DNA from: Acetivibrio sp. MSJd-27
GTDB lineage: Bacteria; Bacillota; Clostridia; UMGS1840; HGM11507
Assembly: GCF_018918095.1 (NCBI RefSeq)
Contig: NZ_JAHLPV010000009.1
Coordinates: 1 to 64,000, forward strand
Reading direction: 5' to 3'
DNA length: 64,000 nt
A model generated the notes under the pieces. The model ran no database searches. It had not been told where the DNA came from and saw only the letters and a list, made by a program, of their open reading frames with translations. Both the position numbers and the translations under genes were made by a program. Positions 1 to 64,000 of this stretch are shown piece by piece (positions within the stretch are counted from its first letter, which is position 1; every line of letters starts with the position of its first letter).

Positions 1-20
1 ATCTGGTATACTTTAGCCAT
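1..20 (-). CDS. 5' end of a leftward gene running off the window
   Basis: Only the first six codons are inside the window (M-A-K-V-Y-Q). An AAGGAG-type ribosome-binding site lies 9-10 bases upstream of the ATG, and a promoter-like pair (TTGAAA, 18-base spacer, TACAAT) lies further upstream on the same strand. The product cannot be identified from six residues. Confidence 0.35.
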
Positions 21-145
21 GAAAACTCGTCTCCTTTCGGGAGGTACTTGGATTTGTGGTGAAACCATTGTACCAGAAAGGCTGGCGGGTTTTCAACTTT
101 CATTTAACTTTACAGAACGAAAATAAATACAAGGAGGTATTTCAA

Positions 146-3100
146 ATGAAAAAAACCTTGTCCCTGGCAGTGGTTCTCTGCCTGCTGGTCTCCCTGTTTT
201 CAGGTTTGACCCTGGTCAGTGCGGCTGCATTTTCAGGAGCAGGCTCCGGTACGGATGAGGAACCGTATGTGATTACGAACACGGAACAGTTTAAGGAGAT
301 TCTCAGCTTCAAAACTTCTGTTTTTAAACTGGAAGCGGAGGAACCGATTTATCTTGACAGTTCCTACGTACCAATCACGAATTTCCAGGGTAAACTGATT
401 GGTGTGGATGGAAAAAACGAGATTAAGCTGGCTATTGACAAAAGCTCCAGTTCCAGCACTACGGATCACGCAACTGTTTTTGCTTCCGTAGGCGGCACCG
501 GGACTCTCATTGACAATCTGGTTATCACCGGAGAAATAAAAGGCGGTACCGCCGCAATGTCTTCTGGATTAATCGGCTACATTGCTTCCGGTTGCACTGT
601 AACCGTCCGGAATATTGTAAACGAGGCCAACATAACACTCAATCACACCGGCACTTCCTATTCTGCCGGCATTATAGGAAGAATTGAAAACAAAACAGCC
701 GGTACAAATGGAACGATAGAAATTCAAAACTGTATCAATAAAGGCAACATCACAACAACGAAAAACGCTCTTTCTCAGCACGCCGGATTAATCGGAAATA
801 TCGGTTCCGGCGGAGATACCATTAAAATCACCAATTGCCGGAACACTGGTAAAATTGAAGGGCTGGAGATGGCGAGAATCGCCGGACTGGTCGCAATGTC
901 CGCTGGGAATGTCACTTACACAAACTGTGCAAATATCGGAAACGTTGTCACTCCTGCCGGAACACAATCCCGCGTCGGAGGTCTGCTTGGGGAGATTACC
1001 GACGGTGCGGTTATCACTTTGAATAGCTGCTTCAACGCCGGCGATATATATAGTAATGCTGCAACCGGCGGTTTAATCCGTTCATGGAATTCTGCTTCGG
1101 TTACCATGAATAACTGCTATAACGCCGGAAATATCTATTGCAATAACACAACGGTAAGCGGAAATGTTCCCCGTGCCGCCGGTCTGACCTATGGTTCCAC
1201 CGGCAACGCTGCATGGTCATTATCAAATTGCTACAATGTCGGCAGCATTGTTTTACCGGACGGTACAACAGGAACAGCCTGGTCAAAAGCTTTGGTTGGA
1301 TATGGAACCACTATAACTGCTTCCAACCTTTACTGGCTTTCCGGCAGTGCGAATAATGCCGGCGCTGCTGCAGCCACAGCGATGACATCCGCTGAATTAA
1401 AAGAGTCTCTGCCCACCGGTTTCGATTCTGCCGTATGGACATACACTTCCATGGATGACGGGAATTTCTATCCCTATCCTCAGCTGAAGGACAACATCTA
1501 TGTGAACACGGACGCTCCGGAGGGATGGAACACCACCGAATTTGCCGGCGGAAACGGCTCTGTGGACTTTCCCTATCAAATTGCCAGCAAAGCACATTTG
1601 ATGAATGTTTCCAAATATCCTTCCGCAAGCTTTATACAGACAGCTGATATTACAGCCGAAGCAATAACCGAGCCGATCAACGGCACCTCCGCTTTCAAGG
1701 GTTCCTATGACGGGAACGGAAAAACAATTCTTGTAAATATTGCTTCCGAAGGAAGCTATGTCGGTCTATTCTCTAAAGTTGAGAACGGTTCGGTCAGCAA
1801 TCTGACGGTAACCGGCTCCGTCACCGGAGGAAATACAGAAGGCGTGACCGATTCAAATGGTAAGCCTGTCAGCGGCGTCGGCGGAATTGCCGGCGGTGTT
1901 TACTGCGGTGCTTTTACAAATTGTGTAAACAGAGCCGATGTTGTGAGTACAGCGGGAAACGCCGTTGGAGGAATCGTAGGAGACAGCTATTATTACTATG
2001 ACTCCAAAACCTCCAAAAACAGCTATCAGAATTGCATCAATTACGGCTCCGTGTCATCAAACGGGTCATATACTGCTGGTATCGTTGGCGTTGCCGCCGC
2101 GTCGCCAATTGCAGACTGCGCAAACTACGGAGATGTGACAGGCGATACTGCGGTCGGCGGTATCACCGGAATGGTATATAATACCCTCAGCGGCTGTTTG
2201 AATACCGGTTCCATAACCGGAAAAGATTATGTGGGCGGAATCGGCGGACAGCTTCGCGCGACCTATCCTTTGAATAACAGTACGGGTATTGCAAATTGCT
2301 ATAATATCGGCAGCATCCGTGCGGCGCTTGAAAATGCCTCCGCTTTTGGAATTTCAGCTCATACGAATTCCCTGGCTTTTACCAACTGCTATAACGCTGG
2401 GGATATCACTTCCTCCGGTACACAGATACTTTTATCAAAAGGCGGAGGCGCCGTCACCTACACCAACTGCTATGCATTGACTGCAAATGCGGAAGCAGAC
2501 GGATTATCCGGCATAAGCGGTGTAACCGCGGTGACCCCAGCCACGTTAAAAACAGCAGGTCTGGGTTCCGCATATACGGTGGACGCAAGTGTTGCTTATC
2601 CCTATCCGCAGCTGATTTCCAATCCGCAGACAACAGCATGGGATTTCGCCCTTCTGACCGTATCCGTTGGGGAAAACGGCACGGCAAGCTTTGTGGGATC
2701 CAAATATGTGAAGGATGGCATTTCCTATCCCATCACCTTCACACCGGATGAAACCTATGAACTGGACAAAGTGTTCATCAACACGGTAGAACAGCCGGAT
2801 TCCGGCGAAGCGTTAAGCGTACCAGTCAGCGGTGACACCACGGTAAGCGCGACTTTCGCGGAAAAACAAGCAGTTGCACCGAGCGCTTCGGTTGTTTCCG
2901 CTCCCTTTATCCCGGATACTGCGGACAGCAGCTATACCTTTGCCACCATCAACTATGGGTATGGCTATGAGGTGACCGGATACGGCATTCTTTATTCCGA
3001 AGATCCGGACGCCATCACAAACGCACCGGAAACCTGTGAAACCATTTTGGAGCATGTGACGCCGGCGAATGGCAAAGGACAGTTCGGCATCCAGCTGACC

Positions 3101-3211
3101 GGAGAACTCCCCGCAGGCGGCTACTACACAAGAGCCTATGTGACATACAAAAACACGGCGACTCAGGAAACCTTCACCGTCTACAGCGATGTCATTGTGG
3201 AGGTCAAATAA
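146..3211 (+). CDS. Secreted GLUG-repeat surface protein with InlB-B-like and FN3-like C-terminus
   Basis: The product has 1,021 residues. The start at 146 is chosen because AAGGAGG sits 8 bases upstream and the first 26 or so residues form a signal peptide (MKKTLSLAVVLCLLVSLFSG, cleavage near VSA). The body is a series of short beta repeats with GLUG-like cores such as GGIAG and GGLLGEI alternating with NC.N.G patterns, likely a right-handed beta helix. It is internally duplicated: a PY.I..EQF..Y.P...F.G.L block near the N-terminus recurs in mid protein. Residues about 838-907 resemble an InlB B-repeat, and about 908-1021 form an FN3-like domain with GYGILYSE, GQFGIQL and YYTRAYVTY. No LPxTG or other anchor is visible. 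A role in adhesion or carbohydrate binding is inferred from the family only. Confidence 0.85.
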   Translation: MKKTLSLAVVLCLLVSLFSGLTLVSAAAFSGAGSGTDEEPYVITNTEQFKEILSFKTSVFKLEAEEPIYLDSSYVPITNFQGKLIGVDGKNEIKLAIDKSSSSSTTDHATVFASVGGTGTLIDNLVITGEIKGGTAAMSSGLIGYIASGCTVTVRNIVNEANITLNHTGTSYSAGIIGRIENKTAGTNGTIEIQNCINKGNITTTKNALSQHAGLIGNIGSGGDTIKITNCRNTGKIEGLEMARIAGLVAMSAGNVTYTNCANIGNVVTPAGTQSRVGGLLGEITDGAVITLNSCFNAGDIYSNAATGGLIRSWNSASVTMNNCYNAGNIYCNNTTVSGNVPRAAGLTYGSTGNAAWSLSNCYNVGSIVLPDGTTGTAWSKALVGYGTTITASNLYWLSGSANNAGAAAATAMTSAELKESLPTGFDSAVWTYTSMDDGNFYPYPQLKDNIYVNTDAPEGWNTTEFAGGNGSVDFPYQIASKAHLMNVSKYPSASFIQTADITAEAITEPINGTSAFKGSYDGNGKTILVNIASEGSYVGLFSKVENGSVSNLTVTGSVTGGNTEGVTDSNGKPVSGVGGIAGGVYCGAFTNCVNRADVVSTAGNAVGGIVGDSYYYYDSKTSKNSYQNCINYGSVSSNGSYTAGIVGVAAASPIADCANYGDVTGDTAVGGITGMVYNTLSGCLNTGSITGKDYVGGIGGQLRATYPLNNSTGIANCYNIGSIRAALENASAFGISAHTNSLAFTNCYNAGDITSSGTQILLSKGGGAVTYTNCYALTANAEADGLSGISGVTAVTPATLKTAGLGSAYTVDASVAYPYPQLISNPQTTAWDFALLTVSVGENGTASFVGSKYVKDGISYPITFTPDETYELDKVFINTVEQPDSGEALSVPVSGDTTVSATFAEKQAVAPSASVVSAPFIPDTADSSYTFATINYGYGYEVTGYGILYSEDPDAITNAPETCETILEHVTPANGKGQFGIQLTGELPAGGYYTRAYVTYKNTATQETFTVYSDVIVEVK

Positions 3212-3237
3212 GCCATCTTTATTTCCTTTAAGTGATC

Positions 3238-3268
3238 AAAAAAGTCCAGCCTTAGGCTGGACTTTTTT
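3238..3268. terminator. Bidirectional intrinsic terminator
   Basis: A perfect stem AAAGTCCAGCC / GGCTGGACTTT with a short TTA loop is flanked by A and T runs. It lies between convergent genes and can serve both. Confidence 0.85.
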
Positions 3269-3314
3269 ATTCTCTTTCATCTTTTCGGCACTATAAGTCA
3301 AGCAATCGGTTATC

Positions 3315-5012
3315 TCATTCTTTTGTCTGCCCGACAGCAATACCGCAGGCATGTCTAGGTGTCGTATCAAAAGCTCCCTCATCGGCGACGGAGGCAAACA
3401 ACCGATATCCTCCCGCTAAATTATAGCAGTCGAAGCCATTTTGGCTTAATATACGGCAGGCGATATAACTGCGGAGTCCGCTTTGGCAATTGACATAAAT
3501 CGGATTCTCTCGGGGAATTTCATCGATTCTCTCCCTCAGCTCATCCAGCGGAACGTGCAATGTTCCATCAATATGCCCTCTCCTATACTCCTGATTGGTG
3601 CGTACATCCAGTTTCACTGCGTTTTCCGGTAATTTTGGAACATCGCTGACAAAGAATTGTTTTACCAATCCTTTCCGCACATTCTCTGCGATGAAACCCG
3701 CCATATTCACCGGATCTTTGGCAGAGGAAAATGGCGGGGCATAACATAGTTCAAGCTCGGTGAGTTCTTCCACCTTCATTCTTCCCCGAATGGCAGCGGC
3801 AATGACATCACATCGTTTGTCTACGCCGTCAAACCCTACAATTTGAGCGCCAAGAATTTTTCCGTCCTTTTTTTCAAACAACAATTTTATACACATATTT
3901 TGTGGTTCCGGATAGTAGGCGGCATGGGAAGGAGAAAAGGCGTAAACCTTATCATAATCGATTCCTGCCATACGGGCGGACGTCTCATTCAAACCGGTTG
4001 CGGCAATGGTCATATCAAATAATTTCAGCACGGACGATCCCTGTGTGCCCCCAAAAGCAGATTCTATCCCGCAGATATGATCCGCCGCAATCCGTCCCTG
4101 TTTATTGGCGGGTCCCGCCAACGGGATATAGGCCTCCGTACCGGAGACAAAATTTTTAACCGTTACAGCGTCTCCTACCGCATAGATGTCTCCATCAGAA
4201 GTCTGCATCGATGCATTGACAGTGAGCGCTCCCTTCTGATTTCTGTTCAGTCCGGTATCCTTTAAGAATTCTGTATCCGGTTTTACCCCTACTGAAAGGA
4301 CAACCATATCATAAGCTTCTGTCCCACAATCAAACTGTACCTCTAATTGTTTTCCGACCTTTCGAATATCCTGCACTACGGTGTTCAAAAAAAGCTGTAT
4401 GCCTTTTGAGCGGAGGTACCGGTGCACATCACAGGCCATATCAAAATCCAGCGGGGCAATCAGATGATCGGAAAGCTCAGCAACGGATACCTTAAGCCCC
4501 CGCCTGAAGAGATTTTCAGCCAATTCGGTTCCGATATATCCTCCGCCTACAATCAACGCATTGTGCGGCGCTTCCCGCTCGATAAACTCTGTAATCCGGT
4601 AAGTGTCAGGAATATTGCGCAAGGTGAAAACCCTTTCATCCTCCACCGCTGAAAAAGGTGGTAGTACAGGCTTGGCTCCCGGAGAAAGAATCAGTTTATC
4701 ATAACTTTCTTCATACAAGCCCCCACCACTCTCTCGAACGGTTACCATTTTTCTGTTTCTGTCTATTTTTACCGCCTCGCTGCCGGTGCGCACATCGATC
4801 CGAAACCGCTGATAAAAACTACGGGGTGTTTGCAGAGTCAGCGCCTCCTTCTCCGTAATAACGCCGCCGATGTAGTATGGAAGACCGCAGTTGGCATAAG
4901 AGATGTACTCTCCTTTTTCAAGGATAATGATTTCCGCTTTTTCATCGAGCCTCCGCAGTCTTGCAGCCGCAGACGCCCCTCCGGCTACGCCGCCTATAAT
5001 TACAACCTTCAT
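3315..5012 (-). CDS. CoA-disulfide reductase with C-terminal rhodanese domain
   Basis: This 565-residue FAD/NAD(P)-dependent pyridine nucleotide-disulfide oxidoreductase has an N-terminal FAD motif (IIGGVAGGASAA) and the single redox cysteine of the CoADR family at about residue 42 (YANCGLPY). The NAD motif (IVGGGYIGTELAE) follows. A rhodanese domain covers about residues 460-555, with its catalytic cysteine in VNCQSGLRSY. CoADR-RHD fusions reduce CoA disulfide or polysulfide and handle sulfane sulfur; which substrate applies here is not decided by sequence. The ATG at 5012 follows a GGAAAGGAG site; a TTG one codon earlier is less likely. The gene ends at a shared terminator with the convergent GLUG gene. 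Confidence 0.93.
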   Translation of the reverse strand: MKVVIIGGVAGGASAAARLRRLDEKAEIIILEKGEYISYANCGLPYYIGGVITEKEALTLQTPRSFYQRFRIDVRTGSEAVKIDRNRKMVTVRESGGGLYEESYDKLILSPGAKPVLPPFSAVEDERVFTLRNIPDTYRITEFIEREAPHNALIVGGGYIGTELAENLFRRGLKVSVAELSDHLIAPLDFDMACDVHRYLRSKGIQLFLNTVVQDIRKVGKQLEVQFDCGTEAYDMVVLSVGVKPDTEFLKDTGLNRNQKGALTVNASMQTSDGDIYAVGDAVTVKNFVSGTEAYIPLAGPANKQGRIAADHICGIESAFGGTQGSSVLKLFDMTIAATGLNETSARMAGIDYDKVYAFSPSHAAYYPEPQNMCIKLLFEKKDGKILGAQIVGFDGVDKRCDVIAAAIRGRMKVEELTELELCYAPPFSSAKDPVNMAGFIAENVRKGLVKQFFVSDVPKLPENAVKLDVRTNQEYRRGHIDGTLHVPLDELRERIDEIPRENPIYVNCQSGLRSYIACRILSQNGFDCYNLAGGYRLFASVADEGAFDTTPRHACGIAVGQTKE

Positions 5013-5232
5013 CAAAAAACTCCTTTCCAGAATCTTTCCTGCCTGTATTCATAAGGGTCTTCGCCCCTTATTCAACAAGATAAAAGTGTTTTTGCAAAGC
5101 AAAATTTACTTTAAAAGCGTTTCCATCTCACTAGCGGGGCACATATCCTCTGCTTAATTGATTCTATCGGATTGCGCCGCATTGCAGATGGGGGATATAG
5201 CAAGATTATATACCTATTTGCACATTTTATCC

Positions 5233-5245
5233 GTGATAATGTCAC
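5233..5245. promoter_or_regulatory. Candidate Crp/Fnr-type operator upstream of ferredoxin
   Basis: A GTGA-TAATG-TCAC inverted repeat lies about 25 bases upstream of a TATAAT-like hexamer that precedes the ferredoxin gene. A Crp/Fnr-family regulator is encoded 900 bases away. Four-base arms can arise by chance, so this is tentative. Confidence 0.3.
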
Positions 5246-5303
5246 ATACACATGAAAAAATTTATCATATAATAAAGCAAAGTCAGAGATGGGAGGAAAA
5301 AAT

Positions 5304-5519
5304 ATGGTCAAAAAATATGCTTATATTCCAAAAGAAAACTGTGTGGCCTGCGGCTGTTGTGTCAAAGCGTGTCCAAGGCAGGCTGTCTCTGTGATAAAGG
5401 GAATGTATGCGCAGGTAGATATGGAGTTCTGTGTGGGGTGCGGTCTGTGCGCCAAAGCATGTCCCGCTTCTATCATCAAACAAAAGGAGGTATCCGGAAT
5501 TGAAGAAAAAATGGTATGA
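5304..5519 (+). CDS. 2[4Fe-4S] ferredoxin
   Basis: This 71-residue protein has two classic cluster motifs, CVACGCCVKACP and CVGCGLCAKACP, typical of small clostridial ferredoxins that carry two [4Fe-4S] clusters. The start at 5304 is preferred over an ATG 15 bases upstream because GGGAGG lies at correct spacing before 5304. The stop overlaps the beginning of the next gene, a membrane Fe-S protein, so the two are probably translated together and pass electrons to one another. Confidence 0.92.
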   Translation: MVKKYAYIPKENCVACGCCVKACPRQAVSVIKGMYAQVDMEFCVGCGLCAKACPASIIKQKEVSGIEEKMV

Positions 5520-6084
5520 TTATCTTTGGATTGTTTCTGTCCTGTATCTAATTCTGGGATTTTTCAATATCTTGTTCGCATGGCTTGGACTTCTGTGTTT
5601 TTTTATTCCGCTGGGCATTTCCGCTTTGGGCGGAGGAAAGCTGTACTGCAATAAGTTCTGCGGCAGAGGACAGCTTTTTGAGCTGTTGGGAAACCGTTTG
5701 GGGCTCTCTCTAAAAAGAACCTGTCCATCCATTTTATACAGCAAATGGTTCCGCTATGGATTTCTCGTATTCTTTCTCATCATGTTTTTTAATATGCTGA
5801 TTGTTACTTATCTGGTATGGAGTGGTGCACACGAATTGAGCCGTACCGTTACCCTTCTTTGGACATTCCGTCTGCCCTGGCATTTTGCCTATCCTGCGGC
5901 CGTCACGCCCTGGATTGCTCAATTTGCTTTTGGTTTTTACAGTGTTATGCTCACTTCAACGGTTTTGGGATTGGTCACAATGGCTTTCTTTCAACCTAGA
6001 AGCTGGTGCGTATATTGTCCTATGGGTACCATGACACAGCTGATCTGCAAGCAAAAGAACAAAAAATCCTGCCGCTCTGTATAG
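5500..6084 (+). CDS. NapH/CcoG-like membrane 4Fe-4S protein
   Basis: The protein has 194 residues. No suitable ATG exists; a TTG at 5500 (L-K-K-K-W-Y-D-Y) is preceded by AGGAGG at ideal distance and is taken as the start, overlapping the ferredoxin gene. About four to five hydrophobic segments alternate with two cysteine clusters, YCNKFCGRGQ near residue 45 and CVYCPMGTMTQ near the C-terminus. This is the pattern of the NapH/RdxA-type electron transfer membrane proteins, but with fewer cysteines than NapH. It probably moves electrons between the ferredoxin and a membrane partner. The redox partner is not visible in this window. Confidence 0.75.
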   Translation: MKKKWYDYLWIVSVLYLILGFFNILFAWLGLLCFFIPLGISALGGGKLYCNKFCGRGQLFELLGNRLGLSLKRTCPSILYSKWFRYGFLVFFLIMFFNMLIVTYLVWSGAHELSRTVTLLWTFRLPWHFAYPAAVTPWIAQFAFGFYSVMLTSTVLGLVTMAFFQPRSWCVYCPMGTMTQLICKQKNKKSCRSV

Positions 6085-6106
6085 GCATTAAGGAACGCAT
6101 TTACAA

Positions 6107-6150
6107 AAAAGCACAAAGCAATGGTTTTTTCCATGCTCTGTGCTTTTTTA
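6107..6150. terminator. Bidirectional intrinsic terminator
   Basis: Inverted repeat AAAAAGCACA...TGTGCTTTTT lies between the convergent Fe-S operon and Crp-family regulator genes. It overlaps the regulator's stop codon region. Confidence 0.75.
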
Positions 6151-6816
6151 GAATTCTTTTCCCTTCTTTTTTAATGCTTCCTCATCTCGGATCTCTATCA
6201 TCCCACGGGACAGCCGCAGAACACCCTCCCTCTCCATTTGCTTGAGCAGGCGTGAAACCACTTCCCGGGCCGTCCCCAAATCACAGGCCAGTCTCTCATG
6301 GGTAAGAAGCAGTCTTTTTGTTTTTGTCAGTTCGCTGTATTCGCACAGCAGCTCTGCCAATCTCTTGCTCATATCGGAGAAGCAGACCTCTCCCAACAGC
6401 CGCATCACATCCGTAAATCGGTTAGACACCAACTCCAGCGTAAAATCTTTTGCCTTTATTACGGAATCACATATCTGCTGATAGACCGCCATTGGAATGA
6501 TACAGACTTCCGTTTCCTCCTCAAACGCCATGTGTATCTCAAAGTCCAGACTTTTCAGCATGCAGGATGCGCTGAAAATACACACTTCACCGGGAATCAC
6601 CCGGTACAGGGTAATCTCGGAACCGGATGAATCACTCAAAAAGACCCGTATTCTGCCCTCTTGTACAATATTTAATCCGGAGCATTCCCCTGTACCATAA
6701 GATACTCTTGTTCCTTTTTCATATCTATGCATGACGGCATGTACTGCCAGAAACTCTTTTTGCTCTATCGTCAAACCATTCCAGAATTTTAAGGCTTTTT
6801 TTAAAATCTCTTCCAT
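6148..6816 (-). CDS. Crp/Fnr-family transcriptional regulator
   Basis: This 222-residue protein has an N-terminal cyclic-nucleotide-binding-fold sensor (EGRIRVFLSDSSGSEITLYR) and a C-terminal winged HTH (LLTHERLACDLGTAREVVSRLLKQMEREGVL). No N-terminal cysteine cluster like that of FNR is seen, so the signal is unknown. The ATG at 6816 lies 7 bases after the obgE stop and uses the GGAG inside the obgE 3' end, so it is co-transcribed with obgE. Its likely target may be the neighbouring ferredoxin operon, where a GTGA-N5-TCAC palindrome occurs. Confidence 0.9.
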   Translation of the reverse strand: MEEILKKALKFWNGLTIEQKEFLAVHAVMHRYEKGTRVSYGTGECSGLNIVQEGRIRVFLSDSSGSEITLYRVIPGEVCIFSASCMLKSLDFEIHMAFEEETEVCIIPMAVYQQICDSVIKAKDFTLELVSNRFTDVMRLLGEVCFSDMSKRLAELLCEYSELTKTKRLLLTHERLACDLGTAREVVSRLLKQMEREGVLRLSRGMIEIRDEEALKKKGKEF

Positions 6817-6823
6817 TCTGAAA

Positions 6824-8095
6824 TTACTCCATATATTCAAACTCTACGTTATACAGGCGGACCAGATCGCCTTCTTGAACGCCCATCTCCTTGAGCTTAT
6901 CTATCACGCCCAGCTTACGCAGGGAGCGCTGAAAGTACTGCATGGATTCATAGTCGTCCGGATTGACGCCAAGCATCAGCATCTCAACATTTCTTCCCTC
7001 CACCTGGAATACACCGTCTTCCTTAACAATCTCAAAAGGAATTTCCTCTATATCAGGTTCTTTGAAAAAGTTTTCTTCGCCGTATAGTTCTTCCTTCGGG
7101 ATAGCCTGCAGCCGTTCGTAAGTATAGTTCAAAAGTTCTTTCACGCCCTCGCCTGTCACACCGGAAATCAGAAATACCTGGAATCCTTTTTGCTCAAAAT
7201 AAGCGCAGAAGCTTTCCAAAGCTTCCTTCTCATAGACCAGATCAATCTTGTTTCCCACAATGATCTGTTCCCGCTTTATCAACTTTTCGCTATACTTTGA
7301 GAGCTCCTCATTGATTTTGTGGAAGTCCTCCACAGCGTCACGTCCCTCTATGCCGGATACGTCCAGTACATGAAGCAGAAGTCTTGTCCTTTCCACATGT
7401 CTCAAGAAGGCATGACCTAGACCAACCCCCTCAGAAGCGCCCTCAATAACCCCTGGGATGTCCGCCATCACAAAACTGCGCTGATCTCCTAGATCCACAA
7501 CTCCCAGATTGGGTGTCAATGTTGTAAAGTGATAGTTTGCAATCTTCGGTCTTGCCTTGGTGGATGCGGAGAGAAGAGTCGATTTCCCAACATTGGGAAA
7601 TCCCAGAAGTCCCACGTCTGCAATGAGCTTCAGTTCAAGGATAACCTCCCGCTCCACACCTCGCCTGCCGGGCTTGGAAAAACGGGGAGCCTGACGGGTT
7701 GGCGTTGCAAACCGCTTATTCCCGAATCCTCCCTTTCCGCCTTTTGCAATTACAGCGCACTGGCCCTTTTCCGATAAATCCGCAAGCACCAGTCCGCTTT
7801 CCTTGTCATAAGCGATGGTTCCCACAGGAACCTTGATAACCAGATCCTCTGCATCCTCCCCTTTGCAATTGTCTCCCCGTCCATCTCCGCCGTTTTTGGC
7901 AGCGTATTTCCGCTTGTATTTAAAATCCAAAAGGGTAGACAGATTGGGATCCGCCTCTAGAATAACGCTTCCTCCCCGTCCTCCGTCACCGCCGTCCGGA
8001 CCTCCGGACGCCACATACTTTTCACGGTGAAAGGAAACCGATCCGTTCCCTCCATTGCCGGATTTGATAAAAATTCTCGCTTTGTCAATAAACAT
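6824..8095 (-). CDS. obgE: Obg family GTPase (ribosome assembly)
   Basis: The 423-residue product has all three Obg parts: the glycine-rich Obg fold (residues 1-158, FIDKARIFIKSGNGGNGSVSF), a G domain with GFPNVGKST, DIPGVIEG and NKID, and a C-terminal OCT domain (about 345-423). The G1 motif is at about 165-173. Obg binds the 50S subunit and couples GTP state to ribosome assembly and stress signalling. The start at 8095 follows GGGAGG; an upstream in-frame ATG lacks a good site. It follows rpmA, as is common in Firmicutes, but a terminator lies between them. Confidence 0.96.
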   Translation of the reverse strand: MFIDKARIFIKSGNGGNGSVSFHREKYVASGGPDGGDGGRGGSVILEADPNLSTLLDFKYKRKYAAKNGGDGRGDNCKGEDAEDLVIKVPVGTIAYDKESGLVLADLSEKGQCAVIAKGGKGGFGNKRFATPTRQAPRFSKPGRRGVEREVILELKLIADVGLLGFPNVGKSTLLSASTKARPKIANYHFTTLTPNLGVVDLGDQRSFVMADIPGVIEGASEGVGLGHAFLRHVERTRLLLHVLDVSGIEGRDAVEDFHKINEELSKYSEKLIKREQIIVGNKIDLVYEKEALESFCAYFEQKGFQVFLISGVTGEGVKELLNYTYERLQAIPKEELYGEENFFKEPDIEEIPFEIVKEDGVFQVEGRNVEMLMLGVNPDDYESMQYFQRSLRKLGVIDKLKEMGVQEGDLVRLYNVEFEYME

Positions 8096-8160
8096 TGCCG
8101 TACCTCCCTTCTTTGTTACCGTCTCCAAAAACACTTTGTTTCATACGATTGTCGTATTAC

Positions 8161-8190
8161 AAAAAAACCTGAGCAAATCTGCCCAGGTTT
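8161..8190 (-). terminator. Intrinsic terminator after rpmA
   Basis: On the minus strand a stem AAACCTGRGC-type repeat (AAACCTGGGCAG / TTGCTCAGGTTT) is followed by seven T. It closes the rplU-prp-rpmA operon before obgE. Confidence 0.75.
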
Positions 8191-8198
8191 TCGACTTG

Positions 8199-8474
8199 TT
8201 AAGCGTATACACTTACCTGCTTTTTGTCTCTGCCTTTTCTTTCGAATTTTACTTTACCGTCAATCAAAGCAAATAATGTGTCGTCAGATCCGATTCCAAC
8301 GTTATTTCCGGGATGGATTTTTGTACCTCTCTGTCTCACCAGAATATTTCCGGCAACCACAGCCTGACCATCGCCTCTTTTCACGCCGAGACGTTTAGAC
8401 TCACTGTCACGGCCGTTCTTGGTACTACCAACACCCTTTTTATGAGCAAACAACTGGAAATTCAATTGTAACAT
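8199..8474 (-). CDS. rpmA: Ribosomal protein bL27
   Basis: This 91-residue L27 has the Firmicutes N-terminal extension MLQLNFQLF ahead of [15 protein letters not shown]. The extension must be removed after residue 9 by the protease Prp, whose gene is immediately upstream. The cleaved N-terminus reaches the peptidyl transferase centre. The order rplU-prp-rpmA is the standard one. Confidence 0.98.
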
Positions 8475-8477
8475 TAT

Positions 8478-8813
8478 TTACACCTCCGATTCTTTAATCT
8501 TCAAATAGGAAGGAAATTGTTCCTCCGCCTGTTTCAATACCAAAACCATCGTCTCCAATAAAACATCAGCCTTTTCCCTCTCCGGCGGGGTAAGCGTTTC
8601 TTTCAATTCGCATTCCAGAAAGCCTTCCGCAATGGCATAGGAAAAATCCTCAAGCTTTACTACCTCCTCCAGACCGAGCACCGCAAATTGGGAAGCTGTG
8701 GAAAGAACGGCACATACCATGTCGCTTCCCGCCTCGCCAAAGCCTGTGTGATCTTCCAGCGAAAAGTAGACAATTTTCTTCTGATGGTTTCTGCGAATGT
8801 TAACCGTTGTCAT
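8478..8813 (-). CDS. prp: Ribosomal-processing cysteine protease Prp
   Basis: The 111-residue protein sits between rplU and rpmA. It keeps the conserved histidine (H22, in DHTGF) and cysteine (C34, in SDMVCAVLS) that form the catalytic pair described for Prp in Staphylococcus aureus. It removes the N-terminal extension of bL27. The gene is 3 bases from rpmA and 11 from rplU, so all three are one operon. Confidence 0.95.
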   Translation of the reverse strand: MTTVNIRRNHQKKIVYFSLEDHTGFGEAGSDMVCAVLSTASQFAVLGLEEVVKLEDFSYAIAEGFLECELKETLTPPEREKADVLLETMVLVLKQAEEQFPSYLKIKESEV

Positions 8814-8824
8814 AACAACAGTGA

Positions 8825-9136
8825 TTAAGCGTTGATTTTTTCAATCTGCACTTTTGTATAAGGCTGTCTGTGACCCTGTTTTCTTCTGTAGCCTTTCTTC
8901 GGCTTCATCTTATAAACGATCACTTTCTTTGCCTTACCCTGTTTCAAAGATTTCGCACTGACCGTGGCACCTTCCACAACAGGTGTGCCGATTGTCATCC
9001 CGTCTTCTTTGCCGACTGCGATTACTTTGTCAAAAGTAACGGCATCGCCTTCCTGACAATCCAGTTTTTCAATGAAGATCACATCGCCTTCATTTACTTT
9101 ATACTGTTTGCCGCCGGTTTCAATAATAGCGTACAT
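8825..9136 (-). CDS. rplU: Ribosomal protein bL21
   Basis: The 103-residue product starts [14 protein letters not shown] and has the C-terminal [16 protein letters not shown] motif typical of L21, which contacts 23S rRNA and L20. The ATG at 9136 is chosen over one three codons upstream because GGGAGG is 8 bases before it. It is first in the rplU-prp-rpmA operon, behind a clear promoter and a leader of about 90 bases. Confidence 0.98.
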
Positions 9137-9226
9137 CAAATGCACCTCCCTTTATATAATAGGACACGCTGATGCAGGCAAAGAGGCAGAATGCATCTTG
9201 TTTAAGACCTGCTACACGCGGTTACC
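9137..9226 (-). promoter_or_regulatory. rplU leader region
   Basis: About 90 transcribed bases separate the promoter from the L21 start codon. Ribosomal protein L21 leaders are a known Firmicutes autoregulatory RNA class; that this leader belongs to the class is inferred from position, since I could not fold it. Confidence 0.45.
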
Positions 9227-9231
9227 GTACT

Positions 9232-9260
9232 ATTTTAATACAGACTTGCCAAATTGTCAA
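9232..9260 (-). promoter_or_regulatory. Sigma-A promoter of rplU-prp-rpmA
   Basis: On the minus strand a consensus TTGACA (9255-9260) is followed by a 17-base spacer and TAAAAT (9232-9237). Confidence 0.85.
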
Positions 9261-9300
9261 GATTTTTTTCTTCTGCTCCCAAAAGTTCAGGGGAATATGC

Positions 9301-11529
9301 TTATGCCACCCGGAAAGAAAGACCGTTTTCCCCTGCATCAATGCTGATGCTGTTGTAATCCGCAATCTTTCCGCTGATATACATGTCCGCCAGCTCGCTT
9401 TCGATTTCCTTCTGAATCAGGCGGCGCAGCGGACGCGCCCCGAAACGCTTGTCATACCCTTTGCCTGCCAAATAGTCCTTTGCCTGCTCGGTTAAAGTCA
9501 CGGTGATATGCTTTGCGGAGAGTTCTTTGGACAGATCACCTATCATAATATCCACAATACCCTTGATATTTTCCTTGCTCAGCTGATTAAAATGAACAAT
9601 CTCGTCGATCCTGTTCAGAAATTCAGGACGGAACAGTTCCTTTAAGGCTGTATCGCTTTTATTGGAAACCGCTTTGCTCTCGTTTTCCACAAATCCATAG
9701 GAAGCTGTACGGTAATCGCTGCCTGCGTTGGAGGTCATAATGATAACGGTATTTTCAAAGTGAACCGTTTTCCCATGAGAATCCGTGAGCACCCCATCGT
9801 CCAGCACCTGCAGCAGGATATTGAAAATATCGTTGTGTGCTTTCTCAATTTCATCCAGCAGAATGATGGAATAAGGGCGTCTTCGCACCTTCTCGGTGAG
9901 CATGCCCGCGTCGTCATATCCTACATATCCGGGGGGAGAGCCAATCAGCTTGGACACCGAATGCTTTTCCATATATTCCGACATATCAAAGCGGATGATC
10001 GCTTCCTCAGAACCGAAGATTTCCCTTGACAAAGTCTTCACCAATTCTGTTTTGCCTACCCCGGTAGGACCTACAAAGATGAAGGAGGCCGGTTTCTTTT
10101 TGTTGGTCAGACCAGCTCTGGAACGGCGGATTACCTTCGCCACCTCTTCCACCGCTTCATCCTGCCCTACCAGACGCGTTTTGATCCGATCCCCCAAATC
10201 CAGAAGCTTTTTGGCATCGCTCTGCGTCAGATCGGTCACCGGAATACTGCTCCACCGTTCGATCACCCGGGCGATATCCTCAATGGTCACATAGACGTCG
10301 GAAGCTTCCTGCTCCAGTTCTTTCAGCCGGTCGGAAATCCGGCACTCCTCAATTTTTAAATCGGCGAGTTTTTGATAGGTCTCCTCATTTTCCGTTCCCA
10401 TCAGGGAGTCTTTTTCTTCCACAATGGACTTGAGCTGTTTATTTAACTTCTGCATTTCATTCAGCGCGTGGTTGTTCAAATTCTTTTCCGAACCGCACTC
10501 GTCGATCAGATCGATGGCCTTGTCAGGCAGATACCGGTCAGGAATATAGCGCTTCGAAAGCCGTACAGCGGCTTCCAGCACCTCATCAGTCAGCCGTACC
10601 CTGTGAAAATTCTCATAAAAAGGACGCAAACCTTTCAGAATTTCAACCGATTCCTCCTCGGTGGGTTCCTCAATGATAACCGGAGCGAAACGGCGTTCCA
10701 GCGCGCTGTCCTTCTCAATATGCTTCCGATACTCTGTCAAAGTGGTGGCGCCAATCACACGGATTTCCCCTCTGGCCAGAGCAGGTTTTAAAATGTTTGC
10801 CGCGTTCATCGCACCCTCCGCGTCTCCGGCAGCCACGATATTGTGCAGCTCATCAATTACAAGAATGACATTTTTCCGTTCCTTAACCTCATTCAAAAGG
10901 CTTTTCAGGCGGGCTTCAAACTGACCGCGGAACTGGGTTCCGGCCAGAAGCGCGGTGAAATCCAAAAGGTAAACTTCATAGCCCAGCAGTTTATAGGGAA
11001 CCTTCTCCGCCACAATCCGCAGCGCGATTGCCTCCGCCACTGCCGTTTTTCCCACGCCGGGTTCTCCCAGAAGAACCGGATTGTTTTTTGTGCGCCGGTT
11101 TAAGATATGGACAATCCGTTCAATTTCTTTCTGCCGTCCTACCACCGCGTCCAGCTCATTGTTTCTCGCCTTCTGCGTCAGGTTTGTTCCATAGGTTTCC
11201 AGCATACTCTTTTTATTGTTTTTCTCTTTCTTTTCCTTTTCCTGTTTTTCTTTGGAAGCTTCCTTTCCCTTGGAGGAATCCCCCGCAAAGCTTTGAGGCA
11301 TCGTCATGCTGTCGGACACATTCATATCCGACAGAAATTCTCCCATCTCGGTATTCAGCTCATCCAAATCAGCCTCGGTGATTCCCATTTGATTCATCAT
11401 CTGCTCCAAAGGTTTGATTCCCAATTCCTTGGCACAGGTAAGGCACAGACCTTCATTGATCTGCTTGCCGTTTTCAAATTTATTAATAAATACAACCGCC
11501 ACATTTTTCTGGCATCTTGAACATAACAT
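9301..11529 (-). CDS. ClpE/ClpC-type AAA+ unfoldase subunit
   Basis: The 742-residue protein begins with a zinc finger (C3-x2-C6 and C28-x2-C31) as in ClpE. Then come a low-complexity K/E linker, AAA-1 with GEPGVGKT, a short coiled-coil middle region, AAA-2 with GPTGVGKT, and a C-terminal D2-small domain. The N-terminal double Clp repeat of ClpC is absent, so ClpE-like is the better match. Such subunits feed damaged proteins to ClpP. The gene appears to be transcribed alone from a promoter at 11600-11627. Confidence 0.9.
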   Translation of the reverse strand: MLCSRCQKNVAVVFINKFENGKQINEGLCLTCAKELGIKPLEQMMNQMGITEADLDELNTEMGEFLSDMNVSDSMTMPQSFAGDSSKGKEASKEKQEKEKKEKNNKKSMLETYGTNLTQKARNNELDAVVGRQKEIERIVHILNRRTKNNPVLLGEPGVGKTAVAEAIALRIVAEKVPYKLLGYEVYLLDFTALLAGTQFRGQFEARLKSLLNEVKERKNVILVIDELHNIVAAGDAEGAMNAANILKPALARGEIRVIGATTLTEYRKHIEKDSALERRFAPVIIEEPTEEESVEILKGLRPFYENFHRVRLTDEVLEAAVRLSKRYIPDRYLPDKAIDLIDECGSEKNLNNHALNEMQKLNKQLKSIVEEKDSLMGTENEETYQKLADLKIEECRISDRLKELEQEASDVYVTIEDIARVIERWSSIPVTDLTQSDAKKLLDLGDRIKTRLVGQDEAVEEVAKVIRRSRAGLTNKKKPASFIFVGPTGVGKTELVKTLSREIFGSEEAIIRFDMSEYMEKHSVSKLIGSPPGYVGYDDAGMLTEKVRRRPYSIILLDEIEKAHNDIFNILLQVLDDGVLTDSHGKTVHFENTVIIMTSNAGSDYRTASYGFVENESKAVSNKSDTALKELFRPEFLNRIDEIVHFNQLSKENIKGIVDIMIGDLSKELSAKHITVTLTEQAKDYLAGKGYDKRFGARPLRRLIQKEIESELADMYISGKIADYNSISIDAGENGLSFRVA

Positions 11530-11599
11530 AGTTTTTCTCCTTGTTTTGACCTAAGGGGTTGCTTTTCGCTGTAACGGGTTAAAATCGTTTACACGTTTT

Positions 11600-11627
11600 A
11601 TTATACACTGGCTTATCCCGTTTGCAA
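11600..11627 (-). promoter_or_regulatory. Promoter of the Clp ATPase gene
   Basis: TTGCAA (11622-11627), a 16-base spacer and TATAAT (11600-11605) on the minus strand lie about 75 bases upstream of the Clp start. A single GGTCAAA heptad near the ribosome-binding site recalls a CtsR half-site, but the second heptad is not convincing. Confidence 0.65.
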
Positions 11628-11685
11628 GGACAGCTCTTGAATATTCATACTATATTTACATTTAACTGTATTATTTTAACAGACT

Positions 11686-12552
11686 TTATGATTCTTGTAA
11701 AGAGTTATTTTTTAAAACAACCGTCCGGTGGGGATAGGGGATCGCAACCCCCTCCGCATCAAATCGCTTTTTGATGGAATAACGCAGGTCGCACAGCATG
11801 GCAAAACCCTTTGCAGCGCTTTCGCTCCAAACGGACGCGCGCAGGTTCACCGAGGAATCGGCAAGCGCAATCACCCGTACAATCACCGGTTCAGCCCCTT
11901 GCGTTTTTTCCTCTTCACTTCGGTTATCCAAAAAATCCGGATGTTTTTGAACTTCGTTCTTGATAATGGTGATCGCCAGATCCAAATCCGAGTCATAGCT
12001 GACGCCAATGTCCAGGAAATTGCATACCTTTGATTCCGAAAAATTTACATTCTCCAAAACCGCCTTATTCATGATGCTGTTGGGCACAATGATTCTGGAG
12101 TTTTCAAACGTACGGATCACAGTGTGGCGAAGGGAGATATCCTCCACAAATCCCTCAATGTTTTCGCTGGGGATACGGATTCTATCCCCTAGTTCAAAGG
12201 GCTTAAACAGAGAGATAAACATACCGCTGACCAGATTTCCCACCGCTTCCTGCGCCGCAAAACCCAAAATCACAGCCAATATGCCAGAGCTTGCCAGAAA
12301 AGACATGACGAACTTCTGAAATGGCTCGAACTGCAGAAGAACGCCGGATACTCCCAGCACCCAAAGCACAGAAATAACAATTCTGCGCAGAAAGGTCAGA
12401 TGGGTAACGTTGACTCTTCCCTTTTTGATCATCATTTTAAACAGCTTACTGACCAGCTTGGTCACAAGAAAGGTAAGTGCCAGAATAATGATACTTCCGA
12501 TAAATTTGCTGCTCACCGCAAATTGGGACAGCTTTTCTATGAATTGCTGCAT
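11686..12552 (-). CDS. MscS-family mechanosensitive channel
   Basis: The 288-residue protein has three N-terminal membrane helices (about 15-40, 60-85, 90-120). The third has the Ala/Gly-rich pore pattern and continues into FAAQEAVGNLVSGMFI, then a beta domain with FELGDRIRIP and a C-terminal alpha/beta domain. MscS channels release solutes under hypo-osmotic stress. The start overlaps the last 16 bases of the upstream sugar isomerase gene, so the two are co-transcribed. Confidence 0.92.
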   Translation of the reverse strand: MQQFIEKLSQFAVSSKFIGSIIILALTFLVTKLVSKLFKMMIKKGRVNVTHLTFLRRIVISVLWVLGVSGVLLQFEPFQKFVMSFLASSGILAVILGFAAQEAVGNLVSGMFISLFKPFELGDRIRIPSENIEGFVEDISLRHTVIRTFENSRIIVPNSIMNKAVLENVNFSESKVCNFLDIGVSYDSDLDLAITIIKNEVQKHPDFLDNRSEEEKTQGAEPVIVRVIALADSSVNLRASVWSESAAKGFAMLCDLRYSIKKRFDAEGVAIPYPHRTVVLKNNSLQES

Positions 12553-13337
12553 ACTTCCATCTCGCTTTTCAAATAATCTATGGAACGCCGCAAAGTCTGC
12601 GCCGTTTTTACCTCAACGACACACCGTGCTCCGCACAGCTGTGCAAGGCCGATTTTCTCCTTTAAATCGATCTCCCCCTGCCCCAGCGGCAAATGATCTT
12701 CCCGGCCCAATGCGTCATGAAGATGAAAATGACTAACTCTTTCCCATCGGTTCAGAATAAATTCCCGATCCTTTTCCCCGCAGGCATGGTCATGCCCCAC
12801 ATCCCAGGTAAGAGAAAAAACGTGGCTCTCCAGCAGATAGGACACTGCCTCCCGCAAAAAATCAGGATATCCGCTGGTATTTTCCATACAAAGCTGGACA
12901 GATAAATCTCCAACCGCCTTCTCACACGAACTGCGGAAAGCGATCAGCCTCTGCCAATAGCTTTCCCTATATTTCTCAAATAGATACACCTTCTTATCCG
13001 GCAGGGTAAAATGCACGCCTGGTGACATGTGCATGTTTAAAACAGGGATATTTCCCATCTCACCGGCAAACTTTACAGCGTGGAGCAATGTATCGAAATA
13101 AGCCTTGGCCACCGCTGGATTGAAATCCCACACGTTCAGATTTTCATCCAAATGCAGAGTAAAATAGACGCCATACATTTGGGCGGCATCCCTCAGTTTT
13201 TTTGGTTTCATCTCCCCCAGCTGATACTGCGGCAGATTCATATTTAATTCAACAAAGGAAAGCCCCAGTTCCCGGCACAGGGCTGCATTCTGCTCCAAGG
13301 TATCCAGTTCCAGCAAAACCGGCATCCCAAAATCCAT
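12537..13337 (-). CDS. TIM-barrel sugar phosphate isomerase/epimerase-like protein
   Basis: This 266-residue protein has the AP endonuclease 2/xylose isomerase-like barrel pattern: FVELNMNLPQ early, HMSPGVHF, LCMENTSGYP, LTWDVGHDHACG, HFHLHDALGREDHLPLG and VVEVKT as metal-site strands. Family members bind divalent metal and isomerise or epimerise sugars. The exact substrate is not evident. It sits 14 bases downstream of the YbaK-like gene and overlaps mscS. Confidence 0.85.
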   Translation of the reverse strand: MDFGMPVLLELDTLEQNAALCRELGLSFVELNMNLPQYQLGEMKPKKLRDAAQMYGVYFTLHLDENLNVWDFNPAVAKAYFDTLLHAVKFAGEMGNIPVLNMHMSPGVHFTLPDKKVYLFEKYRESYWQRLIAFRSSCEKAVGDLSVQLCMENTSGYPDFLREAVSYLLESHVFSLTWDVGHDHACGEKDREFILNRWERVSHFHLHDALGREDHLPLGQGEIDLKEKIGLAQLCGARCVVEVKTAQTLRRSIDYLKSEMEVCSNS

Positions 13338-13351
13338 AAAATGAATCCTTT

Positions 13352-13834
13352 CTACTCTGCGATCGGAGCGCAGTCCGCGCCAATCAGTTTTTTCAAATCC
13401 ACAGGGCTCATCTCAATCTGAAACCCGATTTTTCCACCGCTGAAAAGAATGGAGTCAAAATTTTCACAGGAACTGTCCAGAACCGTGCGGTATTGCTTTT
13501 TCATCCCGATAGGGGAGCAGCCCCCTCGGATATATCCCGTGACCTTGTTGATATCGCTTACCTTTATCATCTCAACGGATTTTTCCCCCACCGCCTTTGC
13601 CGCCTCTTTCAACCGCAGCTCCTTCGCCACGGGAATGACGAATACATAGTATTCCCTGCTGTGACCTTGCGTTACCAGCGTTTTAAATACTCTCGCCGGA
13701 TCCTGGTTACATTTCATCGCCACGGAAATCCCGTCGATCGCATTGTCATCATGCTCGTAAGTGTAATGTTTATACTCTATTTTTTCTTTCTCTAAAATGC
13801 GCATGGCATTTGTCTTTATCATTCCCTTTGCCAT
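13352..13834 (-). CDS. ybaK: Cys-tRNA(Pro)/Cys-tRNA(Cys) deacylase, YbaK/EbsC family
   Basis: The 160-residue protein matches the YbaK/ProX editing-domain pattern: YKHYTYEHDDNAIDG, VFKTLVTQG, VIPVAKELRLKEAA with the conserved lysine, YIRGGCSPIGMKK and the C-terminal KIGFQIEMSPVDLKKLI. These trans-editing enzymes hydrolyse Cys-tRNA(Pro). The start at 13834 follows AGAGAGGTG; the open frame extends further upstream without another ribosome-binding site, so that extension is rejected. Confidence 0.93.
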   Translation of the reverse strand: MAKGMIKTNAMRILEKEKIEYKHYTYEHDDNAIDGISVAMKCNQDPARVFKTLVTQGHSREYYVFVIPVAKELRLKEAAKAVGEKSVEMIKVSDINKVTGYIRGGCSPIGMKKQYRTVLDSSCENFDSILFSGGKIGFQIEMSPVDLKKLIGADCAPIAE

Positions 13835-14147
13835 GATTGACACCTCTCTTTTGTTCAATAGGAAGCATTGACCCCGAATTTTCAGTGGAAAACTGCCGTA
13901 CTCCTGCTGAAATAATGAAGCGGACAAAACCTTTCTATAGTTATAGTTTACCACACAAATGAATTGGAGACAATCAAAATTTTTACAGTTCCCAGCCAAA
14001 TACCTGTCCCATGCCGCTGTTTCAATGAAAAAGTGTACCGCCCGTAATTTCGGTGCAGTACACTTTTCTAAAATCTTTCCGGCAGTATTCCCCACTCTGT
14101 AAGCGGAGGATTGCCGCAGCAAAGTTGCAGATTTCGTCCTTAGAACT
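13835..14147. other. Intergenic stretch with a terminator
   Basis: It has no gene. At about 14027-14068 a stem with arms AAAAGTGTAC and GTACACTTTT faces the minus strand and likely terminates the secreted 869-residue gene. The rest holds the ybaK promoter region. Confidence 0.6.
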
Positions 14148-16757
14148 TCATGGTTTTTCTATGGAATCCACCTGTTTCACAGATGAAACCACCGCTGTTT
14201 TTGCCGTCTCTTCCCACTCCACCTGGTAACCCAGATTTTCCGATAAAAAGCGGAGAGGAATCAGGGTTTTGTCGTTTTCCAGCATAGCTGGCACATCCAT
14301 CGTGGCTTCCTGTCCGTTCACCTCGGCCGACGGATTGCCAATCTGAAAAGAAATGTTCTTTTTGTTCAGCTCCACCGTGGCGGTCTGGGTATCGTCATCC
14401 CAGTTGACCTTTGCCCCCAGTCTCTCGAAGAAGAAACGCAGGGGAACCATTGTTCTGTCGCTGACGGTTTTGGCGGGAACCTCAAAGGAGAGATACTCCC
14501 CGTCCAATTTCACCAATACCCACTCTGTCTCTTCCGGCTTTGGAAACCGGAAAAGGCCATACTTGCAATCTGCCTGTATCTCGCCGCCCACACTGCTGAC
14601 ACGCGCAAGCTCATAAAAGTTCGGAGAAATGGTATAATCCGTCCAGTTGACGCCGTCGGATGAGACGGAAAGAATATTCTGTGTGGTCAAGTCGGTATAA
14701 TAAGCTTTCCAGGACTTTCTGTAATAAAAAATATCCCCGTTGGTAAACAGTTCGTGGGGCGTCCCGCCCTCAAATTTAATTTTACATTCCGGTTCTCCCG
14801 GCCGTACACGATAAAAACCATCCGGCTTCCGGAACACAACGGTATCACCCGCCGTCACCGGAAAGGTGTCAACAGGTTTGTAGTCAATCAAATTGCCGGA
14901 ACAGTAAGTCTTATCGGAGGTCAGATAGAGCGCTCCGTTTGTATAGCACATGTCATAGATATAGTCCGGAAATGTTTTTGTGCCAACGTGATGGAAGTTT
15001 TCGTCAAAGAAATAAACTCTGTTTTCCACTTCCTTGTGCGCCACGTTCAATCCCAGATCATCCCATCCGGAAAAACGGGCGGCATAGCCGTCGGGCAGTC
15101 TGACAATGCGAAACTCCCTGGTTCTGGAACCGAATATTTTTTCAGCGCTCTCCGGCAGAAAGACGGCTTGCCACTCTCCGCTTTCCGTTTCACGATACAA
15201 CTGTCCGGCGTCCCATTTCATAAATTCAGCGCCATTATAAAAGACGTCTGCGTTTTGGTATAATTCCTGATATACTGGAAAATCCAAAGCCTTTTTTTCC
15301 GTGAGATAGGCGTGATCGTCCACTTTCAGGGCATTGACCATTCCGCCGTAGCAGTTAGTAGGCAGAATCACATCCAGAATATAGGTTTTCCTTCCGCCCG
15401 CGGGAACCGTTGCACTGAACATGCATTCTTCTATTTTCTGCGAGTTGATTCCCTTGCAGAGGGCAAAAGGATCCTCCGGTTTCAGCGTGTAGGGATTCAG
15501 CATCGTTCCATCCTCATCCCGCACAATGATGATATTGCTGGAAAGAGAGGTTTCCAGCAGGTAATTGAGCACTCTGGGCTTGGTATCCCTGTTCTCAATA
15601 TTCACATAATAGCGGTTGGTAACGCCGAAATTGCCCAGATTGAATTCCCACTCATTGTCAGGAAGATTGTTGATGTCGAGGGTTTTCGAAGTAAAGGCAT
15701 TCGGTACATGATCCTCCGCCTTTCCGGGAAATCCGGCCTGATACGCCTGGGTATTTTTATGATAGATGTCAAACCGCCAAATATTATCCCGCTGTTCCTC
15801 CGGCACATTCGCACCGTAATAGGCGAGCTTACTGTCATCCTGATAAGTAAACTCCAGCATGTCGGAACCGGCCGCCACATACTTACTGTACAGATAGCCG
15901 TCCCTGTTCGGGTTGATATTGGTCATCCAGTGAGGCATCACATTCCCGTCGTTGTAATACTGATTGAAAATCTTCACGGGAAGAGCCTCGCCGTTTACCG
16001 TATTTTCATCAATTATCACGTTCAAATCCGCCTCCACCATCGGCAGGGTTTCCGTCTCTATCCCCTTGATAGAGGTATCGTTAAAATATTTGCCCGGCGC
16101 CGCATTGGGGTTATGGTGGCTGCGGTCCCCCACCTGTCCGTAATTCTTCAGGGCTGTGAAATTCACATCCGCCTCCCCGCTGTCTATCGTAAAATTGACC
16201 AGCATATTGAATGTGGAGCGAGGCCGAATCGGCGTATAGTTGTAAATACAGCGGCTGACCCAATCCCTGTCCCCCTGCAGCTGAATCGTTTTGGGCAGGA
16301 CGGTTTCCCCTTGATAGGGTACATACTGGGCATATTCATTCAAGGTGCGGATTTTGATGTTCATCAGATCCGACCAGGTGCCAATGCAATCCCAATATTC
16401 ATAGCCATAAGGCAGATAATATCCCGCCGACTGAACCGTTATCCGGGCACCGTTTTTTGAAAAAAATTCGATATCCGGCTCCACATCGAAATCCGTCCAG
16501 TTGTAAAAGCAGAAAAACACCGAATAACTGCCCGGTTTTAGTCCCTCATTTTTCATCAGATAGGTCGCCTGAGGATTTTCATCGGTGGACAGATCACCGG
16601 CCTTGACAAACTCTGGGTTATTGCAGTAAAGAAACTGTCCGCCTCCAGCTTTCCGGAATTGAATCGGAATGGGTTCCTGCCCTTCTGCGACCGATGGAAT
16701 CCAGCTGGCCGCCAGCATGGCGAGCATCAAAATCACAGAACAAATCTTTCGTGTCAT
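14148..16757 (-). CDS. Secreted protein with two copper-amine-oxidase-N-type stalk repeats
   Basis: The 869-residue protein has a signal peptide (about residues 1-25). The long central region is not recognised; it includes beta-propeller-like stretches around residues 520-720. Residues about 750-860 hold the paired PLRFFFERLGAKVNWDDDTQ and PLRFLSENLGYQVEWEE blocks of the Cu_amine_oxidN1 family. Despite the name, these are widespread in secreted Clostridia proteins and probably act as cell-envelope modules, not as oxidases. A hairpin terminator follows, and a promoter region of about 115 bases precedes it. Function unknown. Confidence 0.8.
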   Translation of the reverse strand: MTRKICSVILMLAMLAASWIPSVAEGQEPIPIQFRKAGGGQFLYCNNPEFVKAGDLSTDENPQATYLMKNEGLKPGSYSVFFCFYNWTDFDVEPDIEFFSKNGARITVQSAGYYLPYGYEYWDCIGTWSDLMNIKIRTLNEYAQYVPYQGETVLPKTIQLQGDRDWVSRCIYNYTPIRPRSTFNMLVNFTIDSGEADVNFTALKNYGQVGDRSHHNPNAAPGKYFNDTSIKGIETETLPMVEADLNVIIDENTVNGEALPVKIFNQYYNDGNVMPHWMTNINPNRDGYLYSKYVAAGSDMLEFTYQDDSKLAYYGANVPEEQRDNIWRFDIYHKNTQAYQAGFPGKAEDHVPNAFTSKTLDINNLPDNEWEFNLGNFGVTNRYYVNIENRDTKPRVLNYLLETSLSSNIIIVRDEDGTMLNPYTLKPEDPFALCKGINSQKIEECMFSATVPAGGRKTYILDVILPTNCYGGMVNALKVDDHAYLTEKKALDFPVYQELYQNADVFYNGAEFMKWDAGQLYRETESGEWQAVFLPESAEKIFGSRTREFRIVRLPDGYAARFSGWDDLGLNVAHKEVENRVYFFDENFHHVGTKTFPDYIYDMCYTNGALYLTSDKTYCSGNLIDYKPVDTFPVTAGDTVVFRKPDGFYRVRPGEPECKIKFEGGTPHELFTNGDIFYYRKSWKAYYTDLTTQNILSVSSDGVNWTDYTISPNFYELARVSSVGGEIQADCKYGLFRFPKPEETEWVLVKLDGEYLSFEVPAKTVSDRTMVPLRFFFERLGAKVNWDDDTQTATVELNKKNISFQIGNPSAEVNGQEATMDVPAMLENDKTLIPLRFLSENLGYQVEWEETAKTAVVSSVKQVDSIEKP

Positions 16758-16872
16758 AGAGCAAATCCTCCTGTTTCATGTAGTGTTTTGAAATCCGCCA
16801 ATTTCTCTATATTATTGTAAATATTGTATCACAGTTCTCCTTGAAAAGCAAATTGTATGTATTTTACACTTG

Positions 16873-17745
16873 TCACTTTTCCATTTCCTCTTGAATATAG
16901 CTGTCCAGCAATTCAAAAATCCAATCATTTAAATGGGAAAAAGAAAAGCCGGCACTTTGTGCCTTTTCGGTATTCAGCCAGTATTCCGGCGTTCCATTAT
17001 AAGGCGCTGGTTCCCCTTTTTCAGAAAGAATGGCCTTTCGGCCCGTTTTGTTTCCCACATAACGCACAATCTCTTGGAGTGAAATTTCTCCCACAGAACA
17101 TGCATTGACAGCGCCAAAAATTTTCTTCTCCGCCAATCCCGCGAGAAACTCTGCCGCTTCCGCAGAAGAAATAAAGCACAGCTTAGCTGCCGGATTGTCA
17201 ATTTGCATCGGAATTTGGCGAACCGTATGGGATACATAGAAACGCAGCCGTTCGGTGTAATCGTCCTTTCCCAGCACCACCGGAAAACGCACGGCACATT
17301 GTTTTGCCTGTGCATAATTCTGTGCCAGAGCGGCCTCTGCCATTCGCTTACCCTCCGCATAGGCACCGCTGTCCCTGTCACACCAAACGAAGGGATACGC
17401 CTCGGCTGAAAAATCTTCTTCCATGACTCCTGGATTCGGTGGATTGTAAACCGAAGCGGATGATGTCATGACATAGTAGTCTGTTCTTACCGTATCCAGC
17501 GCATATTTTACAGCATTGGAGCAGTATGCCAGATTGTCATACACGATATCAAAAATCTGGTTGGAGAACGCTTGTTTCATACTTTCCGAATCGTTGCGCT
17601 CCACCCGAATCCGCCTGAGCCGATGTCCGAATGAATCGGGGGTGCTTCCCCTTGTGGCGATGGTTACCTGATATCTCTTTTCCACGAGCTTCTCCGCCAA
17701 ATTCTTGCCAAAAAAGCGGGTGCCGCCCAAAATTAATATTTTCAT
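16873..17745 (-). CDS. NAD-dependent epimerase/dehydratase (extended SDR)
   Basis: The 290-residue protein starts MKILILGGTRFFGKNLAEKL, an NAD-binding Rossmann motif, with TSSASVY and Y...GKRMAE marking the SDR serine and Tyr-x3-Lys catalytic residues. Members act on nucleotide sugars, or in plants and cyanobacteria on RNA or isoflavones; the substrate here is unknown. The start at 17745 follows a weak AGGT site; the longer open frame adds basic residues with no SDR homology. Confidence 0.88.
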   Translation of the reverse strand: MKILILGGTRFFGKNLAEKLVEKRYQVTIATRGSTPDSFGHRLRRIRVERNDSESMKQAFSNQIFDIVYDNLAYCSNAVKYALDTVRTDYYVMTSSASVYNPPNPGVMEEDFSAEAYPFVWCDRDSGAYAEGKRMAEAALAQNYAQAKQCAVRFPVVLGKDDYTERLRFYVSHTVRQIPMQIDNPAAKLCFISSAEAAEFLAGLAEKKIFGAVNACSVGEISLQEIVRYVGNKTGRKAILSEKGEPAPYNGTPEYWLNTEKAQSAGFSFSHLNDWIFELLDSYIQEEMEK

Positions 17746-18033
17746 TTTAACCTGCCTTTCCCGTTTCGTTTGAGAGGCTCGTCCCCTGGCAATATGCAAT
17801 CTTTATTATAAATTTAAAATCTCGCTGGAGATATCATTTTTATATAACAAATATAAAAGTTATGTATCATCCGGAGAGATTATTAAAATCTCTGATAGGG
17901 GCAAAGATATGGACACATATGGTGTGTACTCTCACGAGATTGCCGGAGAGGCGGAATATACTGCATCGGAAGCAGATAAAATATTTTAAAAAATTCTTTA
18001 AAAATGATTGTGCGGTATTTCGTGCAGTATTTC
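17746..18033. other. Intergenic stretch
   Basis: I see no gene here. It probably contains the epimerase promoter; an A+T-rich stretch lies at 17800-17860. Confidence 0.4.
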
Positions 18034-18084
18034 ACAAAAAACAAACACCCTATAACGCTTATACTCCTAGACGTTGTAGGGTGT
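18034..18084 (-). terminator. Terminator of the tmRNA gene
   Basis: On the minus strand the stem ACACCCTACAACG / CGTTATAGGGTGT is followed by a T-rich run, just 6 bases after the tmRNA 3' end. Confidence 0.85.
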
Positions 18085-18089
18085 CTGAA

Positions 18090-18435
18090 TGGTGGAGGCG
18101 AGGAGAGTCGAACTCCTGTCCGAAAAACCGTCCACACAACTTTCTCCGGGTGCAGCCTATGATCAAATTTCCCTTCCCTGCAAGCTCACAGGCAAGCTGG
18201 CAGGTTCAGTAGCTTCATTGTTCATGGTATGGGCAAAGCTTACCATACGCACGTTCACCACTAATTGACGCCCTGTCCTAAGCCGTGGTATTCAAAGGGA
18301 GGACGACCGCCTAAGTTAGGCAGCTACTAATTCGTTATTATTAGCGTTTAATTTTAAAGTTTGAGGTTTTATAGCGGCCCTCACCGCTACCCGCTTATCA
18401 TGCTTCAGGACCCCCGTCGAAACCGGTACGCCCCC
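18090..18435 (-). ncRNA. ssrA: tmRNA (transfer-messenger RNA)
   Basis: The 346-nt gene starts GGGGGCGTACCGGTTTCGAC and ends with the tRNA-like GGAGTTCGACTCTCCTCGCC plus an encoded CCACCA end; the ends pair as a 7-bp acceptor stem. The internal reading frame (18316-18345) reads ANNNELVAA then TAA, the proteolysis tag that would be added after the charged alanine. tmRNA rescues stalled ribosomes with SmpB, whose gene lies 92 bases upstream on the same strand. Confidence 0.98.
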
Positions 18436-18527
18436 ATATTATAGATTGAGATGAGAAACCTCCCAATGCTTAAAATAGGATAACATGCCCTATCCTTTTT
18501 GTAAAGTGCATATTTGTGGAAAAAACA

Positions 18528-18980
18528 TCAAAGATTTCTTTCCTTCAAGGCGCGTTCCATATGGCGTCTTGCACTGCGCTCGGCCGCGTCATCCCGCTTG
18601 TCATAAAGCTTTTTACCGCGTGCCAAAGCAATCTTCAACTTTGCCCATCTGCCCTTAAAATAAATTTCCAGGGGAATAATGGTCAAGCCCTTTTCCTGCA
18701 CCTTGCCGATGAGTTTGTTAATTTCTTTTTTGTTGAGAAGAAGTCTGCGCACCCGCAGAGGATCCTTATTGAAGATATTGCCCTTCTCATAAGGACTGAT
18801 GTGCATGCCAACGATATAGGCCTGCCCGCTGTCGATGTCCACATAGGAATCCTTCAGGTTCACGCCGCCCAAACGAATGGATTTTACCTCAGTGCCGAAA
18901 AGCTCAAGCCCCGCCTCGAATTCCTCTTCAATGAAGAATTCATGCCAGGCTTTTTTGTTTTTTGCAATTGATTTTATCAT
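18528..18980 (-). CDS. smpB: SsrA-binding protein SmpB
   Basis: This 150-residue protein has the SmpB OB-fold signatures: [22 protein letters not shown] at the start, [11 protein letters not shown], and the basic C-terminal tail [20 protein letters not shown]. It binds the tRNA-like domain of tmRNA and places it in the ribosomal A site. The ATG at 18980 is 8 bases from AGAGAGG; a GTG three codons earlier would overlap the ribosome-binding site and is rejected. Confidence 0.97.
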
Positions 18981-19033
18981 ATTCAGCACCTCTCTTTCTC
19001 ATTCACACAGTGCTTTAAAGAAGATTCTTCATT

Positions 19034-19172
19034 GGAAGCTCGCCTTCCGCTCACGGCGTGGATTATTATAACACAACAATGTAGGCGGTATTCGTCGCCG
19101 GAATATTGCGTTTCAATAAAGACTCAGCCGTCGGAAGCTTGTCTTCCGCTTACGGCGTGTCTTTATTATAAC
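19034..19172. repeat. Pair of 40-bp imperfect direct repeats, one part of a 53-nt hairpin
   Basis: Two copies of a sequence starting GGAAGCT and ending TTATTATAAC lie at 19034-19073 and 19133-19172, 99 bases apart. The second copy is inside a long palindrome (19115-19167) whose nested arms are AATAAAGAC / GTCTTTATT, GCCGT / ACGGC and CGGAAG / CTTCCG. The first copy lacks the left arm. It lies between smpB and trxA and looks like a small intergenic palindromic repeat family. Confidence 0.6.
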
Positions 19173-19246
19173 CCAGGAATAAAAATTTCGCAACTGCTTT
19201 TTCAAACAGCTGCGAAACGCTATCTTTATCAAAGCTTAATCATAGA

Positions 19247-19576
19247 TTAAAGATACTTGCCAATCATAGTGACAAAATTGGACTTTGGTACAGCGCCCAC
19301 CGATTTGTCTACCACTTCACCGTTCTTGAAAAGAAGGACAGTGGGGATCGTCATCACTTTAAAACGCATAGCCAATTCAGACTGTTCATCGATATTTACT
19401 TTGCAAACCTTCACTTCTCCGTCATAGTCCTCCGCCAGCTCGTCAATCACCGGACCGAGCATTCTGCAGGGACCGCACCATTCCGCCCAAAAATCCACCA
19501 GGCATGGAATATCACTGTTTCCGATAACCTCATCAAAGGTCTCGTTTGTTAAAATGGTTGCTTTTTCACTTGCCAT
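19247..19576 (-). CDS. trxA: Thioredoxin
   Basis: The 109-residue protein has the WCGPC active site in VDFWAEWCGPCRMLGP, the cis-proline in MTIPTVLLFKNG and normal thioredoxin length. The start at 19576 follows AAGGAG. It is probably the general cytosolic disulfide reductant; a thioredoxin reductase is not in the window. It lies 40 bases from the Na/Pi cotransporter gene on the same strand. Confidence 0.95.
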   Translation of the reverse strand: MASEKATILTNETFDEVIGNSDIPCLVDFWAEWCGPCRMLGPVIDELAEDYDGEVKVCKVNIDEQSELAMRFKVMTIPTVLLFKNGEVVDKSVGAVPKSNFVTMIGKYL

Positions 19577-19616
19577 TTCTTTCACTCCTTTTCTTTAGTA
19601 TACCCAACGTTTGTAT

Positions 19617-21398
19617 TTACATAACCGGCGTATAATACTTATCCTGAAATTCTTTAAAATAAGTATCATAGCCTTCTACTTTATTATGCTTTAAATCATG
19701 TACATATTCATGGGGATCAAACTCCAGATCGGAAGAATTCAGCTGGTAAACCGAAACCGCCACGTTGGAGCAGTGATCTGCGATCCGTTCAATATTGCTG
19801 GTAACTTCGACAAAGATAATTCCGGAGTCCGCGCTGCATTTCTGTTTGGTCAGACGGTTGATGTGCTTGATTTTCAAAGTTTCGGTAAACAGATCGATCA
19901 CATCCTCATAAGGCTGGATTTTCTTGATGGCATCCTTATCATTATCAATAAAGGCCTGCACCGTTAACTCCATGATCTCAAAGGTCGCCTCCAGCATATT
20001 GCGAAGCTCAATATATGCTTTGTCTGTGAAATCAACCCGGCGGTCAATCATCTCCTGGGCATACTCGGCCAGATTCTTCGCATGGTCGGACATCCGCTCG
20101 ATATCTGTAAGAATATGAATGTACCCCGCGGCAATCTTTGCCTCCTTCTCCGTCAGATCCTTGTCCGTAATCTTCAGAAGATACCGGGAAACACTTCCCT
20201 CCAGATCATCCACCTTGGTCTCGTTTTCATAGACACCCTGAATTTCCTTATCCTTTTTGTTGAACAGGGTTTCCGCACCCTTTCTCACATTGGCAGTGGA
20301 AAGCCGAAACATATCTGTCATAACCGATTTACACTGGGAAAGCGCCACCGACGGAGAGTATAAAAACCGGTCGTCCAGACGATTGGTAAGCTCGGTCTCT
20401 TTTTGCACCTGCTTGTCCCTGCTGACGGTAAACTCCACCAGTCTTACAAGAACCTTGTTAAACGGCAGGAAGAGCAAGGTACACAGAACGTTGAAGAACA
20501 AATGGAAAACTGCGATATCCAGTCTTCCCATCGTACTGTTCCAGAAGGGAAAAACATGAGGTGCTAACGTGTGAATACTATATAATAAAATCAGGAAAAC
20601 AATTGTCCCAATCACGTTGAAATACAGATGGACAAGAGCCGCTTTCTTCGCCTCTTTCGAAGAACCGACACTGGACAAAAGCGCCGTCACACAGGTGCCG
20701 ATATTCTGCCCCAAAATGATGGGCGCCGCTCCGGCAAAGGTGACTGCCCCCGTAGCGCTCACCGCAAGCAAAATACCGATAGAAGCGGAGGAAGACTGAA
20801 TCAAAGCGGTAACCGCCGCCCCAATCAGCACACCAAAAAACGGATTGGAGGAAAACATGGTAAACGCCTTTTGAAAATAGACGTCGTCAATAGAGCCCAT
20901 CACAGCAGACATAATATCCATTCCGATAAACAGAATGCCCAGCCCAAAAATAATCTCACCAATATCCTTGCTTCGTTCACGTTTTGCGCCCATGATTAAA
21001 AGAATACCTACAATCACAAGAACATACATTAAAAAATCCGGCTTTAACAGACTCATCAAACCAGAACCGCTGATATCGCCGGCGCTTAAAATAAATGAAG
21101 TCGCCGTTGTACCAATATTTGCTCCCATAATAACGCCCACGGCCTGTTTTAAGGTCATGATCCCGGCGCTTACAAAACCAACCACCATAACCGTGGTAGC
21201 AGAGGAAGACTGGATGATAGCGGTGACAACGGCACCTACTAAAATCCCTTTTACTATATTTCCCGTGAGAGACTCAATAATCTGCTGCATCTTTGTCCCA
21301 GCAACCTTTTCAAGCCCCTCACCCATACCTTTCATACCATAAAGGAACAGACAGAGTCCCCCGAGAACACCGACTGCAATCGTCAGCCATTCAATCAT
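19617..21398 (-). CDS. Na/Pi cotransporter family protein with PhoU-like C-terminus
   Basis: The 593-residue protein has an N-terminal membrane half with two inverted NptA repeats, each marked QSSSATT and QSSSASI, and about eight to ten helices. Residues about 340-590 are helical and PhoU-like (RMSDHAKNLAEYAQ, RIADHCSNVAVSVY). Such proteins import phosphate with sodium; the PhoU-like part may sense or regulate. The start at 21398 follows GGGGTG; the open frame extends upstream without homology. Confidence 0.93.
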   Translation of the reverse strand: MIEWLTIAVGVLGGLCLFLYGMKGMGEGLEKVAGTKMQQIIESLTGNIVKGILVGAVVTAIIQSSSATTVMVVGFVSAGIMTLKQAVGVIMGANIGTTATSFILSAGDISGSGLMSLLKPDFLMYVLVIVGILLIMGAKRERSKDIGEIIFGLGILFIGMDIMSAVMGSIDDVYFQKAFTMFSSNPFFGVLIGAAVTALIQSSSASIGILLAVSATGAVTFAGAAPIILGQNIGTCVTALLSSVGSSKEAKKAALVHLYFNVIGTIVFLILLYSIHTLAPHVFPFWNSTMGRLDIAVFHLFFNVLCTLLFLPFNKVLVRLVEFTVSRDKQVQKETELTNRLDDRFLYSPSVALSQCKSVMTDMFRLSTANVRKGAETLFNKKDKEIQGVYENETKVDDLEGSVSRYLLKITDKDLTEKEAKIAAGYIHILTDIERMSDHAKNLAEYAQEMIDRRVDFTDKAYIELRNMLEATFEIMELTVQAFIDNDKDAIKKIQPYEDVIDLFTETLKIKHINRLTKQKCSADSGIIFVEVTSNIERIADHCSNVAVSVYQLNSSDLEFDPHEYVHDLKHNKVEGYDTYFKEFQDKYYTPVM

Positions 21399-21660
21399 AT
21401 ACCGCACCCCTTTCCGAAATATCATAACATAGAAAGTATCTTTTGCAAAGGCATTTCCAAGATTAATTTTTATCAAAATTTAACGAAAATAAAATACATA
21501 ATTCGTCAAAGCCTACAATATAATATATCGTATCTTTTTACGAAATCATTTTTTCAATGAAATTTCCTTCGTGATAGAACAGCGTGAGAGTTCACTCCTA
21601 ATCGATGAAAAAACATGGATTACTGTAATTTCCTATGCTATTAAAAATGAGGTGACCGCT

Positions 21661-22719
21661 ATGCAAAAAACAGATTTATTTCCAGGAGGAAACACAACCC
21701 AAGGCTTTTTCAGTTATTATGATCAGATCCTTCCACAAAAAGATGCCAATATGATTTACTGTGTCAAAGGGGGCCCTGGTGCCGGAAAATCCACCTTTTT
21801 CAAAACGCTGGGCAAGGAGTTTCTTGAGATGGGCTGTGATGTGGAATTCCTCCACTGCTCCTCGGACAATCATTCTCTGGACGGCATTCTGATCAAGCAG
21901 TACCGCACCCTTTTAGTGGACGGCACCGCCCCGCACATTGTCGATCCCAAAAATCCCGGAGCCAGCGATATCATTCTCCATTTCGGAGATTTCTTCAACA
22001 TGCCAAAACTGAAAGAACAGAAAGATACCATCCTTTCTCTGAATAAGGCGATCGGACAAAAATTCAGCCGTGCTTACCGCTATCTGAGGAGTGCGAAAGA
22101 AATTTACCTGGACATCAATAATATGTATCAGAATGCATTTCTTCATACCAACTTAAAGGCGATTTCCTCCAATCTGAACCGCGAAATATTTGCCGACAAA
22201 AAAGGAAAAGAGGAAAAAGAGCGTAAAATGTTTCTGTCGGCAGTCACACCCGGCGGACTTGTAAATTATCTGAAAGAGACCATTCAAACACCTATCGTCT
22301 ATCAAATAAAAAGTCATGCCGGGGACTGTGCGCCAAAACTGCTGGAAAGTATCCGTAACGAAGCGCTCAAACGGGATTTCTCCATCGAAACCTTCTATTG
22401 TCCAATGGATCCGGATCAAAAGATCGATCATCTGATCATAAAAGAGCTGGGGGTTTCGATTGTCACCTCCAATCAATATCATCCCTATGAAGGGGGAAAC
22501 GTCATCGATCTTGCCACCTGTTATGCCGAACCGGATAAAGCGGAAATCCGTTATAACATGGAATGGATGGATACTTTGATTCAAAAGTCTGTCTCTGTCA
22601 TTCGCGAGGCAAAAGCATTGCATGATGAATTGGAACAGTGCTATGTGCCTAACATTGACTTTGAACAGATTAATCTATTAAAAGATACCGTCAAGGAAGA
22701 AATTCTCGCAAACAAATGA
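21661..22719 (+). CDS. P-loop ATPase of unknown role (PRK06851-like)
   Basis: The 352-residue protein has an N-terminal block FPGGNTTQGFFSYYD followed by a P-loop GGPGAGKST (37-45) and HCSSDNHSLDGI, a pattern recalled from a conserved uncharacterised Firmicutes ATPase family. A second, degenerate nucleoside-triphosphatase-like half may occupy the C-terminus. The start at 21661 follows GAGGTG; the open frame extends 90 bases further up without homology. Family function is unknown to me. Confidence 0.75.
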   Translation: MQKTDLFPGGNTTQGFFSYYDQILPQKDANMIYCVKGGPGAGKSTFFKTLGKEFLEMGCDVEFLHCSSDNHSLDGILIKQYRTLLVDGTAPHIVDPKNPGASDIILHFGDFFNMPKLKEQKDTILSLNKAIGQKFSRAYRYLRSAKEIYLDINNMYQNAFLHTNLKAISSNLNREIFADKKGKEEKERKMFLSAVTPGGLVNYLKETIQTPIVYQIKSHAGDCAPKLLESIRNEALKRDFSIETFYCPMDPDQKIDHLIIKELGVSIVTSNQYHPYEGGNVIDLATCYAEPDKAEIRYNMEWMDTLIQKSVSVIREAKALHDELEQCYVPNIDFEQINLLKDTVKEEILANK

Positions 22720-23032
22720 AAGTATGAAAAGCGTAAGCTTCTGAAAAGTTCATATTGATAAATGCCGTATTGTAAATTTTTATTGCGATACGGCTTTTTC
22801 TGTTTCACCATCTCGTTTTACAAAGACAGAAATCATTTGCACTATTTTTCAACTGTTTTGCATAATTTTCAAAAAAATATGCAGTTTCTCTAATTTTCAT
22901 TCTGGATTTGTGGCGTTTTGGATATAGACATAAAAATGCTTTATGATACAATATAACTGTATAAAAATTAGATGTATCTCTGTTGGCACTTACTTTTATG
23001 TATATAAAATAGTTAGAAAAGGAGAGAAACAT
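22720..23032. other. Intergenic stretch with a terminator and a promoter region
   Basis: A stem GCCGTAT...ATACGGC followed by T5 at 22764-22799 terminates the ATPase gene. The remainder is A+T-rich and precedes the GLUG gene, with TATGATACAAT around 22945 as a possible -10 region. No other gene is seen. Confidence 0.6.
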
Positions 23033-26000
23033 ATGAAAAAAGGATTCAGCATCTTCCTAACCCTTTGCATTGTGATAACGGGATTGACCGGGTTCACCTT
23101 CTCGGTATCTGCTGCGCCCGAATTGATCGACGGCCACTATGTGATCACTTCGGCAGAAGAATTTGTGGAAATTGCCAGCTCTATCAACACAGATACCAGC
23201 AATTCTCCCTATCAAACAGTGGAATTGTGGATTACACAGAATATTGCCTTGCCCTCTGATTATAAACCTATTGGGGCAAGCACTTCAAATGCAGCATTTA
23301 AAGGGAAGCTTCTCGGAATGGACGAAACAGGCCAGCCAAAAGATATTATAATCACGGTCTCGATATCTTCAAATGAATCTTACGTTGGACTTTTCGGCAA
23401 TTTAAACAATGCTACCATTAAAAATATTGTGGTTGAAGGCAGTATTACAGCCACCAAAACCGGCAATGCAAATACAACTGCCGGAGGGCTTGCAGGCTCA
23501 ATGAGCAGCGGAACGCTTGAAAACTGCGTCAACCGCGCTTCCGTCACCGGGGTTAACAACGTGGGCGGGTTGGTTGGAAAAAGCTCAAAAGCAACCATTA
23601 CAAACTGTATAAATACTGGTACAATTACCGGAAGCAACGGCAATATAGCCGGAATTTCTGGAAATTCAATGACGGACAGTATAATAAGCTGTACGAACAA
23701 TGGTTTGGTGGTTGGAAAAGGCGGTAATAATGTCGCCGGAATTGCCGGAATTGCAACCGGGAATATAGAAAAATGTATCAACAATGCAGCGGTTTCCAGC
23801 ACGGCTAATAATGTCGGCGGAATTTCCGGTTATCAGAACGGCGGTGCAGTTAAGCTCTCCCAGAATAATGCAGCAGTTACCGGTGCTGATAATGTGGGAG
23901 GCGTGAGCGGCGCGTTATATTATACGGTAGAGACCAGTTTCAACACCGGAACGGTTACAGCAGGAGATGCAAAATATGGAGGCGGTATTGCAGGCTGGAA
24001 CCGTGGCACTATCCGAAACAGCTTTAATGCAGGTCCTGTCACCGCAGCAGGGACAGGGGCTTATCTGGGAGGCATTGCAGGAAAAAGTGCACATTCTTCA
24101 AATTCTTATAACATTGTTTATGAAAGCTGCTATAATGTAGGGGGCGTTGATACCTCAGTAACTGAAAGCTATAACTTTTATGCATTGTCTCAGGCAGGCG
24201 GATATACCGCAAGCTCCGTGCGGAAAAACAATTATTTCTGGAAAGACAGAGATACCGGAAAAACCGTCAACGACGGTGAACTCACTTTGCCGTCTGACTT
24301 TGAAATTCCTTCTGCCAAAACAAAGACAGAATTTGCCGACATCAGTGCTCTGGGCTTTGATACCACGGTTTGGGACGGGGCGATTGTCAATGAACTGTAT
24401 CCCTTCCCCACAATCCAGGGAAACCCTTACCCTTATGACAGCATGATCGTTCCATTCGGTCAGGGCGCGGGAACGGCGTTCGATCCTTATCGAATCTATA
24501 ATGACGAGGAATTTGATAAAATCCGCAGGGTGCCCTCCGCCTGTTATGAATTGCAGAATGATATCACGCTTTCCTCCTCTTATGTTCCCTTTGAATTTTC
24601 AGGGAGCCTAACCGGAAAAGACGGAAGCGCTCCTGCTGCGATCTCCATGGCGATTGAGCGCGGCGGTGAGGACTATGTTGGTCTGTTCAGCAAAATCACA
24701 GGCGATGTTATCATCCGTGACATCAAGCTTGCCGGTTCTGTCACCGGAAACGCAAAAGTCGGAGCTCTGGCAGGGTATGCCTACAGCATGACAGCGAAAG
24801 CGGCCTTACAGAATATTGTCAATGAAGCTTCTGTAACAGGTTCTGGAAATGAAATCGGAGGTTTCATCGGCAGACTGTATGATAAAAATGATTCCGCCGT
24901 CCTATGCTCCGGTTTGATCAATAAAGGTACTGTAACCGGAAGCGTCGGAGGCGTGGGCGGAATTACCGGTACCCTGCAAATTTCCCTTACAAATTCAGCG
25001 AATCTCGGAAAAGTGACAGCTGTCAGCGGCGCTGCCGGAGGGCTTGTATGTACAAATTACGGTGACATTACCAACTCTTATAACAGCGGCGACGTTTCTG
25101 CAGTGTGGGTTGCCGCCGGTATTACTGCATTGGGCAGATATCATTATAAGACCATAGAGAGCTGTTATAATACCGGAACCATTTCCGGAAGCAAAAATTC
25201 AGCCGGCATCGTGGGTCTCGCCACCGGAGCAAGTGCCGGTGGATCAACAGTAAACAACTGCTACAATATCGGAAAAATCAATTCCAGCTTTACCACAAAT
25301 CCGATTTGCGGAGCGGAAGAGATTGGCACGGATGCATCGAAATTTCTCTTCTCCAACTGCTATTATCTGAGTGCAGAAGAAGCACATGATGACGGCAAAG
25401 ACGGAACCACGCCCAAAAACCGGGAAAATCTTGCGGGGGTCAGCCTGGGCGATGCCTTTGCCATGAATGCGGCCGGCGGCGTGGAAGGCTATCAGTTCCC
25501 GCAAATCAATGGAAATCCGCAGCTGGTTTCTCAGAAAATTTTCAGTGTAATCTTCACAGCTGGCGGGAACGGCTCCGTTTCCCCTGCAGGCTTGAGCTAT
25601 GTTAAGGGCGGCGAGACCTTTGCGGGAAACATCACGGCAGACGAGGGATATCAGATTGACAAAATTCTTTGGAATACCGTAGAGCAGATCAATCAGAACG
25701 AGATTTCCTACCCAATCACAGCGGATTCTGAAATCAGCGCTACCTTTTCGGAAATTCCTGCAATCGCTCCGGATCTGACTGCAAATGCAACGCCGGTATT
25801 TGTTTCTGAAGATAAAACGCAAAGCATTACCTTTGGAACCATCCAATACCAAGGTTACACGATTATCGAATACGGAATTGCCTATTCCGATACCAATACG
25901 GAAAACAAGGATGAATGGAAAAGGCTGGCGGCAAAAACCGTTCTCAGTGAGAATGGACAGTATGGGGTCAAATTGATGGGTGACCTCCTAAGCCAGAAAA

Positions 26001-26089
26001 CAATTTATGCTTGCCCTTATGTTGTATATCAAGACAAAAACGGTATTTCTTATACAAACTATGGGATTGTGAATCCCGTCATACGGTAA
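23033..26089 (+). CDS. Secreted GLUG-repeat surface protein, second copy
   Basis: The 1,018-residue product is a paralogue of the protein at 146-3211. The start at 23033 follows GGAGAG and gives a signal peptide (MKKGFSIFLTLCIVITGLTG, cleavage after VSA). GLUG-type repeats (GGLAGSM, GGLVGKS, GGISGYQ, NNVGG) fill two halves; the second half begins GAGTAFDPYRIYNDEEF, mirroring the N-terminal block. An InlB-B-like repeat at about 840-905 is followed by the same FN3-like ending (IIEYGIAYSD, GQYGVKLMG, YACPYVVYQ). The terminator at 26142-26188 ends transcription. Adhesion or glycan binding is only a family-based guess. Confidence 0.85.
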   Translation: MKKGFSIFLTLCIVITGLTGFTFSVSAAPELIDGHYVITSAEEFVEIASSINTDTSNSPYQTVELWITQNIALPSDYKPIGASTSNAAFKGKLLGMDETGQPKDIIITVSISSNESYVGLFGNLNNATIKNIVVEGSITATKTGNANTTAGGLAGSMSSGTLENCVNRASVTGVNNVGGLVGKSSKATITNCINTGTITGSNGNIAGISGNSMTDSIISCTNNGLVVGKGGNNVAGIAGIATGNIEKCINNAAVSSTANNVGGISGYQNGGAVKLSQNNAAVTGADNVGGVSGALYYTVETSFNTGTVTAGDAKYGGGIAGWNRGTIRNSFNAGPVTAAGTGAYLGGIAGKSAHSSNSYNIVYESCYNVGGVDTSVTESYNFYALSQAGGYTASSVRKNNYFWKDRDTGKTVNDGELTLPSDFEIPSAKTKTEFADISALGFDTTVWDGAIVNELYPFPTIQGNPYPYDSMIVPFGQGAGTAFDPYRIYNDEEFDKIRRVPSACYELQNDITLSSSYVPFEFSGSLTGKDGSAPAAISMAIERGGEDYVGLFSKITGDVIIRDIKLAGSVTGNAKVGALAGYAYSMTAKAALQNIVNEASVTGSGNEIGGFIGRLYDKNDSAVLCSGLINKGTVTGSVGGVGGITGTLQISLTNSANLGKVTAVSGAAGGLVCTNYGDITNSYNSGDVSAVWVAAGITALGRYHYKTIESCYNTGTISGSKNSAGIVGLATGASAGGSTVNNCYNIGKINSSFTTNPICGAEEIGTDASKFLFSNCYYLSAEEAHDDGKDGTTPKNRENLAGVSLGDAFAMNAAGGVEGYQFPQINGNPQLVSQKIFSVIFTAGGNGSVSPAGLSYVKGGETFAGNITADEGYQIDKILWNTVEQINQNEISYPITADSEISATFSEIPAIAPDLTANATPVFVSEDKTQSITFGTIQYQGYTIIEYGIAYSDTNTENKDEWKRLAAKTVLSENGQYGVKLMGDLLSQKTIYACPYVVYQDKNGISYTNYGIVNPVIR

Positions 26090-26141
26090 TAGAACCCCTT
26101 TTCTCTAAAAAACAGAACCAGGAAAAGCGCACGATATATAC

Positions 26142-26188
26142 AAAATCCCTCTTGATGTAGTTGTTAGCCTACATCAGGGGGGATTTTT
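26142..26188 (+). terminator. Intrinsic terminator of the second GLUG gene
   Basis: Arms AAAATCCCTCTTGATGTAG and CTACATCAGGGGGGATTTT form a long near-perfect stem followed by a T run. Confidence 0.85.
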
Positions 26189-26233
26189 CTGTTCATTTTC
26201 CCTTAACCTGTACTTTTGTACAGTGACAGATGC

Positions 26234-26332
26234 ATGGAAACAGAGTATATTGTCAGCTCTTATGTCGTTTACAAGGGAACGGATGAGGTTCTTCGCACAA
26301 CCTATGGAAAGGTATATACTGTCACTCCCTAA
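26234..26332 (+). pseudogene. Orphan C-terminal tail of a fifth FN3-like cassette protein
   Basis: A 32-codon open frame downstream of the GLUG gene's terminator reads METEYIVSSYVVYKGTDEV and then TYGKVYTVTP before a stop. It lines up with the last 30 residues of the four cassette proteins here (for example YYTTPYAVYYSE...YGSPTSFTP). The frame is open back to about 26207 (LLYSDRC before the Met), but no upstream domain, signal peptide or clear ribosome-binding site remains. It is most simply a decayed remnant of a further paralogue. Confidence 0.6.
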
Positions 26333-26352
26333 TACAATCTGTCATCAACATA

Positions 26353-26787
26353 TCACTCATCCCCTTCCATGATCTGCAGGAAGGGGATTAATTTTTCCAT
26401 GTTTTCAAGAGAGGTGCTGCTCAGAAAATGTTCAATCAACTCCACCTGCTTAAGCTCATTGTCAGAGTGATTCAAAAGGCAGAAAAAGCGGTTCAAGGTC
26501 TCATGCCGCCATAAAAGATACTGTCCTGTTTCCATTCCTTGTCTTGTCAAGGTGATGCTTCCATATTTTTCGAATTGAACCAATCCGGCTTCTTTTAGCT
26601 TGGCCACCATCTTGGAGGCGGATGAGGGCCTTACATTCAGCTGGGCTGCCAGCTGATTCATCCGCACCGGATTCCCGCTCTGGTTTGTTCTTGTTATCAT
26701 CTCCAGATAATCTTCCATAGATTCCGTTAAGGAGTCTATTTTTTTCATCTGATAACCCTTTAATGTGCGAAACTCCTCATTTGCCAT
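26353..26787 (-). CDS. DtxR/MntR-family metal-dependent regulator
   Basis: The 144-residue protein has the N-terminal winged HTH typical of MntR/IdeR (ESMEDYLEMITRTNQ, MNQLAAQLNVRPSSASKMVAKL) and a helical dimer domain with HETLNRFF and E..EHFLS, the region of metal ligands. No SH3-like third domain is present, as in MntR. It is divergent from feoA with two similar sites between them, so it probably controls iron uptake by FeoAB; iron versus manganese cannot be decided. The start at 26787 follows GGAGGGAGG. Confidence 0.88.
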   Translation of the reverse strand: MANEEFRTLKGYQMKKIDSLTESMEDYLEMITRTNQSGNPVRMNQLAAQLNVRPSSASKMVAKLKEAGLVQFEKYGSITLTRQGMETGQYLLWRHETLNRFFCLLNHSDNELKQVELIEHFLSSTSLENMEKLIPFLQIMEGDE

Positions 26788-26803
26788 TCTTTTTCCTCCC
26801 TCC

Positions 26804-26858
26804 GGGAACAAATCTGTTTCCTCTGCATAAGTTAGGAGTGGGAAACAAATTTTCCTCT
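26804..26858. promoter_or_regulatory. Paired operator-like repeats between dtxR-type gene and feoA
   Basis: Two similar motifs, GGGAACAAATCTGTTTCCTC (26804) and GGGAAACAAATTTTCCTC (26840), lie 36 bases apart; each is partly self-complementary (GGGAA.A...TTTCC). One abuts the regulator's ribosome-binding site and the other lies 31 bases before the feoA start. Metalloregulator binding is inferred. Confidence 0.5.
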
Positions 26859-26888
26859 ATTCATACTTATTTTGAGGAGTTAACAATT

Positions 26889-27122
26889 ATGTATCAATCA
26901 ACATTAAACAATATATCGGAGGGAGAAACAGCAAAGGTAAGCCAACTGCTGTCCACAGGTGCAATGCGCCGCAGAATGCTGGATATCGGCCTGATTGAAG
27001 GCACCGATATCGAATGCCTGAAAAGAAGTCCAGGCGGAGATCCTGTCGCCTATCTGATTCGGGGAGCTGTAATTGCCCTGCGCAGCGAGGATTCTTCTCA
27101 GATTTTAGTAGAGTGCTGCTGA
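26889..27122 (+). CDS. feoA: Ferrous iron transport protein A
   Basis: This 77-residue SH3-like protein reads ISEGETAKVSQLLSTGAMRRRMLDIGL, then GTDIECLKRSPGGDPVAYLIRGAVIALR, a clear FeoA pattern. It binds FeoB at the membrane and supports ferrous iron import. A GAGGAG site precedes the ATG at 26889. A hairpin separates it from feoB. Confidence 0.95.
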   Translation: MYQSTLNNISEGETAKVSQLLSTGAMRRRMLDIGLIEGTDIECLKRSPGGDPVAYLIRGAVIALRSEDSSQILVECC

Positions 27123-27139
27123 AGAAAGAACAAAAAAAG

Positions 27140-27185
27140 CAAGGTGTTTTTCAAAAATACATAACGGGAAGAACACCTTGTTTTT
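27140..27185 (+). terminator. Hairpin with T run between feoA and feoB
   Basis: Arms CAAGGTGTTTTTC and GAAGAACACCTTG followed by TTTTT look like an intrinsic terminator within the operon; partial termination would lower feoB relative to feoA. Confidence 0.7.
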
Positions 27186-27231
27186 CTGTATCATTTCAGC
27201 AGAATCAAACGGAAAGAAAGGTGATATCAAA

Positions 27232-29376
27232 ATGGGCTTAACAGCTGAATCTACTGGAAGAGGCGCTATTGACAGCAACCTTCTCATCGACCGCGGCAGC
27301 AAAGTGATCGCCCTGGCAGGGAATCCCAATGTGGGGAAAAGCACGGTTTTCAACGAACTGACCGGATTAAATCAGCATACTGGAAACTGGCCCGGAAAAA
27401 CCGTAACCAACGCTCAGGGAAAATACATACATAACGGAACGGAATACGTTTTGGTGGATCTGCCGGGAACCTATTCCTTAATGGCTCATTCCACGGAGGA
27501 AGAAGTTGCAAGAGACTTTATATGCTTTGGAAATCCTGACGCAGTTATCGTGGTGTGTGATGCCACCTGCCTGGAGCGAAATCTGAACCTGGTCCTCCAG
27601 ACAATTGAGATCACAGACAAGGTTGTTGTCTGTGTAAATTTGCTGGATGAGGCAAAGAAAAAACACATTGCAATCGATCTGAAGCGCCTTTCCCGCAGCT
27701 TAGGAGTTCCGGTGATTGGAACGAGTGCGAGAACAGGAAAAGGGCTGAACCAGCTGATGGCGAAAACGGAATCCATTATGGAAGGCAGCGAAAAAAACGC
27801 ACCTGTCTCTATCCGTTATCCTGTCCAGATAGAAACGGCGATACAAATGGTAGAACCAAGTGTATCCAAAGTGCTGAACGGTCGGTTAAACAGTCGTTGG
27901 ATTGCTTTAAAACTGCTGGATCCGGATGAAAGTTTACTTCATTCTGTGGGTTTGTTTTTCGGGTTTAATCTGCTTGAAAATCCTGAAATTCAGACCGCGC
28001 TGCAACAAGCCGAAGAATATCTGAAGGGAGAAGGCATTCAGGGGGATCGGCTGAAAGATCGGATTGTAGCGGGAATCGTTCTGAAAGCGGAAGAAGTCTG
28101 CCTGGACAGCGTCTATTTTGAAAATGAAAACTATCATCACCGGGATCGGAAAATTGATAAAATCCTGACCGACAAGTGGACTGGAATCCCTATCATGATC
28201 TTATTATTGGCATTGGTCTTCTGGATCACCATTACGGGCGCCAATTACCCCTCCCAGCTGCTGTCTGACGGATTGTTCTGGTTCCAGGATCGCCTCACCG
28301 ATTTTTTTCATTGGATGAACGCGCCCGAATGGCTGCACGGCGTTCTGGTACTTGGGATGTACCGTGTCCTGGCGTGGGTGGTTGCAGTCATGCTGCCTCC
28401 AATGGCTATCTTTTTCCCGCTCTTTACTTTGCTGGAGGATTTGGGATACCTGCCCCGTGTGGCTTTCAACCTGGATAAATACTTCAAAAAAGCCAAGGCT
28501 TGCGGAAAACAGGCACTCACCATGTGTATGGGGTTCGGATGTAACGCCGCAGGTATTGTAGGATGCCGCATTATTGATTCCCCCCGCGAACGTCTGATTG
28601 CGATTATTACCAACAATTTTGTTCCCTGCAACGGCAGATTCCCCACTCTGATTGCGATTATCAGTATGTTTTTTGCAGGCATGTTCGCCGGCCCTGCCCA
28701 GTCTATCGTCTCCACTCTGCTTTTAACAGGGGTTATCCTGCTGGGAATCTTTATGACATTTTTGGTCTCCCGGCTGCTGTCCGCAACTATTTTGAAGGGA
28801 ATCCCGTCCTCCTTTACTCTGGAACTGCCTCCTTACCGCAGACCGCAGATCGGGAAGGTAATTGTACGCTCTATCTTTGACCGGACTCTGTTTGTGCTTG
28901 GAAGAGCAGTGGCCGTGGCGGCGCCGGCGGGAATTGTTATCTGGCTGATGGCGAATACCTTTGTGGGGGGGGCCTCTCTGCTGGCCCACTGTGCCGCCTT
29001 TTTGGATCCCTTCGGGAGGCTCCTGGGCATGGACGGCGTTATTCTCATTGCCTTTCTGCTTGGTTTTCCCGCCAATGAAATTGTGGTTCCTATTATCATT
29101 ATGGCTTACATGGCGACCGGAAGCATTCTGGAAATCGATCATTTTATGCAGTTAAAGGAGCTTCTCGTCGCCAACGGTTGGACCTGGCTCACCGCTGTGT
29201 GCACCATGCTTTTCTCATTGATGCACTGGCCCTGCTCCACCACCTGCCTGACCATCCGCAAGGAGACACAAAGTACAAGATGGACGCTGATCTCCTTCCT
29301 TGTACCAACGATTACGGGTATCCTTGTCTGCGGCACAATAGCTTTTGCGGCACGTCTTTTTGGGATTGCCGCATAA
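27232..29376 (+). CDS. feoB: Ferrous iron transporter FeoB
   Basis: The 714-residue protein has an N-terminal G domain (GNPNVGKST, DLPGTYSL, NLLDEA in place of NKxD), a helical GDI region with the FFGFN-like switch around residue 240, and a membrane half with two Gate motifs (GFGCNAAG, FPANEIVVP). It imports Fe2+. The start at 27232 follows AAAGGTGA. Confidence 0.96.
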   Translation: MGLTAESTGRGAIDSNLLIDRGSKVIALAGNPNVGKSTVFNELTGLNQHTGNWPGKTVTNAQGKYIHNGTEYVLVDLPGTYSLMAHSTEEEVARDFICFGNPDAVIVVCDATCLERNLNLVLQTIEITDKVVVCVNLLDEAKKKHIAIDLKRLSRSLGVPVIGTSARTGKGLNQLMAKTESIMEGSEKNAPVSIRYPVQIETAIQMVEPSVSKVLNGRLNSRWIALKLLDPDESLLHSVGLFFGFNLLENPEIQTALQQAEEYLKGEGIQGDRLKDRIVAGIVLKAEEVCLDSVYFENENYHHRDRKIDKILTDKWTGIPIMILLLALVFWITITGANYPSQLLSDGLFWFQDRLTDFFHWMNAPEWLHGVLVLGMYRVLAWVVAVMLPPMAIFFPLFTLLEDLGYLPRVAFNLDKYFKKAKACGKQALTMCMGFGCNAAGIVGCRIIDSPRERLIAIITNNFVPCNGRFPTLIAIISMFFAGMFAGPAQSIVSTLLLTGVILLGIFMTFLVSRLLSATILKGIPSSFTLELPPYRRPQIGKVIVRSIFDRTLFVLGRAVAVAAPAGIVIWLMANTFVGGASLLAHCAAFLDPFGRLLGMDGVILIAFLLGFPANEIVVPIIIMAYMATGSILEIDHFMQLKELLVANGWTWLTAVCTMLFSLMHWPCSTTCLTIRKETQSTRWTLISFLVPTITGILVCGTIAFAARLFGIAA

Positions 29377-29544
29377 AAGTGCAGCAATCCGGCTGGAGTT
29401 TTCACTCCTGAGGAAAAAAGAGGTATTTCATGCTGCCTAAGAATCCTGCTTTCGTTCCGTCATTCACGTTTTCAGCGGGGACATCTTAATTTCGTTATAT
29501 TTCTGAAAATTCCGGTTATAATAATCCGGAGGAGATGATAACAT

Positions 29545-29979
29545 ATGGTACAGGAAGATACCATTAAAATTCTAAAAGAATGCAATTCCGGAGTCAAAAT
29601 GGGAGTTAGCTCAATAGAAGAAATTCTTGACAATGTGCAAAATAGTCAATTGAAAAAAATCCTTTCCGATAATAAAACGGAACATCAGCGTCTTGGAAGC
29701 GAAATTCATCAGATTCTTAACAAATATGACGAATCTGGAAAAGAGCCCAATGTGATGGCAAAGGGAATGTCGTGGTTGAAAAGCAATGTAATGATGGCGG
29801 CAGACACAAGCGATCACACGGTTGCCGATTTGATAACCGATGGATGCAATATGGGTGTGAAATCCTTAAATCGATATCTAAACAAATATGCTGCAGCCGA
29901 TGAGCAATCCAAGGATATCGCAAAAAAACTGATCGACTTGGAGCATCAGCTTACCATTGATATTCGTCCCTATCTTTAA
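29545..29979 (+). CDS. Predicted four-helix bundle protein (ferritin-like/DUF2383-like)
   Basis: The 144-residue product is almost wholly amphipathic helix (IKILKECNSGVKMGVSSIEE, ILSDNKTEHQRLGSEIHQIL, LNKYAAADEQSKDIAKKLID). It resembles the DUF2383/ferritin-like families, but I see no clear pair of E-x2-H metal sites, so iron binding is not established. The AGGAG site before 29545 and a TATAAT upstream suggest its own transcription. A perfect 15-bp-stem terminator follows at 30073. It sits just behind feoAB. Confidence 0.65.
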   Translation: MVQEDTIKILKECNSGVKMGVSSIEEILDNVQNSQLKKILSDNKTEHQRLGSEIHQILNKYDESGKEPNVMAKGMSWLKSNVMMAADTSDHTVADLITDGCNMGVKSLNRYLNKYAAADEQSKDIAKKLIDLEHQLTIDIRPYL

Positions 29980-30072
29980 ATATATCAGGTTCACCTTCTA
30001 ATTTTTCTTGCTCCATCGACGAGTAATGATCAAAACGATCCTATAAAACAACTCATATCTCTGATTAGCCAG

Positions 30073-30122
30073 GACAGAAAGGCGTTCTCCTCTTTCAAAG
30101 TGAACGCCTTTCTGTCTTTTTT
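30073..30122 (+). terminator. Strong intrinsic terminator
   Basis: A perfect 15-bp stem, GACAGAAAGGCGTTC / GAACGCCTTTCTGTC, is followed by TTTTTT. Confidence 0.9.
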
Positions 30123-30126
30123 ATTA

Positions 30127-30437
30127 AGGCTATGTCATAATAAATGGTTGATTATGAAAAACAATGTCATCCTAGGTCTTCTTGAGAAAACACGAATGAA
30201 TTAAAGTTCCAGCGAACAATCCTCCCGTCAGCCTTCGGCTGCCACCCTCCTTTACACAAGGAGGGCTTCTTGCGCGGCTCCCTTGTGCAAAGGGAGCTGT
30301 CACCGTATGGGAGGGGTTCCATCCCCTCCCGCCGGAGAGATTGTGAAAAGCAATGAAATCATCACTTATTTGAGGAGAAGCCCAACAAGTAAATTCGTTT
30401 AAGTTAACAAAATCAACTTATACTTGTGACAGAGCCT
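30127..30437. mobile_element. MITE-like element with inverted ends and 6-bp target duplication
   Basis: The 311-bp unit has imperfect inverted ends: AGGCTATGTCATAATAAATG at the left, and the right end read inward starts AGGCTCTGTCACAAGTATAA. It is flanked by TTATTA at 30121-30126 and 30438-30443, consistent with a target duplication. The interior holds several small hairpins (CAGCC/GGCTG, CCCTCCTT/AAGGAGGG, CTCCCTT/AAGGGAG, GGGAGGGG/CCCCTCCC). There is no transposase, so it would depend on an enzyme encoded elsewhere. The family cannot be assigned from sequence alone. Confidence 0.65.
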
Positions 30438-30522
30438 TTATTAATATAGGAAATTCGCTGGATCGTGCGCAATTACATGTTTCAAAATACAGGGTGCAGG
30501 CAAATTCAAAAGCAAAAGCTTT

Positions 30523-33204
30523 TTATTCCTCCTGTGTCTGCTCCGGCAGTTCATAGGAAGTATAAGGAATTGGTTCACTGCCATTCGACTGCAAAAAGGC
30601 ATTGACGCTTTCCGACTGAGGTGTAAAGGCAAACGGTTCACCGTACTGCATTGCATCAACTTCCCCATCTCTATAGATAAGATAACAACGAGCAAAATAG
30701 GTGTGCCCTGGGCAGATTTTTTTCCCTTTTATCTGAATGCCGAACTGTCCCCTATGATTCATAGGAACCAATGCTTTCAATCTCACTGAACCTGCATCTC
30801 CCTCCACAGGGATTTGATGGTTTTCTGAAAACAGAAAACCATATTCGATTAATTCCATTCTGGAATCCGGAATGCTGATTTTGGCAAACAGAATTCCTCC
30901 ATAGCCTGGCCATGTGAAGCCCCTTCCCACCGATTGAATGGCAGGAGGAATTTTGATTTCGTTAAAGACCACTTCAACGGTGCTGTCCTGCGTGATAATA
31001 CTGCTTAGCTGATACTCTTCTGTGTTATCAACAATGACAGGAATCCCGTTTACTTTAACCGATTCAATATACCATCCCGGGTCGGGGAGAATGGAAACTT
31101 CCATCTGCTGATCTTTTAAAATCCGGCTGGGATACGGTGTTATTTTTCCGCTTCCCGATAATGTAACACTGATATCACAATACTCCTGAACGGTAAAGCT
31201 GCCCGTGTCAAGCTGCAGAGTCAAAAGCCGGTTATCGTACCAAAAAAGCTGTTCTGTTCCCCTGTCTTCATATTCAACCTGCACCGGCTCTGCAGACAGA
31301 TCGGACCAAGATATCGCCTTGGCACTGACCCATTCCGATGCATTCTTTGAAAAGGATACGGATTTACGCTCCTCGGTTGCTTCTTTCACCCATACCGTCT
31401 CCGTTTCACTGCGCTTAGAATCACTGTTTTTTGTCAGGTCGGTAATTTTCAATTTTGTCTTTTCTCCCAGGACAGTGAATCCGTCCTCTGTTTCTGAAAT
31501 CTCCTGGCTTTGAGGCCAGAAACGCAGTTTTAAATCCTTATTGCTTTGAAGCTTGATATCATCCACCACCAAAAGAATATCAGGCTTTAAAAAAATCAGA
31601 TGCCGGTCAAATTTGGTCAGTCCCGCCGAAGCGCGGTAAGAGCCCGCCGCTTCTCCCACAATGTGATCGATTCCGCTGACCGTCTCCGCTTTCCTAATCT
31701 GTGCAAACCCATTTCCATCATGAAATTCAAGCGTATCAAACCATCTGTCCGAATCTCCCAGCTGTCCTTCGCCGTTTACCGTGAGTGTATTGTGCTGAAG
31801 CGTAAACTTTGGAACCGTATAATTGTCATCCCGCAGCAGCAGTTCCCCGTTTCCATAAAGAATAAAGTGATTGTTGTCCGGATGGACATGCGCACCGCCG
31901 AAATCATAAAAATCTTCCATCGTCTTGCTGAGCTCGTTCTCTTTATGTCCCATAGGCAGACCGGATTTGAAAATAACCATACTGTCATTTTCCTCCCATC
32001 CGGTTTTCGAGACGGCCACATCCATATCGGTAAAATGTTTCAGCAAGGCTTTTTCTTTCTGGGGAGCAGTGGGAAGCAAACTTCTGTCGTACCACAGCAT
32101 TTTGAAATAGGGATGCCCGGAGGCAACATTGTTCGTATCCAATTCATTTGCCAGCCATTGGGCATATCCATTTCGATTTTTTGCCGCCGCCAGGCGAATC
32201 ATATGCGTTTTTAACCCTCTTCCGGAAGAATCTCCGATATTGCTGTAGTAACAATCGGTATTCCATGCGCTTTTGGGATAAAATTGATAGAGTATATAAT
32301 CGGATACATTCCGAAAAAAATCCGTTTCAAACAGATCAACGCCTAAAAGCGCGCAGGAGAGATCTGCATAGATAAACAGGCTTTCCATCCCGTAAAAAAA
32401 ATAGTCCATCCCTTCATGGGCAAAACCGTCCTCCGGAAGCAGGGACATGGTGGTACTGAAATGATTGTTTGCAAGGGTAAGGAAGCCGGCGGCAATATCC
32501 TCCTCACCATAGAGTGCCGCAGCGGCGCAGGCCATACCGGAAACCGGGATCCACATGTGGTTTTGAAGCCAATATCGGTTATAACCCGTTTTCACACCGC
32601 GCATATTCTCATAAACAGCATTGGCTTGTTCCAGCATTTTCGCTTTCACTTTATCCCGTGACACGGCATCCAAATATTCATACAGCCAGTCATAAGAAAG
32701 CCCTAAGGAGGTCAGGGCGATACCGGTCGCAAGATCGGGCTTCGTTTCCCAAACCGGATAATCACAGGCTGCCAGCATCCATTTTTTCGCACCCTCCAGA
32801 TATTTTTCCTCCTTTGTCAGCACATAGGAAAGAGCCAAAGAAGGGGCATATTCATACAAATAGCTGAAAAAAGAATCATAACTTGCCGTTACGATGGTTT
32901 CCGGCGGATTGTTTTCCAAGCCCCACCGAGCTCTCTTGAGCACTTCATAGTATGCTTTGTGCATCATAGCATCCTCATTCGCAAGCGCATCTTGAATTTC
33001 GGATAATCTTTCTTCATTCAGCAGCAGTTTGGGATGTACATTGGAAAAAGCAGAAAGTGTTTCTGTATCGATTTGATATTCCAATGTATTCAATTCTCCG
33101 TAAATCTCCTCGTATGTCAGTGAACATACAGATAAGGGGATCGACAGAAATACGCTAAGAACACACAACATTGTAATCAGCTTTTTCTTGAGTCCTTTAT
33201 CCAT
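30523..33204 (-). CDS. Secreted heparinase II/III-like lyase with InlB-B and FN3-like C-terminus
   Basis: The 893-residue product has a signal peptide, an (alpha/alpha) toroid of helical repeats (about 40-360; YDWLYEYLD, QNHMWIPVSG, ALYGEEDIAAGF) and then a beta-sandwich part with GGAHVHPDNNHFILYGNGEL, where the His/Tyr of heparinase II/III-type lyases would lie. Such enzymes cut acidic polysaccharides (heparin, alginate, ulvan); the substrate is not clear. The last 200 residues are the InlB-B-like plus FN3-like cassette (IEYGFLFSE, GQFGIQIKG, YFARCYLIYRD). The start at 33204 follows AAAGGAAT. Confidence 0.82.
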   Translation of the reverse strand: MDKGLKKKLITMLCVLSVFLSIPLSVCSLTYEEIYGELNTLEYQIDTETLSAFSNVHPKLLLNEERLSEIQDALANEDAMMHKAYYEVLKRARWGLENNPPETIVTASYDSFFSYLYEYAPSLALSYVLTKEEKYLEGAKKWMLAACDYPVWETKPDLATGIALTSLGLSYDWLYEYLDAVSRDKVKAKMLEQANAVYENMRGVKTGYNRYWLQNHMWIPVSGMACAAAALYGEEDIAAGFLTLANNHFSTTMSLLPEDGFAHEGMDYFFYGMESLFIYADLSCALLGVDLFETDFFRNVSDYILYQFYPKSAWNTDCYYSNIGDSSGRGLKTHMIRLAAAKNRNGYAQWLANELDTNNVASGHPYFKMLWYDRSLLPTAPQKEKALLKHFTDMDVAVSKTGWEENDSMVIFKSGLPMGHKENELSKTMEDFYDFGGAHVHPDNNHFILYGNGELLLRDDNYTVPKFTLQHNTLTVNGEGQLGDSDRWFDTLEFHDGNGFAQIRKAETVSGIDHIVGEAAGSYRASAGLTKFDRHLIFLKPDILLVVDDIKLQSNKDLKLRFWPQSQEISETEDGFTVLGEKTKLKITDLTKNSDSKRSETETVWVKEATEERKSVSFSKNASEWVSAKAISWSDLSAEPVQVEYEDRGTEQLFWYDNRLLTLQLDTGSFTVQEYCDISVTLSGSGKITPYPSRILKDQQMEVSILPDPGWYIESVKVNGIPVIVDNTEEYQLSSIITQDSTVEVVFNEIKIPPAIQSVGRGFTWPGYGGILFAKISIPDSRMELIEYGFLFSENHQIPVEGDAGSVRLKALVPMNHRGQFGIQIKGKKICPGHTYFARCYLIYRDGEVDAMQYGEPFAFTPQSESVNAFLQSNGSEPIPYTSYELPEQTQEE

Positions 33205-33344
33205 TTTTATTCCTTTCAAAGGTAATAAAGAGGCGGACAAACCGCCCCTTTATGATAACAAATTTTCAAAACGAAACTGGAAAAAGAAATTTGGAATACT
33301 GTTTTTCACGATGTCTTCTTATTCTTTTGATATCTTTCTATCAA

Positions 33345-35324
33345 CTATTCCGCACCGTATACCTGTCCTACAGGAGTAAAGCTTGTTGGACTTCCATAGA
33401 CAAGCTTTTCGCCTGCTGTCTCACTGTAATAAACCGCATAGGGCGTGGTATAATATGTTTTTCCCACCTTCAGCCCGCTGCCATACAGCTTGATTCCAAA
33501 CTGTCCCTTCTGGTTTCTGGAAACCAAACCGCGGTATCGAATCGCCCCTTCCTCAATTGTCGGCGTATCATCGGTTTCTGAAAAAACAATCCCGTATTCC
33601 TGAATCACGTAGCCCGCTAAGTCAACCGCCGTTGCAAACGTGATTCCGCAAGGCAGGTTGGTGGCATCATCCAGAAAGTTGAAAACCGACGACGCCGTTG
33701 TCACTTCCGGAACGGAACTGGCCTCTTTAAACTTTACCTCTATCACGGCATCGTCATTGATTGACGGAGTGGTGTAAGTGTTTGCCGTGTTATACTGTAC
33801 TTCTATCCCGTTAAATTTAATGTACTCGATTGTATATCCCTCATCAGGTGTTGCCGTGATGCTGAAGGTTCCCCCTTTTTCAACATCCTGGTTACCAGGT
33901 TTATCTACTGTTCCGTTACCGATAACAGACACAGAGATATTTTTCGTGATATTTTCATTTACCCAGTCTACAAAAACCAGAGGAACAAAATAATTTTGAT
34001 AAAATCCGCCAATCTTAATATTTTGTGTTTGTCCAGGTGTCACGATAAATTTTTTTCGATACAGAAGATAATTTTTAATCTGCGGATTTTCTCCGCTGGC
34101 ATTTGTCGACTCGACAATCTGAACCTTCTCATCACACAGAGTCCATCCTTCCTCGCCGAGCCATTTCGCATAATCGGGCATAAAAGAAGCATACAGGGAA
34201 GGAAATACATAATAGATATTTGCGGTTGAATCGATATCAAAAGTAAAAACCTCGGACTGTGCATTCATGGCGTTTGGAGTGTTCGGATTTGTACGCGGCT
34301 CCCGCCATGCCCGTGTCAGCCGGAAGTAGGTGCTGTCTTGGATATACGCAGGAATATTATAAAAATAGCTGTATTGACTATAGTTGGTATCCGCAAACAT
34401 TTTAAACCAGGAAGTCATATTCTGCACACTGTAATAACCAGACTGCGCCGGATCGGTGATTGCTCCGTCCCCCGACTTATAGACCGGCGCGGTGAATCCT
34501 GTGGTTATCACACTGGAAGCGCTGACATCTACAGTATTTACAGAAGTGCCGTCATACTGCTTAAATTTCATATTTGATACAGACGCCAGCTCTGTAGGAT
34601 CATCGATCCATCGAACGGAAACCATAGGCACAAAATAATTTTGATGGTAGCCGCCGATTTTTACGTCGGCAGTTTCTCCATCCGCCACTTGATAGACTTT
34701 TTTCAATAAAAGAAATTCCTTAGGCTGAGGATTTTCAGTGCCGCCGTTGGACTCCACAAATTTCACAGTGCCTTCCACTGTCCAATCCTCCGAAGTGAGC
34801 CAGGGAGCATTTGCGGCGATCGTGCTTTCCGCTGAATTCGGGTAAATATAGTAGACTGCAGCTGTTTTGTTGATTTGAAAGGACAGCACTTCTGTCTGGG
34901 AAGCCATTGCATTTAAGTTATTGGTCGTGTCTGTTCTGGTCCCTCTCCAATTTCTGTTTAATCGGATATAAGTGCTTGTCTTCAGTTCGTCTGGTACTTC
35001 ATACAGATAATTGTTCTGATATCCATTGGTATCGCCAAACATTTGGAACCAGGAAACCAGATTGCTTGTACTGTAATATCCCGATGCGGTAGGATCAGAG
35101 ATACCGTCTGACTGAAACACCGGAGCGGAGAATCCAGGGGTAACAAATCTTTCCGTACCCAACGAAAATTTTTCAATTTTTTTCTCCGTAGCGTTATAGT
35201 ACTGAAACACCGCATTGGTAATGTCACCGCTTTCGCTTGCGCAAACCGGGGAAAGAGCGAAAAGCCCCGATAAATTTGTGATTAGAAATGCCATGCAAAG
35301 AGTAATGGTGAATGTTTTTCGCAT
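33345..35324 (-). CDS. Secreted protein with a duplicated unknown domain and the shared C-terminal cassette
   Basis: The 659-residue product has a signal peptide (MRKTFTITLCMAFLITNLSG) and two tandem copies of a domain of about 200 residues that I do not recognise. Matching landmarks are GFSAPVFQSDG / GFTAPVYKSGDG, SGYYSTSNLVSWFQMF / SGYYSVQNMTSWFKMF, AMASQTEVLSFQI / AMNAQSEVFTFDI and GGYHQNYFVPM / GGFYQNYFVPL. Then come an InlB-B-like repeat (GNGTVDKPG...FSITATPDEGYTI) and the FN3-like ending (IQEYGIVFSE, GQFGIKLYG). It lies 140 bases upstream of the lyase gene on the same strand, possibly co-regulated. The start at 35324 follows GGAAG. Confidence 0.78.
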   Translation of the reverse strand: MRKTFTITLCMAFLITNLSGLFALSPVCASESGDITNAVFQYYNATEKKIEKFSLGTERFVTPGFSAPVFQSDGISDPTASGYYSTSNLVSWFQMFGDTNGYQNNYLYEVPDELKTSTYIRLNRNWRGTRTDTTNNLNAMASQTEVLSFQINKTAAVYYIYPNSAESTIAANAPWLTSEDWTVEGTVKFVESNGGTENPQPKEFLLLKKVYQVADGETADVKIGGYHQNYFVPMVSVRWIDDPTELASVSNMKFKQYDGTSVNTVDVSASSVITTGFTAPVYKSGDGAITDPAQSGYYSVQNMTSWFKMFADTNYSQYSYFYNIPAYIQDSTYFRLTRAWREPRTNPNTPNAMNAQSEVFTFDIDSTANIYYVFPSLYASFMPDYAKWLGEEGWTLCDEKVQIVESTNASGENPQIKNYLLYRKKFIVTPGQTQNIKIGGFYQNYFVPLVFVDWVNENITKNISVSVIGNGTVDKPGNQDVEKGGTFSITATPDEGYTIEYIKFNGIEVQYNTANTYTTPSINDDAVIEVKFKEASSVPEVTTASSVFNFLDDATNLPCGITFATAVDLAGYVIQEYGIVFSETDDTPTIEEGAIRYRGLVSRNQKGQFGIKLYGSGLKVGKTYYTTPYAVYYSETAGEKLVYGSPTSFTPVGQVYGAE

Positions 35325-35946
35325 GCTGCTACTTCCTTTCTTATTTATTTCATGAATATCATACAATTAATATAACAGGGCTGTAAACACAGGAAAATCT
35401 CCAGTTTTAATTTTTCCGATAAGCAGACGTCAATGCCCTTAAAAGCCTTTCATTGCAGCAATTTACGAAAATAGATTTTTTTGAAAAGCGGATATTTTAT
35501 AAAAATTTTATATTCTTACAAACATAAATGGAAGGAAATCTCAAAGATAAGATAAAACATAATATCACTTTGTTAAAAACGGTATAATGAACGGAACAGA
35601 AAAAATACACTCGTTATACACCTCTGTATCTATCCCTGTGTGGATTGTTTCGATAGTCAGTATTGCTGCGAGCTCACATTATTTCTATTCTTGTGCCGAA
35701 TTCCGCAATTAATTCTTTGCGTTTGCCATTCTCTTGGCATAAGAAAACCCCCCAACATCAGGTAAAATAGAAATAACCGACGATGGAGGGTACACAATAT
35801 TTTAGATACTGCCCTAAGCAAGCCACAGGTTCAGCCGATGGTTACAGTCTGTCAAAAAAGACCTGTTTGCTTGTTGTGTCATAAATTTCTAAGGCTGAAC
35901 GTCCTTCTTCTTTCCTTTTAACTCTATAGTGTACATAAAATTTGGT
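35325..35946. other. Intergenic stretch of about 620 bases
   Basis: No gene is supported. A short minus-strand frame near 35720-35800 (ISILPDVGGFSYAKRMANAK) has no start or ribosome-binding site and could be debris. A promoter-like TTGTTA...TATAAT lies near 35571-35590. The rest is A+T-rich, including the promoter of the duplicated-domain gene. Confidence 0.4.
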
Positions 35947-36324
35947 TCAAATAATTTTTGGATCATCGCCGTATTTATTCGTGCCAACCGTACCACTCAT
36001 ACAGCTGTATATAAATAGCCATATTGCGCCGGCAAAAGGAACGAAACCGATAAACAGCCATCCGGCTGATTTGCCGATATCATGCAATCCTCTAAACGAA
36101 ATAGACAGGGAGGGGATCAATATAAATAAGTTATAGAGCAGGCTCACAATGCCATATCCTATGCTTTGTCCTGCTATCGATAAATTGGAACCAATCATCC
36201 TGTCAATGAACATCGCTGCTATTCCAAAAATCATATTAAACAGAAAAAACATCCAATATTCTTTTCTTCTTGCCCTGCCGCTGAAATTAAAATAATTTTT
36301 GATTGCCTGTATGTACCATTTCAT
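35947..36324 (-). CDS. DUF805 membrane protein
   Basis: The 125-residue protein begins MKWYIQAIKNYFNFSGRARR, the typical DUF805 start (Y...Y..F.GRARR.E.W), with four membrane segments and FRGLHDIGKSAGWL. Function of the family is unknown. It lies 18 bases downstream of the copper-amine-oxidase-N-type protein, so probably co-transcribed. Confidence 0.88.
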   Translation of the reverse strand: MKWYIQAIKNYFNFSGRARRKEYWMFFLFNMIFGIAAMFIDRMIGSNLSIAGQSIGYGIVSLLYNLFILIPSLSISFRGLHDIGKSAGWLFIGFVPFAGAIWLFIYSCMSGTVGTNKYGDDPKII

Positions 36325-36342
36325 TTATGATTATTCCTTTCA

Positions 36343-37137
36343 TCAACCCTTAAGGTATTTCGAAACATCTCTTTGATAAATATCACATGCTGTCTGGAAA
36401 ACGCCTTCATCCACATTGTTTCTGAAATAGGTCTCCATCTGATGATCCAAATCTGCAAGCATAGCGTCTAAATCTTCCACAACATATCCTTCATAATCAT
36501 CCCACCAACGCGCGATAAGGGAAACTACATTGGCTTTCTGATCCGGCTTTAAATCAAGCCAGCTTTTTGTGCGGAAGCTCAGCACATAATTCATTTCATT
36601 CTCTGTCAAAGGCTGTGTTTCCCCAATGCCTTCGCCTTCTTCCCCTTTACCTTCACCAATTTGATTTTCCATATAGTCAGGCGAGAACATATAAACATCC
36701 GCCGAGTCCACATTGTAATCAACCGTGTAGCCAACCGCCTCTGAAATAAAGCGCAGTGGTACAAAGGTTCTGTCATTGATCAAAACAGGCGGGGAGTCCA
36801 ATGTTGTCTCATAAGAAACCGTATCGCCAAGCTCTGTGTCATACTTGGTATAAAGCGCAGTGGTATTGCCGATATTCATAACAATTACAGGCGCGCTTGT
36901 ATCCTGAACATACACCTCCACCTGCTGTTTATCGTCAATCCATTCAACATCGTAGCCAATCATTTCGGTAATGGCCCGGACAGGCACCATTGTGCGGTCA
37001 TTGACGATCTGAGGCGGGGTATCGGTCTGCACCTCCTGTAAATCCACAAAAATTTTGCTTTCGGCAAATGCTGTTACCGACATGGCTGCCGCCATTATAC
37101 ATGCGAGCCCCATTGATAAAATTCTTTTTCTGTTCAT
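36343..37137 (-). CDS. Secreted copper-amine-oxidase-N-type (stalk) domain protein
   Basis: The 264-residue protein has a signal peptide (about 1-25) and two repeats with NDRTMVPVRAITEMIGYDV and NDRTFVPLRFISEAVGYTV, the Cu_amine_oxidN1 pattern. A glycine/glutamate-rich linker (IGEGKGEEGEGIGE) follows, then a helical C-terminal part (about 175-264) ending in DIYQRDVSKYLKG. It is an envelope protein of unknown role. A decayed second copy of its C-terminal part lies directly upstream. Confidence 0.85.
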   Translation of the reverse strand: MNRKRILSMGLACIMAAAMSVTAFAESKIFVDLQEVQTDTPPQIVNDRTMVPVRAITEMIGYDVEWIDDKQQVEVYVQDTSAPVIVMNIGNTTALYTKYDTELGDTVSYETTLDSPPVLINDRTFVPLRFISEAVGYTVDYNVDSADVYMFSPDYMENQIGEGKGEEGEGIGETQPLTENEMNYVLSFRTKSWLDLKPDQKANVVSLIARWWDDYEGYVVEDLDAMLADLDHQMETYFRNNVDEGVFQTACDIYQRDVSKYLKG

Positions 37138-37180
37138 AATAAATCCTCCTAAAATTTAGTTTTCAATTGCAATACCTTTT

Positions 37181-37444
37181 TTATGATTCCATTGGTATTT
37201 CTGGACAGATTGATAACGGTTTCTGTCCAATAATCGCACCGTCCTTCCTCTTCCTGTTATCGTTACAGAATGTATTTCCAAACACCTCTTGATAAATATC
37301 CCATGCCGTTTGGAAAGCTCCTTCATTCACAATGTTTCTAAAATAGGTCCCCATATGATGATCCAAGTCCGCAAACACAGCATCTAACTCTTCCACAACA
37401 TATCCTCTTTGAGCATTCCATTCAAAACGACAATACGAATCCAT
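37181..37444 (-). pseudogene. Truncated, frameshifted duplicate of the neighbouring stalk-protein C-terminus
   Basis: The open frame contains YVVEELDAVFADLDHHMGTY and FRNIVNEGAFQTAWDIYQ, matching YVVEDLDAMLADLDHQMETY and FRNNVDEGVFQTACDIYQ in the intact protein next door. After DIYQ, loss of one A (CAAAGAG versus CAAGAG) shifts the frame, so the native ending DVSKYLKG is lost. The signal peptide and both stalk repeats are missing. It is a decayed tandem duplication. Confidence 0.8.
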
Positions 37445-37680
37445 TCGGCAAGCATCCGCATCTGTATTTTCATATTACAAAATCAAATAACCATCACAGT
37501 ACCGAACATCGCTGCGGATAAATAGTGAATGGCCTCCAAACAAATCATCAGCTTTCTGATTTCATTCTACTTATGAAGGACGCCTCAATCAATATAAAAG
37601 GCAGAACTTACAAAAAAACGCCATAACTTGCAATCTGAGCATAAAAAAGAAAGCTGTTCAGCTCTCCATGTTATAAAATA

Positions 37681-38952
37681 TTATTGATTTTTTATGGAAG
37701 CGAATACATTAAAAATGGTTCCATCATCCTCAACTCTCAAGAAACCGCCGCTTTTTTCAAGAGCGAATCTTACACTTTTTAAGCCAAAACCGCTACCGGC
37801 CTGTTTTGTGGATATATAATTCCCCTGCTCGTCGCAGGCCGTTTTTTCACTATAGTCATTTTTAATGCTGATACATAGCTGATTTTTATTTTGCTTGATT
37901 GCGATTTCTAAAAAACTTTTCCCTGCATAAACCGCATTTTCCAAAAGGTTTGATAACATCACACAAAGTGTTGTTTCATCTATTACGAGCGGTTTGGAAA
38001 ACTTGATATCGCTTTTGACTGTGAGTCCTTTTTTCTCCGCCCGACTGATGTGTTCTGTAAGCACTGCATTTAGCATACTGTTTACGGTATAAACCTTTTC
38101 CGACAGTTGGCTGATGGATGCAATATCCTTTTGAAGCAATTCCTTTATCTTGTCTAACTTCTGGTTTTTAGCAAGAGAGAGCAAAAGCATATTACGATGG
38201 CGGGCATCATGACGAAATATAATTCCCTCCTGATTTTTATCCGCCATCTCTTTATAATGCTGTTTCTGCAACGCAAGCTGCATTTCTAAATCCTGAGCCG
38301 CCTGCTCTTTTTCGGCAGTTTCTGTGGCAGTCTTAAAGGTGTAAAACATAAGGGCATAAACTGACAGCATAAGCAAGTTCAGCATAATTGCTTTTGGAAT
38401 ATTTTGCGGGTTCTGAGAAAGTGCACCTGGCAACACACAGATATTACGAAACGTAACAGTAAACAAAACCGGTATTATGGAAACGATCCACCAGTTTATT
38501 TTTAATTCGTGCATGATTCTGTGGTGCTTTTCCTTTAGGAAGCTATGATATAGAAAATAATAGGTTGAGAAAAGAATAATAATTACTAAGATTTCCAAAA
38601 TATAATTTTTTATGAAAAAATATTTACAAATCGCAATAAGCGTCATGAGCATAAGATACACATTAATCCACAGCCAAAAATTAAAAATTCTCTGTGCTGC
38701 CGGTCCTTTTGATAAGAGCAGTATCAATACAAAATATGGTATGCCAACGCTAAAAAGTAACAATCCTGAAAGGGTTTCATTTCCGGTCACGATTATAAGA
38801 AACATATTAAGTGTTATAATAATTCCCGTGAATGTCCAAAGGCATAGATTGGTGAATTTCTTTGAAAATCTGAAATTATTCATAGGAAAGTAGCATATGC
38901 AACAAAGCACAAGCGTGACGATAAAGCGAGCGCCTACCCCAATATCATTCAT
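37681..38952 (-). CDS. Sensor histidine kinase, GHKL type (AgrC/VirS-like)
   Basis: The 423-residue product has six or seven N-terminal membrane helices (1-210), a short coiled coil, the histidine region FRHDARHRNMLLLS, and a GHKL ATPase domain with NLLENAVYAG and GSGFGLKSVRFALEKSGG. The ATG at 38952 overlaps the stop of the response regulator gene by 8 bases. This family usually senses peptide or small ligands and phosphorylates a LytTR regulator. No obvious signal peptide gene is nearby. Confidence 0.92.
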   Translation of the reverse strand: MNDIGVGARFIVTLVLCCICYFPMNNFRFSKKFTNLCLWTFTGIIITLNMFLIIVTGNETLSGLLLFSVGIPYFVLILLLSKGPAAQRIFNFWLWINVYLMLMTLIAICKYFFIKNYILEILVIIILFSTYYFLYHSFLKEKHHRIMHELKINWWIVSIIPVLFTVTFRNICVLPGALSQNPQNIPKAIMLNLLMLSVYALMFYTFKTATETAEKEQAAQDLEMQLALQKQHYKEMADKNQEGIIFRHDARHRNMLLLSLAKNQKLDKIKELLQKDIASISQLSEKVYTVNSMLNAVLTEHISRAEKKGLTVKSDIKFSKPLVIDETTLCVMLSNLLENAVYAGKSFLEIAIKQNKNQLCISIKNDYSEKTACDEQGNYISTKQAGSGFGLKSVRFALEKSGGFLRVEDDGTIFNVFASIKNQ

Positions 38953-39654
38953 TCGCTCTTGTCTCCTTCCCAAAGACATAATCAAAATATGCTTTTTTTG
39001 CTTCTGCCTGGTACGTCCTTGTAATTTTAATAATCTTTCCGTTTGTCAGATAGAAATCCTCGTTGAAAATACTGTCCACGTATACAACATTCAAAAGATA
39101 GCTTTTGTGACACCGCAAAAAACCATGGGAAAGCAGATAGGGTTCATAATCAGATAATTTTCCTATTAAAGTAATTTCCCTGTTTTGATTCAAATAAAAT
39201 GTAATTTTTTTAAATTGCTTTCTAAACAGATAATGTTAGACAGCAATATTTTGGTTTCCGTGCGTTCATAATTTATCGTAATATAATGTTTTTTCGGTTT
39301 TTTGTCTGAAAATCTTTTTAATGTCTTGCAGAGCTGTTTTTGATCAATAGGCTTCAATATATAGTCAAATGCAAGAACACGGTAACTTGCCACGCCAAAT
39401 TCCTCGCTTGTTGAGACAAATACGATTGGCGTAGATTTGTCGGTTTCACGTATTTTCGCCGCTGTCTCCATACCGCTTATAGCCGGCATTAAGATGTCTA
39501 AAAAAACAAAATCAAATTTCATCTTTTTATGCGCTTCTATCAAATCGTTCCCATCTTCAAATTCCGCAATAGAATCATTTTTCAAAACAGTGGAAAGCTG
39601 ATGCTTTAATTTTTCACGTTCTTGTGCCAAATCATCACAAATCGCTATTCTCAT
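38945..39654 (-). pseudogene. LytTR-family response regulator split by a frameshift in an A7 tract
   Basis: The receiver half (39190-39654; AICDDLAQE, FDFVFLDILMPAISG, PIVFVSTSEE, FDYILKPI) runs into the LytTR half (38945-39193; YLLSHGFLRCHKSYLLNV, NGKIIKITRTY) in another frame. At 39205-39211 the minus strand has seven A; an eighth would give the continuous ESNLKKITFYLNQNREITL. All other features are intact and the partner kinase is open, so this may be a recent mutation, a sequencing error in a homopolymer, or slippage-corrected expression. Confidence 0.85.
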
Positions 39655-39832
39655 ATATTTTCATCCTTTTTGTTCTTTCTCCGGCGAGGGATATCTCTAT
39701 ATTTTTCGCTTGTAATGCGCTTATCCGCTGTTCTTTCAAAATTGGCAGGAAAGCCTCATACTGTTCCGATTTTGTAGGCGCCATCAATCCTGCCTTCTTT
39801 GCATAAAATCGAAATCCGACCTCATATTTCAC
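39635..39832 (-). CDS. Small uncharacterised open frame upstream of the response regulator
   Basis: This 65-codon frame begins with GTG and overlaps the regulator start by 20 bases. It does not look like AgrD: there is no cysteine and no charged C-terminus. It may be a coupled small protein, or not a gene. Confidence 0.3.
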   Translation of the reverse strand: MKYEVGFRFYAKKAGLMAPTKSEQYEAFLPILKEQRISALQAKNIEISLAGERTKRMKIYENSDL

Positions 39833-40120
39833 TCATTTTCTTTATCGTTAAAATATCCTCAGAAACCTTTAGTGCTTGTATTATAACATATTGGGCGAAC
39901 AATATCAATCTGGTTGATTTAACAGCAATTCAGCCTGATAGAAAAATTTGATGTAACCTCTACTCCGAAAAGTAATAAAAACAAAGAGCGGCTTCGTTTC
40001 CGATGACGCTCTGATAAAAATTTTATACTTAACATCCATACAAACAAAGGGCGAATAGATGATCATGCCGTTCTAAGAATAGAGCATGCTTCCAGACAAC
40101 CTGATGATTCAGCAGAATCA

Positions 40121-40154
40121 AAAAACCTTGAAAGTGGTATGCTTTCAAGGTTTT
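40121..40154 (-). terminator. Terminator of the original tRNA gene
   Basis: On the minus strand the stem AACCTTGAAAG / CTTTCAAGGTT with a T run lies directly after the tRNA fragment. Confidence 0.75.
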
Positions 40155-40156
40155 GT

Positions 40157-40200
40157 TGGCACCCCCGACCAGAATCGAACTGATAACTAGCCCTTAGGAG
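40157..40200 (-). other. ICE left attachment site: 3' fragment of tRNA-Arg(CCU)
   Basis: On the minus strand these 44 nt form the 3' part of a tRNA: anticodon loop CTCCTAA (anticodon CCU, Arg), 3' anticodon stem GGGCT, a T arm with loop TTCGATT, the 3' acceptor strand CGGGGGT, discriminator G and encoded CCA. No 5' half (D arm, acceptor 5' strand) follows on the right; unrelated element DNA begins instead. A transcription terminator follows the CCA, so this was the chromosomal 3' end. Integration by the tyrosine recombinase at 40546-42009 is inferred; the restored tRNA should be at the other end of the ICE. Confidence 0.8.
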
Positions 40201-40545
40201 AAGCCCCCGAGGGGCATTTTTGACTCCCTACAAATCCCCGAAAATCCTTGATTTTACTGGCTTTTCTGGGATTTCACTGTTAGTAAATTCTCGTCCAAAA
40301 CCTGCTAATTTTTCGTGGTTTTTTGCCTTCCTTTTAGCAGGGTATTAGCAAATGCAAAGAAATATGGGAAACATCATTGAGTTAATCTGTAGCCCATAAA
40401 TCACAGGAAACGCATTTGAAGTTTACGCATTCTCTTATGCAAATCAATAATCTGTGTTCAAATATTATAATGGTTTTTCTTCTTGATTTCAAGATTTTTC
40501 AGGAATTACAAAAGGCAACCCTGACGGATTGCCTTTTTTGTATGA
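40201..40545. other. ICE left terminal region
   Basis: No gene is present. A GCCCCCGAGGGGC hairpin lies right at the junction, and short inverted A/T-rich motifs (AAATCCC/GGGATTT) could be arm-type integrase sites. A bidirectional hairpin AAAGGCAA...TTGCCTTT near 40509-40541 likely ends integrase transcription. Confidence 0.55.
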
Positions 40546-42009
40546 CTAAATTGTTTTCGCTAAAGCCTTTAATAATGCTGCTGTTTCCGGATTTGATAAC
40601 AGTTTTGTGAGCAAGGCGGCGTTTTCATCTGTACTGTTCTCAGCAGGCTTTTCTTTTTCAACTTCGCTCTCTTTTTGAACCTCTGCCATTGGGTCAAGGA
40701 GTTCAACCGAAGTTTCAAACTTGGGCATTGGAGCAGTTTTACCTTCTTCCGCATTTTTGAGACCTTTAGCGTTGTAGAACTGTTCCTCAAACTTCTGTGC
40801 GTTATATCGCCTGTCCTCGTCGATTATATGGCTGTAAACATCGGCAACCATATCCATTCGGGCGTGTCCTGAGTCGCCTTGAACCGATTTCATATCGCCG
40901 CCGTTCCATTTCAGCTTGTAGGTTATACTTGCGTGACGGAAGCTGTGAAATACCACATCGGGTAAGTCGTTGTCCTGTATCAGCTTTTTCAAAGCACGGT
41001 TGATTACCTGACCTTCCATCGGTCTGCCTGACGAATGGCAGAATACCAAGTCATAATCCAAATACTCATCACCGAAAAGCTCTTTCATTTCGTCAATCTG
41101 CTTTTTTCTCTCTAACAGCATTTGAGCTACGGTTGACGGCAAGAAGATTTTTCTCACACTTGTTTTAGTTTTTGGCGTTTTCAAAACAAGGGAGGTATTT
41201 GTATTTGACAGAGTTCTCGGAAAGACACGGATAATGTCCTTATTATCAAGCACCTCCATTACATCTCTGTTTACTCGCTGAAGCTCTTTATCTACAAAAA
41301 TGGAAGCGTTGTTTTCTTTCAGGCTTTCCTCCGAAATATCAATGCAATCCCAAGTAAGACCGAGCATTTCACCCATACGGAGTGAACAGGCAAAGGATAA
41401 ATTGATGGCTAATGCGAGAATATCATCATCGCACACTTCAAGAGCGTGCATAAGAGTTTCTGCTGTCCATATTTCTCGTTTCTGATGTTCCTCTTTCGGG
41501 AGCGTTGCATTGAGAACCGGGTTTCTTGTCATCAACTCCCATTTTACCGCCTGATTAAAGGCACTCCTTAAAAACTTATGGATTTCTCTTACGGTATGTA
41601 CGGTCAGATACTCATTTTTAGGCTTTTTATTCTGTACCACTTTGGTCTTAACTTTCAGAAGGCTTTGATAGAATTTATCCATAAGTCTCGGAGTCAGTTC
41701 ATCAAGTTTCACATCGCCGATAAGCGGAATGATGTAATTATACATAAGCCCTTTCTTTGAACGGTAGGTTGACATTGCCCAGTTATTTACTCCGTACACG
41801 GAGCAGTATTCTTCAAGCAAATCCGCAACTGTCGTAGCATTAGGAATGATGAATGTACCGCTTTGCTGTTCAAACTCAATTTGAGTTTTTCTCTTTTTAG
41901 CGTCTGCGTTTGTATCAAAGGTTTCCCATTTTTGATGTTGGTTTCCGTCATCGTCTTTGTAGGTATAAACGACGGAATATCGATTCTTTCTCTTTACAAT
42001 AGAAGCCAT
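40546..42009 (-). CDS. int: Tyrosine recombinase (ICE integrase)
   Basis: The 487-residue protein has an N-terminal arm-binding domain, a SAM-like core-binding domain (AMSTYRSKKGLMYNYIIP) and a catalytic domain with Arg in CSLRMGEM, HSFRHASITY, GHARMDMVADVYSH with the tyrosine nucleophile. It is longer than most (about 400) because of an acidic C-terminal tail rich in E/K and N/A. It is encoded nearest the tRNA attachment site and follows an excisionase-like gene by 12 bases. Confidence 0.95.
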   Translation of the reverse strand: MASIVKRKNRYSVVYTYKDDDGNQHQKWETFDTNADAKKRKTQIEFEQQSGTFIIPNATTVADLLEEYCSVYGVNNWAMSTYRSKKGLMYNYIIPLIGDVKLDELTPRLMDKFYQSLLKVKTKVVQNKKPKNEYLTVHTVREIHKFLRSAFNQAVKWELMTRNPVLNATLPKEEHQKREIWTAETLMHALEVCDDDILALAINLSFACSLRMGEMLGLTWDCIDISEESLKENNASIFVDKELQRVNRDVMEVLDNKDIIRVFPRTLSNTNTSLVLKTPKTKTSVRKIFLPSTVAQMLLERKKQIDEMKELFGDEYLDYDLVFCHSSGRPMEGQVINRALKKLIQDNDLPDVVFHSFRHASITYKLKWNGGDMKSVQGDSGHARMDMVADVYSHIIDEDRRYNAQKFEEQFYNAKGLKNAEEGKTAPMPKFETSVELLDPMAEVQKESEVEKEKPAENSTDENAALLTKLLSNPETAALLKALAKTI

Positions 42010-42021
42010 AGTCGTTCCTCC

Positions 42022-42228
42022 TTATTCATTATCCAGCCATTTATCAAAGCTGGTCTTTATTATGCGGTATCCGGTTTCGAGCATTACTGCCTGAAAACAC
42101 CCCTGTTTGATGAGCTTATATACGGTCTGTCGGGTAATACCCAAGATTGACTGAACTTCCTCTACGGAATAGCTCTTTTTTGTATATGTACCGCCGTTTA
42201 ATTCACGAACTCTATCCTCAATCGACAT
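42022..42228 (-). CDS. Excisionase-type HTH protein
   Basis: The 68-residue protein is a single HTH_17/MerR-like domain (YSVEEVQSILGITRQTVYKLIKQG...YRIIKTSFDKWL), as in Tn916/Tn1549 Xis. It lies directly before the integrase gene and is a likely recombination directionality factor. The ATG at 42228 follows GAGGGAT; it overlaps the end of the three-HTH gene upstream. Confidence 0.88.
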   Translation of the reverse strand: MSIEDRVRELNGGTYTKKSYSVEEVQSILGITRQTVYKLIKQGCFQAVMLETGYRIIKTSFDKWLDNE

Positions 42229-42919
42229 ATCCCTCCACCTCCTCGATTTCCTTAACTTTAGTGTATTTACTTTGCGAAGCGTACCACTTATCAAAGCTTT
42301 CTCTTTTTATTCGGCGTTTACCGTCAACCCATATAAACTCAACAATGCCATCGTTCATAAGGTCATTTGCGGTGCTTCTCGGAATGCCGAGTACCTTTGC
42401 AACAGTAAGAGGAGAGAGCGTTTTGCCGTATTTCTTACCGGGTCTTTCGCCGTTTACTTTCTCATAATGGAATTGTCCTGCATACCAATCTTCAAAGCTA
42501 TCCACATCAACTCTCATTTTGCCCAGTACCAAATAGGTCTTAAATCGGCACTGATTGATGAGTCGGTATGTAGCCGTCTTTCCAAGACCGAGTATTCTCA
42601 TTACGTCGGGTACAGACATTGTCTTTTTGTCCTGATATGTAAGAACTGCCTTGACGATTTTCTTATTTTCTTCAACGCTTTTCTTTGAAGCTCTGTATTC
42701 GTTGCCGACTCGGTATGTTTTGAATAAGCCGCAATTCATCAGTTTCAGTGCTTCTTCTTCGGAAATGGAAAACAACCGAGATATTTCCTTGACAGAATAG
42801 GCTTGCCACTGTGCTTCCTCCTGAAGCTTTTCATCGCTGAACAATTCTGCCAAGCGTTCATTTTCCTCTCTGAGATTAAACTGCTCCACTCGGTCATTGA
42901 ACATATTAACAAATGCCAT
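42218..42919 (-). CDS. Protein with three tandem excisionase-type HTH domains
   Basis: The 233-residue product contains three HTH_17-like units: YSVKEISRLFSISEEEALKL, MSVPDVMRILGLGKTATYRL and LSPLTVAKVLGIPRSTANDL. Each is followed by a wing-type (RR/R)..K.S...W end. Single-domain proteins of this type flank it on both sides, so it looks like a fusion of tandem duplicates. It could bind spaced repeats near the attachment site or at promoters. The start at 42919 follows GGAGGTTC and overlaps the upstream gene by 14 bases. Confidence 0.85.
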   Translation of the reverse strand: MAFVNMFNDRVEQFNLREENERLAELFSDEKLQEEAQWQAYSVKEISRLFSISEEEALKLMNCGLFKTYRVGNEYRASKKSVEENKKIVKAVLTYQDKKTMSVPDVMRILGLGKTATYRLINQCRFKTYLVLGKMRVDVDSFEDWYAGQFHYEKVNGERPGKKYGKTLSPLTVAKVLGIPRSTANDLMNDGIVEFIWVDGKRRIKRESFDKWYASQSKYTKVKEIEEVEGYVD

Positions 42920-43157
42920 CTTCAGAACCTCCTTTCTCGCCATTGAGCCAATTTTCAAAGCTCTTTTTAGATATTCGATATTGACCTCCGACACGAACGC
43001 TATGGAATTTCTTGCTTTTAAGCAGCTCATAGACGGTAGTTCTGCTCACTTTCAAGATGTGCTGTATATCATCTACCGTGTATGCTCGTATATCAGGTTC
43101 AGTCTGCCTGAATGTATTAGGAAGTCGAGTATCGCTCTTTTCAATTTTCTTTCGCAT
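42906..43157 (-). CDS. Excisionase-type HTH protein
   Basis: The 83-residue protein has a basic N-terminal tail and a single HTH_17-like domain (YTVDDIQHILKVSRTTVYEL, GGQYRISKKSFENWL). It is highly similar to the 86-residue protein upstream (GGHYRISKKSFDRWL), so the two are recent duplicates. It overlaps the three-domain gene by 14 bases. Confidence 0.85.
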   Translation of the reverse strand: MRKKIEKSDTRLPNTFRQTEPDIRAYTVDDIQHILKVSRTTVYELLKSKKFHSVRVGGQYRISKKSFENWLNGEKGGSEDGIC

Positions 43158-43194
43158 TACCGTTTACCCCCGATTTCTTATTTGCCACTCTGAC

Positions 43195-43227
43195 TACCAT
43201 ATAGCCAAGTGACTTGGCTATATGGTA
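43195..43227. repeat. Perfect 33-bp palindrome
   Basis: TACCATATAGCCAAGT and ACTTGGCTATATGGTA, a 16-bp perfect inverted repeat with one central G, lies between two excisionase-type genes. No T run follows, so it is more like a binding site than a terminator. Confidence 0.85.
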
Positions 43228-43248
43228 CTGAAAATCGGAGTTTTTGTT

Positions 43249-43277
43249 AATTATGCGATTGGTTTAATCGCATAATT
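43249..43277. repeat. Second perfect palindrome at the end of the HTH gene
   Basis: AATTATGCGATT-GGTTT-AATCGCATAATT: 12-bp perfect arms with a 5-base loop. It covers the stop codon of the 86-residue HTH gene, so may fold at the transcript end. Confidence 0.8.
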
Positions 43278-43524
43278 GACAACCGGAGCTTTCGCTGTCC
43301 ATATTATCAAGCCATCGGTCAAAGCTCTTCTTGGAAATTCTGTAATGTCCGCCGACCTTTACAAAATGGAAAACGCCTGAGTTGACGAGAGCATAAGCAG
43401 TGTTCTTTCCAATGCTGAGAATATCCATTATTTCTTCTACCGTATAAACTCTTTTCTCAAAGCCGGAACTATCATCAACAGCGTTGGGTAGTTTGTTCAT
43501 TGCTTCAATCTTATCTTCAAACAT
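43264..43524 (-). CDS. Excisionase-type HTH protein
   Basis: The 86-residue product has a single HTH_17-like domain (YTVEEIMDILSIGKNTAYAL, GGHYRISKKSFDRWLDN) behind an acidic N-terminus. The start at 43524 follows GGGAGGTG and overlaps the end of the MazF-like gene by 8 bases, so translational coupling is likely. Confidence 0.85.
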   Translation of the reverse strand: MFEDKIEAMNKLPNAVDDSSGFEKRVYTVEEIMDILSIGKNTAYALVNSGVFHFVKVGGHYRISKKSFDRWLDNMDSESSGCQLCD

Positions 43525-44095
43525 TGTCAACACCTCCCTTAGCGTGATGATGGTTCTTTTTGAAAATCATATAGTCATAGCCGTATCCTACCTGACATTT
43601 ATCGCACATCTCTTTATCTGCCTGAAAGGGGTCAAGTCTTTTTACAATGTTTTCAGGGATAGACTGAAACTCGCTTCTGCAACGAGGGCAAAGACTTAGT
43701 ACAATGCCTTTACGCTCTGTCTTGGGTTTAACGGGAATACCGACTGCAAATTTCAATCCTCGCTTGATTTCGCTGATTTTATCTGCGTCGGTAATTCTTC
43801 CGACAAAATTATCAAGCTCTGTGGCTTTATCCACGGTGCGTAGCTGCTCAAGCATTACCATCGACGGCTCTTTTAAGCCACAATCCGTGTTTAGCTCAAT
43901 ATGAGTATTCATTGCCGTTTTCTTTTTAACAGCCGTTATAGCGGCTACAACGACCGTAGGACTGCTTTCATTTAAGCGATTTGTCTGAACCACAAGAACC
44001 GGTCTCATTCCCGATTGCACACTACCGTTTGTAACCCCCAAGTCGCAGTAATAAATATCGCCCCATCTGACATTCTTAAATTCTTTTTCTTTCAT
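43517..44095 (-). CDS. MazF/PemK-family toxin fused to a zinc ribbon
   Basis: The 192-residue product has a MazF/PemK fold over residues 1-115 (WGDIYYCDLG, MRPVLVVQTN, SPTVVVAAIT, MVMLEQLRTVDK). It then carries about 70 extra residues with CPRCRSEF and CDKCQVGYG, a four-cysteine zinc ribbon. Normal MazF has about 110 residues. No antitoxin gene lies before it; the gene upstream is a sigma-like factor. RNase activity is expected from the family; the zinc ribbon may alter targeting. Confidence 0.85.
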   Translation of the reverse strand: MKEKEFKNVRWGDIYYCDLGVTNGSVQSGMRPVLVVQTNRLNESSPTVVVAAITAVKKKTAMNTHIELNTDCGLKEPSMVMLEQLRTVDKATELDNFVGRITDADKISEIKRGLKFAVGIPVKPKTERKGIVLSLCPRCRSEFQSIPENIVKRLDPFQADKEMCDKCQVGYGYDYMIFKKNHHHAKGGVDNV

Positions 44096-44195
44096 ATGTA
44101 AATCCTCGCTTTCGATTATTCTGAGGTAATTCATATCCGGATTAGAATTAACCCCTTCACTTGTTTGAAATGGGAGAGCGTTTTTGGGGGGTGTT

Positions 44196-44735
44196 TTAGA
44201 AAAATTTCCTCAACTTTTTTATTGCACTGTTTACCGATTCCCTTACAGAAGTAAAATCGACTCCTTCTTCATCTGCGATTTTTTCAAGTGTTTTGTTGTA
44301 GAAGAAATACTTAAAAACTCTGCGTTTCTGTGTTTCGCTTAAGTAACACAAAACCTCCCGAAGTCGCTTAATATTGTCTTTCAGCATTATTTCTTCGATT
44401 GGGTCTGTATCGACTGCCAATTCCGGATGATGCACTTCAAATTCTCCGTCATTGATGTCAAATGCGTGTCCGAAAAGAAGCCTTCTCATTCTCTCTCTTG
44501 CTTCGTAGTTCTGATACTCCGTTATCACTTCGCCCTGAGCCATAGAAAGCAGAATGAACGGAGTGTACCGACGGATAACATCAGGGTATTTAACCCACAA
44601 TTCTTCTTCCGCCAGTTCTGTTACAATCGCCCATTTCTCCGTGCCGGTGTAGCCGTGATATTCATACCGCAGGTTAATGAGCTTGCAGTCGTTCGCAAAT
44701 AATAATTCCTGTTGTTCTAATGTAAGTTTTGTCAT
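44196..44735 (-). CDS. Sigma-70-like regulatory protein
   Basis: The 179-residue protein ends in a region-4 HTH (LREVLCYLSETQKRRVFKYF, LEKIADEEGVDFTSVRESVNSA), but has no clear region 2 helices for -10 recognition, so it may be a partial sigma or a regulator. Two further region-4-like genes occur in the cargo. It sits behind a structured leader with a terminator and a leader-peptide frame. Confidence 0.7.
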   Translation of the reverse strand: MTKLTLEQQELLFANDCKLINLRYEYHGYTGTEKWAIVTELAEEELWVKYPDVIRRYTPFILLSMAQGEVITEYQNYEARERMRRLLFGHAFDINDGEFEVHHPELAVDTDPIEEIMLKDNIKRLREVLCYLSETQKRRVFKYFFYNKTLEKIADEEGVDFTSVRESVNSAIKKLRKFF

Positions 44736-44979
44736 TGTCGTAATCTCCTTAAATTTGAATTTTTGAATTTGGTTGAAATCAAAAATTCGGAGATTACGGA
44801 TACTTGGCGATATACGCCAGCCACTTATATGTCACGGTCTTGCTCCTTTCGGGAGCGACAAAAAAGCCGGACACCAAGAACATTAGGATATTTCTATCCC
44901 TTAATTCTCAGCGTCCGGCAATTTGATGACTCAAGAGCTTTCGCTCAAGGACTCGTGGCTCGGTACATCTGTCCGATAT
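44736..44979 (-). promoter_or_regulatory. Structured leader of the sigma-like gene
   Basis: On the minus strand, a hairpin with a GAAA loop (arms TTGAGC/GCTCTTGAG) is followed by a terminator (GCCGGACGC...GTGTCCGGC, then TTTTTT). Then comes a 13-codon frame, GTG start, reading VTYKWLAYIAKYP after an AAGGAG site. A last stem (AATTTTTGA/TCAAAAATT) sits before the gene's own ribosome-binding site. This resembles attenuation leaders. Confidence 0.6.
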
Positions 44980-45177
44980 TTAATTGTTCGCTCTGTTACT
45001 ACTTCTTGTTAATCTGTACTTGACTGTTCCCTTGCGTAGGGATAGGTCAACCTCTACTACTCTGTGGCAGTTCGGACATTTCAGTTCAATCACGCCTGTT
45101 GTCATTGTTACCTTGTCAAAAATACGCCAGCCACAGTTTTTGCACCTTACGATTATCTTTTGTTCCAACGATTTCAT
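44980..45177 (-). CDS. Com-like zinc-ribbon protein
   Basis: The 65-residue protein has C-x2-C (VRCKNCGWRIFD) and C-x2-C (LKCPNCHRVVEV) motifs, the pattern of the phage Mu Com translation regulator family. It overlaps the protease gene upstream by 4 bases (ATGA-type). Possible RNA-binding regulator within the ICE control module. Confidence 0.7.
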   Translation of the reverse strand: MKSLEQKIIVRCKNCGWRIFDKVTMTTGVIELKCPNCHRVVEVDLSLRKGTVKYRLTRSSNRANN

Positions 45178-45905
45178 AGCTCGCTCACCTCCGGATAAAC
45201 CGTAACCAAATCAAAAGGATTATCAAGATACTCCTTTTTCAAAAGTCCGAGCTGTTTCATTCGTATAGCAAGTGCTTTTTTGGAACACCCTAAAAAATCC
45301 GCAAGTGCATCAAATCTCTTATATACGCTCGGATAGTATATTTTGTTCAGACACTCAATCTTTTCTCCAAGACTGAACAGATACATTCCCTGCTTTATAA
45401 GGTTTTCGGGAAGAAGGATAGCAGCTCCAAGCGTATTTGCCTGCCATTCCTCCCAATCGGATATAGGCTTATTTCTCTCGGAATTTGCCTTGTAATAATG
45501 TACTCCGGCAGATTTCTGTGTCACACCGTAATCATTCGGGAACAACATCTTAAATATCTGATGGCTGCCCTCGTGCATTAAGGTGAAATTCTTTCTGCCT
45601 TTCAGCTTGCTGTCAAAGTTCAAGTCCTTTTCCACGAGAACGGTTTTTCCATCCAAAAAGAAAAAGGCTTCGTTATCATCATCTTCAAATACCTGAACAC
45701 CCATTTCCGTAAATGAGGTCATTCCGAGAATACTACCGTCATAAGATAGGTGCTGGTATTCGACATTCAATCCGAGAACCTTCTCCAAGAGAAGCTCCGG
45801 GTCAATTCTGTATATTTGTGTGTTACGGACATCGGGAAGTGCCATATATGCCTGAACATACTTGTCGGCAATCGCTTCGATGTCAAATCTCGATAAATGT
45901 TTCAA
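45174..45905 (-). CDS. ImmA/IrrE-type metallopeptidase
   Basis: The 243-residue protein has HEGSH in LMHEGSHQIFK and a downstream EEWQANTLGAAILLPE, the zinc-binding layout of ImmA/IrrE proteases. Such enzymes cut repressors to induce mobile elements. It is in the int-side operon, while another ImmA-like gene (48388-48921) pairs with the XRE gene. The C-terminal part (YPSVYKRFDALADFLGCSKKAL) looks like a helical DNA- or partner-binding unit. Confidence 0.85.
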   Translation of the reverse strand: MKHLSRFDIEAIADKYVQAYMALPDVRNTQIYRIDPELLLEKVLGLNVEYQHLSYDGSILGMTSFTEMGVQVFEDDDNEAFFFLDGKTVLVEKDLNFDSKLKGRKNFTLMHEGSHQIFKMLFPNDYGVTQKSAGVHYYKANSERNKPISDWEEWQANTLGAAILLPENLIKQGMYLFSLGEKIECLNKIYYPSVYKRFDALADFLGCSKKALAIRMKQLGLLKKEYLDNPFDLVTVYPEVSEL

Positions 45906-45924
45906 GTTACAAAACCTCCTACCA

Positions 45925-46176
45925 TTAGGATTTTGCTTCTACAAACCACTTTCCGTTTTCTTCGTCGAACAGAAATGTGGGCTTGCCGCAAATCTGTACC
46001 GTGTAGCGGATACCGGTTCCTCCGACTTTGGTGGAAGCCGCACGGCATTTCTGAATTACACGGTCTATCTCATATTTTTCATCATTCTCAAACTTGATGA
46101 AGTTCGGACGAGCCGTTCCATCAGGTCTATGTGTTACATTTACTTCAACATAAACTTTTCTTCTTTCGGATTCCAT
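45925..46176 (-). CDS. Small conserved-looking ICE protein, unknown function
   Basis: The 83-residue protein is mostly beta (KVYVEVNVTHRPDGTARPNF, YTVQICGKPTFLFDEENGKW). I do not recognise it. It is in the operon between the S24-like and ImmA-like genes, so possibly related to their regulation. It ends in VEAKS with a good site before the start. Confidence 0.6.
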   Translation of the reverse strand: MESERRKVYVEVNVTHRPDGTARPNFIKFENDEKYEIDRVIQKCRAASTKVGGTGIRYTVQICGKPTFLFDEENGKWFVEAKS

Positions 46177-46178
46177 TT

Positions 46179-46478
46179 TTATTCCTCGTAATTTCTCAAA
46201 GTCAAAACTAATCTTCCCAAGTGCTTGTATCCGTCGATGTTCTTATCCGACACCCTGTACTTGGGTCGGTCATCTCCGGCAGTATTGATGTAACAGGAAA
46301 GCCTTCCTTTCTTAAAGCGTTTTTTCCGGTCAAAGAAAAGAAACATTCCCTCATATATACCGTAGTCGGTAAAATGGTTTCCGCCGTCCGCACGAAAGAT
46401 AACAATATCTTCGCTGCACCCCTGCAAAAAGCAGTCGGGCATCGTAACATAAGCCGTAACCTCTTTTTCGTCAATCAC
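46179..46478 (-). CDS. S24/LexA-like fold protein
   Basis: The 99-residue product has the signal-peptidase-like beta fold of S24 proteins (VTMPDCFLQGC, DIVIFRADGG, GIYEGMFLFFDRKK) and ends like LexA (HLGRLVLTLRNYE). The usual Ser/Lys catalytic pair is not evident, and there is no HTH. It lies 12 bases downstream of a UmuC/DinB-type polymerase gene, as UmuD does beside umuC. Confidence 0.55.
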   Translation of the reverse strand: MIDEKEVTAYVTMPDCFLQGCSEDIVIFRADGGNHFTDYGIYEGMFLFFDRKKRFKKGRLSCYINTAGDDRPKYRVSDKNIDGYKHLGRLVLTLRNYEE

Positions 46479-46490
46479 ATTTAGACCTCC

Positions 46491-47726
46491 TTAACCAACC
46501 ATACCTGTCGGCATAGTGATTTCGGCTTTTTCCGGTGGTAGCCGCAAGTTCTGACACAGAACCCCATTCCTTATGCTGTCCTTTCCGAAACGCCGTCTGA
46601 TTTCTTCAACACACTTTTCCATTCGCTCCAATTTGTCCTGCTTTGCGGCGTCCATAAACATATCTATTTGACGGGGCGTGTCTTGTGGAATAAGATTTAT
46701 GGCTTGTACTGTCACAGAACGGATAGGGTTATTCCACCCATATCTTTTTTCAAACAACTGAAAAGCGGTCTTTGCAATAATCATCGGAGACTGTGTAGGA
46801 AGTGCAATCTTCGTCTGCCATTGCCTTGTATTGAGCGTGTTGTCTCTAATATGTATTGCGACACCTTCTGCACTCAGTCCGTGAACACGGAGCTTGTGTC
46901 CGATGTCTTGGGTTAATTCGAGAAACACGGGCCACACCTGCTCCGGTTTCTCTAAATCTGCTACTGTTGTTATACCGTGTCCTACACTTTTTATAGGAGA
47001 AACGAAATCTTTCTTGGCAACAAGGGAAAGGTCGTTGCCGTTGGCATAGTTCCATAAAACTACTCCGTTCTTTCCTAATCTTCTGCGTAAGAACTCAGGG
47101 TCGTTATTCGCTAAATCCCCGATGGTACGAATACAATAGCTGTCAAGCACTCGCTGGGTTGCCCGTCCTACACCGAGCAGGTCAGCGGCAGGAAGTCCCC
47201 AAATCTTTTCTTTGAATGTATCCTTTGGTATAACGGTTACTGCGTCCGGTTTCTTCATATCCGAGCCGAGCTTCGCAAATATCTTATTAAAGGAAACACC
47301 CACAGAAATCGTCAAGCCGAGTTCAAACTTCATCGTTTCACGAATTTCATTTGCCACCTTTTCCGGCGAACCGAAAAGGCTTTCTGTCCCGCTAATATCC
47401 AGCCAACACTCGTCCATACCATACGGTTCAACTTGGTCGGTATATCGCTCATAAACGCTTCTCGCAAGCTTTGAGTATTTGATATACTCCTCATAATGGG
47501 GCGGCACTACAACCAAGTCCTTGCACTTCTGTTTAGCCTGCCATACTGCGTCCCCGGTTTTCACATCAAAAGCCTTTGCTTTGTAGTTCTTTGCAAGCAC
47601 GATACCGTGTCGTTCCTCCACAGAGCCGCAGACAGCAATCGGATATTTCTTCAATGCGGGGTCGAGCATACATTCGACGCTGGCATAGAAGTTGTTCATA
47701 TCACAATGAAGTATGCTTCGTAACAT
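46491..47726 (-). CDS. Y-family DNA polymerase (DinB/UmuC type)
   Basis: The 411-residue protein has the Y-family catalytic motifs: D in LHCDMNNFYASVE, YSKLARSVYERY, MDECWLDISGT, GVSFNKIFAKLGSD, and a little-finger domain with HIRDN. It performs translesion synthesis. The start at 47726 follows GGGGGG. It is first in the leftward operon, with a consensus promoter about 70 bases upstream. No SOS box is seen. Confidence 0.94.
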   Translation of the reverse strand: MLRSILHCDMNNFYASVECMLDPALKKYPIAVCGSVEERHGIVLAKNYKAKAFDVKTGDAVWQAKQKCKDLVVVPPHYEEYIKYSKLARSVYERYTDQVEPYGMDECWLDISGTESLFGSPEKVANEIRETMKFELGLTISVGVSFNKIFAKLGSDMKKPDAVTVIPKDTFKEKIWGLPAADLLGVGRATQRVLDSYCIRTIGDLANNDPEFLRRRLGKNGVVLWNYANGNDLSLVAKKDFVSPIKSVGHGITTVADLEKPEQVWPVFLELTQDIGHKLRVHGLSAEGVAIHIRDNTLNTRQWQTKIALPTQSPMIIAKTAFQLFEKRYGWNNPIRSVTVQAINLIPQDTPRQIDMFMDAAKQDKLERMEKCVEEIRRRFGKDSIRNGVLCQNLRLPPEKAEITMPTGMVG

Positions 47727-47754
47727 TTTTTGAACCCCCCTTGACATTTTGGGA

Positions 47755-47769
47755 AGTTTAGTGTAAACT
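47755..47769. promoter_or_regulatory. Operator candidate of the ICE repressor
   Basis: AGTTTA-GTG-TAAACT, a perfect 6-bp inverted repeat, lies in the 5' region of the polymerase operon. Further half-sites (AGTTTA at 47805, TAAACT at 47840) lie near the divergent XRE gene. Binding by the XRE protein is inferred. Confidence 0.6.
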
Positions 47770-47795
47770 ATGAGTAGTTCAACTTCCTGTTTCTT

Positions 47796-47824
47796 ATTAT
47801 ACGCAGTTTAAGTGTACTTGTCAA
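47796..47824 (-). promoter_or_regulatory. Consensus promoter of the leftward ICE control operon
   Basis: Minus strand TTGACA (47819-47824), a 17-base spacer, TATAAT (47796-47801). An operator-like half-site overlaps the spacer. It precedes the polymerase gene. Confidence 0.9.
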
Positions 47825-47876
47825 GAGTAAATGAGAAGTTAAACTGTAAATATTCTTTTAAGGAGTGAAATCAAAG

Positions 47877-48287
47877 ATGACATTCGGTGAAAAAGTCAAA
47901 GCAGAGAGGACTAAACTCGGTCTTAATCAGGATGAATTGGCTGAAAAAATAGGCGTAACCCGACGTGTAATTTGTTCTTATGAAAATGATAAATCCCGTC
48001 CGAGAGGAACGGAAAGATACAAGAAGCTGGCAGAAGCATTAAATGTAAATGTGAATTATCTGCTGTCTGAGGATGACGCTTTCATCGCCGATGTAGAGGA
48101 TAAATACGGACGCAGAGGGGCAAGACAGGCTCAGGAGTTGCTTGCAGAAGTTACCGGTCTGTTTGCCGGCGGCGAAATGGCTGACGAAGATATGCGTGAA
48201 ATGGTTGACGCTATTCAGGAAGCATATCTTATTGCAAAGAAGAACAATAAAAAATACACCCCGAAGAAATACCGCAAAGACGAGTAA
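47877..48287 (+). CDS. XRE-family repressor (ImmR-like)
   Basis: The 136-residue protein has an N-terminal Cro/cI HTH (LGLNQDELAEKIGVTRRVICSYENDKS) and a helical C-terminal part with AQELLAEVTGLF and KKNNKKYTPKKYRK. It is transcribed divergently from the polymerase operon. Next to it is an ImmA/IrrE-type protease, the ICEBs1-type ImmR/ImmA layout. It likely keeps the ICE quiet until cut. Confidence 0.9.
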   Translation: MTFGEKVKAERTKLGLNQDELAEKIGVTRRVICSYENDKSRPRGTERYKKLAEALNVNVNYLLSEDDAFIADVEDKYGRRGARQAQELLAEVTGLFAGGEMADEDMREMVDAIQEAYLIAKKNNKKYTPKKYRKDE

Positions 48288-48387
48288 TCCTCACAGTGAA
48301 CTAAGTCCAATATATGGGACACACAATAGTTTATAATTTATTATAGGGTAAATATCCGATATACTATAATATGGGAGGTGAGCCGGA

Positions 48388-48921
48388 TTGGGGTATTACA
48401 CTACGGCTGAAATTGTGAAAATCGTCAACAAGCTCATTGACCGTTGCGGTACTCGTGACCCGTACAAGGTCGCAAAAGAGCTTGGTATCAATATTATCTA
48501 CCGAGATTTTGAAAAGCAGCGTGGAGCATACAAGGTCATTCTGAAGAACCGCTTTGTTTTCCTTAAAAACGGTATGCACCCGGTCGTGGAACAGATAGTG
48601 CTATGGCACGAAATCGGACACGATGTTCTCCACAGGCAAGAAGCGGTTGCTGTCGGCGGGTTCAAAGAGTTCAACATCTTTGATATGAGAGAGAACCGTA
48701 TGGAGTATGAAGCAAATATCTTCGCTTCTCAGGCTTCGCTCCCGGACGACACCATTTTGGAATACATTGAAAACGGCTATGACATTCAGCAGATTGCACG
48801 GGCAATGTGTTCCGACATAAACCTAATTGCTCTGAAAGTAGATACGCTGATTGCACAAGGCTATCAACTTCGCAAACAGGAACACCAAAACGATTTTCTT
48901 AAATACAGTAAAAAAATATAA
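48388..48921 (+). CDS. ImmA/IrrE-type metallopeptidase paired with the XRE repressor
   Basis: The 177-residue protein has HEIGH in VLWHEIGHDVLHRQ and MEYEANIFASQASLPDD, the zinc-binding pattern. The start is a TTG at 48388, supported by GGGAGGTGA upstream. In ICEBs1, ImmA cuts ImmR after a RapI or SOS signal. A terminator (GACCGTCA/TGACGGTC) follows at 48922-48962. Confidence 0.88.
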   Translation: MGYYTTAEIVKIVNKLIDRCGTRDPYKVAKELGINIIYRDFEKQRGAYKVILKNRFVFLKNGMHPVVEQIVLWHEIGHDVLHRQEAVAVGGFKEFNIFDMRENRMEYEANIFASQASLPDDTILEYIENGYDIQQIARAMCSDINLIALKVDTLIAQGYQLRKQEHQNDFLKYSKKI

Positions 48922-48962
48922 GACCGTCAAGTCTCGAATGAGATCTGACGGTCTAATTTTTA
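48922..48962 (+). terminator. Terminator after the ImmA-like gene
   Basis: Arms GACCGTCA and TGACGGTC are followed by a T run near 48962. Confidence 0.7.
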
Positions 48963-49433
48963 TCAGTTTTTATTATATCCGAATTGTCTTGTGCAAAGGG
49001 TATCTTTCCACCATTTTTCACGACTCAGTATGTAATTATCATCCATTCGTGCGTTATAGTTTTCTAATACTGAATACTGAAAATTTGCTTTTATATAATC
49101 AAACCCTTTGGTGTCAACAATATGTTTAAGTTCAACATTCCCACCGTGTCCATTGTCTATATAGTTAGTCCACCTTTGAAGCAACATTCCATACTGAGCA
49201 GTTGCCGAGCCAACATACATTTTTCCGTTGCTGGTATCAGTTATAAGATAAACTGCTTTTTGATTTCTCAAAGCATCAAGCCAACCGCTGCGTTTATTCC
49301 GAATAATCGTTTCCAGTTGTGAAAAACTCAATCTTATGTTCTCATAACCCGGAAATTCGTCACCATCATAAGCAGTAGAAAGAATTTCTATTACTTCCAG
49401 TTCCTCCATCATAGACTCATAGGTTCTTCCCAT
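48963..49433 (-). CDS. GIY-YIG nuclease domain protein
   Basis: The 156-residue protein has the GIY-YIG motif as AVYLITDTSNGKMYVGSATA, with R in LQRWTNY and the E in YSVLENYNAR in the expected order. The N-terminal part is unrecognised. It may be a homing-type nuclease or part of a repair/restriction system. A short frame with its own ribosome-binding site (49409-49453) overlaps its start, suggesting a recombination junction. Confidence 0.8.
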   Translation of the reverse strand: MGRTYESMMEELEVIEILSTAYDGDEFPGYENIRLSFSQLETIIRNKRSGWLDALRNQKAVYLITDTSNGKMYVGSATAQYGMLLQRWTNYIDNGHGGNVELKHIVDTKGFDYIKANFQYSVLENYNARMDDNYILSREKWWKDTLCTRQFGYNKN

Positions 49434-49453
49434 GCCTTAACCCTGTATGCCAT
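49409..49453 (-). pseudogene. Short frame with a strong ribosome-binding site, probable truncated gene
   Basis: AGGAGGACAACAGG followed by ATG gives a 14-residue peptide (MAYRVKAWEEPMSL), overlapping the GIY-YIG start in another frame. The good site suggests the stub of a gene cut by recombination; it may also be a leader peptide for the nuclease. Confidence 0.3.
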
Positions 49454-49530
49454 CCTGTTGTCCTCCTGCAAAAAATGAGTGAGGGGATTTCCATCCCTCA
49501 CCCAGTAGCCCGCAGGATGGCAGGCTGTTT
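49448..49530 (-). terminator. Nested hairpin with terminator
   Basis: Inner arms GTGAGGG/CCCTCAC followed on the minus strand by a T run (terminates the sigma-like gene at 49537). Outer arms GCCATCCTG/CAGGATGGC enclose it and sequester the downstream ribosome-binding site. Confidence 0.6.
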
Positions 49531-49536
49531 TAGAAG

Positions 49537-49962
49537 CTATAAAATTTTCCGCAGCTTCTTCCGCAGATGGTCTAACCTCGCATAGATGGCACCAGTCGTC
49601 AAATGCACAAGCGGGGCAATCTCCTTTGTGGAATACCCCTGCATTTTCAGCAGGACGATTTTCAAGGTACGCCCGTCCACCGTGACTAATACTTGATAGA
49701 GATTTTCGCTCTCAATCTCTTCCAGTAACTCCGCAACCGTACCCACTTCCGCCTGCCGCTCCCTGCCTGCCATGTCCTCAAGATATTCCGCAACGTCATT
49801 CGTCCATCGGTAAAACCGCCTGTTGGAATTGAAGTCTGCCCTGTCCGCCATGCGTATCTGCTCAATGGTCGCTTCATCAACGCCGCACTCACGCAGCAGC
49901 TTTTCCTCCGCTTCTTTCCAGATACGCCATTTCCTGTCCTCCCGTCCGTGGTTGTATGCCAT
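49537..49962 (-). CDS. Sigma-70 region-4-like regulator
   Basis: The 141-residue protein is helical, rich in E/R. A C-terminal HTH (LKMQGYSTKEIAPLVHLTTG, AIYARLDHLRKKLRK) resembles sigma region 4. No region 2 is evident. It follows another sigma-like gene by about 95 bases with a terminator between. The start at 49962 follows GGAGGAAG. Confidence 0.65.
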   Translation of the reverse strand: MAYNHGREDRKWRIWKEAEEKLLRECGVDEATIEQIRMADRADFNSNRRFYRWTNDVAEYLEDMAGRERQAEVGTVAELLEEIESENLYQVLVTVDGRTLKIVLLKMQGYSTKEIAPLVHLTTGAIYARLDHLRKKLRKIL

Positions 49963-50002
49963 TCTTACTTCCTCCAATCAGAATTGATTGAGAGGGCAGA
50001 GA

Positions 50003-50042
50003 AAAGCCCCCTCATCTTCCCAAAGGAAAAAACAAGGGGGCT
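50003..50042 (-). terminator. Terminator after the second sigma-like gene
   Basis: Arms AGCCCCCT and AGGGGGCT on the minus strand are followed by TTTT. Confidence 0.75.
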
Positions 50043-50056
50043 GAACGCCTTAAATT

Positions 50057-50569
50057 TTAATTTTCTATTATCTTTCTTAGTTTTATTAGGATTCTGGCTT
50101 TGCGTTTGTTTACAACGCTCTGGGTTATGCCCAACCTCGCCCCGACTTCACGCTCGGAAAGTCCGTCAAAAAAGATTGCCTGTATCAGCTCCTGTTCACT
50201 ATCCGACAGCAAAGGCAGGGCGGCTTTCAGCCTGTCCACCATGACCGCATTGACAACGGTTTCTGCAATGTCCACCGCTTCATCAGTGATAAAGTCCAGA
50301 GGATTCCCCTCGCTGTCCGTAAATCCGTCGAGAGATAGCAGTCTATTCTTTGTATCTAATTTTTGCAGATAACGCCACCGTTCCTTGTCACGGTAGAAGT
50401 CTGTGTATTGCTCCCTCACGACTTCAAGCAGACAGCCTTGAATGGGGATAAACAGCTTGTCCATATAGGTCTGGTCGGATTCCCTGCAACGGCAGAACTC
50501 CGTGTAGGATAATTCCACATAGCCGCCACTTTCTCTGATATATACCTTTCTTGGTGCATATTTCACCAT
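50057..50569 (-). CDS. Sigma-70-like regulator
   Basis: The 170-residue protein has a beta-rich N-terminal part (YAPRKVYIRESGGYVELSYT) and a C-terminal region-4 HTH (LSDSEQELIQAIFFDGLSER, EVGARLGITQSVVNKRKARI). It looks like the sigma-like regulators common on Firmicutes transposons. The start at 50569 follows GGGAGG; a leader frame overlaps this start. Confidence 0.78.
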   Translation of the reverse strand: MVKYAPRKVYIRESGGYVELSYTEFCRCRESDQTYMDKLFIPIQGCLLEVVREQYTDFYRDKERWRYLQKLDTKNRLLSLDGFTDSEGNPLDFITDEAVDIAETVVNAVMVDRLKAALPLLSDSEQELIQAIFFDGLSEREVGARLGITQSVVNKRKARILIKLRKIIEN

Positions 50570-51165
50570 AAATACCTCCCATCTGAATTTTTGAAATGTA
50601 AAAAATCCAGATGGAGAGGCGGAGAACGACACCGCATATCAGAAACAGCCCTACGGCACTTTCCAACAAAAATCGACAAAAGAAAAACCGCAAAGGCTCT
50701 GTGACCTTTACGGTTATAGGAAATAGTAATTCTATTGTATGGAGATTGTACTTCTACTTTCAAGGTGAGAAGTACCGTTGCACTGGCAGAAATTTTTTTA
50801 ACTGGTTTCCTGCCGTTCTCTGATATGCTATGTATTGATAAATTTTGCTTCGTATGAGCAGATAGATAACTGCCCGAAAAAAGGACATAAAAAAATCCCT
50901 CCAAATTTAAAAACAAATTCAGAGGGTAATTTAGGGTATAACAAAATAACCCACCCGAATATCGTTTTTTTTATTTGGTGAGTTTGTTCTTTCAAATACG
51001 AAACAAATGCTCATGTACGGTAAAGTATCACAAGAAAATTATGTCGAATTGACAGCCGCCTCCGCTATACCGAATAAGGAAATAAAGAGTCCTCAAATTT
51101 TGCGCTACTAAATGAAGACGAGCGGAAGTAATCTCCCGCTCGTCAGTAAACTTAACTATGCCATA
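50570..51165. other. Leader and intergenic region upstream of the sigma-like gene
   Basis: On the minus strand, a terminator-like stem (CCCTC...GAGGG plus T7, near 50889-50926), a 41-codon frame starting MSFFRAVIYLLIRSKIY, a second terminator (AACCGTAAAGG/CCTTTGCGGTT, 50684-50717) and a 24-codon frame (MRCRSPPLHLDFLHFKNSDG) whose stop overlaps the sigma start. The tet(40) terminator (GACGAGCGG/CCGCTCGTC) is at 51116-51146. Confidence 0.5.
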
Positions 51166-52386
51166 TCAATCCCGCTTCTTTCCCGCCACCGGCACTAAGA
51201 ACAGCGCGGGCAACAGCAGGAAAGCGGTACAGACCAGCCCCCAGGGTATGGACACCTGCTGGGCTACCAGCCCCACAATAGGCCCGCCGATGATCTGCCC
51301 GAAAGAGTCCAGCTGTCCGCTGGTGGAAAAGACTGTGGCGCGCATTTTCTCATCCACATGGTCGTTCATCCAGGCGGCCAGCACAGGCTCCTTGATGGTG
51401 CGCATAAGCCCCGCCAGCAGGAACACCAACAACATGAACCAAAAGCTCCGCCCCACCGCGAAGAGAACCAGGCACAGGATATACCCGGCGCTGGTGGACA
51501 TGACCACACTGGTTCGGCTGACAGTCCCTTTTTTCTCCATGCGGGCGATGAGCAACTGAGAAGCCAGAATACCTAAGCCGCTGCCGATAAGACTGATAAC
51601 ACCGAACCAAGTGACGCTGTTCAGCGGCCCGATAACGGGTATTACCGTGTCATCCAGAAAATGAGCGGTGGAGAGCCGGTCAAAGCCTTCACTGGCAAGT
51701 CCCCCGCATAGTGTGATTGCTAAGAGCGCCAGCAACACAGGTGCGCCTTTCACAAAGCCCAGGTTGAGCTTGAACAGGCAGACAAAGTCTTTAAGCAAGC
51801 CCTGCCGTTCCTCAATAGCAGGGGAGAAGTTGGTTTCTGGCATGATGCGACCCAACACCAGCCCCAACAACAAGCACAAACTGCCCCCCAAGATGAGAGG
51901 CATTTGCAGGTTTATGTTTCCCAGCAGTGTGCCCAGCACCACGCCCAGAACGCCGCCGATTTGCCCCATTTGACTGCCCCGCAGGAACACCTTGTCTATG
52001 GGTTTGTCCTCTTCCTCCGAGGCAATCCACGCCTCCAGAGCGCCGGTGATGAAGGTATCACCGCAACCCCAGACAACCTGGGCCAGCAGAACCGTCGCGA
52101 ACCACGGTAGCGCACCCTCCATCAGAAAGCCCAGGCCGTAGAGGAACATTCCAATCAGCACCGAGCGCCGACGGCTATACAAATCCGCCACCACACCGGT
52201 GGGCATCTCGAACAGAAAGCAGGAGGTCTCCTGAACCGTCCCTACCAGGACAAGCTGGAAAGCATCCAGCTGCACCACCTCCAGGTGGTACACGATGGAA
52301 AGCACTGTGGACATAGAAACCGCCAGGGAACAGACAAATCGGAACAGCAGGTAGACAGAATATGCCTTTGAATTTTTAGCAAACAT
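51166..52386 (-). CDS. tet(40): Tetracycline efflux MFS pump Tet(40)
   Basis: The 406-residue length and start MFAKNSKAYSVYLLFRF match my recollection of Tet(40). It has about 12 helices, the MFS motif A region (GVVADLYSRRRSVLIG) and AWIASEEEDKPIDKVFL. It exports tetracyclines in exchange for protons. It lies 50 bases downstream of tet(O/32/O) in the same orientation, a pairing known from human gut Clostridia. G+C is visibly higher than in tet(O/32/O). The start at 52386 is preferred over an upstream ATG by length match. Confidence 0.95.
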   Translation of the reverse strand: MFAKNSKAYSVYLLFRFVCSLAVSMSTVLSIVYHLEVVQLDAFQLVLVGTVQETSCFLFEMPTGVVADLYSRRRSVLIGMFLYGLGFLMEGALPWFATVLLAQVVWGCGDTFITGALEAWIASEEEDKPIDKVFLRGSQMGQIGGVLGVVLGTLLGNINLQMPLILGGSLCLLLGLVLGRIMPETNFSPAIEERQGLLKDFVCLFKLNLGFVKGAPVLLALLAITLCGGLASEGFDRLSTAHFLDDTVIPVIGPLNSVTWFGVISLIGSGLGILASQLLIARMEKKGTVSRTSVVMSTSAGYILCLVLFAVGRSFWFMLLVFLLAGLMRTIKEPVLAAWMNDHVDEKMRATVFSTSGQLDSFGQIIGGPIVGLVAQQVSIPWGLVCTAFLLLPALFLVPVAGKKRD

Positions 52387-52436
52387 GAAGTTACATTCTC
52401 CTTTCAAATCTCATTTTATATGACTTTTGCAAGCTG

Positions 52437-54356
52437 TTAAGCTAACTTGTGGAACATATGCCGAACCTTATCTATACGGCTATTCGGGCGGCGGGGTTGG
52501 CAAATAAATTTACCAATAGCTGGCTGGTATCCTTTTAACTCTGTCAAGCAGACTCCCTGCCCATTTGTGAAATAAGTTAAATCGTTCCTGTATTCTTGAA
52601 TACATCTAGCAGGGATTTCTCCTTTCAGAATGACCTCGTCATTCTTTATCTGAGTACTTACAATATCTGCACAATACCTTGGAGCATCATGATACGCCCG
52701 TGAGAGATATTCCTGCGGTGCATAAATTTCAAAGTGGAGATATGGCTCTAATAGTTCTGTCCCTGCTTTTTTTAAAGCCTGCTCCAATACGATAGGGGAA
52801 AGCAGCCGAAAGTCTGCGGGGGTACTTACAGGACTATAATACAATCCATATTCAAAACAGATTTTACAGTCTGTCACTTTCCATCCATACAGCCCCTGCT
52901 CGCAGCCATAAAGAACCCCCTCCATAACCGCATTTTGGAACGATTGATTTAAATATCCAAGTGAAACTCTGCTTTCATACTGCACTCCGCTTCCAATAGG
53001 GAGCGGCTCTATGGACAACCCGACAGAAGCCCAGAAAGGATTTGGCGGGACTTCTATGTGGATGGTATATTCTGCTTTTCTAAGCGGTCTTTCCAGATAA
53101 ATAACCGAAGGCTCTTTCATAGCCACGCCCACATGATATTTTTCTTCTAATAGCGAACAAATAACTTCTAACTGTACTTTTCCCAAAAAAGATAACATAA
53201 TCTCATGTGTAACAGTATCAATGTCAAAATGCAAAAGAGGGTCTGTATCAGCAATCTCTGCGAGGGCATTTAACAGGGCTTCCCTTTGCTCCGGCTTTTG
53301 CGGCTCTACCGTTGTCCGAAGTAATGGCATGGGATTATCAATCCATGTTTTGTGAGGCAGGAGTTTTTCATTTCCCAGAATGTCGTTCAGTTTCAAAGTA
53401 TCATCAGCTAAAATAACAATTTCTCCCGGACAGGCATGGTCAGCCGGGACGATTTCACCATTTGACGGAATACACATTTCTGTAATCTTTATTTTTTTCT
53501 TTTTTGACAGCAGCAGGGTATCCCGTAAATGGAGCGTCCCATGATACAGGCGTAAATAAGAAAGCCGTTTTTTCCGCTCTGTATACTCAACCTTAAAAAC
53601 ATATCCACATAATTCAGACTGAATATCGTCTGTTTCTGTAATGAAAGTTTCTGTAACCGCTTCAATCAGTTTTTCTGTTCCTAAATTGTCTTTTGCACTC
53701 CCATGATAAACAGGAAACAAAGAGCAGCATCTGGTTCTTTTGCACTTTTCATATTGTAATTCCTGTATATCCAAAGAATCCTCTGCAACATATCGTTCTA
53801 ATAGTTCATCGCTTCCGGAAATAATCATATCCCATTTGTCCAAATCAGAAATATCGGTCATGGATATTTGGGGCGACAGGGAAACCTCCTGCATGACAAT
53901 CATATCACTGGTAAGTTTGTCTTTAATGCTTTGGTAAACACGCTGTAGGTCGATTCCATTTTGGTCTATCTTATTTATAAAGATAATTGTCGGAATGTTC
54001 ATTTTCTGAAGCGCATGGAATAATATACGCGTCTGTGCCTGTACGCCGTCTTTTGCCGAAATGACTAAAACAGCTCCGTCAAGGACAGATAAAGCACGGT
54101 ATGCTTCGGTTAAAAAATCCATATGGCCTGGCGTATCTATAATGTTGACTTTTACATCCTCCCACTGAAAAGATGTCACTGCTGTCTGGATAGTGATTCC
54201 CCTTTGACGCTCCAAATTCATTGTATCTGTCCTTGTTGTGCCTTCATCTACGCTCCCTAGTTCTGCAATTGCACCACTGGTATACAATAAACTTTCCGTT
54301 AATGTTGTCTTTCCTGCGTCAACGTGAGCCAGAATGCCTAAGTTAATTATTTTCAT
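52437..54356 (-). CDS. tet(O/32/O): Mosaic ribosomal protection protein Tet(O/32/O)
   Basis: This 639-residue protein has an EF-G-like GTPase with [17 protein letters not shown] and NKID. It removes tetracycline from the ribosome. From memory, the first 75 or so residues match Tet(O) or Tet(32). Residues about 80-430 ([36 protein letters not shown]) match Tet(32). The rest ([20 protein letters not shown] onward) matches Tet(O). This is the known mosaic class; exact crossovers need alignment. It is controlled by the attenuator leader upstream. Confidence 0.92.
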
Positions 54357-54398
54357 GTGATTTTCCTCCTATCAACACCCAAAAAAGGGCATAAAAAT

Positions 54399-54428
54399 AC
54401 CCAGTGATAAATACTCCTATCACTGGGT
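54399..54428 (-). terminator. Attenuator of the tet operon
   Basis: Arms ACCCAGTGATA / TATCACTGGGT are followed on the minus strand by a T-rich run before the tet start. It follows the leader peptide as in the Tet(M)/Tet(O) attenuation system. Confidence 0.85.
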
Positions 54429-54454
54429 AAATAACTCCAATAGCCCCAAAACAC

Positions 54455-54472
54455 TTATATGTTTTCGGGCAT
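54455..54472 (-). CDS. Short tet leader peptide
   Basis: ATG then P-E-N-I and a stop, 5 residues, matching the MPENI part of the known tet(M) leader. Translation of this in the presence of tetracycline is thought to affect the attenuator. Confidence 0.6.
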   Translation of the reverse strand: MPENI

Positions 54473-54636
54473 ATAAAATTACATGATAAAAGTATTCTTA
54501 AACTGGGTACAAAAAACTAAGCCCCATATTAAAAGTGAAACGGGACTGCTACTTTTTGTTCCCACTATCAAATTGACAGTTTATTTAAGAATACCTTGCC
54601 GCATATTTATTAACTCCTTGTCTAATACTGAATCTA

Positions 54637-54665
54637 ATTATATTCCTTAACCCTTTATTTGTCAA
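54637..54665 (-). promoter_or_regulatory. Consensus promoter of the tet operon
   Basis: Minus strand TTGACA (54660-54665), a 17-base spacer, TATAAT (54637-54642), about 280 bases before the tet(O/32/O) start. Confidence 0.92.
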
Positions 54666-54783
54666 GCCTATATTTAAAGAACATAATAGAAAACTGTTCT
54701 GACAGATTTAGAGTATGTGATATTTTACACAATAATATCAAGCAATATGAAAGATACTAAAGTCAAGCGAAAGAAAAAATGTT

Positions 54784-55116
54784 ATGGATTATTTGAAAAC
54801 GGCAGATGAAATTGTTGATGTCTATTTTGTCACATATATAGAGTCTTGTGATAAGAATAATAATTCACATTCTACATCTTGGAGAAATAGATATATAGGT
54901 CAAGACGGTGTTATCTATATTCTTAAGAATGGAAACAGACAATTCTTTGTTTGGCATCCTGTTGACGATGATTTTAAACCAATTACTTCTTTGGGAATTA
55001 TTAGTTCCCGTGATGATTATTATATTAAAAAGAACAATCTATTAGTAACAACTCAGAATTCCATTTACAAATTCAGGCTTATCAACAAGGAGGTGAACAC
55101 TGATGATAAAACTTAA
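54784..55116 (+). CDS. Uncharacterised A+T-rich cargo protein
   Basis: The 110-residue protein is on the opposite strand to the neighbouring genes and is much richer in A+T. It is beta-rich (WRNRYIGQDGVIYILKNGNR, FFVWHPVDDDF) with no signal or membrane segment. The family is unknown. It overlaps the next gene by 14 bases, so both are one small operon. Confidence 0.55.
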   Translation: MDYLKTADEIVDVYFVTYIESCDKNNNSHSTSWRNRYIGQDGVIYILKNGNRQFFVWHPVDDDFKPITSLGIISSRDDYYIKKNNLLVTTQNSIYKFRLINKEVNTDDKT

Positions 55117-55324
55117 CAAAATGGAACAAAATGAATATAACGCTTTTATTGTTGCTGTTGTTCCTTCATTATTACCCGGCACATACCACTTTAGAGACTT
55201 TTTCACAAATAGAGTTACATCTGCAAGAATCGGTCGTAAATTCTATGAAGATGTTGTCAATGGTATATATCCGCATATTTCTCTTGTTGGGACAAAGGCT
55301 TCAGAAGGTTATATTTGTTCTTGA
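55103..55324 (+). CDS. Uncharacterised A+T-rich cargo protein
   Basis: The 73-residue protein has a good AAGGAGGTG site before 55103 and overlaps the previous gene. Its sequence (YNAFIVAVVPSLLPGTYHFR, FFTNRVTSARIGRKFYEDV) is not recognised. A plus-strand terminator follows at 55352. Confidence 0.55.
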   Translation: MIKLNKMEQNEYNAFIVAVVPSLLPGTYHFRDFFTNRVTSARIGRKFYEDVVNGIYPHISLVGTKASEGYICS

Positions 55325-55351
55325 GTAAATACCTGATTTCTCATAATGTAC

Positions 55352-55386
55352 TTGATGGCTACTCAAACGAGCAGCCATCTTTTTAA
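55352..55386 (+). terminator. Terminator of the orphan gene pair
   Basis: GATGGCT and AGCCATC arms with a T run; it slightly overlaps the stop of the CHAP-domain gene on the other strand. Confidence 0.75.
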
Positions 55387-57092
55387 TATGCCGGAATACC
55401 GTATCCGTAGATAACAGAGCTTCCGACAGGGTATGTTTTGGTTCTGCAAGTGTCGCCTGAGTTGCCCTCAACGGTATAGACTGTACCGTTTTCGCATTTC
55501 TGAACAATACCGGTGTGGTCTGTCACACCGTCGCCCTCCCAGTCAAAGAAAATGATTGTACCGGGCGAAGGCTCATACGAACCGTCTGCCCACTGTCCTC
55601 GGTCTCTGAACCATTGTACACCGTTTACACAGCCGGCATACTTTGGAATAATACCGGCGTCGATATATCCGCACTCGTTAGCACACCAAGAGACGAAGCA
55701 GGCACACCATTCTACACGGGAGTCAAATCCGTACCAAGACCAGTAAGGCTGACCGCCTACATTACCCACCTGTGACAAGGCAACCGTTACGATTTGGTCG
55801 TCGCTGTATCCGATACCGTAAAGCACCTGAGACCATAGTTGATTGTTTTCGTCCTTTAGCAGCTCGGCAAGATACTCTTTCTGCTCCTGATTAAATCCGT
55901 ACATAGCCGCCATTTCATCAACGGTCTTGTGCGATACCGTGATATACAGGAAAGTTTCTGTTACTGTGGTTTCGGTCTGTACGATGTTGCCGTGTCCGTC
56001 GTCGCTTTCTTCGATTTCGGTATGGGTTTTCGTTTCCGTTCGGGAAGAAATATCGTTCATTTCCCAAAAAATATCCGACAGTAGCTGCTTCTTGGTTTCA
56101 TCAACCGTAGCAACCTCCATCGGATTGTCGGGGTCGGTATTCACTTTAACAGAATAGACCGCAAGAACATCTTTCCAAACAGCTCTGCTTCCGCTCATTT
56201 CAAGCACATCATAGCTTACAGAGTTCTTTTCCTGTTCCAATCGGTCATCATATTCCTGATTGATTTCCTGAACGACTGTCTGCATTGACATTCCCGTGCC
56301 GGAATCCTCTCCCGAAAAGAAGATACCGAACACAGAACCTGCAATCAAGGCTACAAGACATAGCACAATAATTACTACCACCGCAACCCAACCGCCGGCA
56401 GCGATAGCGGCAATAAGACCTTTTACCGCCGCTATGATTGCTTTTACTGCGGCAATGGTGGCTTTGGCTGCGGCTTTAATCGTAGCGGCTGTTGCTTTGG
56501 CTGTGGCTTTTGCCGCCTGTGCCGCTTTCTGCGAAGCCTTAACTGTCGCCTGAGCTGTTTTCTGTGCCGCTTTTGCCGCTTGCTGACTGGTTTTTATCGC
56601 AGTCTTTGCAGTCTGCTCAGCCGTCTTAACCGATTTCTGTGCGGTCTTTGTTGCTTCTTTTCCGGCAAACTTAATGGTTTTCTTTCCGGAGGAAGTGGCA
56701 GACTGCTTTATGGTCTTTTCCGCCTTATCGACAGTCTTAATCGCAGAGCTTGTGTTTTGCGAAGCCTGTTTTCTCAAAGACTGCTCGGCTCGCTGCTGCT
56801 TGAAACGCTGAATACCGTCCTTTGCGGTGCGGATATTCTCTTTTGTGGTTTCAAGTCCCTTTCGTCCCGCCTTGTCAAACGCATAGGCACCATCGTGAAA
56901 CACCTCGTCAATACCGCTTTCCAGTTTATCGGAAGCGTATTCCTCGGCAGAACTGCTGTTGGCATTTACCGACCGCTCCGCCTTTTCTTTTGTTGCGATA
57001 TACGCCTGCTTCATTCGTTGGGTTGCGACGGCAGCCTTATCTATTGTTCGTATCGTACCTTTTGCATTGTCTTTCGTTTTAATATCAGCCAT
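55383..57092 (-). CDS. ICE-encoded CHAP-domain cell-wall hydrolase
   Basis: The 569-residue protein has a K/A/Q/T-rich N-terminal region (about 1-205), a membrane helix ([18 protein letters not shown]), a helical region, then a C-terminal CHAP domain with [17 protein letters not shown] and [20 protein letters not shown], giving the Cys/His/Glu-Asn triad. It likely opens the peptidoglycan for the T4SS, like VirB1-type hydrolases. It heads the far end of the conjugation operon, after sortase B. Confidence 0.88.
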
Positions 57093-57132
57093 ACAATCCC
57101 TCCTTCCTATGCAGGCTGAACTACCTGTTGTA

Positions 57133-57903
57133 TTATTCGTTTATTAGCTTCGCCACTACAACAAGTCTGCCGTTTGTCCGGGAATACTCACAGGTGGAAA
57201 GGGTCAGGAGCTTGTCGCCGTATTCGGCGGTTATGCCGGTTTCGTAAAGCGACAGTTTCTTGCACTTCTCAACATAGGCAGTGAAATCCTCGGCGGTGTC
57301 CGCATTGACGAACTGATAATATTTGAAGCTGTCGGGACTATCCGTATATACTACGGTTTTGAACACGGCAATTACTTCATAGGTCTGTCTATCGGTCAGC
57401 GTATCAAAGGATACTGTTTTGTGCTTTTCCCAAAAGCTCTTGTCCTTGAATTTCATAAGACCGGCGAACATAGAGCCGTCGTTCATATGATGACCGTAGA
57501 TAATGATATTGTCGCTTGGCAGTTCCATATCGCAGTTTTCCTGAACATAAGGACAGCCGTAGTCGGTGTATGCCTTATCAAAGCCGTGCTTCAGATAGAA
57601 GTTCGGGTTGTCCTTTGACTGCATAACGGGATAATTGATTTTTGTGTCCTCAACCTTAATCCAGCCGACCATATCGTTATTTTGCAGATAAAGCTCCTGA
57701 TACTCCGGGATAAAGGTCTTTTCTTCGGAGTAGTTCATCAGCTCTGTGGTTTCTTCAGGCTCGGTCTCCACAACCTCAATCAGATTGTCGTACATCTCAG
57801 CCTGCTTTGCAGAGTCGCAATAGTGCTTGATGAGAAAACCTGAACTGACGGCAAATACAATGCTGAAAGCACAGATTATGGCAATATAGATTTTGTTTTT
57901 CAT
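57133..57903 (-). CDS. srtB: Class B sortase
   Basis: The 256-residue protein has an N-terminal membrane anchor (IYIAIICAFSIVFAVSSGFL), NYPVMQSKDNPNFYL, His in YGHHMNDGSMF, the catalytic cysteine in LTLSTCEYSRTNGR and the arginine two residues later in this segment. Sortase B in Tn1549-type ICEs probably anchors conjugation surface proteins. No sorting-signal substrate is seen in the window. Confidence 0.93.
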   Translation of the reverse strand: MKNKIYIAIICAFSIVFAVSSGFLIKHYCDSAKQAEMYDNLIEVVETEPEETTELMNYSEEKTFIPEYQELYLQNNDMVGWIKVEDTKINYPVMQSKDNPNFYLKHGFDKAYTDYGCPYVQENCDMELPSDNIIIYGHHMNDGSMFAGLMKFKDKSFWEKHKTVSFDTLTDRQTYEVIAVFKTVVYTDSPDSFKYYQFVNADTAEDFTAYVEKCKKLSLYETGITAEYGDKLLTLSTCEYSRTNGRLVVVAKLINE

Positions 57904-57940
57904 AGGTGTTTCCTTTCTCATTTACAGAATAGGGCAAGGG

Positions 57941-60274
57941 TTATGCACCCTCGCCCGGTTTGGTTGTCATCAGCTTATACAGCTTCGTATTCTTCGGGAA
58001 CTTATTTGCAAACGGCACAAGCGAACTGCCGACCTTAATCAATCCGTGTCCTGCGTCAACATTCGTGATATACGAAAGCTGGAGGTCAGAAATGTTAAGG
58101 AGCTTTGCAAGCTCAATTCTGTCGGTTGACGCCTGATTGAGCATAATCAAAAACTCGCTGTTTGCAAGCATAGTTCTCGCTGTATGGCTCTGCAAAAGGT
58201 CGTCCACATTCTGTGTAATGCCGGTGGCATAAGCGCCGTACTTTCTTACACGCTTCCAAAGCGTAAACAGGAAGTTTGCAGAATACTCGTGCTGGAACAG
58301 GAGGTAGATTTCATCAATGAAGATAAAGGTCTGCTTACCTTTAGCACGGTTCTGTGTAATACGGTTCAGAATAGAGTCGAGGACGACAAGCATACCGATA
58401 GGCATAAGCTGCTTGCCGAGGTCAAGAATGTCATAACAGATAAGTCGGTTATCCGTATCAACATTGGTTGGCTTTGCAAAGGTATTCAAAGAACCGTGAG
58501 TAAACAGCTCGATAGCAAGGGCGATTTCCTTTGCTTCCGGCTCGTCCTGTTTCAAAAGCTCCGCACGAAAATCCTGCAAGGTAGGAACAGTACCGGTATA
58601 TCCTCTCTGCTGATAGTCTCGGTAAACACTTGCCGTACAACGGTCGATGATAGATTTCTGCTTTGCTCCGAGGTTTGTACCGCCGATAAGCTGTTCGCAA
58701 AGGGACATAATGAACTCGGATTTCAGGATAACCGGGTTTGCTCCGTCGCCGTATTCCTTGTTCATATCCATCGCATTGATATGGCTCGGAGAAGTAGCGG
58801 AAATATTGATTATTTCGCCGCCGAGAGCTTTTACAAGCTGCGAATACTCTCGCTCAGGGTCTATGATAATAACATCTGCATTGGAGGAAAGAATGATATT
58901 TTCAATTTCACCCTTTGCCGCAAAGGATTTTCCGCCGCCGGATACGCCGAGAATAAAAGAGTTGCCGTTGAGTAGCTGTCTGCGGTCGGCAATAATCATA
59001 TTTTTACTGATGACATTCTGACCGTAGTAAATGCCGTTTTCGTGGTAAATGTCCTGAACCCTGAAGGGAATAAAGACCGCAAGGCTTTCTGTGGTAAGGG
59101 TTCTGAATGCGTCAATCTTGCGTGTTCCAAAGGGCATAGCCGTATTCAGTCCGTCCATCTGCTGATACTTGAGAACGGCAAACTGGCACAAATGCTTTCT
59201 TGCCGTAGTAAGCAGAGCTTCGGTGTCGTTATCAAGCTGTTCTTTGGAGTCCGCAGTATGAACCATAGTGAGTACAGCGAACATCATTCGCTGATCACGA
59301 GTGGTAAGGTCATCAAGGAACTCCTTCATTTCCTTTTTCTGCTGTTCCATATCATACGGAACGGTAGCGGAAAAGTTATTGTTCTGATTCTGCTTTCTCT
59401 GCCAGTTGGTTATATTCGTCTCAACCCCAAGCAGTCTGCTCTCTGCTTCTCGCACCGCTTCATCGGTAGGAACAGGTACGATGTCAATGGACATCATCAG
59501 GTTGCGGTTCAGGTCGGTAAGCTCGGCTACCATACTGTCCTTGATATAGGAAGCGTACTCACGAAGAAAAAGGACTCTCCCGTAACGGTTTCCCATTTTG
59601 AAGTAGTCCTTTTCAAATTCCATTGTATCGGGGCAAACATAATCCTTGAAATCGTGTCCCTTCTTTCTCGTTTCCTTAATATTGAAGTGGTAGGCGGTTT
59701 CCTCCCCGACACGGAAGAAATCGTGGACAATTCTCAGTCTCTCATCGGTTTCAAGCTCCACACATTTGCTTCCGAGTCTTGCAAAGTGGGCAATCAGGTC
59801 AGCACCGACACGGGCAAAATAGGTTCGTGCGTCCTCCACGCTCTTTTTATTGATGGAGATAGTAACATATTTATCCTGAACGATGGCATTTGCCCCGGTT
59901 GCCTTGTCGAGAAGCATTTTGTTATATTCCTCTCGGTAAACATCAAGCTCATCGCCGGTTTCGGGGATAAGAATGGTTTTCTCAAAGTCAAGACGGTTAA
60001 GCCGTCTGTTGTTGATAGTCAGCTTTGTAGTAGCTCCGCTGTCAAGAGAGTTGAGAAGCTCGGAGTATTCAAGGAACATTGCTTCCTTATCCTCACGGCT
60101 CGCTACGGCATAGTTAATATCCGTGAACTTGAAGCTTTTGGAATACTTGTCCTTGCCTACACGGAAAATGCCGTCATCATAAATAGCGGTAATGGGAATA
60201 CAATCCTGTACGCCCTTTGGTACTACGAACTTTTCTTTGTCCTGCTTTAACAGGTTTGTAAGAGTTTTAATCAT
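57941..60274 (-). CDS. VirB4-like conjugation ATPase
   Basis: The 777-residue product is a T4SS ATPase with Walker A GVSGGGKSFAAK (about residue 445), Walker B in TFIFIDEIYLLF and an N-terminal VirB4-type region. It powers pilus/channel assembly and transfer. It overlaps the PrgI gene by 8 bases. Confidence 0.95.
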   Translation of the reverse strand: MIKTLTNLLKQDKEKFVVPKGVQDCIPITAIYDDGIFRVGKDKYSKSFKFTDINYAVASREDKEAMFLEYSELLNSLDSGATTKLTINNRRLNRLDFEKTILIPETGDELDVYREEYNKMLLDKATGANAIVQDKYVTISINKKSVEDARTYFARVGADLIAHFARLGSKCVELETDERLRIVHDFFRVGEETAYHFNIKETRKKGHDFKDYVCPDTMEFEKDYFKMGNRYGRVLFLREYASYIKDSMVAELTDLNRNLMMSIDIVPVPTDEAVREAESRLLGVETNITNWQRKQNQNNNFSATVPYDMEQQKKEMKEFLDDLTTRDQRMMFAVLTMVHTADSKEQLDNDTEALLTTARKHLCQFAVLKYQQMDGLNTAMPFGTRKIDAFRTLTTESLAVFIPFRVQDIYHENGIYYGQNVISKNMIIADRRQLLNGNSFILGVSGGGKSFAAKGEIENIILSSNADVIIIDPEREYSQLVKALGGEIINISATSPSHINAMDMNKEYGDGANPVILKSEFIMSLCEQLIGGTNLGAKQKSIIDRCTASVYRDYQQRGYTGTVPTLQDFRAELLKQDEPEAKEIALAIELFTHGSLNTFAKPTNVDTDNRLICYDILDLGKQLMPIGMLVVLDSILNRITQNRAKGKQTFIFIDEIYLLFQHEYSANFLFTLWKRVRKYGAYATGITQNVDDLLQSHTARTMLANSEFLIMLNQASTDRIELAKLLNISDLQLSYITNVDAGHGLIKVGSSLVPFANKFPKNTKLYKLMTTKPGEGA

Positions 60275-60632
60275 TGTTCTTATAAGCCTCCTTCTGTTTT
60301 TGTTCGATTGTCGGTTTCATCAATTCGTAATAGGTGTTGGTGGAATGAAAGACCAGCTTTTTCGGCATAAGGAACTCGGACTTTATCCACGCCCATATAA
60401 ATTTCTCAGCCGTCATTCCGTTGTATTTCACAAAGCCGAGAGCCGCAAAAGGGGCAGCTCCCAAAATGCACACCCACGATACAGTTTCTGTTCCGAGGTA
60501 CGGTTTTAGGAGGAAGTAAAGTCCTACCGCTACCGCACAGGCGAGGACAGAAAAAATGAACTGTCTGAGCGACAGTCCAAAAAACATTGACTCTGTGTAA
60601 TTTCGTATCTCTCGGTTAATTTTGACTTCCAT
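60267..60632 (-). CDS. PrgI-family T4SS membrane protein
   Basis: The 121-residue protein has MEVKINREIRNYTESMFFGL followed by two membrane helices, typical of the PrgI/VirB3-like partner of VirB4. The ATG at 60632 overlaps the upstream Cys-rich gene's stop. Confidence 0.88.
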   Translation of the reverse strand: MEVKINREIRNYTESMFFGLSLRQFIFSVLACAVAVGLYFLLKPYLGTETVSWVCILGAAPFAALGFVKYNGMTAEKFIWAWIKSEFLMPKKLVFHSTNTYYELMKPTIEQKQKEAYKNND

Positions 60633-60817
60633 CAAAAGCTCCTTTCTCTGCGATATGCTTGTTTTGCGTGACGGATTTCATCAGAGCAGACGCAGGTGTC
60701 CGCAAGGCAAATCACATTGCCGTTTTTCTTTCCTCCGTAATACACACAATATTTGCAGTCGCAGTCGGCAGGCGTATAGCCCTGCCATCTATCGTTATTA
60801 TTCTTGTTTTTCTTCAT
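60632..60817 (-). CDS. Small cysteine-rich ICE protein
   Basis: The 61-residue protein has CDCKYCVYYGGKK and CLADTCVC, probably metal binding. It is located between VirB6-like and PrgI genes and ends in a TGATG overlap. Such small proteins are common at this position in gut Tn1549-like elements; role unknown. Confidence 0.75.
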   Translation of the reverse strand: MKKNKNNNDRWQGYTPADCDCKYCVYYGGKKNGNVICLADTCVCSDEIRHAKQAYRRERSF

Positions 60818-60831
60818 CAGAGAACCTCCCG

Positions 60832-61668
60832 TTATAAGCCCATCATTTCACGGATAATTCGGTCGCTCATCTTAACCGCACCGACAAGCACAAGCATATT
60901 GAATACCAGTTCGCCGATATATGCCCATACCTGAGTAACGGCTGCTGCGTCAGGGTTCACTACCGGCGGCGTAGAAGCAAATAGGGAGAAGATGATACAA
61001 GCAAGTACAATTACTGCTCCCTCAAGCAAAACGGCACAGTAGCTCTTTATAAAGCTCTTACCCACATTCTGCGACGGTTCTCCGGCAAATGTGGAAAGCG
61101 GTATCGGAGCGAGAGCAGTGTACATATACAGCTTGAAAAATCGTCCGTACACCGTCATTATCATAATGAACGACAAGACCGTGATAAACAGTCCGCCGAT
61201 AAGAGTAACCGCCCACAATGGGATACTTTCAAAAAATCCGCAGCTTTCAATGGTTGTTACCATTTCAGCAGGTAAAGTTGTTTGATTGGGCGTACCGAAT
61301 CCCGCAGATGTCATAATGGTTGAAATCGTACCTTGTACGATGTCGAACAGGGCAAGCATAAGCTCCAGCCCGTAGGTAATCACACCTTTGGCAATGGCAA
61401 AGCGGATAAACAGCTTTAATGCGTGTTCCGGTTTCTTTACATCGGTAAAACTTCCGCAGGTGCGAACCACACCGACAACAAAAAACAGAACAAGCAGGGC
61501 AAGACCGATAGCCTGAACTGCTCCGTTGATATTCACCATTACCGACCAAATACTGCCGCCTTTGAACTGTTGCGGCGAAGTGGTTAGCAACTGCCATATT
61601 TCCGAAAGCTTGCTGTTCCAAGTTTCAAGGGCATTTTCGAGGTTCTGAACTACCCAGTTATCACTCAT
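60832..61668 (-). CDS. VirB6/TrbL-like polytopic membrane protein
   Basis: The 278-residue protein has about six membrane helices (GLALLVLFFVVGVVRTC, VTLIGGLFITVLSFIMIMTV, VLLEGAVIVLACIIFSLFAS) and LYMYTALAPIPLSTFAGEPS, typical of the VirB6-like component of Firmicutes T4SSs. It forms the inner-membrane channel. Strong AAAGGAGG site before 61668. Confidence 0.88.
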   Translation of the reverse strand: MSDNWVVQNLENALETWNSKLSEIWQLLTTSPQQFKGGSIWSVMVNINGAVQAIGLALLVLFFVVGVVRTCGSFTDVKKPEHALKLFIRFAIAKGVITYGLELMLALFDIVQGTISTIMTSAGFGTPNQTTLPAEMVTTIESCGFFESIPLWAVTLIGGLFITVLSFIMIMTVYGRFFKLYMYTALAPIPLSTFAGEPSQNVGKSFIKSYCAVLLEGAVIVLACIIFSLFASTPPVVNPDAAAVTQVWAYIGELVFNMLVLVGAVKMSDRIIREMMGL

Positions 61669-61692
61669 CTGTTTGCACCTCCTTTAAGATTA

Positions 61693-61722
61693 GGGGCATA
61701 CCTGAAATGCCAGGTATGCCCC
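61693..61722. repeat. Perfect 12-bp-stem hairpin between Maff2 and VirB6 genes
   Basis: GGGGCATACCTG/CAGGTATGCCCC with a 6-base loop and no T run. It may stabilise the upstream Maff2 mRNA or mark processing. Confidence 0.7.
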
Positions 61723-61741
61723 GTTTGATAACTGTGTTCTC

Positions 61742-62101
61742 TTAACCGGTAATAAGGGTAAGGATTTCCTTTGCAAAGGTAATGATGATACCGCCTGCAA
61801 GAGTCAGGAAACCGTTGGCTCTCTGAGACGGGTCGTGAGACTTCAAAGAGAGACCGACCTGAACGATACCGAAGCCAAGCAGGATAAGACCGATGGCACG
61901 GATAAGACCGAAGATGAAATCGGACAGATTGTTGACTACGGTAATCGGGTCGCTGGCGGCAAAAGCGGTAACGCTCATACCGCAAACAAGAGTTGCTGCT
62001 GCGATTACGGCGCAGTAAGCACGGAAGCCTTTCTGAACCTTTCCGGTCATAGGCAGCTTCTGAGTAGTTTTCTTTTCGTTGTTCTTCTTAAAAATGTTCA
62101 T
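61742..62101 (-). CDS. Maff2-family T4SS membrane protein
   Basis: The 119-residue protein has a signal-like segment (FRAYCAVIAAATLVCGMSVT, cut near AFA) and a second hydrophobic part (FGLIRAIGLILLGFGIVQVG), the pattern of Maff2/VirB2-pilin-like proteins. It is the probable pilin-like T4SS subunit between VirD4 and VirB6. Confidence 0.88.
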   Translation of the reverse strand: MNIFKKNNEKKTTQKLPMTGKVQKGFRAYCAVIAAATLVCGMSVTAFAASDPITVVNNLSDFIFGLIRAIGLILLGFGIVQVGLSLKSHDPSQRANGFLTLAGGIIITFAKEILTLITG

Positions 62102-62115
62102 TGTGTTTTCCTCCG

Positions 62116-63912
62116 TTAAAATAAGTTTTTATTCACTTCAAAATCCTCATCGGACAGAAGTTCGTAATTGGTTTCTCCGTAGCTTTCCTCCGGAAGTTCT
62201 TCCGGGTCAATAGAAAGAACGGAAATTGATGAGTGCTTGATGGTCACTTCGCCGTGTTTATATGCAGAAGCCTTTCCATCGGTTGTAAGTGCCACATTCG
62301 GGTGCTTCAAGATGTCGTACTTGAAGTCCATAACGGGGCGTTCTCCACGAATAAACAGAATTGCATATTGGTTATCAAGCATACGAACCTCATCAGGAGT
62401 AAGAAGCTCTCGACCGCTAATCTGATAATTTGTGGAGTAGTTGCCGCTTCGACCGGTACTTTTTCCGAAAGTGTTGGTATCAATGGTTTCCTTGCCGAGA
62501 AGCTCGGACACATATTTGTGGGTGCTTTGCTCGTTGCCGCCGAGATATAAAAACTCGTCGCAGTTACCTACAATGCTTTCCCATTGCTTTTCAAACAAGG
62601 CTTTAAGCTGTGCCAAGTTCTGCAAGATAATACTTACCGATACCCCACGGGAACGCATAACCGAAAGAATTTTGTCGAAGTCATCAGGGAGTGAAACATT
62701 CGCAAACTCGTCCATCAAAAAATGAACGGGAACGGGAAGCGAGCCGCCGTGAATATGGTCGGCAGCATAAAACAACTGCTGAAAAAGCTGTGTGTAAAGG
62801 ATAGATACCAAGAAGTTAAAGCTGGAATCGTTATCCGGTATCAAAGCGAACAGAGCGACCTTTTTCTCTCCGAGTGACGGGAGGTCAAGCTCGTCTGTGG
62901 TGGTTAAAGAAGCAAGACTTTCAAGGTTGAACTTTTCCAGTCTTGCCGCAAGGGTTATCTGTATGGACTTTAAGGTTTTCGCCGCACCTGAATGATAGGA
63001 ACGGTAATACTTCAAAGCAATGTGGTCGGGATTCGACATCTCCAATTCCGCAAACAGTTCATCAAGAGGAGAAGGTCTTGTGTCCTCCTCGTCCTCAATC
63101 GCACCGGCTCTGAGCATTTCCATTATCATTGCAAAGTTCTGTTCATCTTCGGGTGCTTCATAATGAAGATAAAATACAAGTGCAAGCAAAAGCATTGAAG
63201 CCGAGGTATCCCAAAAGGGGTCTTGTGATTGACTTCCTTTCGGAGTGGTACTCTTAAAAAGGTTCGTCACGAGCTTTTGCACATCGTTGTCATTCTGCAA
63301 ATAGACAAACGGGTTATAGCAATGGCTTTTCTCCATTGAAATCAAATCGAGAACACGGACTTCATAGCCTTTGCTTTCAAGCAGCTTTCCGGTATCTCGG
63401 AGAATTTCGCCCTTTGGGTCAAGAATGACAAATGATGTGTTGCACTGCATAAGATTCGGCTTGCAGTAAAACCTTGTCTTACCGGCTCCCGAACCGCCGC
63501 ACACAAGGGTGTTTAAGTTTCTTCGGTGTTTCTTCGCATTGAGTCCGATACAGACATTTTGCGTCATCAGCTTATTTGCAGAAGCCGGAGACTGTCTGTA
63601 TTTTTTGTTTACGGCTCTTGCATTGCCCCATTTTGCAGAACCGTGTTCTTCACGCCTTCGGTAATTCTTCTGTGTTGAGAAGTAAATCCCAATACCCATT
63701 GCATAGCAGAGAAGCAAAACGAGGACAGTTTTTAGGCTGTCCTCGCATAGCTCAATATGAAATGGTTCGTTGAACGCTGTTAATAGGCTCGGCAGTATTT
63801 CCGGCAATCCTCCTTTTACAGAGGGTGCAATCAGAAGTGCCAGCCATACGACCGGGATAATACCGATGACGGAAAGAATAATAGCAGACTGCCTCTCGTT
63901 ATCTCGATTCAC
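62116..63912 (-). CDS. VirD4/TcpA-type coupling protein
   Basis: The 598-residue protein has two N-terminal membrane helices, Walker A GGSGAGKTRFYCKP and Walker B FLMDEFANV, FTSK/TraG-type. It links the relaxosome to the channel. The GTG start at 63912 follows AAAAGGAACG and overlaps the upstream gene's end (VNRDNERQS); an earlier frame extension is rejected as non-homologous. Confidence 0.93.
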   Translation of the reverse strand: MNRDNERQSAIILSVIGIIPVVWLALLIAPSVKGGLPEILPSLLTAFNEPFHIELCEDSLKTVLVLLLCYAMGIGIYFSTQKNYRRREEHGSAKWGNARAVNKKYRQSPASANKLMTQNVCIGLNAKKHRRNLNTLVCGGSGAGKTRFYCKPNLMQCNTSFVILDPKGEILRDTGKLLESKGYEVRVLDLISMEKSHCYNPFVYLQNDNDVQKLVTNLFKSTTPKGSQSQDPFWDTSASMLLLALVFYLHYEAPEDEQNFAMIMEMLRAGAIEDEEDTRPSPLDELFAELEMSNPDHIALKYYRSYHSGAAKTLKSIQITLAARLEKFNLESLASLTTTDELDLPSLGEKKVALFALIPDNDSSFNFLVSILYTQLFQQLFYAADHIHGGSLPVPVHFLMDEFANVSLPDDFDKILSVMRSRGVSVSIILQNLAQLKALFEKQWESIVGNCDEFLYLGGNEQSTHKYVSELLGKETIDTNTFGKSTGRSGNYSTNYQISGRELLTPDEVRMLDNQYAILFIRGERPVMDFKYDILKHPNVALTTDGKASAYKHGEVTIKHSSISVLSIDPEELPEESYGETNYELLSDEDFEVNKNLF

Positions 63913-64000
63913 AGGAGCGTTCCTTTTCGATAACTTTGAACTTTTTCTTTGGGGCAGTTCCGACCTTGATGATAAGGTCGTCCACCGCATCGGTAGATTT
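63899..64000 (-). CDS. C-terminal end of a probable PcfB-family gene (partial)
   Basis: The last 33 codons (STDAVDDLIIKVGTAPKKKF, then KVIEKERSCESR) end 14 bases inside the VirD4 start. In Tn1549-type ICEs, PcfB precedes VirD4/PcfC; identification rests on position and the basic tail only. Confidence 0.5.
   Translation of the reverse strand, partial: KSTDAVDDLIIKVGTAPKKKFKVIEKERSCESR

Follow-up and report, generated by a model that had tools for sequence, protein, structure and literature searches.

Directly upstream of a tyrosine integrase gene in the window (the whole stretch of 64,000 nucleotides from Acetivibrio sp. MSJd-27 that was analysed) lie four adjacent genes that together encode six excisionase-type helix-turn-helix (HTH) domains, three of them fused in one protein. 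The cassette, genes A to D, is real, conserved and well delimited, and the function that we propose for it is in excision. We suggest, at a probability of about one half, that A to D form the excision-control cassette of the integrative and conjugative element (ICE) in which they lie, and that the fused protein B acts as a covalent head-to-tail oligomer on the att arm and/or the operon promoter. The domains, their fold class, the linkage, the series of domain numbers among relatives, the purifying selection and the att core were observed. The reading also draws on a promoter and an RNA pairing that are predicted, and for DNA binding, a role in directionality and an oligomer-like geometry it is we who infer.

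In the mechanism that we propose, the single-domain class-X proteins D, C and A would be winged HTH (wHTH) recombination directionality factors or regulators. Protein B would be an array in which two ancestral class-Y wHTH domains are covalently joined to a class-X-like N-terminal domain, probably lying on DNA as a pre-joined head-to-tail oligomer in the manner of the monomers of lambda Xis, BldC and RdfS, where it could help to bend the att arm and/or repress the operon promoter. Genes C, B, A and INT are probably translationally coupled behind a promoter of their own, since they overlap or nearly touch. In read-through RNA from the PemK-D side, the ribosome-binding site of C would be paired with the promoter spacer; RNA from the operon promoter would be without the pairing strand and would leave the site free, so that the cassette would be silent unless its own promoter fires.

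Four genes with six HTH domains

The genes all lie on the minus strand: D (43264-43524; 86 residues), C (42906-43157; 83 residues), B (42218-42919; 233 residues), A (42022-42228; 68 residues) and, last in the operon, the integrase gene INT (40546-42009; 487 residues; Pfam Phage_integrase 5.7e-15, Phage_int_SAM_3 9.2e-9). C overlaps B by 14 nt and B overlaps A by 11 nt; 12 nt separate A from INT, and 106 nt separate D from C. The coordinates confirm the arrangement given in the original prediction, three single-domain proteins and one three-domain protein directly upstream of the integrase gene. Its count of six excisionase-type domains in four genes is borne out by Pfam HTH_17, with E-values of 2.1e-11 (A), 4.6e-15 (C), 1.4e-15 (D) and 6.3e-21 (B, three matched stretches), and by NCBIfam TIGR01764 ('excise'), whose cut-off is exceeded by all four proteins. 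The RefSeq record of Monoglobus pectinilyticus annotates the same four genes, of 86, 83, 233 and 68 residues. C and D have GG.YRISKKSF..WL in common, as had been noticed at the outset, and are identical at 27 of 50 positions. None of the array proteins reaches the Pfam cut-off for the Tn916 Xis family (PF09035), for which only D gives a match (15.7 against 22.9 bits).

D overlaps by 8 nt a PemK/MazF-like gene upstream of it (43517-44134, minus strand; Pfam 3.5e-23), and in many relatives a PemK-like gene lies upstream of the first HTH gene. These observations, together with the promoter-leader that stands between D and C, would fit D being the antitoxin of the PemK-like toxin, with any role in excision limited to C, B and A. 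We consider this improbable: D scores as an excisionase with TIGR01764, and in six related loci (L052-L055, L059 and L060) a D- or C-like gene is present while the stretch covered contains no PemK match. The PemK-like protein itself carries, past its PemK domain, a C-terminal extension with CxxC pairs that reads as zinc-ribbon-like.

Five of the six HTH domains pass the HTH_17 cut-off individually in a six-frame scan of the genome. The exception is B1 (42668-42799), a degenerate domain that scores 20.6 bits alone against a cut-off of 27; its recognition helix, SEEEALKL, is acidic, and B1 may not be a DNA binder. B2 (42476-42619) and B3 (42272-42403), located by the same scan and on the same strand, fall in class Y of the domain tree, B3 lying 67 residues past B2. 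Fused proteins among the relatives hold two, three or four domains at a spacing of 67-69 residues, with the exceptions of B1-B2 (60) and the last pair of L060 (81). In the B2-B3 linker, residues W145, Y146, A147, G148, Q149, Y152, K154, V155, G157, P160 and G161 do not vary among 13 proteins.

The AlphaFold2 model of B (mean pLDDT 77.5) shows wHTH units, residues 1-37 are poorly modelled, and the orientation of the domains is uncertain (pTM 0.56). Structural comparison gave matches of single domains of the model to BldC, a developmental regulator (6amk; Z 7.2, 50 residues, 1.5 Å), Pukovnik Xis (4j2n; Z 7.2, 52 residues, 2.1 Å), GIsul2 Xis (8c3t; Z 6.6, 55 residues, 2.2 Å), RdfS (8dgl; Z 5.7, 66 residues, 6.2 Å), Tn916 Xis (1y6u; Z 4.6, 53 residues, 3.4 Å) and lambda Xis (1rh6; Z 4.3, 48 residues, 2.9 Å), where a Z below 8 may stem from a common arrangement. 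As modelled, the domains of B have a wHTH fold like that of known Xis proteins; B was the one protein modelled, and its third domain is barely covered by the matches and is identified from its sequence. Searches with the whole protein gave less: a PDB sequence search with the alignment of B returned nothing at E≤1, and the Foldseek matches of the whole B model were below significance (best E 0.014). For D, the PDB sequence search returned Tn916 Xis as its sole match, at E 0.29.

Relatives, domain number and selective constraint

Scanning genome contigs with B yielded 29 related loci, and the six-domain form for which the original prediction had proposed a search occurs in 12 of them (L014-L025), the other 17 having fewer domains. 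D, C, three-domain B, A and INT are all within the stretch in ten of the 12, while L015 and L017 end at a contig edge before D. Thirteen loci (L028-L039 and L042) have D, a two-domain protein and INT; the domains were counted in three of these, and the lengths of the open reading frames and the scores agree for the rest. D and a two-domain protein are found in L026 and L027; L040 has another single-domain gene in addition to these, and L041 has a single-domain gene with a two-domain protein. Beyond the 29, L051 and L057 combine D with a three-domain protein at 68-residue spacing. In L058, D is accompanied by a two-domain protein and A. L059 and L060 pair a C-like gene with a longer protein, in which four domains were matched for L060, and two by profile and two more by eye for L059. 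L056 is of the L028 type, and L061 is another copy of the window type. At the lower end of the series, L052-L055 have one single-domain HTH gene directly upstream of INT, their integrases being 47-48% identical; the smallest form found is one class-X gene adjoining int. The HTH genes are linked to int in every relative whose stretch includes int, so that the lack of linkage which would have spoken against the original prediction does not occur. Their products are excisionase-type wHTH proteins, and the fused one is, as had been suggested, modular, a conserved protein of variable domain number.

In a sample of 391 genomes of the class, four had matches to B at E≤1e-8 and seven had matches to INT at E≤1e-110, this genome being included in both counts. 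Among the matches listed for 118 class genomes (to about E 1e-6), the genomes with a cluster of at least three HTH_17 matches within 2 kb are this one and G051. In the latter (L066:2956-3846, on G051:C1) a different integrase follows three small HTH_17 genes, on a related backbone with PemK-like, sigma-like and ImmA genes, and multi-HTH arrays therefore also occur with another integrase type. In L026, from Anaerofilum sp. An201, we observed an extra class-X HTH gene downstream of INT (L026:7681-7977). Four phage-named records (MT836186, MT836781, MT837272 and MT840067) carry relatives of the array. A viral origin was rejected, as the scan of IMG/VR found no viral relative (0 encoding loci) and the phage-named records are short, unannotated and unverified faecal contigs.

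In a tree of the domains (50 columns, inner branches mostly weak), class X, comprising A, C, D, B1 and the single HTH genes, is separated from class Y, which holds B2 and B3 together with those of the two- and three-domain proteins (SH-aLRT 99.3 / bootstrap 96). B1 falls within class X beside D on a long branch, a placement that is uncertain. As the simplest order, we infer that a class-X gene adjoining INT is basic and was followed by a two-domain class-Y protein, and then, in elements of the window type, by a third fused domain and more single-domain genes.

Comparison of the window with L014, L020, L025 and L021 gave dN/dS of 0.01-0.07 for B, 0.06-0.08 for A and 0.04-0.05 for INT. For C (0.21-0.67) and D (0.11-0.47) the high values stem from very few changes. 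Against L022, synonymous sites were saturated for most genes. Constraint on the fused protein is as strong as that on the integrase. The faster evolution of D and C relative to INT is not what a factor locked to INT would show, and this counts against the excision-cassette reading.

It could be argued that the array is the leftover of repeated duplication, its redundant copies partly decaying and the fusion having no special role. The range of one to six domains among relatives, the degenerate B1 and an order of C-like and D-like genes that appears swapped in L022-L024 (with weak tree support) would agree with such a history. We nevertheless hold it improbable. In the comparisons made, the four genes all have open reading frames and show purifying selection, and against L014, L020, L025 and L021 B retains 93-100% amino-acid identity while dS reaches 0.47. 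Conservation of the cassette across species and the dN/dS values rule out that the array is a chance product.

The class X/Y separation also speaks for the possibility that B is a transcriptional regulator only, acting on the int operon or on transfer genes, with a single class-X protein, A or D, as the directionality factor. The single-HTH relatives, which have one class-X protein, share the tRNA-Arg(CCT) core, and a palindrome overlaps the operon promoter (see below), both of which suit this view. Against it, the gene of B sits within the int operon with overlaps on both sides and is constrained like INT, which would fit a part of the intasome too, and known directionality factors often do both jobs, according to the available text of PMC11963761 and PMC7498355. 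We regard regulation alone as possible, at odds well short of even, and continue to favour the excision-control cassette with B as a covalent oligomer. A stricter version of the latter, in which B, like its relatives of two to four domains, would belong to a new class of directionality factor, a covalent Xis filament whose fixed number of units, joined by a conserved linker, sets the DNA turns covered and so the bend of the intasome, is more tentative still and seems to us rather doubtful.

Element ends, arm sites and the D-C gap

A near-identical copy in a genome of another family (G153), together with the att core, places the element at about C9:40193 to 88767 (48.6 kb). It encodes Tet(40), a ribosomal protection protein of the TetM/TetW/TetO/TetS family, a CD1110-family VirB4 and a CD1115-family VirD4, and is an ICE by its gene content. 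The two resistance genes stand in tandem at 51166-54356. Upstream of the PemK-like gene, 81 bp (44145-44225) are apparently repeated at about 90% identity near the far end (G000:C9:87587-87666, G000 being this genome), judging by cross-matches to G153.

Comparison of the junctions identified the 8-bp att core, CTTAGGAG, at the left element end (40193-40200), which reads CTCCTAAG on the minus strand, and beside it the severed 3' half of the host tRNA-Arg(CCT) gene (40157-40192, minus strand). Recombination falls at CTCCTAAG, in the anticodon loop of that gene. Joining the host flanks in silico restores a complete tRNA-Arg(CCT) in both genomes, and no complete copy lies at either element junction in this genome. 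The element has an intact tRNA-Arg(CCT) gene of its own near one end (C9:88600-88676, beyond the window); the counterpart positions in G153 are C1:154751-154918 and 206174. A pattern search found two matches in this genome, the broken half and the element gene, and four in G153, the same two and two that do not look like a tRNA. An intact tRNA-Arg(CCT) beside INT is also present in L028 and L052-L055. From these sequences, the ICE breaks the host tRNA-Arg(CCT) gene without rebuilding it and supplies a replacement.

The original prediction had singled out two regions, 40157-40545 and 43190-43280, as DNA that the HTH proteins might bind. The first does hold repeats: no 7-mer is more enriched in the arms than ATTAGCA, which occurs 8 times in their roughly 645 bp and twice in the intervening 47.8 kb, and three TTAGCA/TGCTAA sites lie at 40303, 40334 and 40345 (within 40303-40350), with six more at the far element end, outside the window. 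TTAGCA sites also occur in the left arms of L026, L028 and L052-L055. Since the last four have one single-domain HTH gene, we assign the repeats to the integrase, as its most likely arm sites, and have dropped them as first choice for binding sites of the fused protein. L051 has no TTAGCA site within 700 bp after int, where, read by eye, a transposase-like sequence seems to follow. No direct repeats at 10-12 bp were significant in five regions covering the arms and the D-C gap (lowest p 0.11 for three units and 0.15 for two), and no HTH-specific DNA site was found there. In the left arm, a long block that is nearly identical between the window and L021 is the first candidate for where the HTH proteins would bind.

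The second region, in the gap between D and C, is better explained as a promoter with an RNA leader than as a plain operator. On the minus strand, a hairpin at the 3' end of D (HP1, 43249-43277), which has a T-run and is terminator-like in L026 and L028, is followed by the predicted promoter of C-B-A-INT, TTAACA-17-TACCAT (43222-43250; 9 of 12 matches), and by a 33-bp palindrome or hairpin that starts at the -10 hexamer (HP2, 43195-43227). The promoter score by itself is not above chance (6 found against 4.7 expected), and a TANNNT hexamer, chosen by eye, recurs in 16 listed loci where HP2, or the hairpin corresponding to it, has its 5' edge. The loop of the HP2 hairpin varies from about 3 to 9 nt among relatives, and the differing spacing of its arms disfavours a simple dimer operator. 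No second exact copy of the HP2 half-site was found in the contig beyond the palindrome, where a few scattered copies with 1-3 mismatches occur. An Rfam identity for the gap was rejected, since the sole match, a microRNA hairpin, reached 27.7 bits where the cut-off is 97.

In the spacer of the promoter, 43231-43240 is predicted to pair, in read-through RNA, with the ribosome-binding site of C (43167-43176, minus strand). In the window, the Shine-Dalgarno (SD) region of C is 2% unpaired in the predicted read-through transcript and 75% unpaired in a transcript starting past the -10 hexamer. The read-through value is at most 0.05 in 9 of the 16 loci, as against 4 of 40 control genes (42 less the two leader genes), and the native transcript gains at least 0.4 in unpaired fraction in 11 of the 16, the exceptions being L040, L026, L057, L041 and L060. 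A MAFFT alignment of the D-C gap misplaced the 3' strand of L022 and L040, and duplex energies against shuffles replaced the pair count. Of 12 loci, 6 (the window, L014, L021, L022, L058 and L028) have a spacer/SD duplex energy better than that of either shuffle at p<0.05; the result is marginal in L040 and not significant in L027, L026, L057, L041 and L060. The combined p of 1.2e-5 is generous, as the shuffles were mononucleotide and the window, L014 and L021 are closely related. The sequences of the paired strands are not the same in L021, L022, L028 and L058, as would suit RNA pairing better than a fixed DNA word. With moderate support, we predict that a conserved promoter-leader hides the ribosome site of C in read-through RNA.

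Comparison with known systems

Excisionases are thought to act as short head-to-tail oligomers, the length of which is hard to control experimentally. A natural single-chain protein that fixes this length, with relatives of two, three and four units beside related integrases, would allow oligomer length to be related directly, by experiment, to DNA bending and excision, and the one to six HTH units carried by the relatives offer a graded series for tests of excision control. If the covalent-filament reading is true, elements ranging from one to six domains, with their shared tRNA target and similar TTAGCA arm sites, would titrate excision control naturally. As the element carries tetracycline resistance among gut Clostridia, its silencing or release is also of practical interest.

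The Tn10 transposase gene is protected from read-through, structured RNA before the gene lowering its expression from outside promoters. Similarly, the int leader of ICEKp1 is described in the available text of PMC13023037 as structured RNA ahead of a recombinase gene that reduces expression from outside promoters. Here, in distinction from both, the predicted anti-SD strand lies within the promoter spacer of the operon that it would protect, and protection would first concern an HTH gene.

The integration site shows the sequence features of tRNA-dependent integration, with a core too short to restore the host tRNA and a same-isotype tRNA on the element. It resembles the tRNA-dependent lysogeny of mycobacteriophages, which in the available text of PMC10865867 likewise combines a short common core, a host tRNA that is not rebuilt and a carried tRNA of the same isotype; the present case concerns a conjugative Clostridia element and tRNA-Arg(CCT).

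The array shares its domain class, fold and tyrosine integrase neighbour with the wHTH directionality factors lambda Xis, Tn916 Xis, Pukovnik Xis, RdfS and Apl. Searches of the open-licence PMC literature for fused or multiple excisionases brought up no title or abstract opening that names a fused one, which is weak evidence of absence. BldC of Streptomyces, which was among the best structural matches to a single domain of B, is an HTH_17-type wHTH protein that binds DNA head to tail (from the portion available of PMC11963761); it differs in having a single domain and no linkage to a recombinase. In the same portion, RdfS forms head-to-tail filaments and binds attP and its own promoter with no consensus motif, and for Apl the available part of PMC7498355 describes sites that are direct repeats one helix turn apart, as well as regulation of promoters. 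By analogy with this action at att and at promoters, the same dual action is proposed here. The known factors are, in the parts of these two sources available, single-domain proteins that oligomerise, whereas up to four domains are fused in the present family and, in the window, three further single-domain genes adjoin the fused one. The fused and multiple excisionase-type array is a variation on the known theme of wHTH directionality factors.
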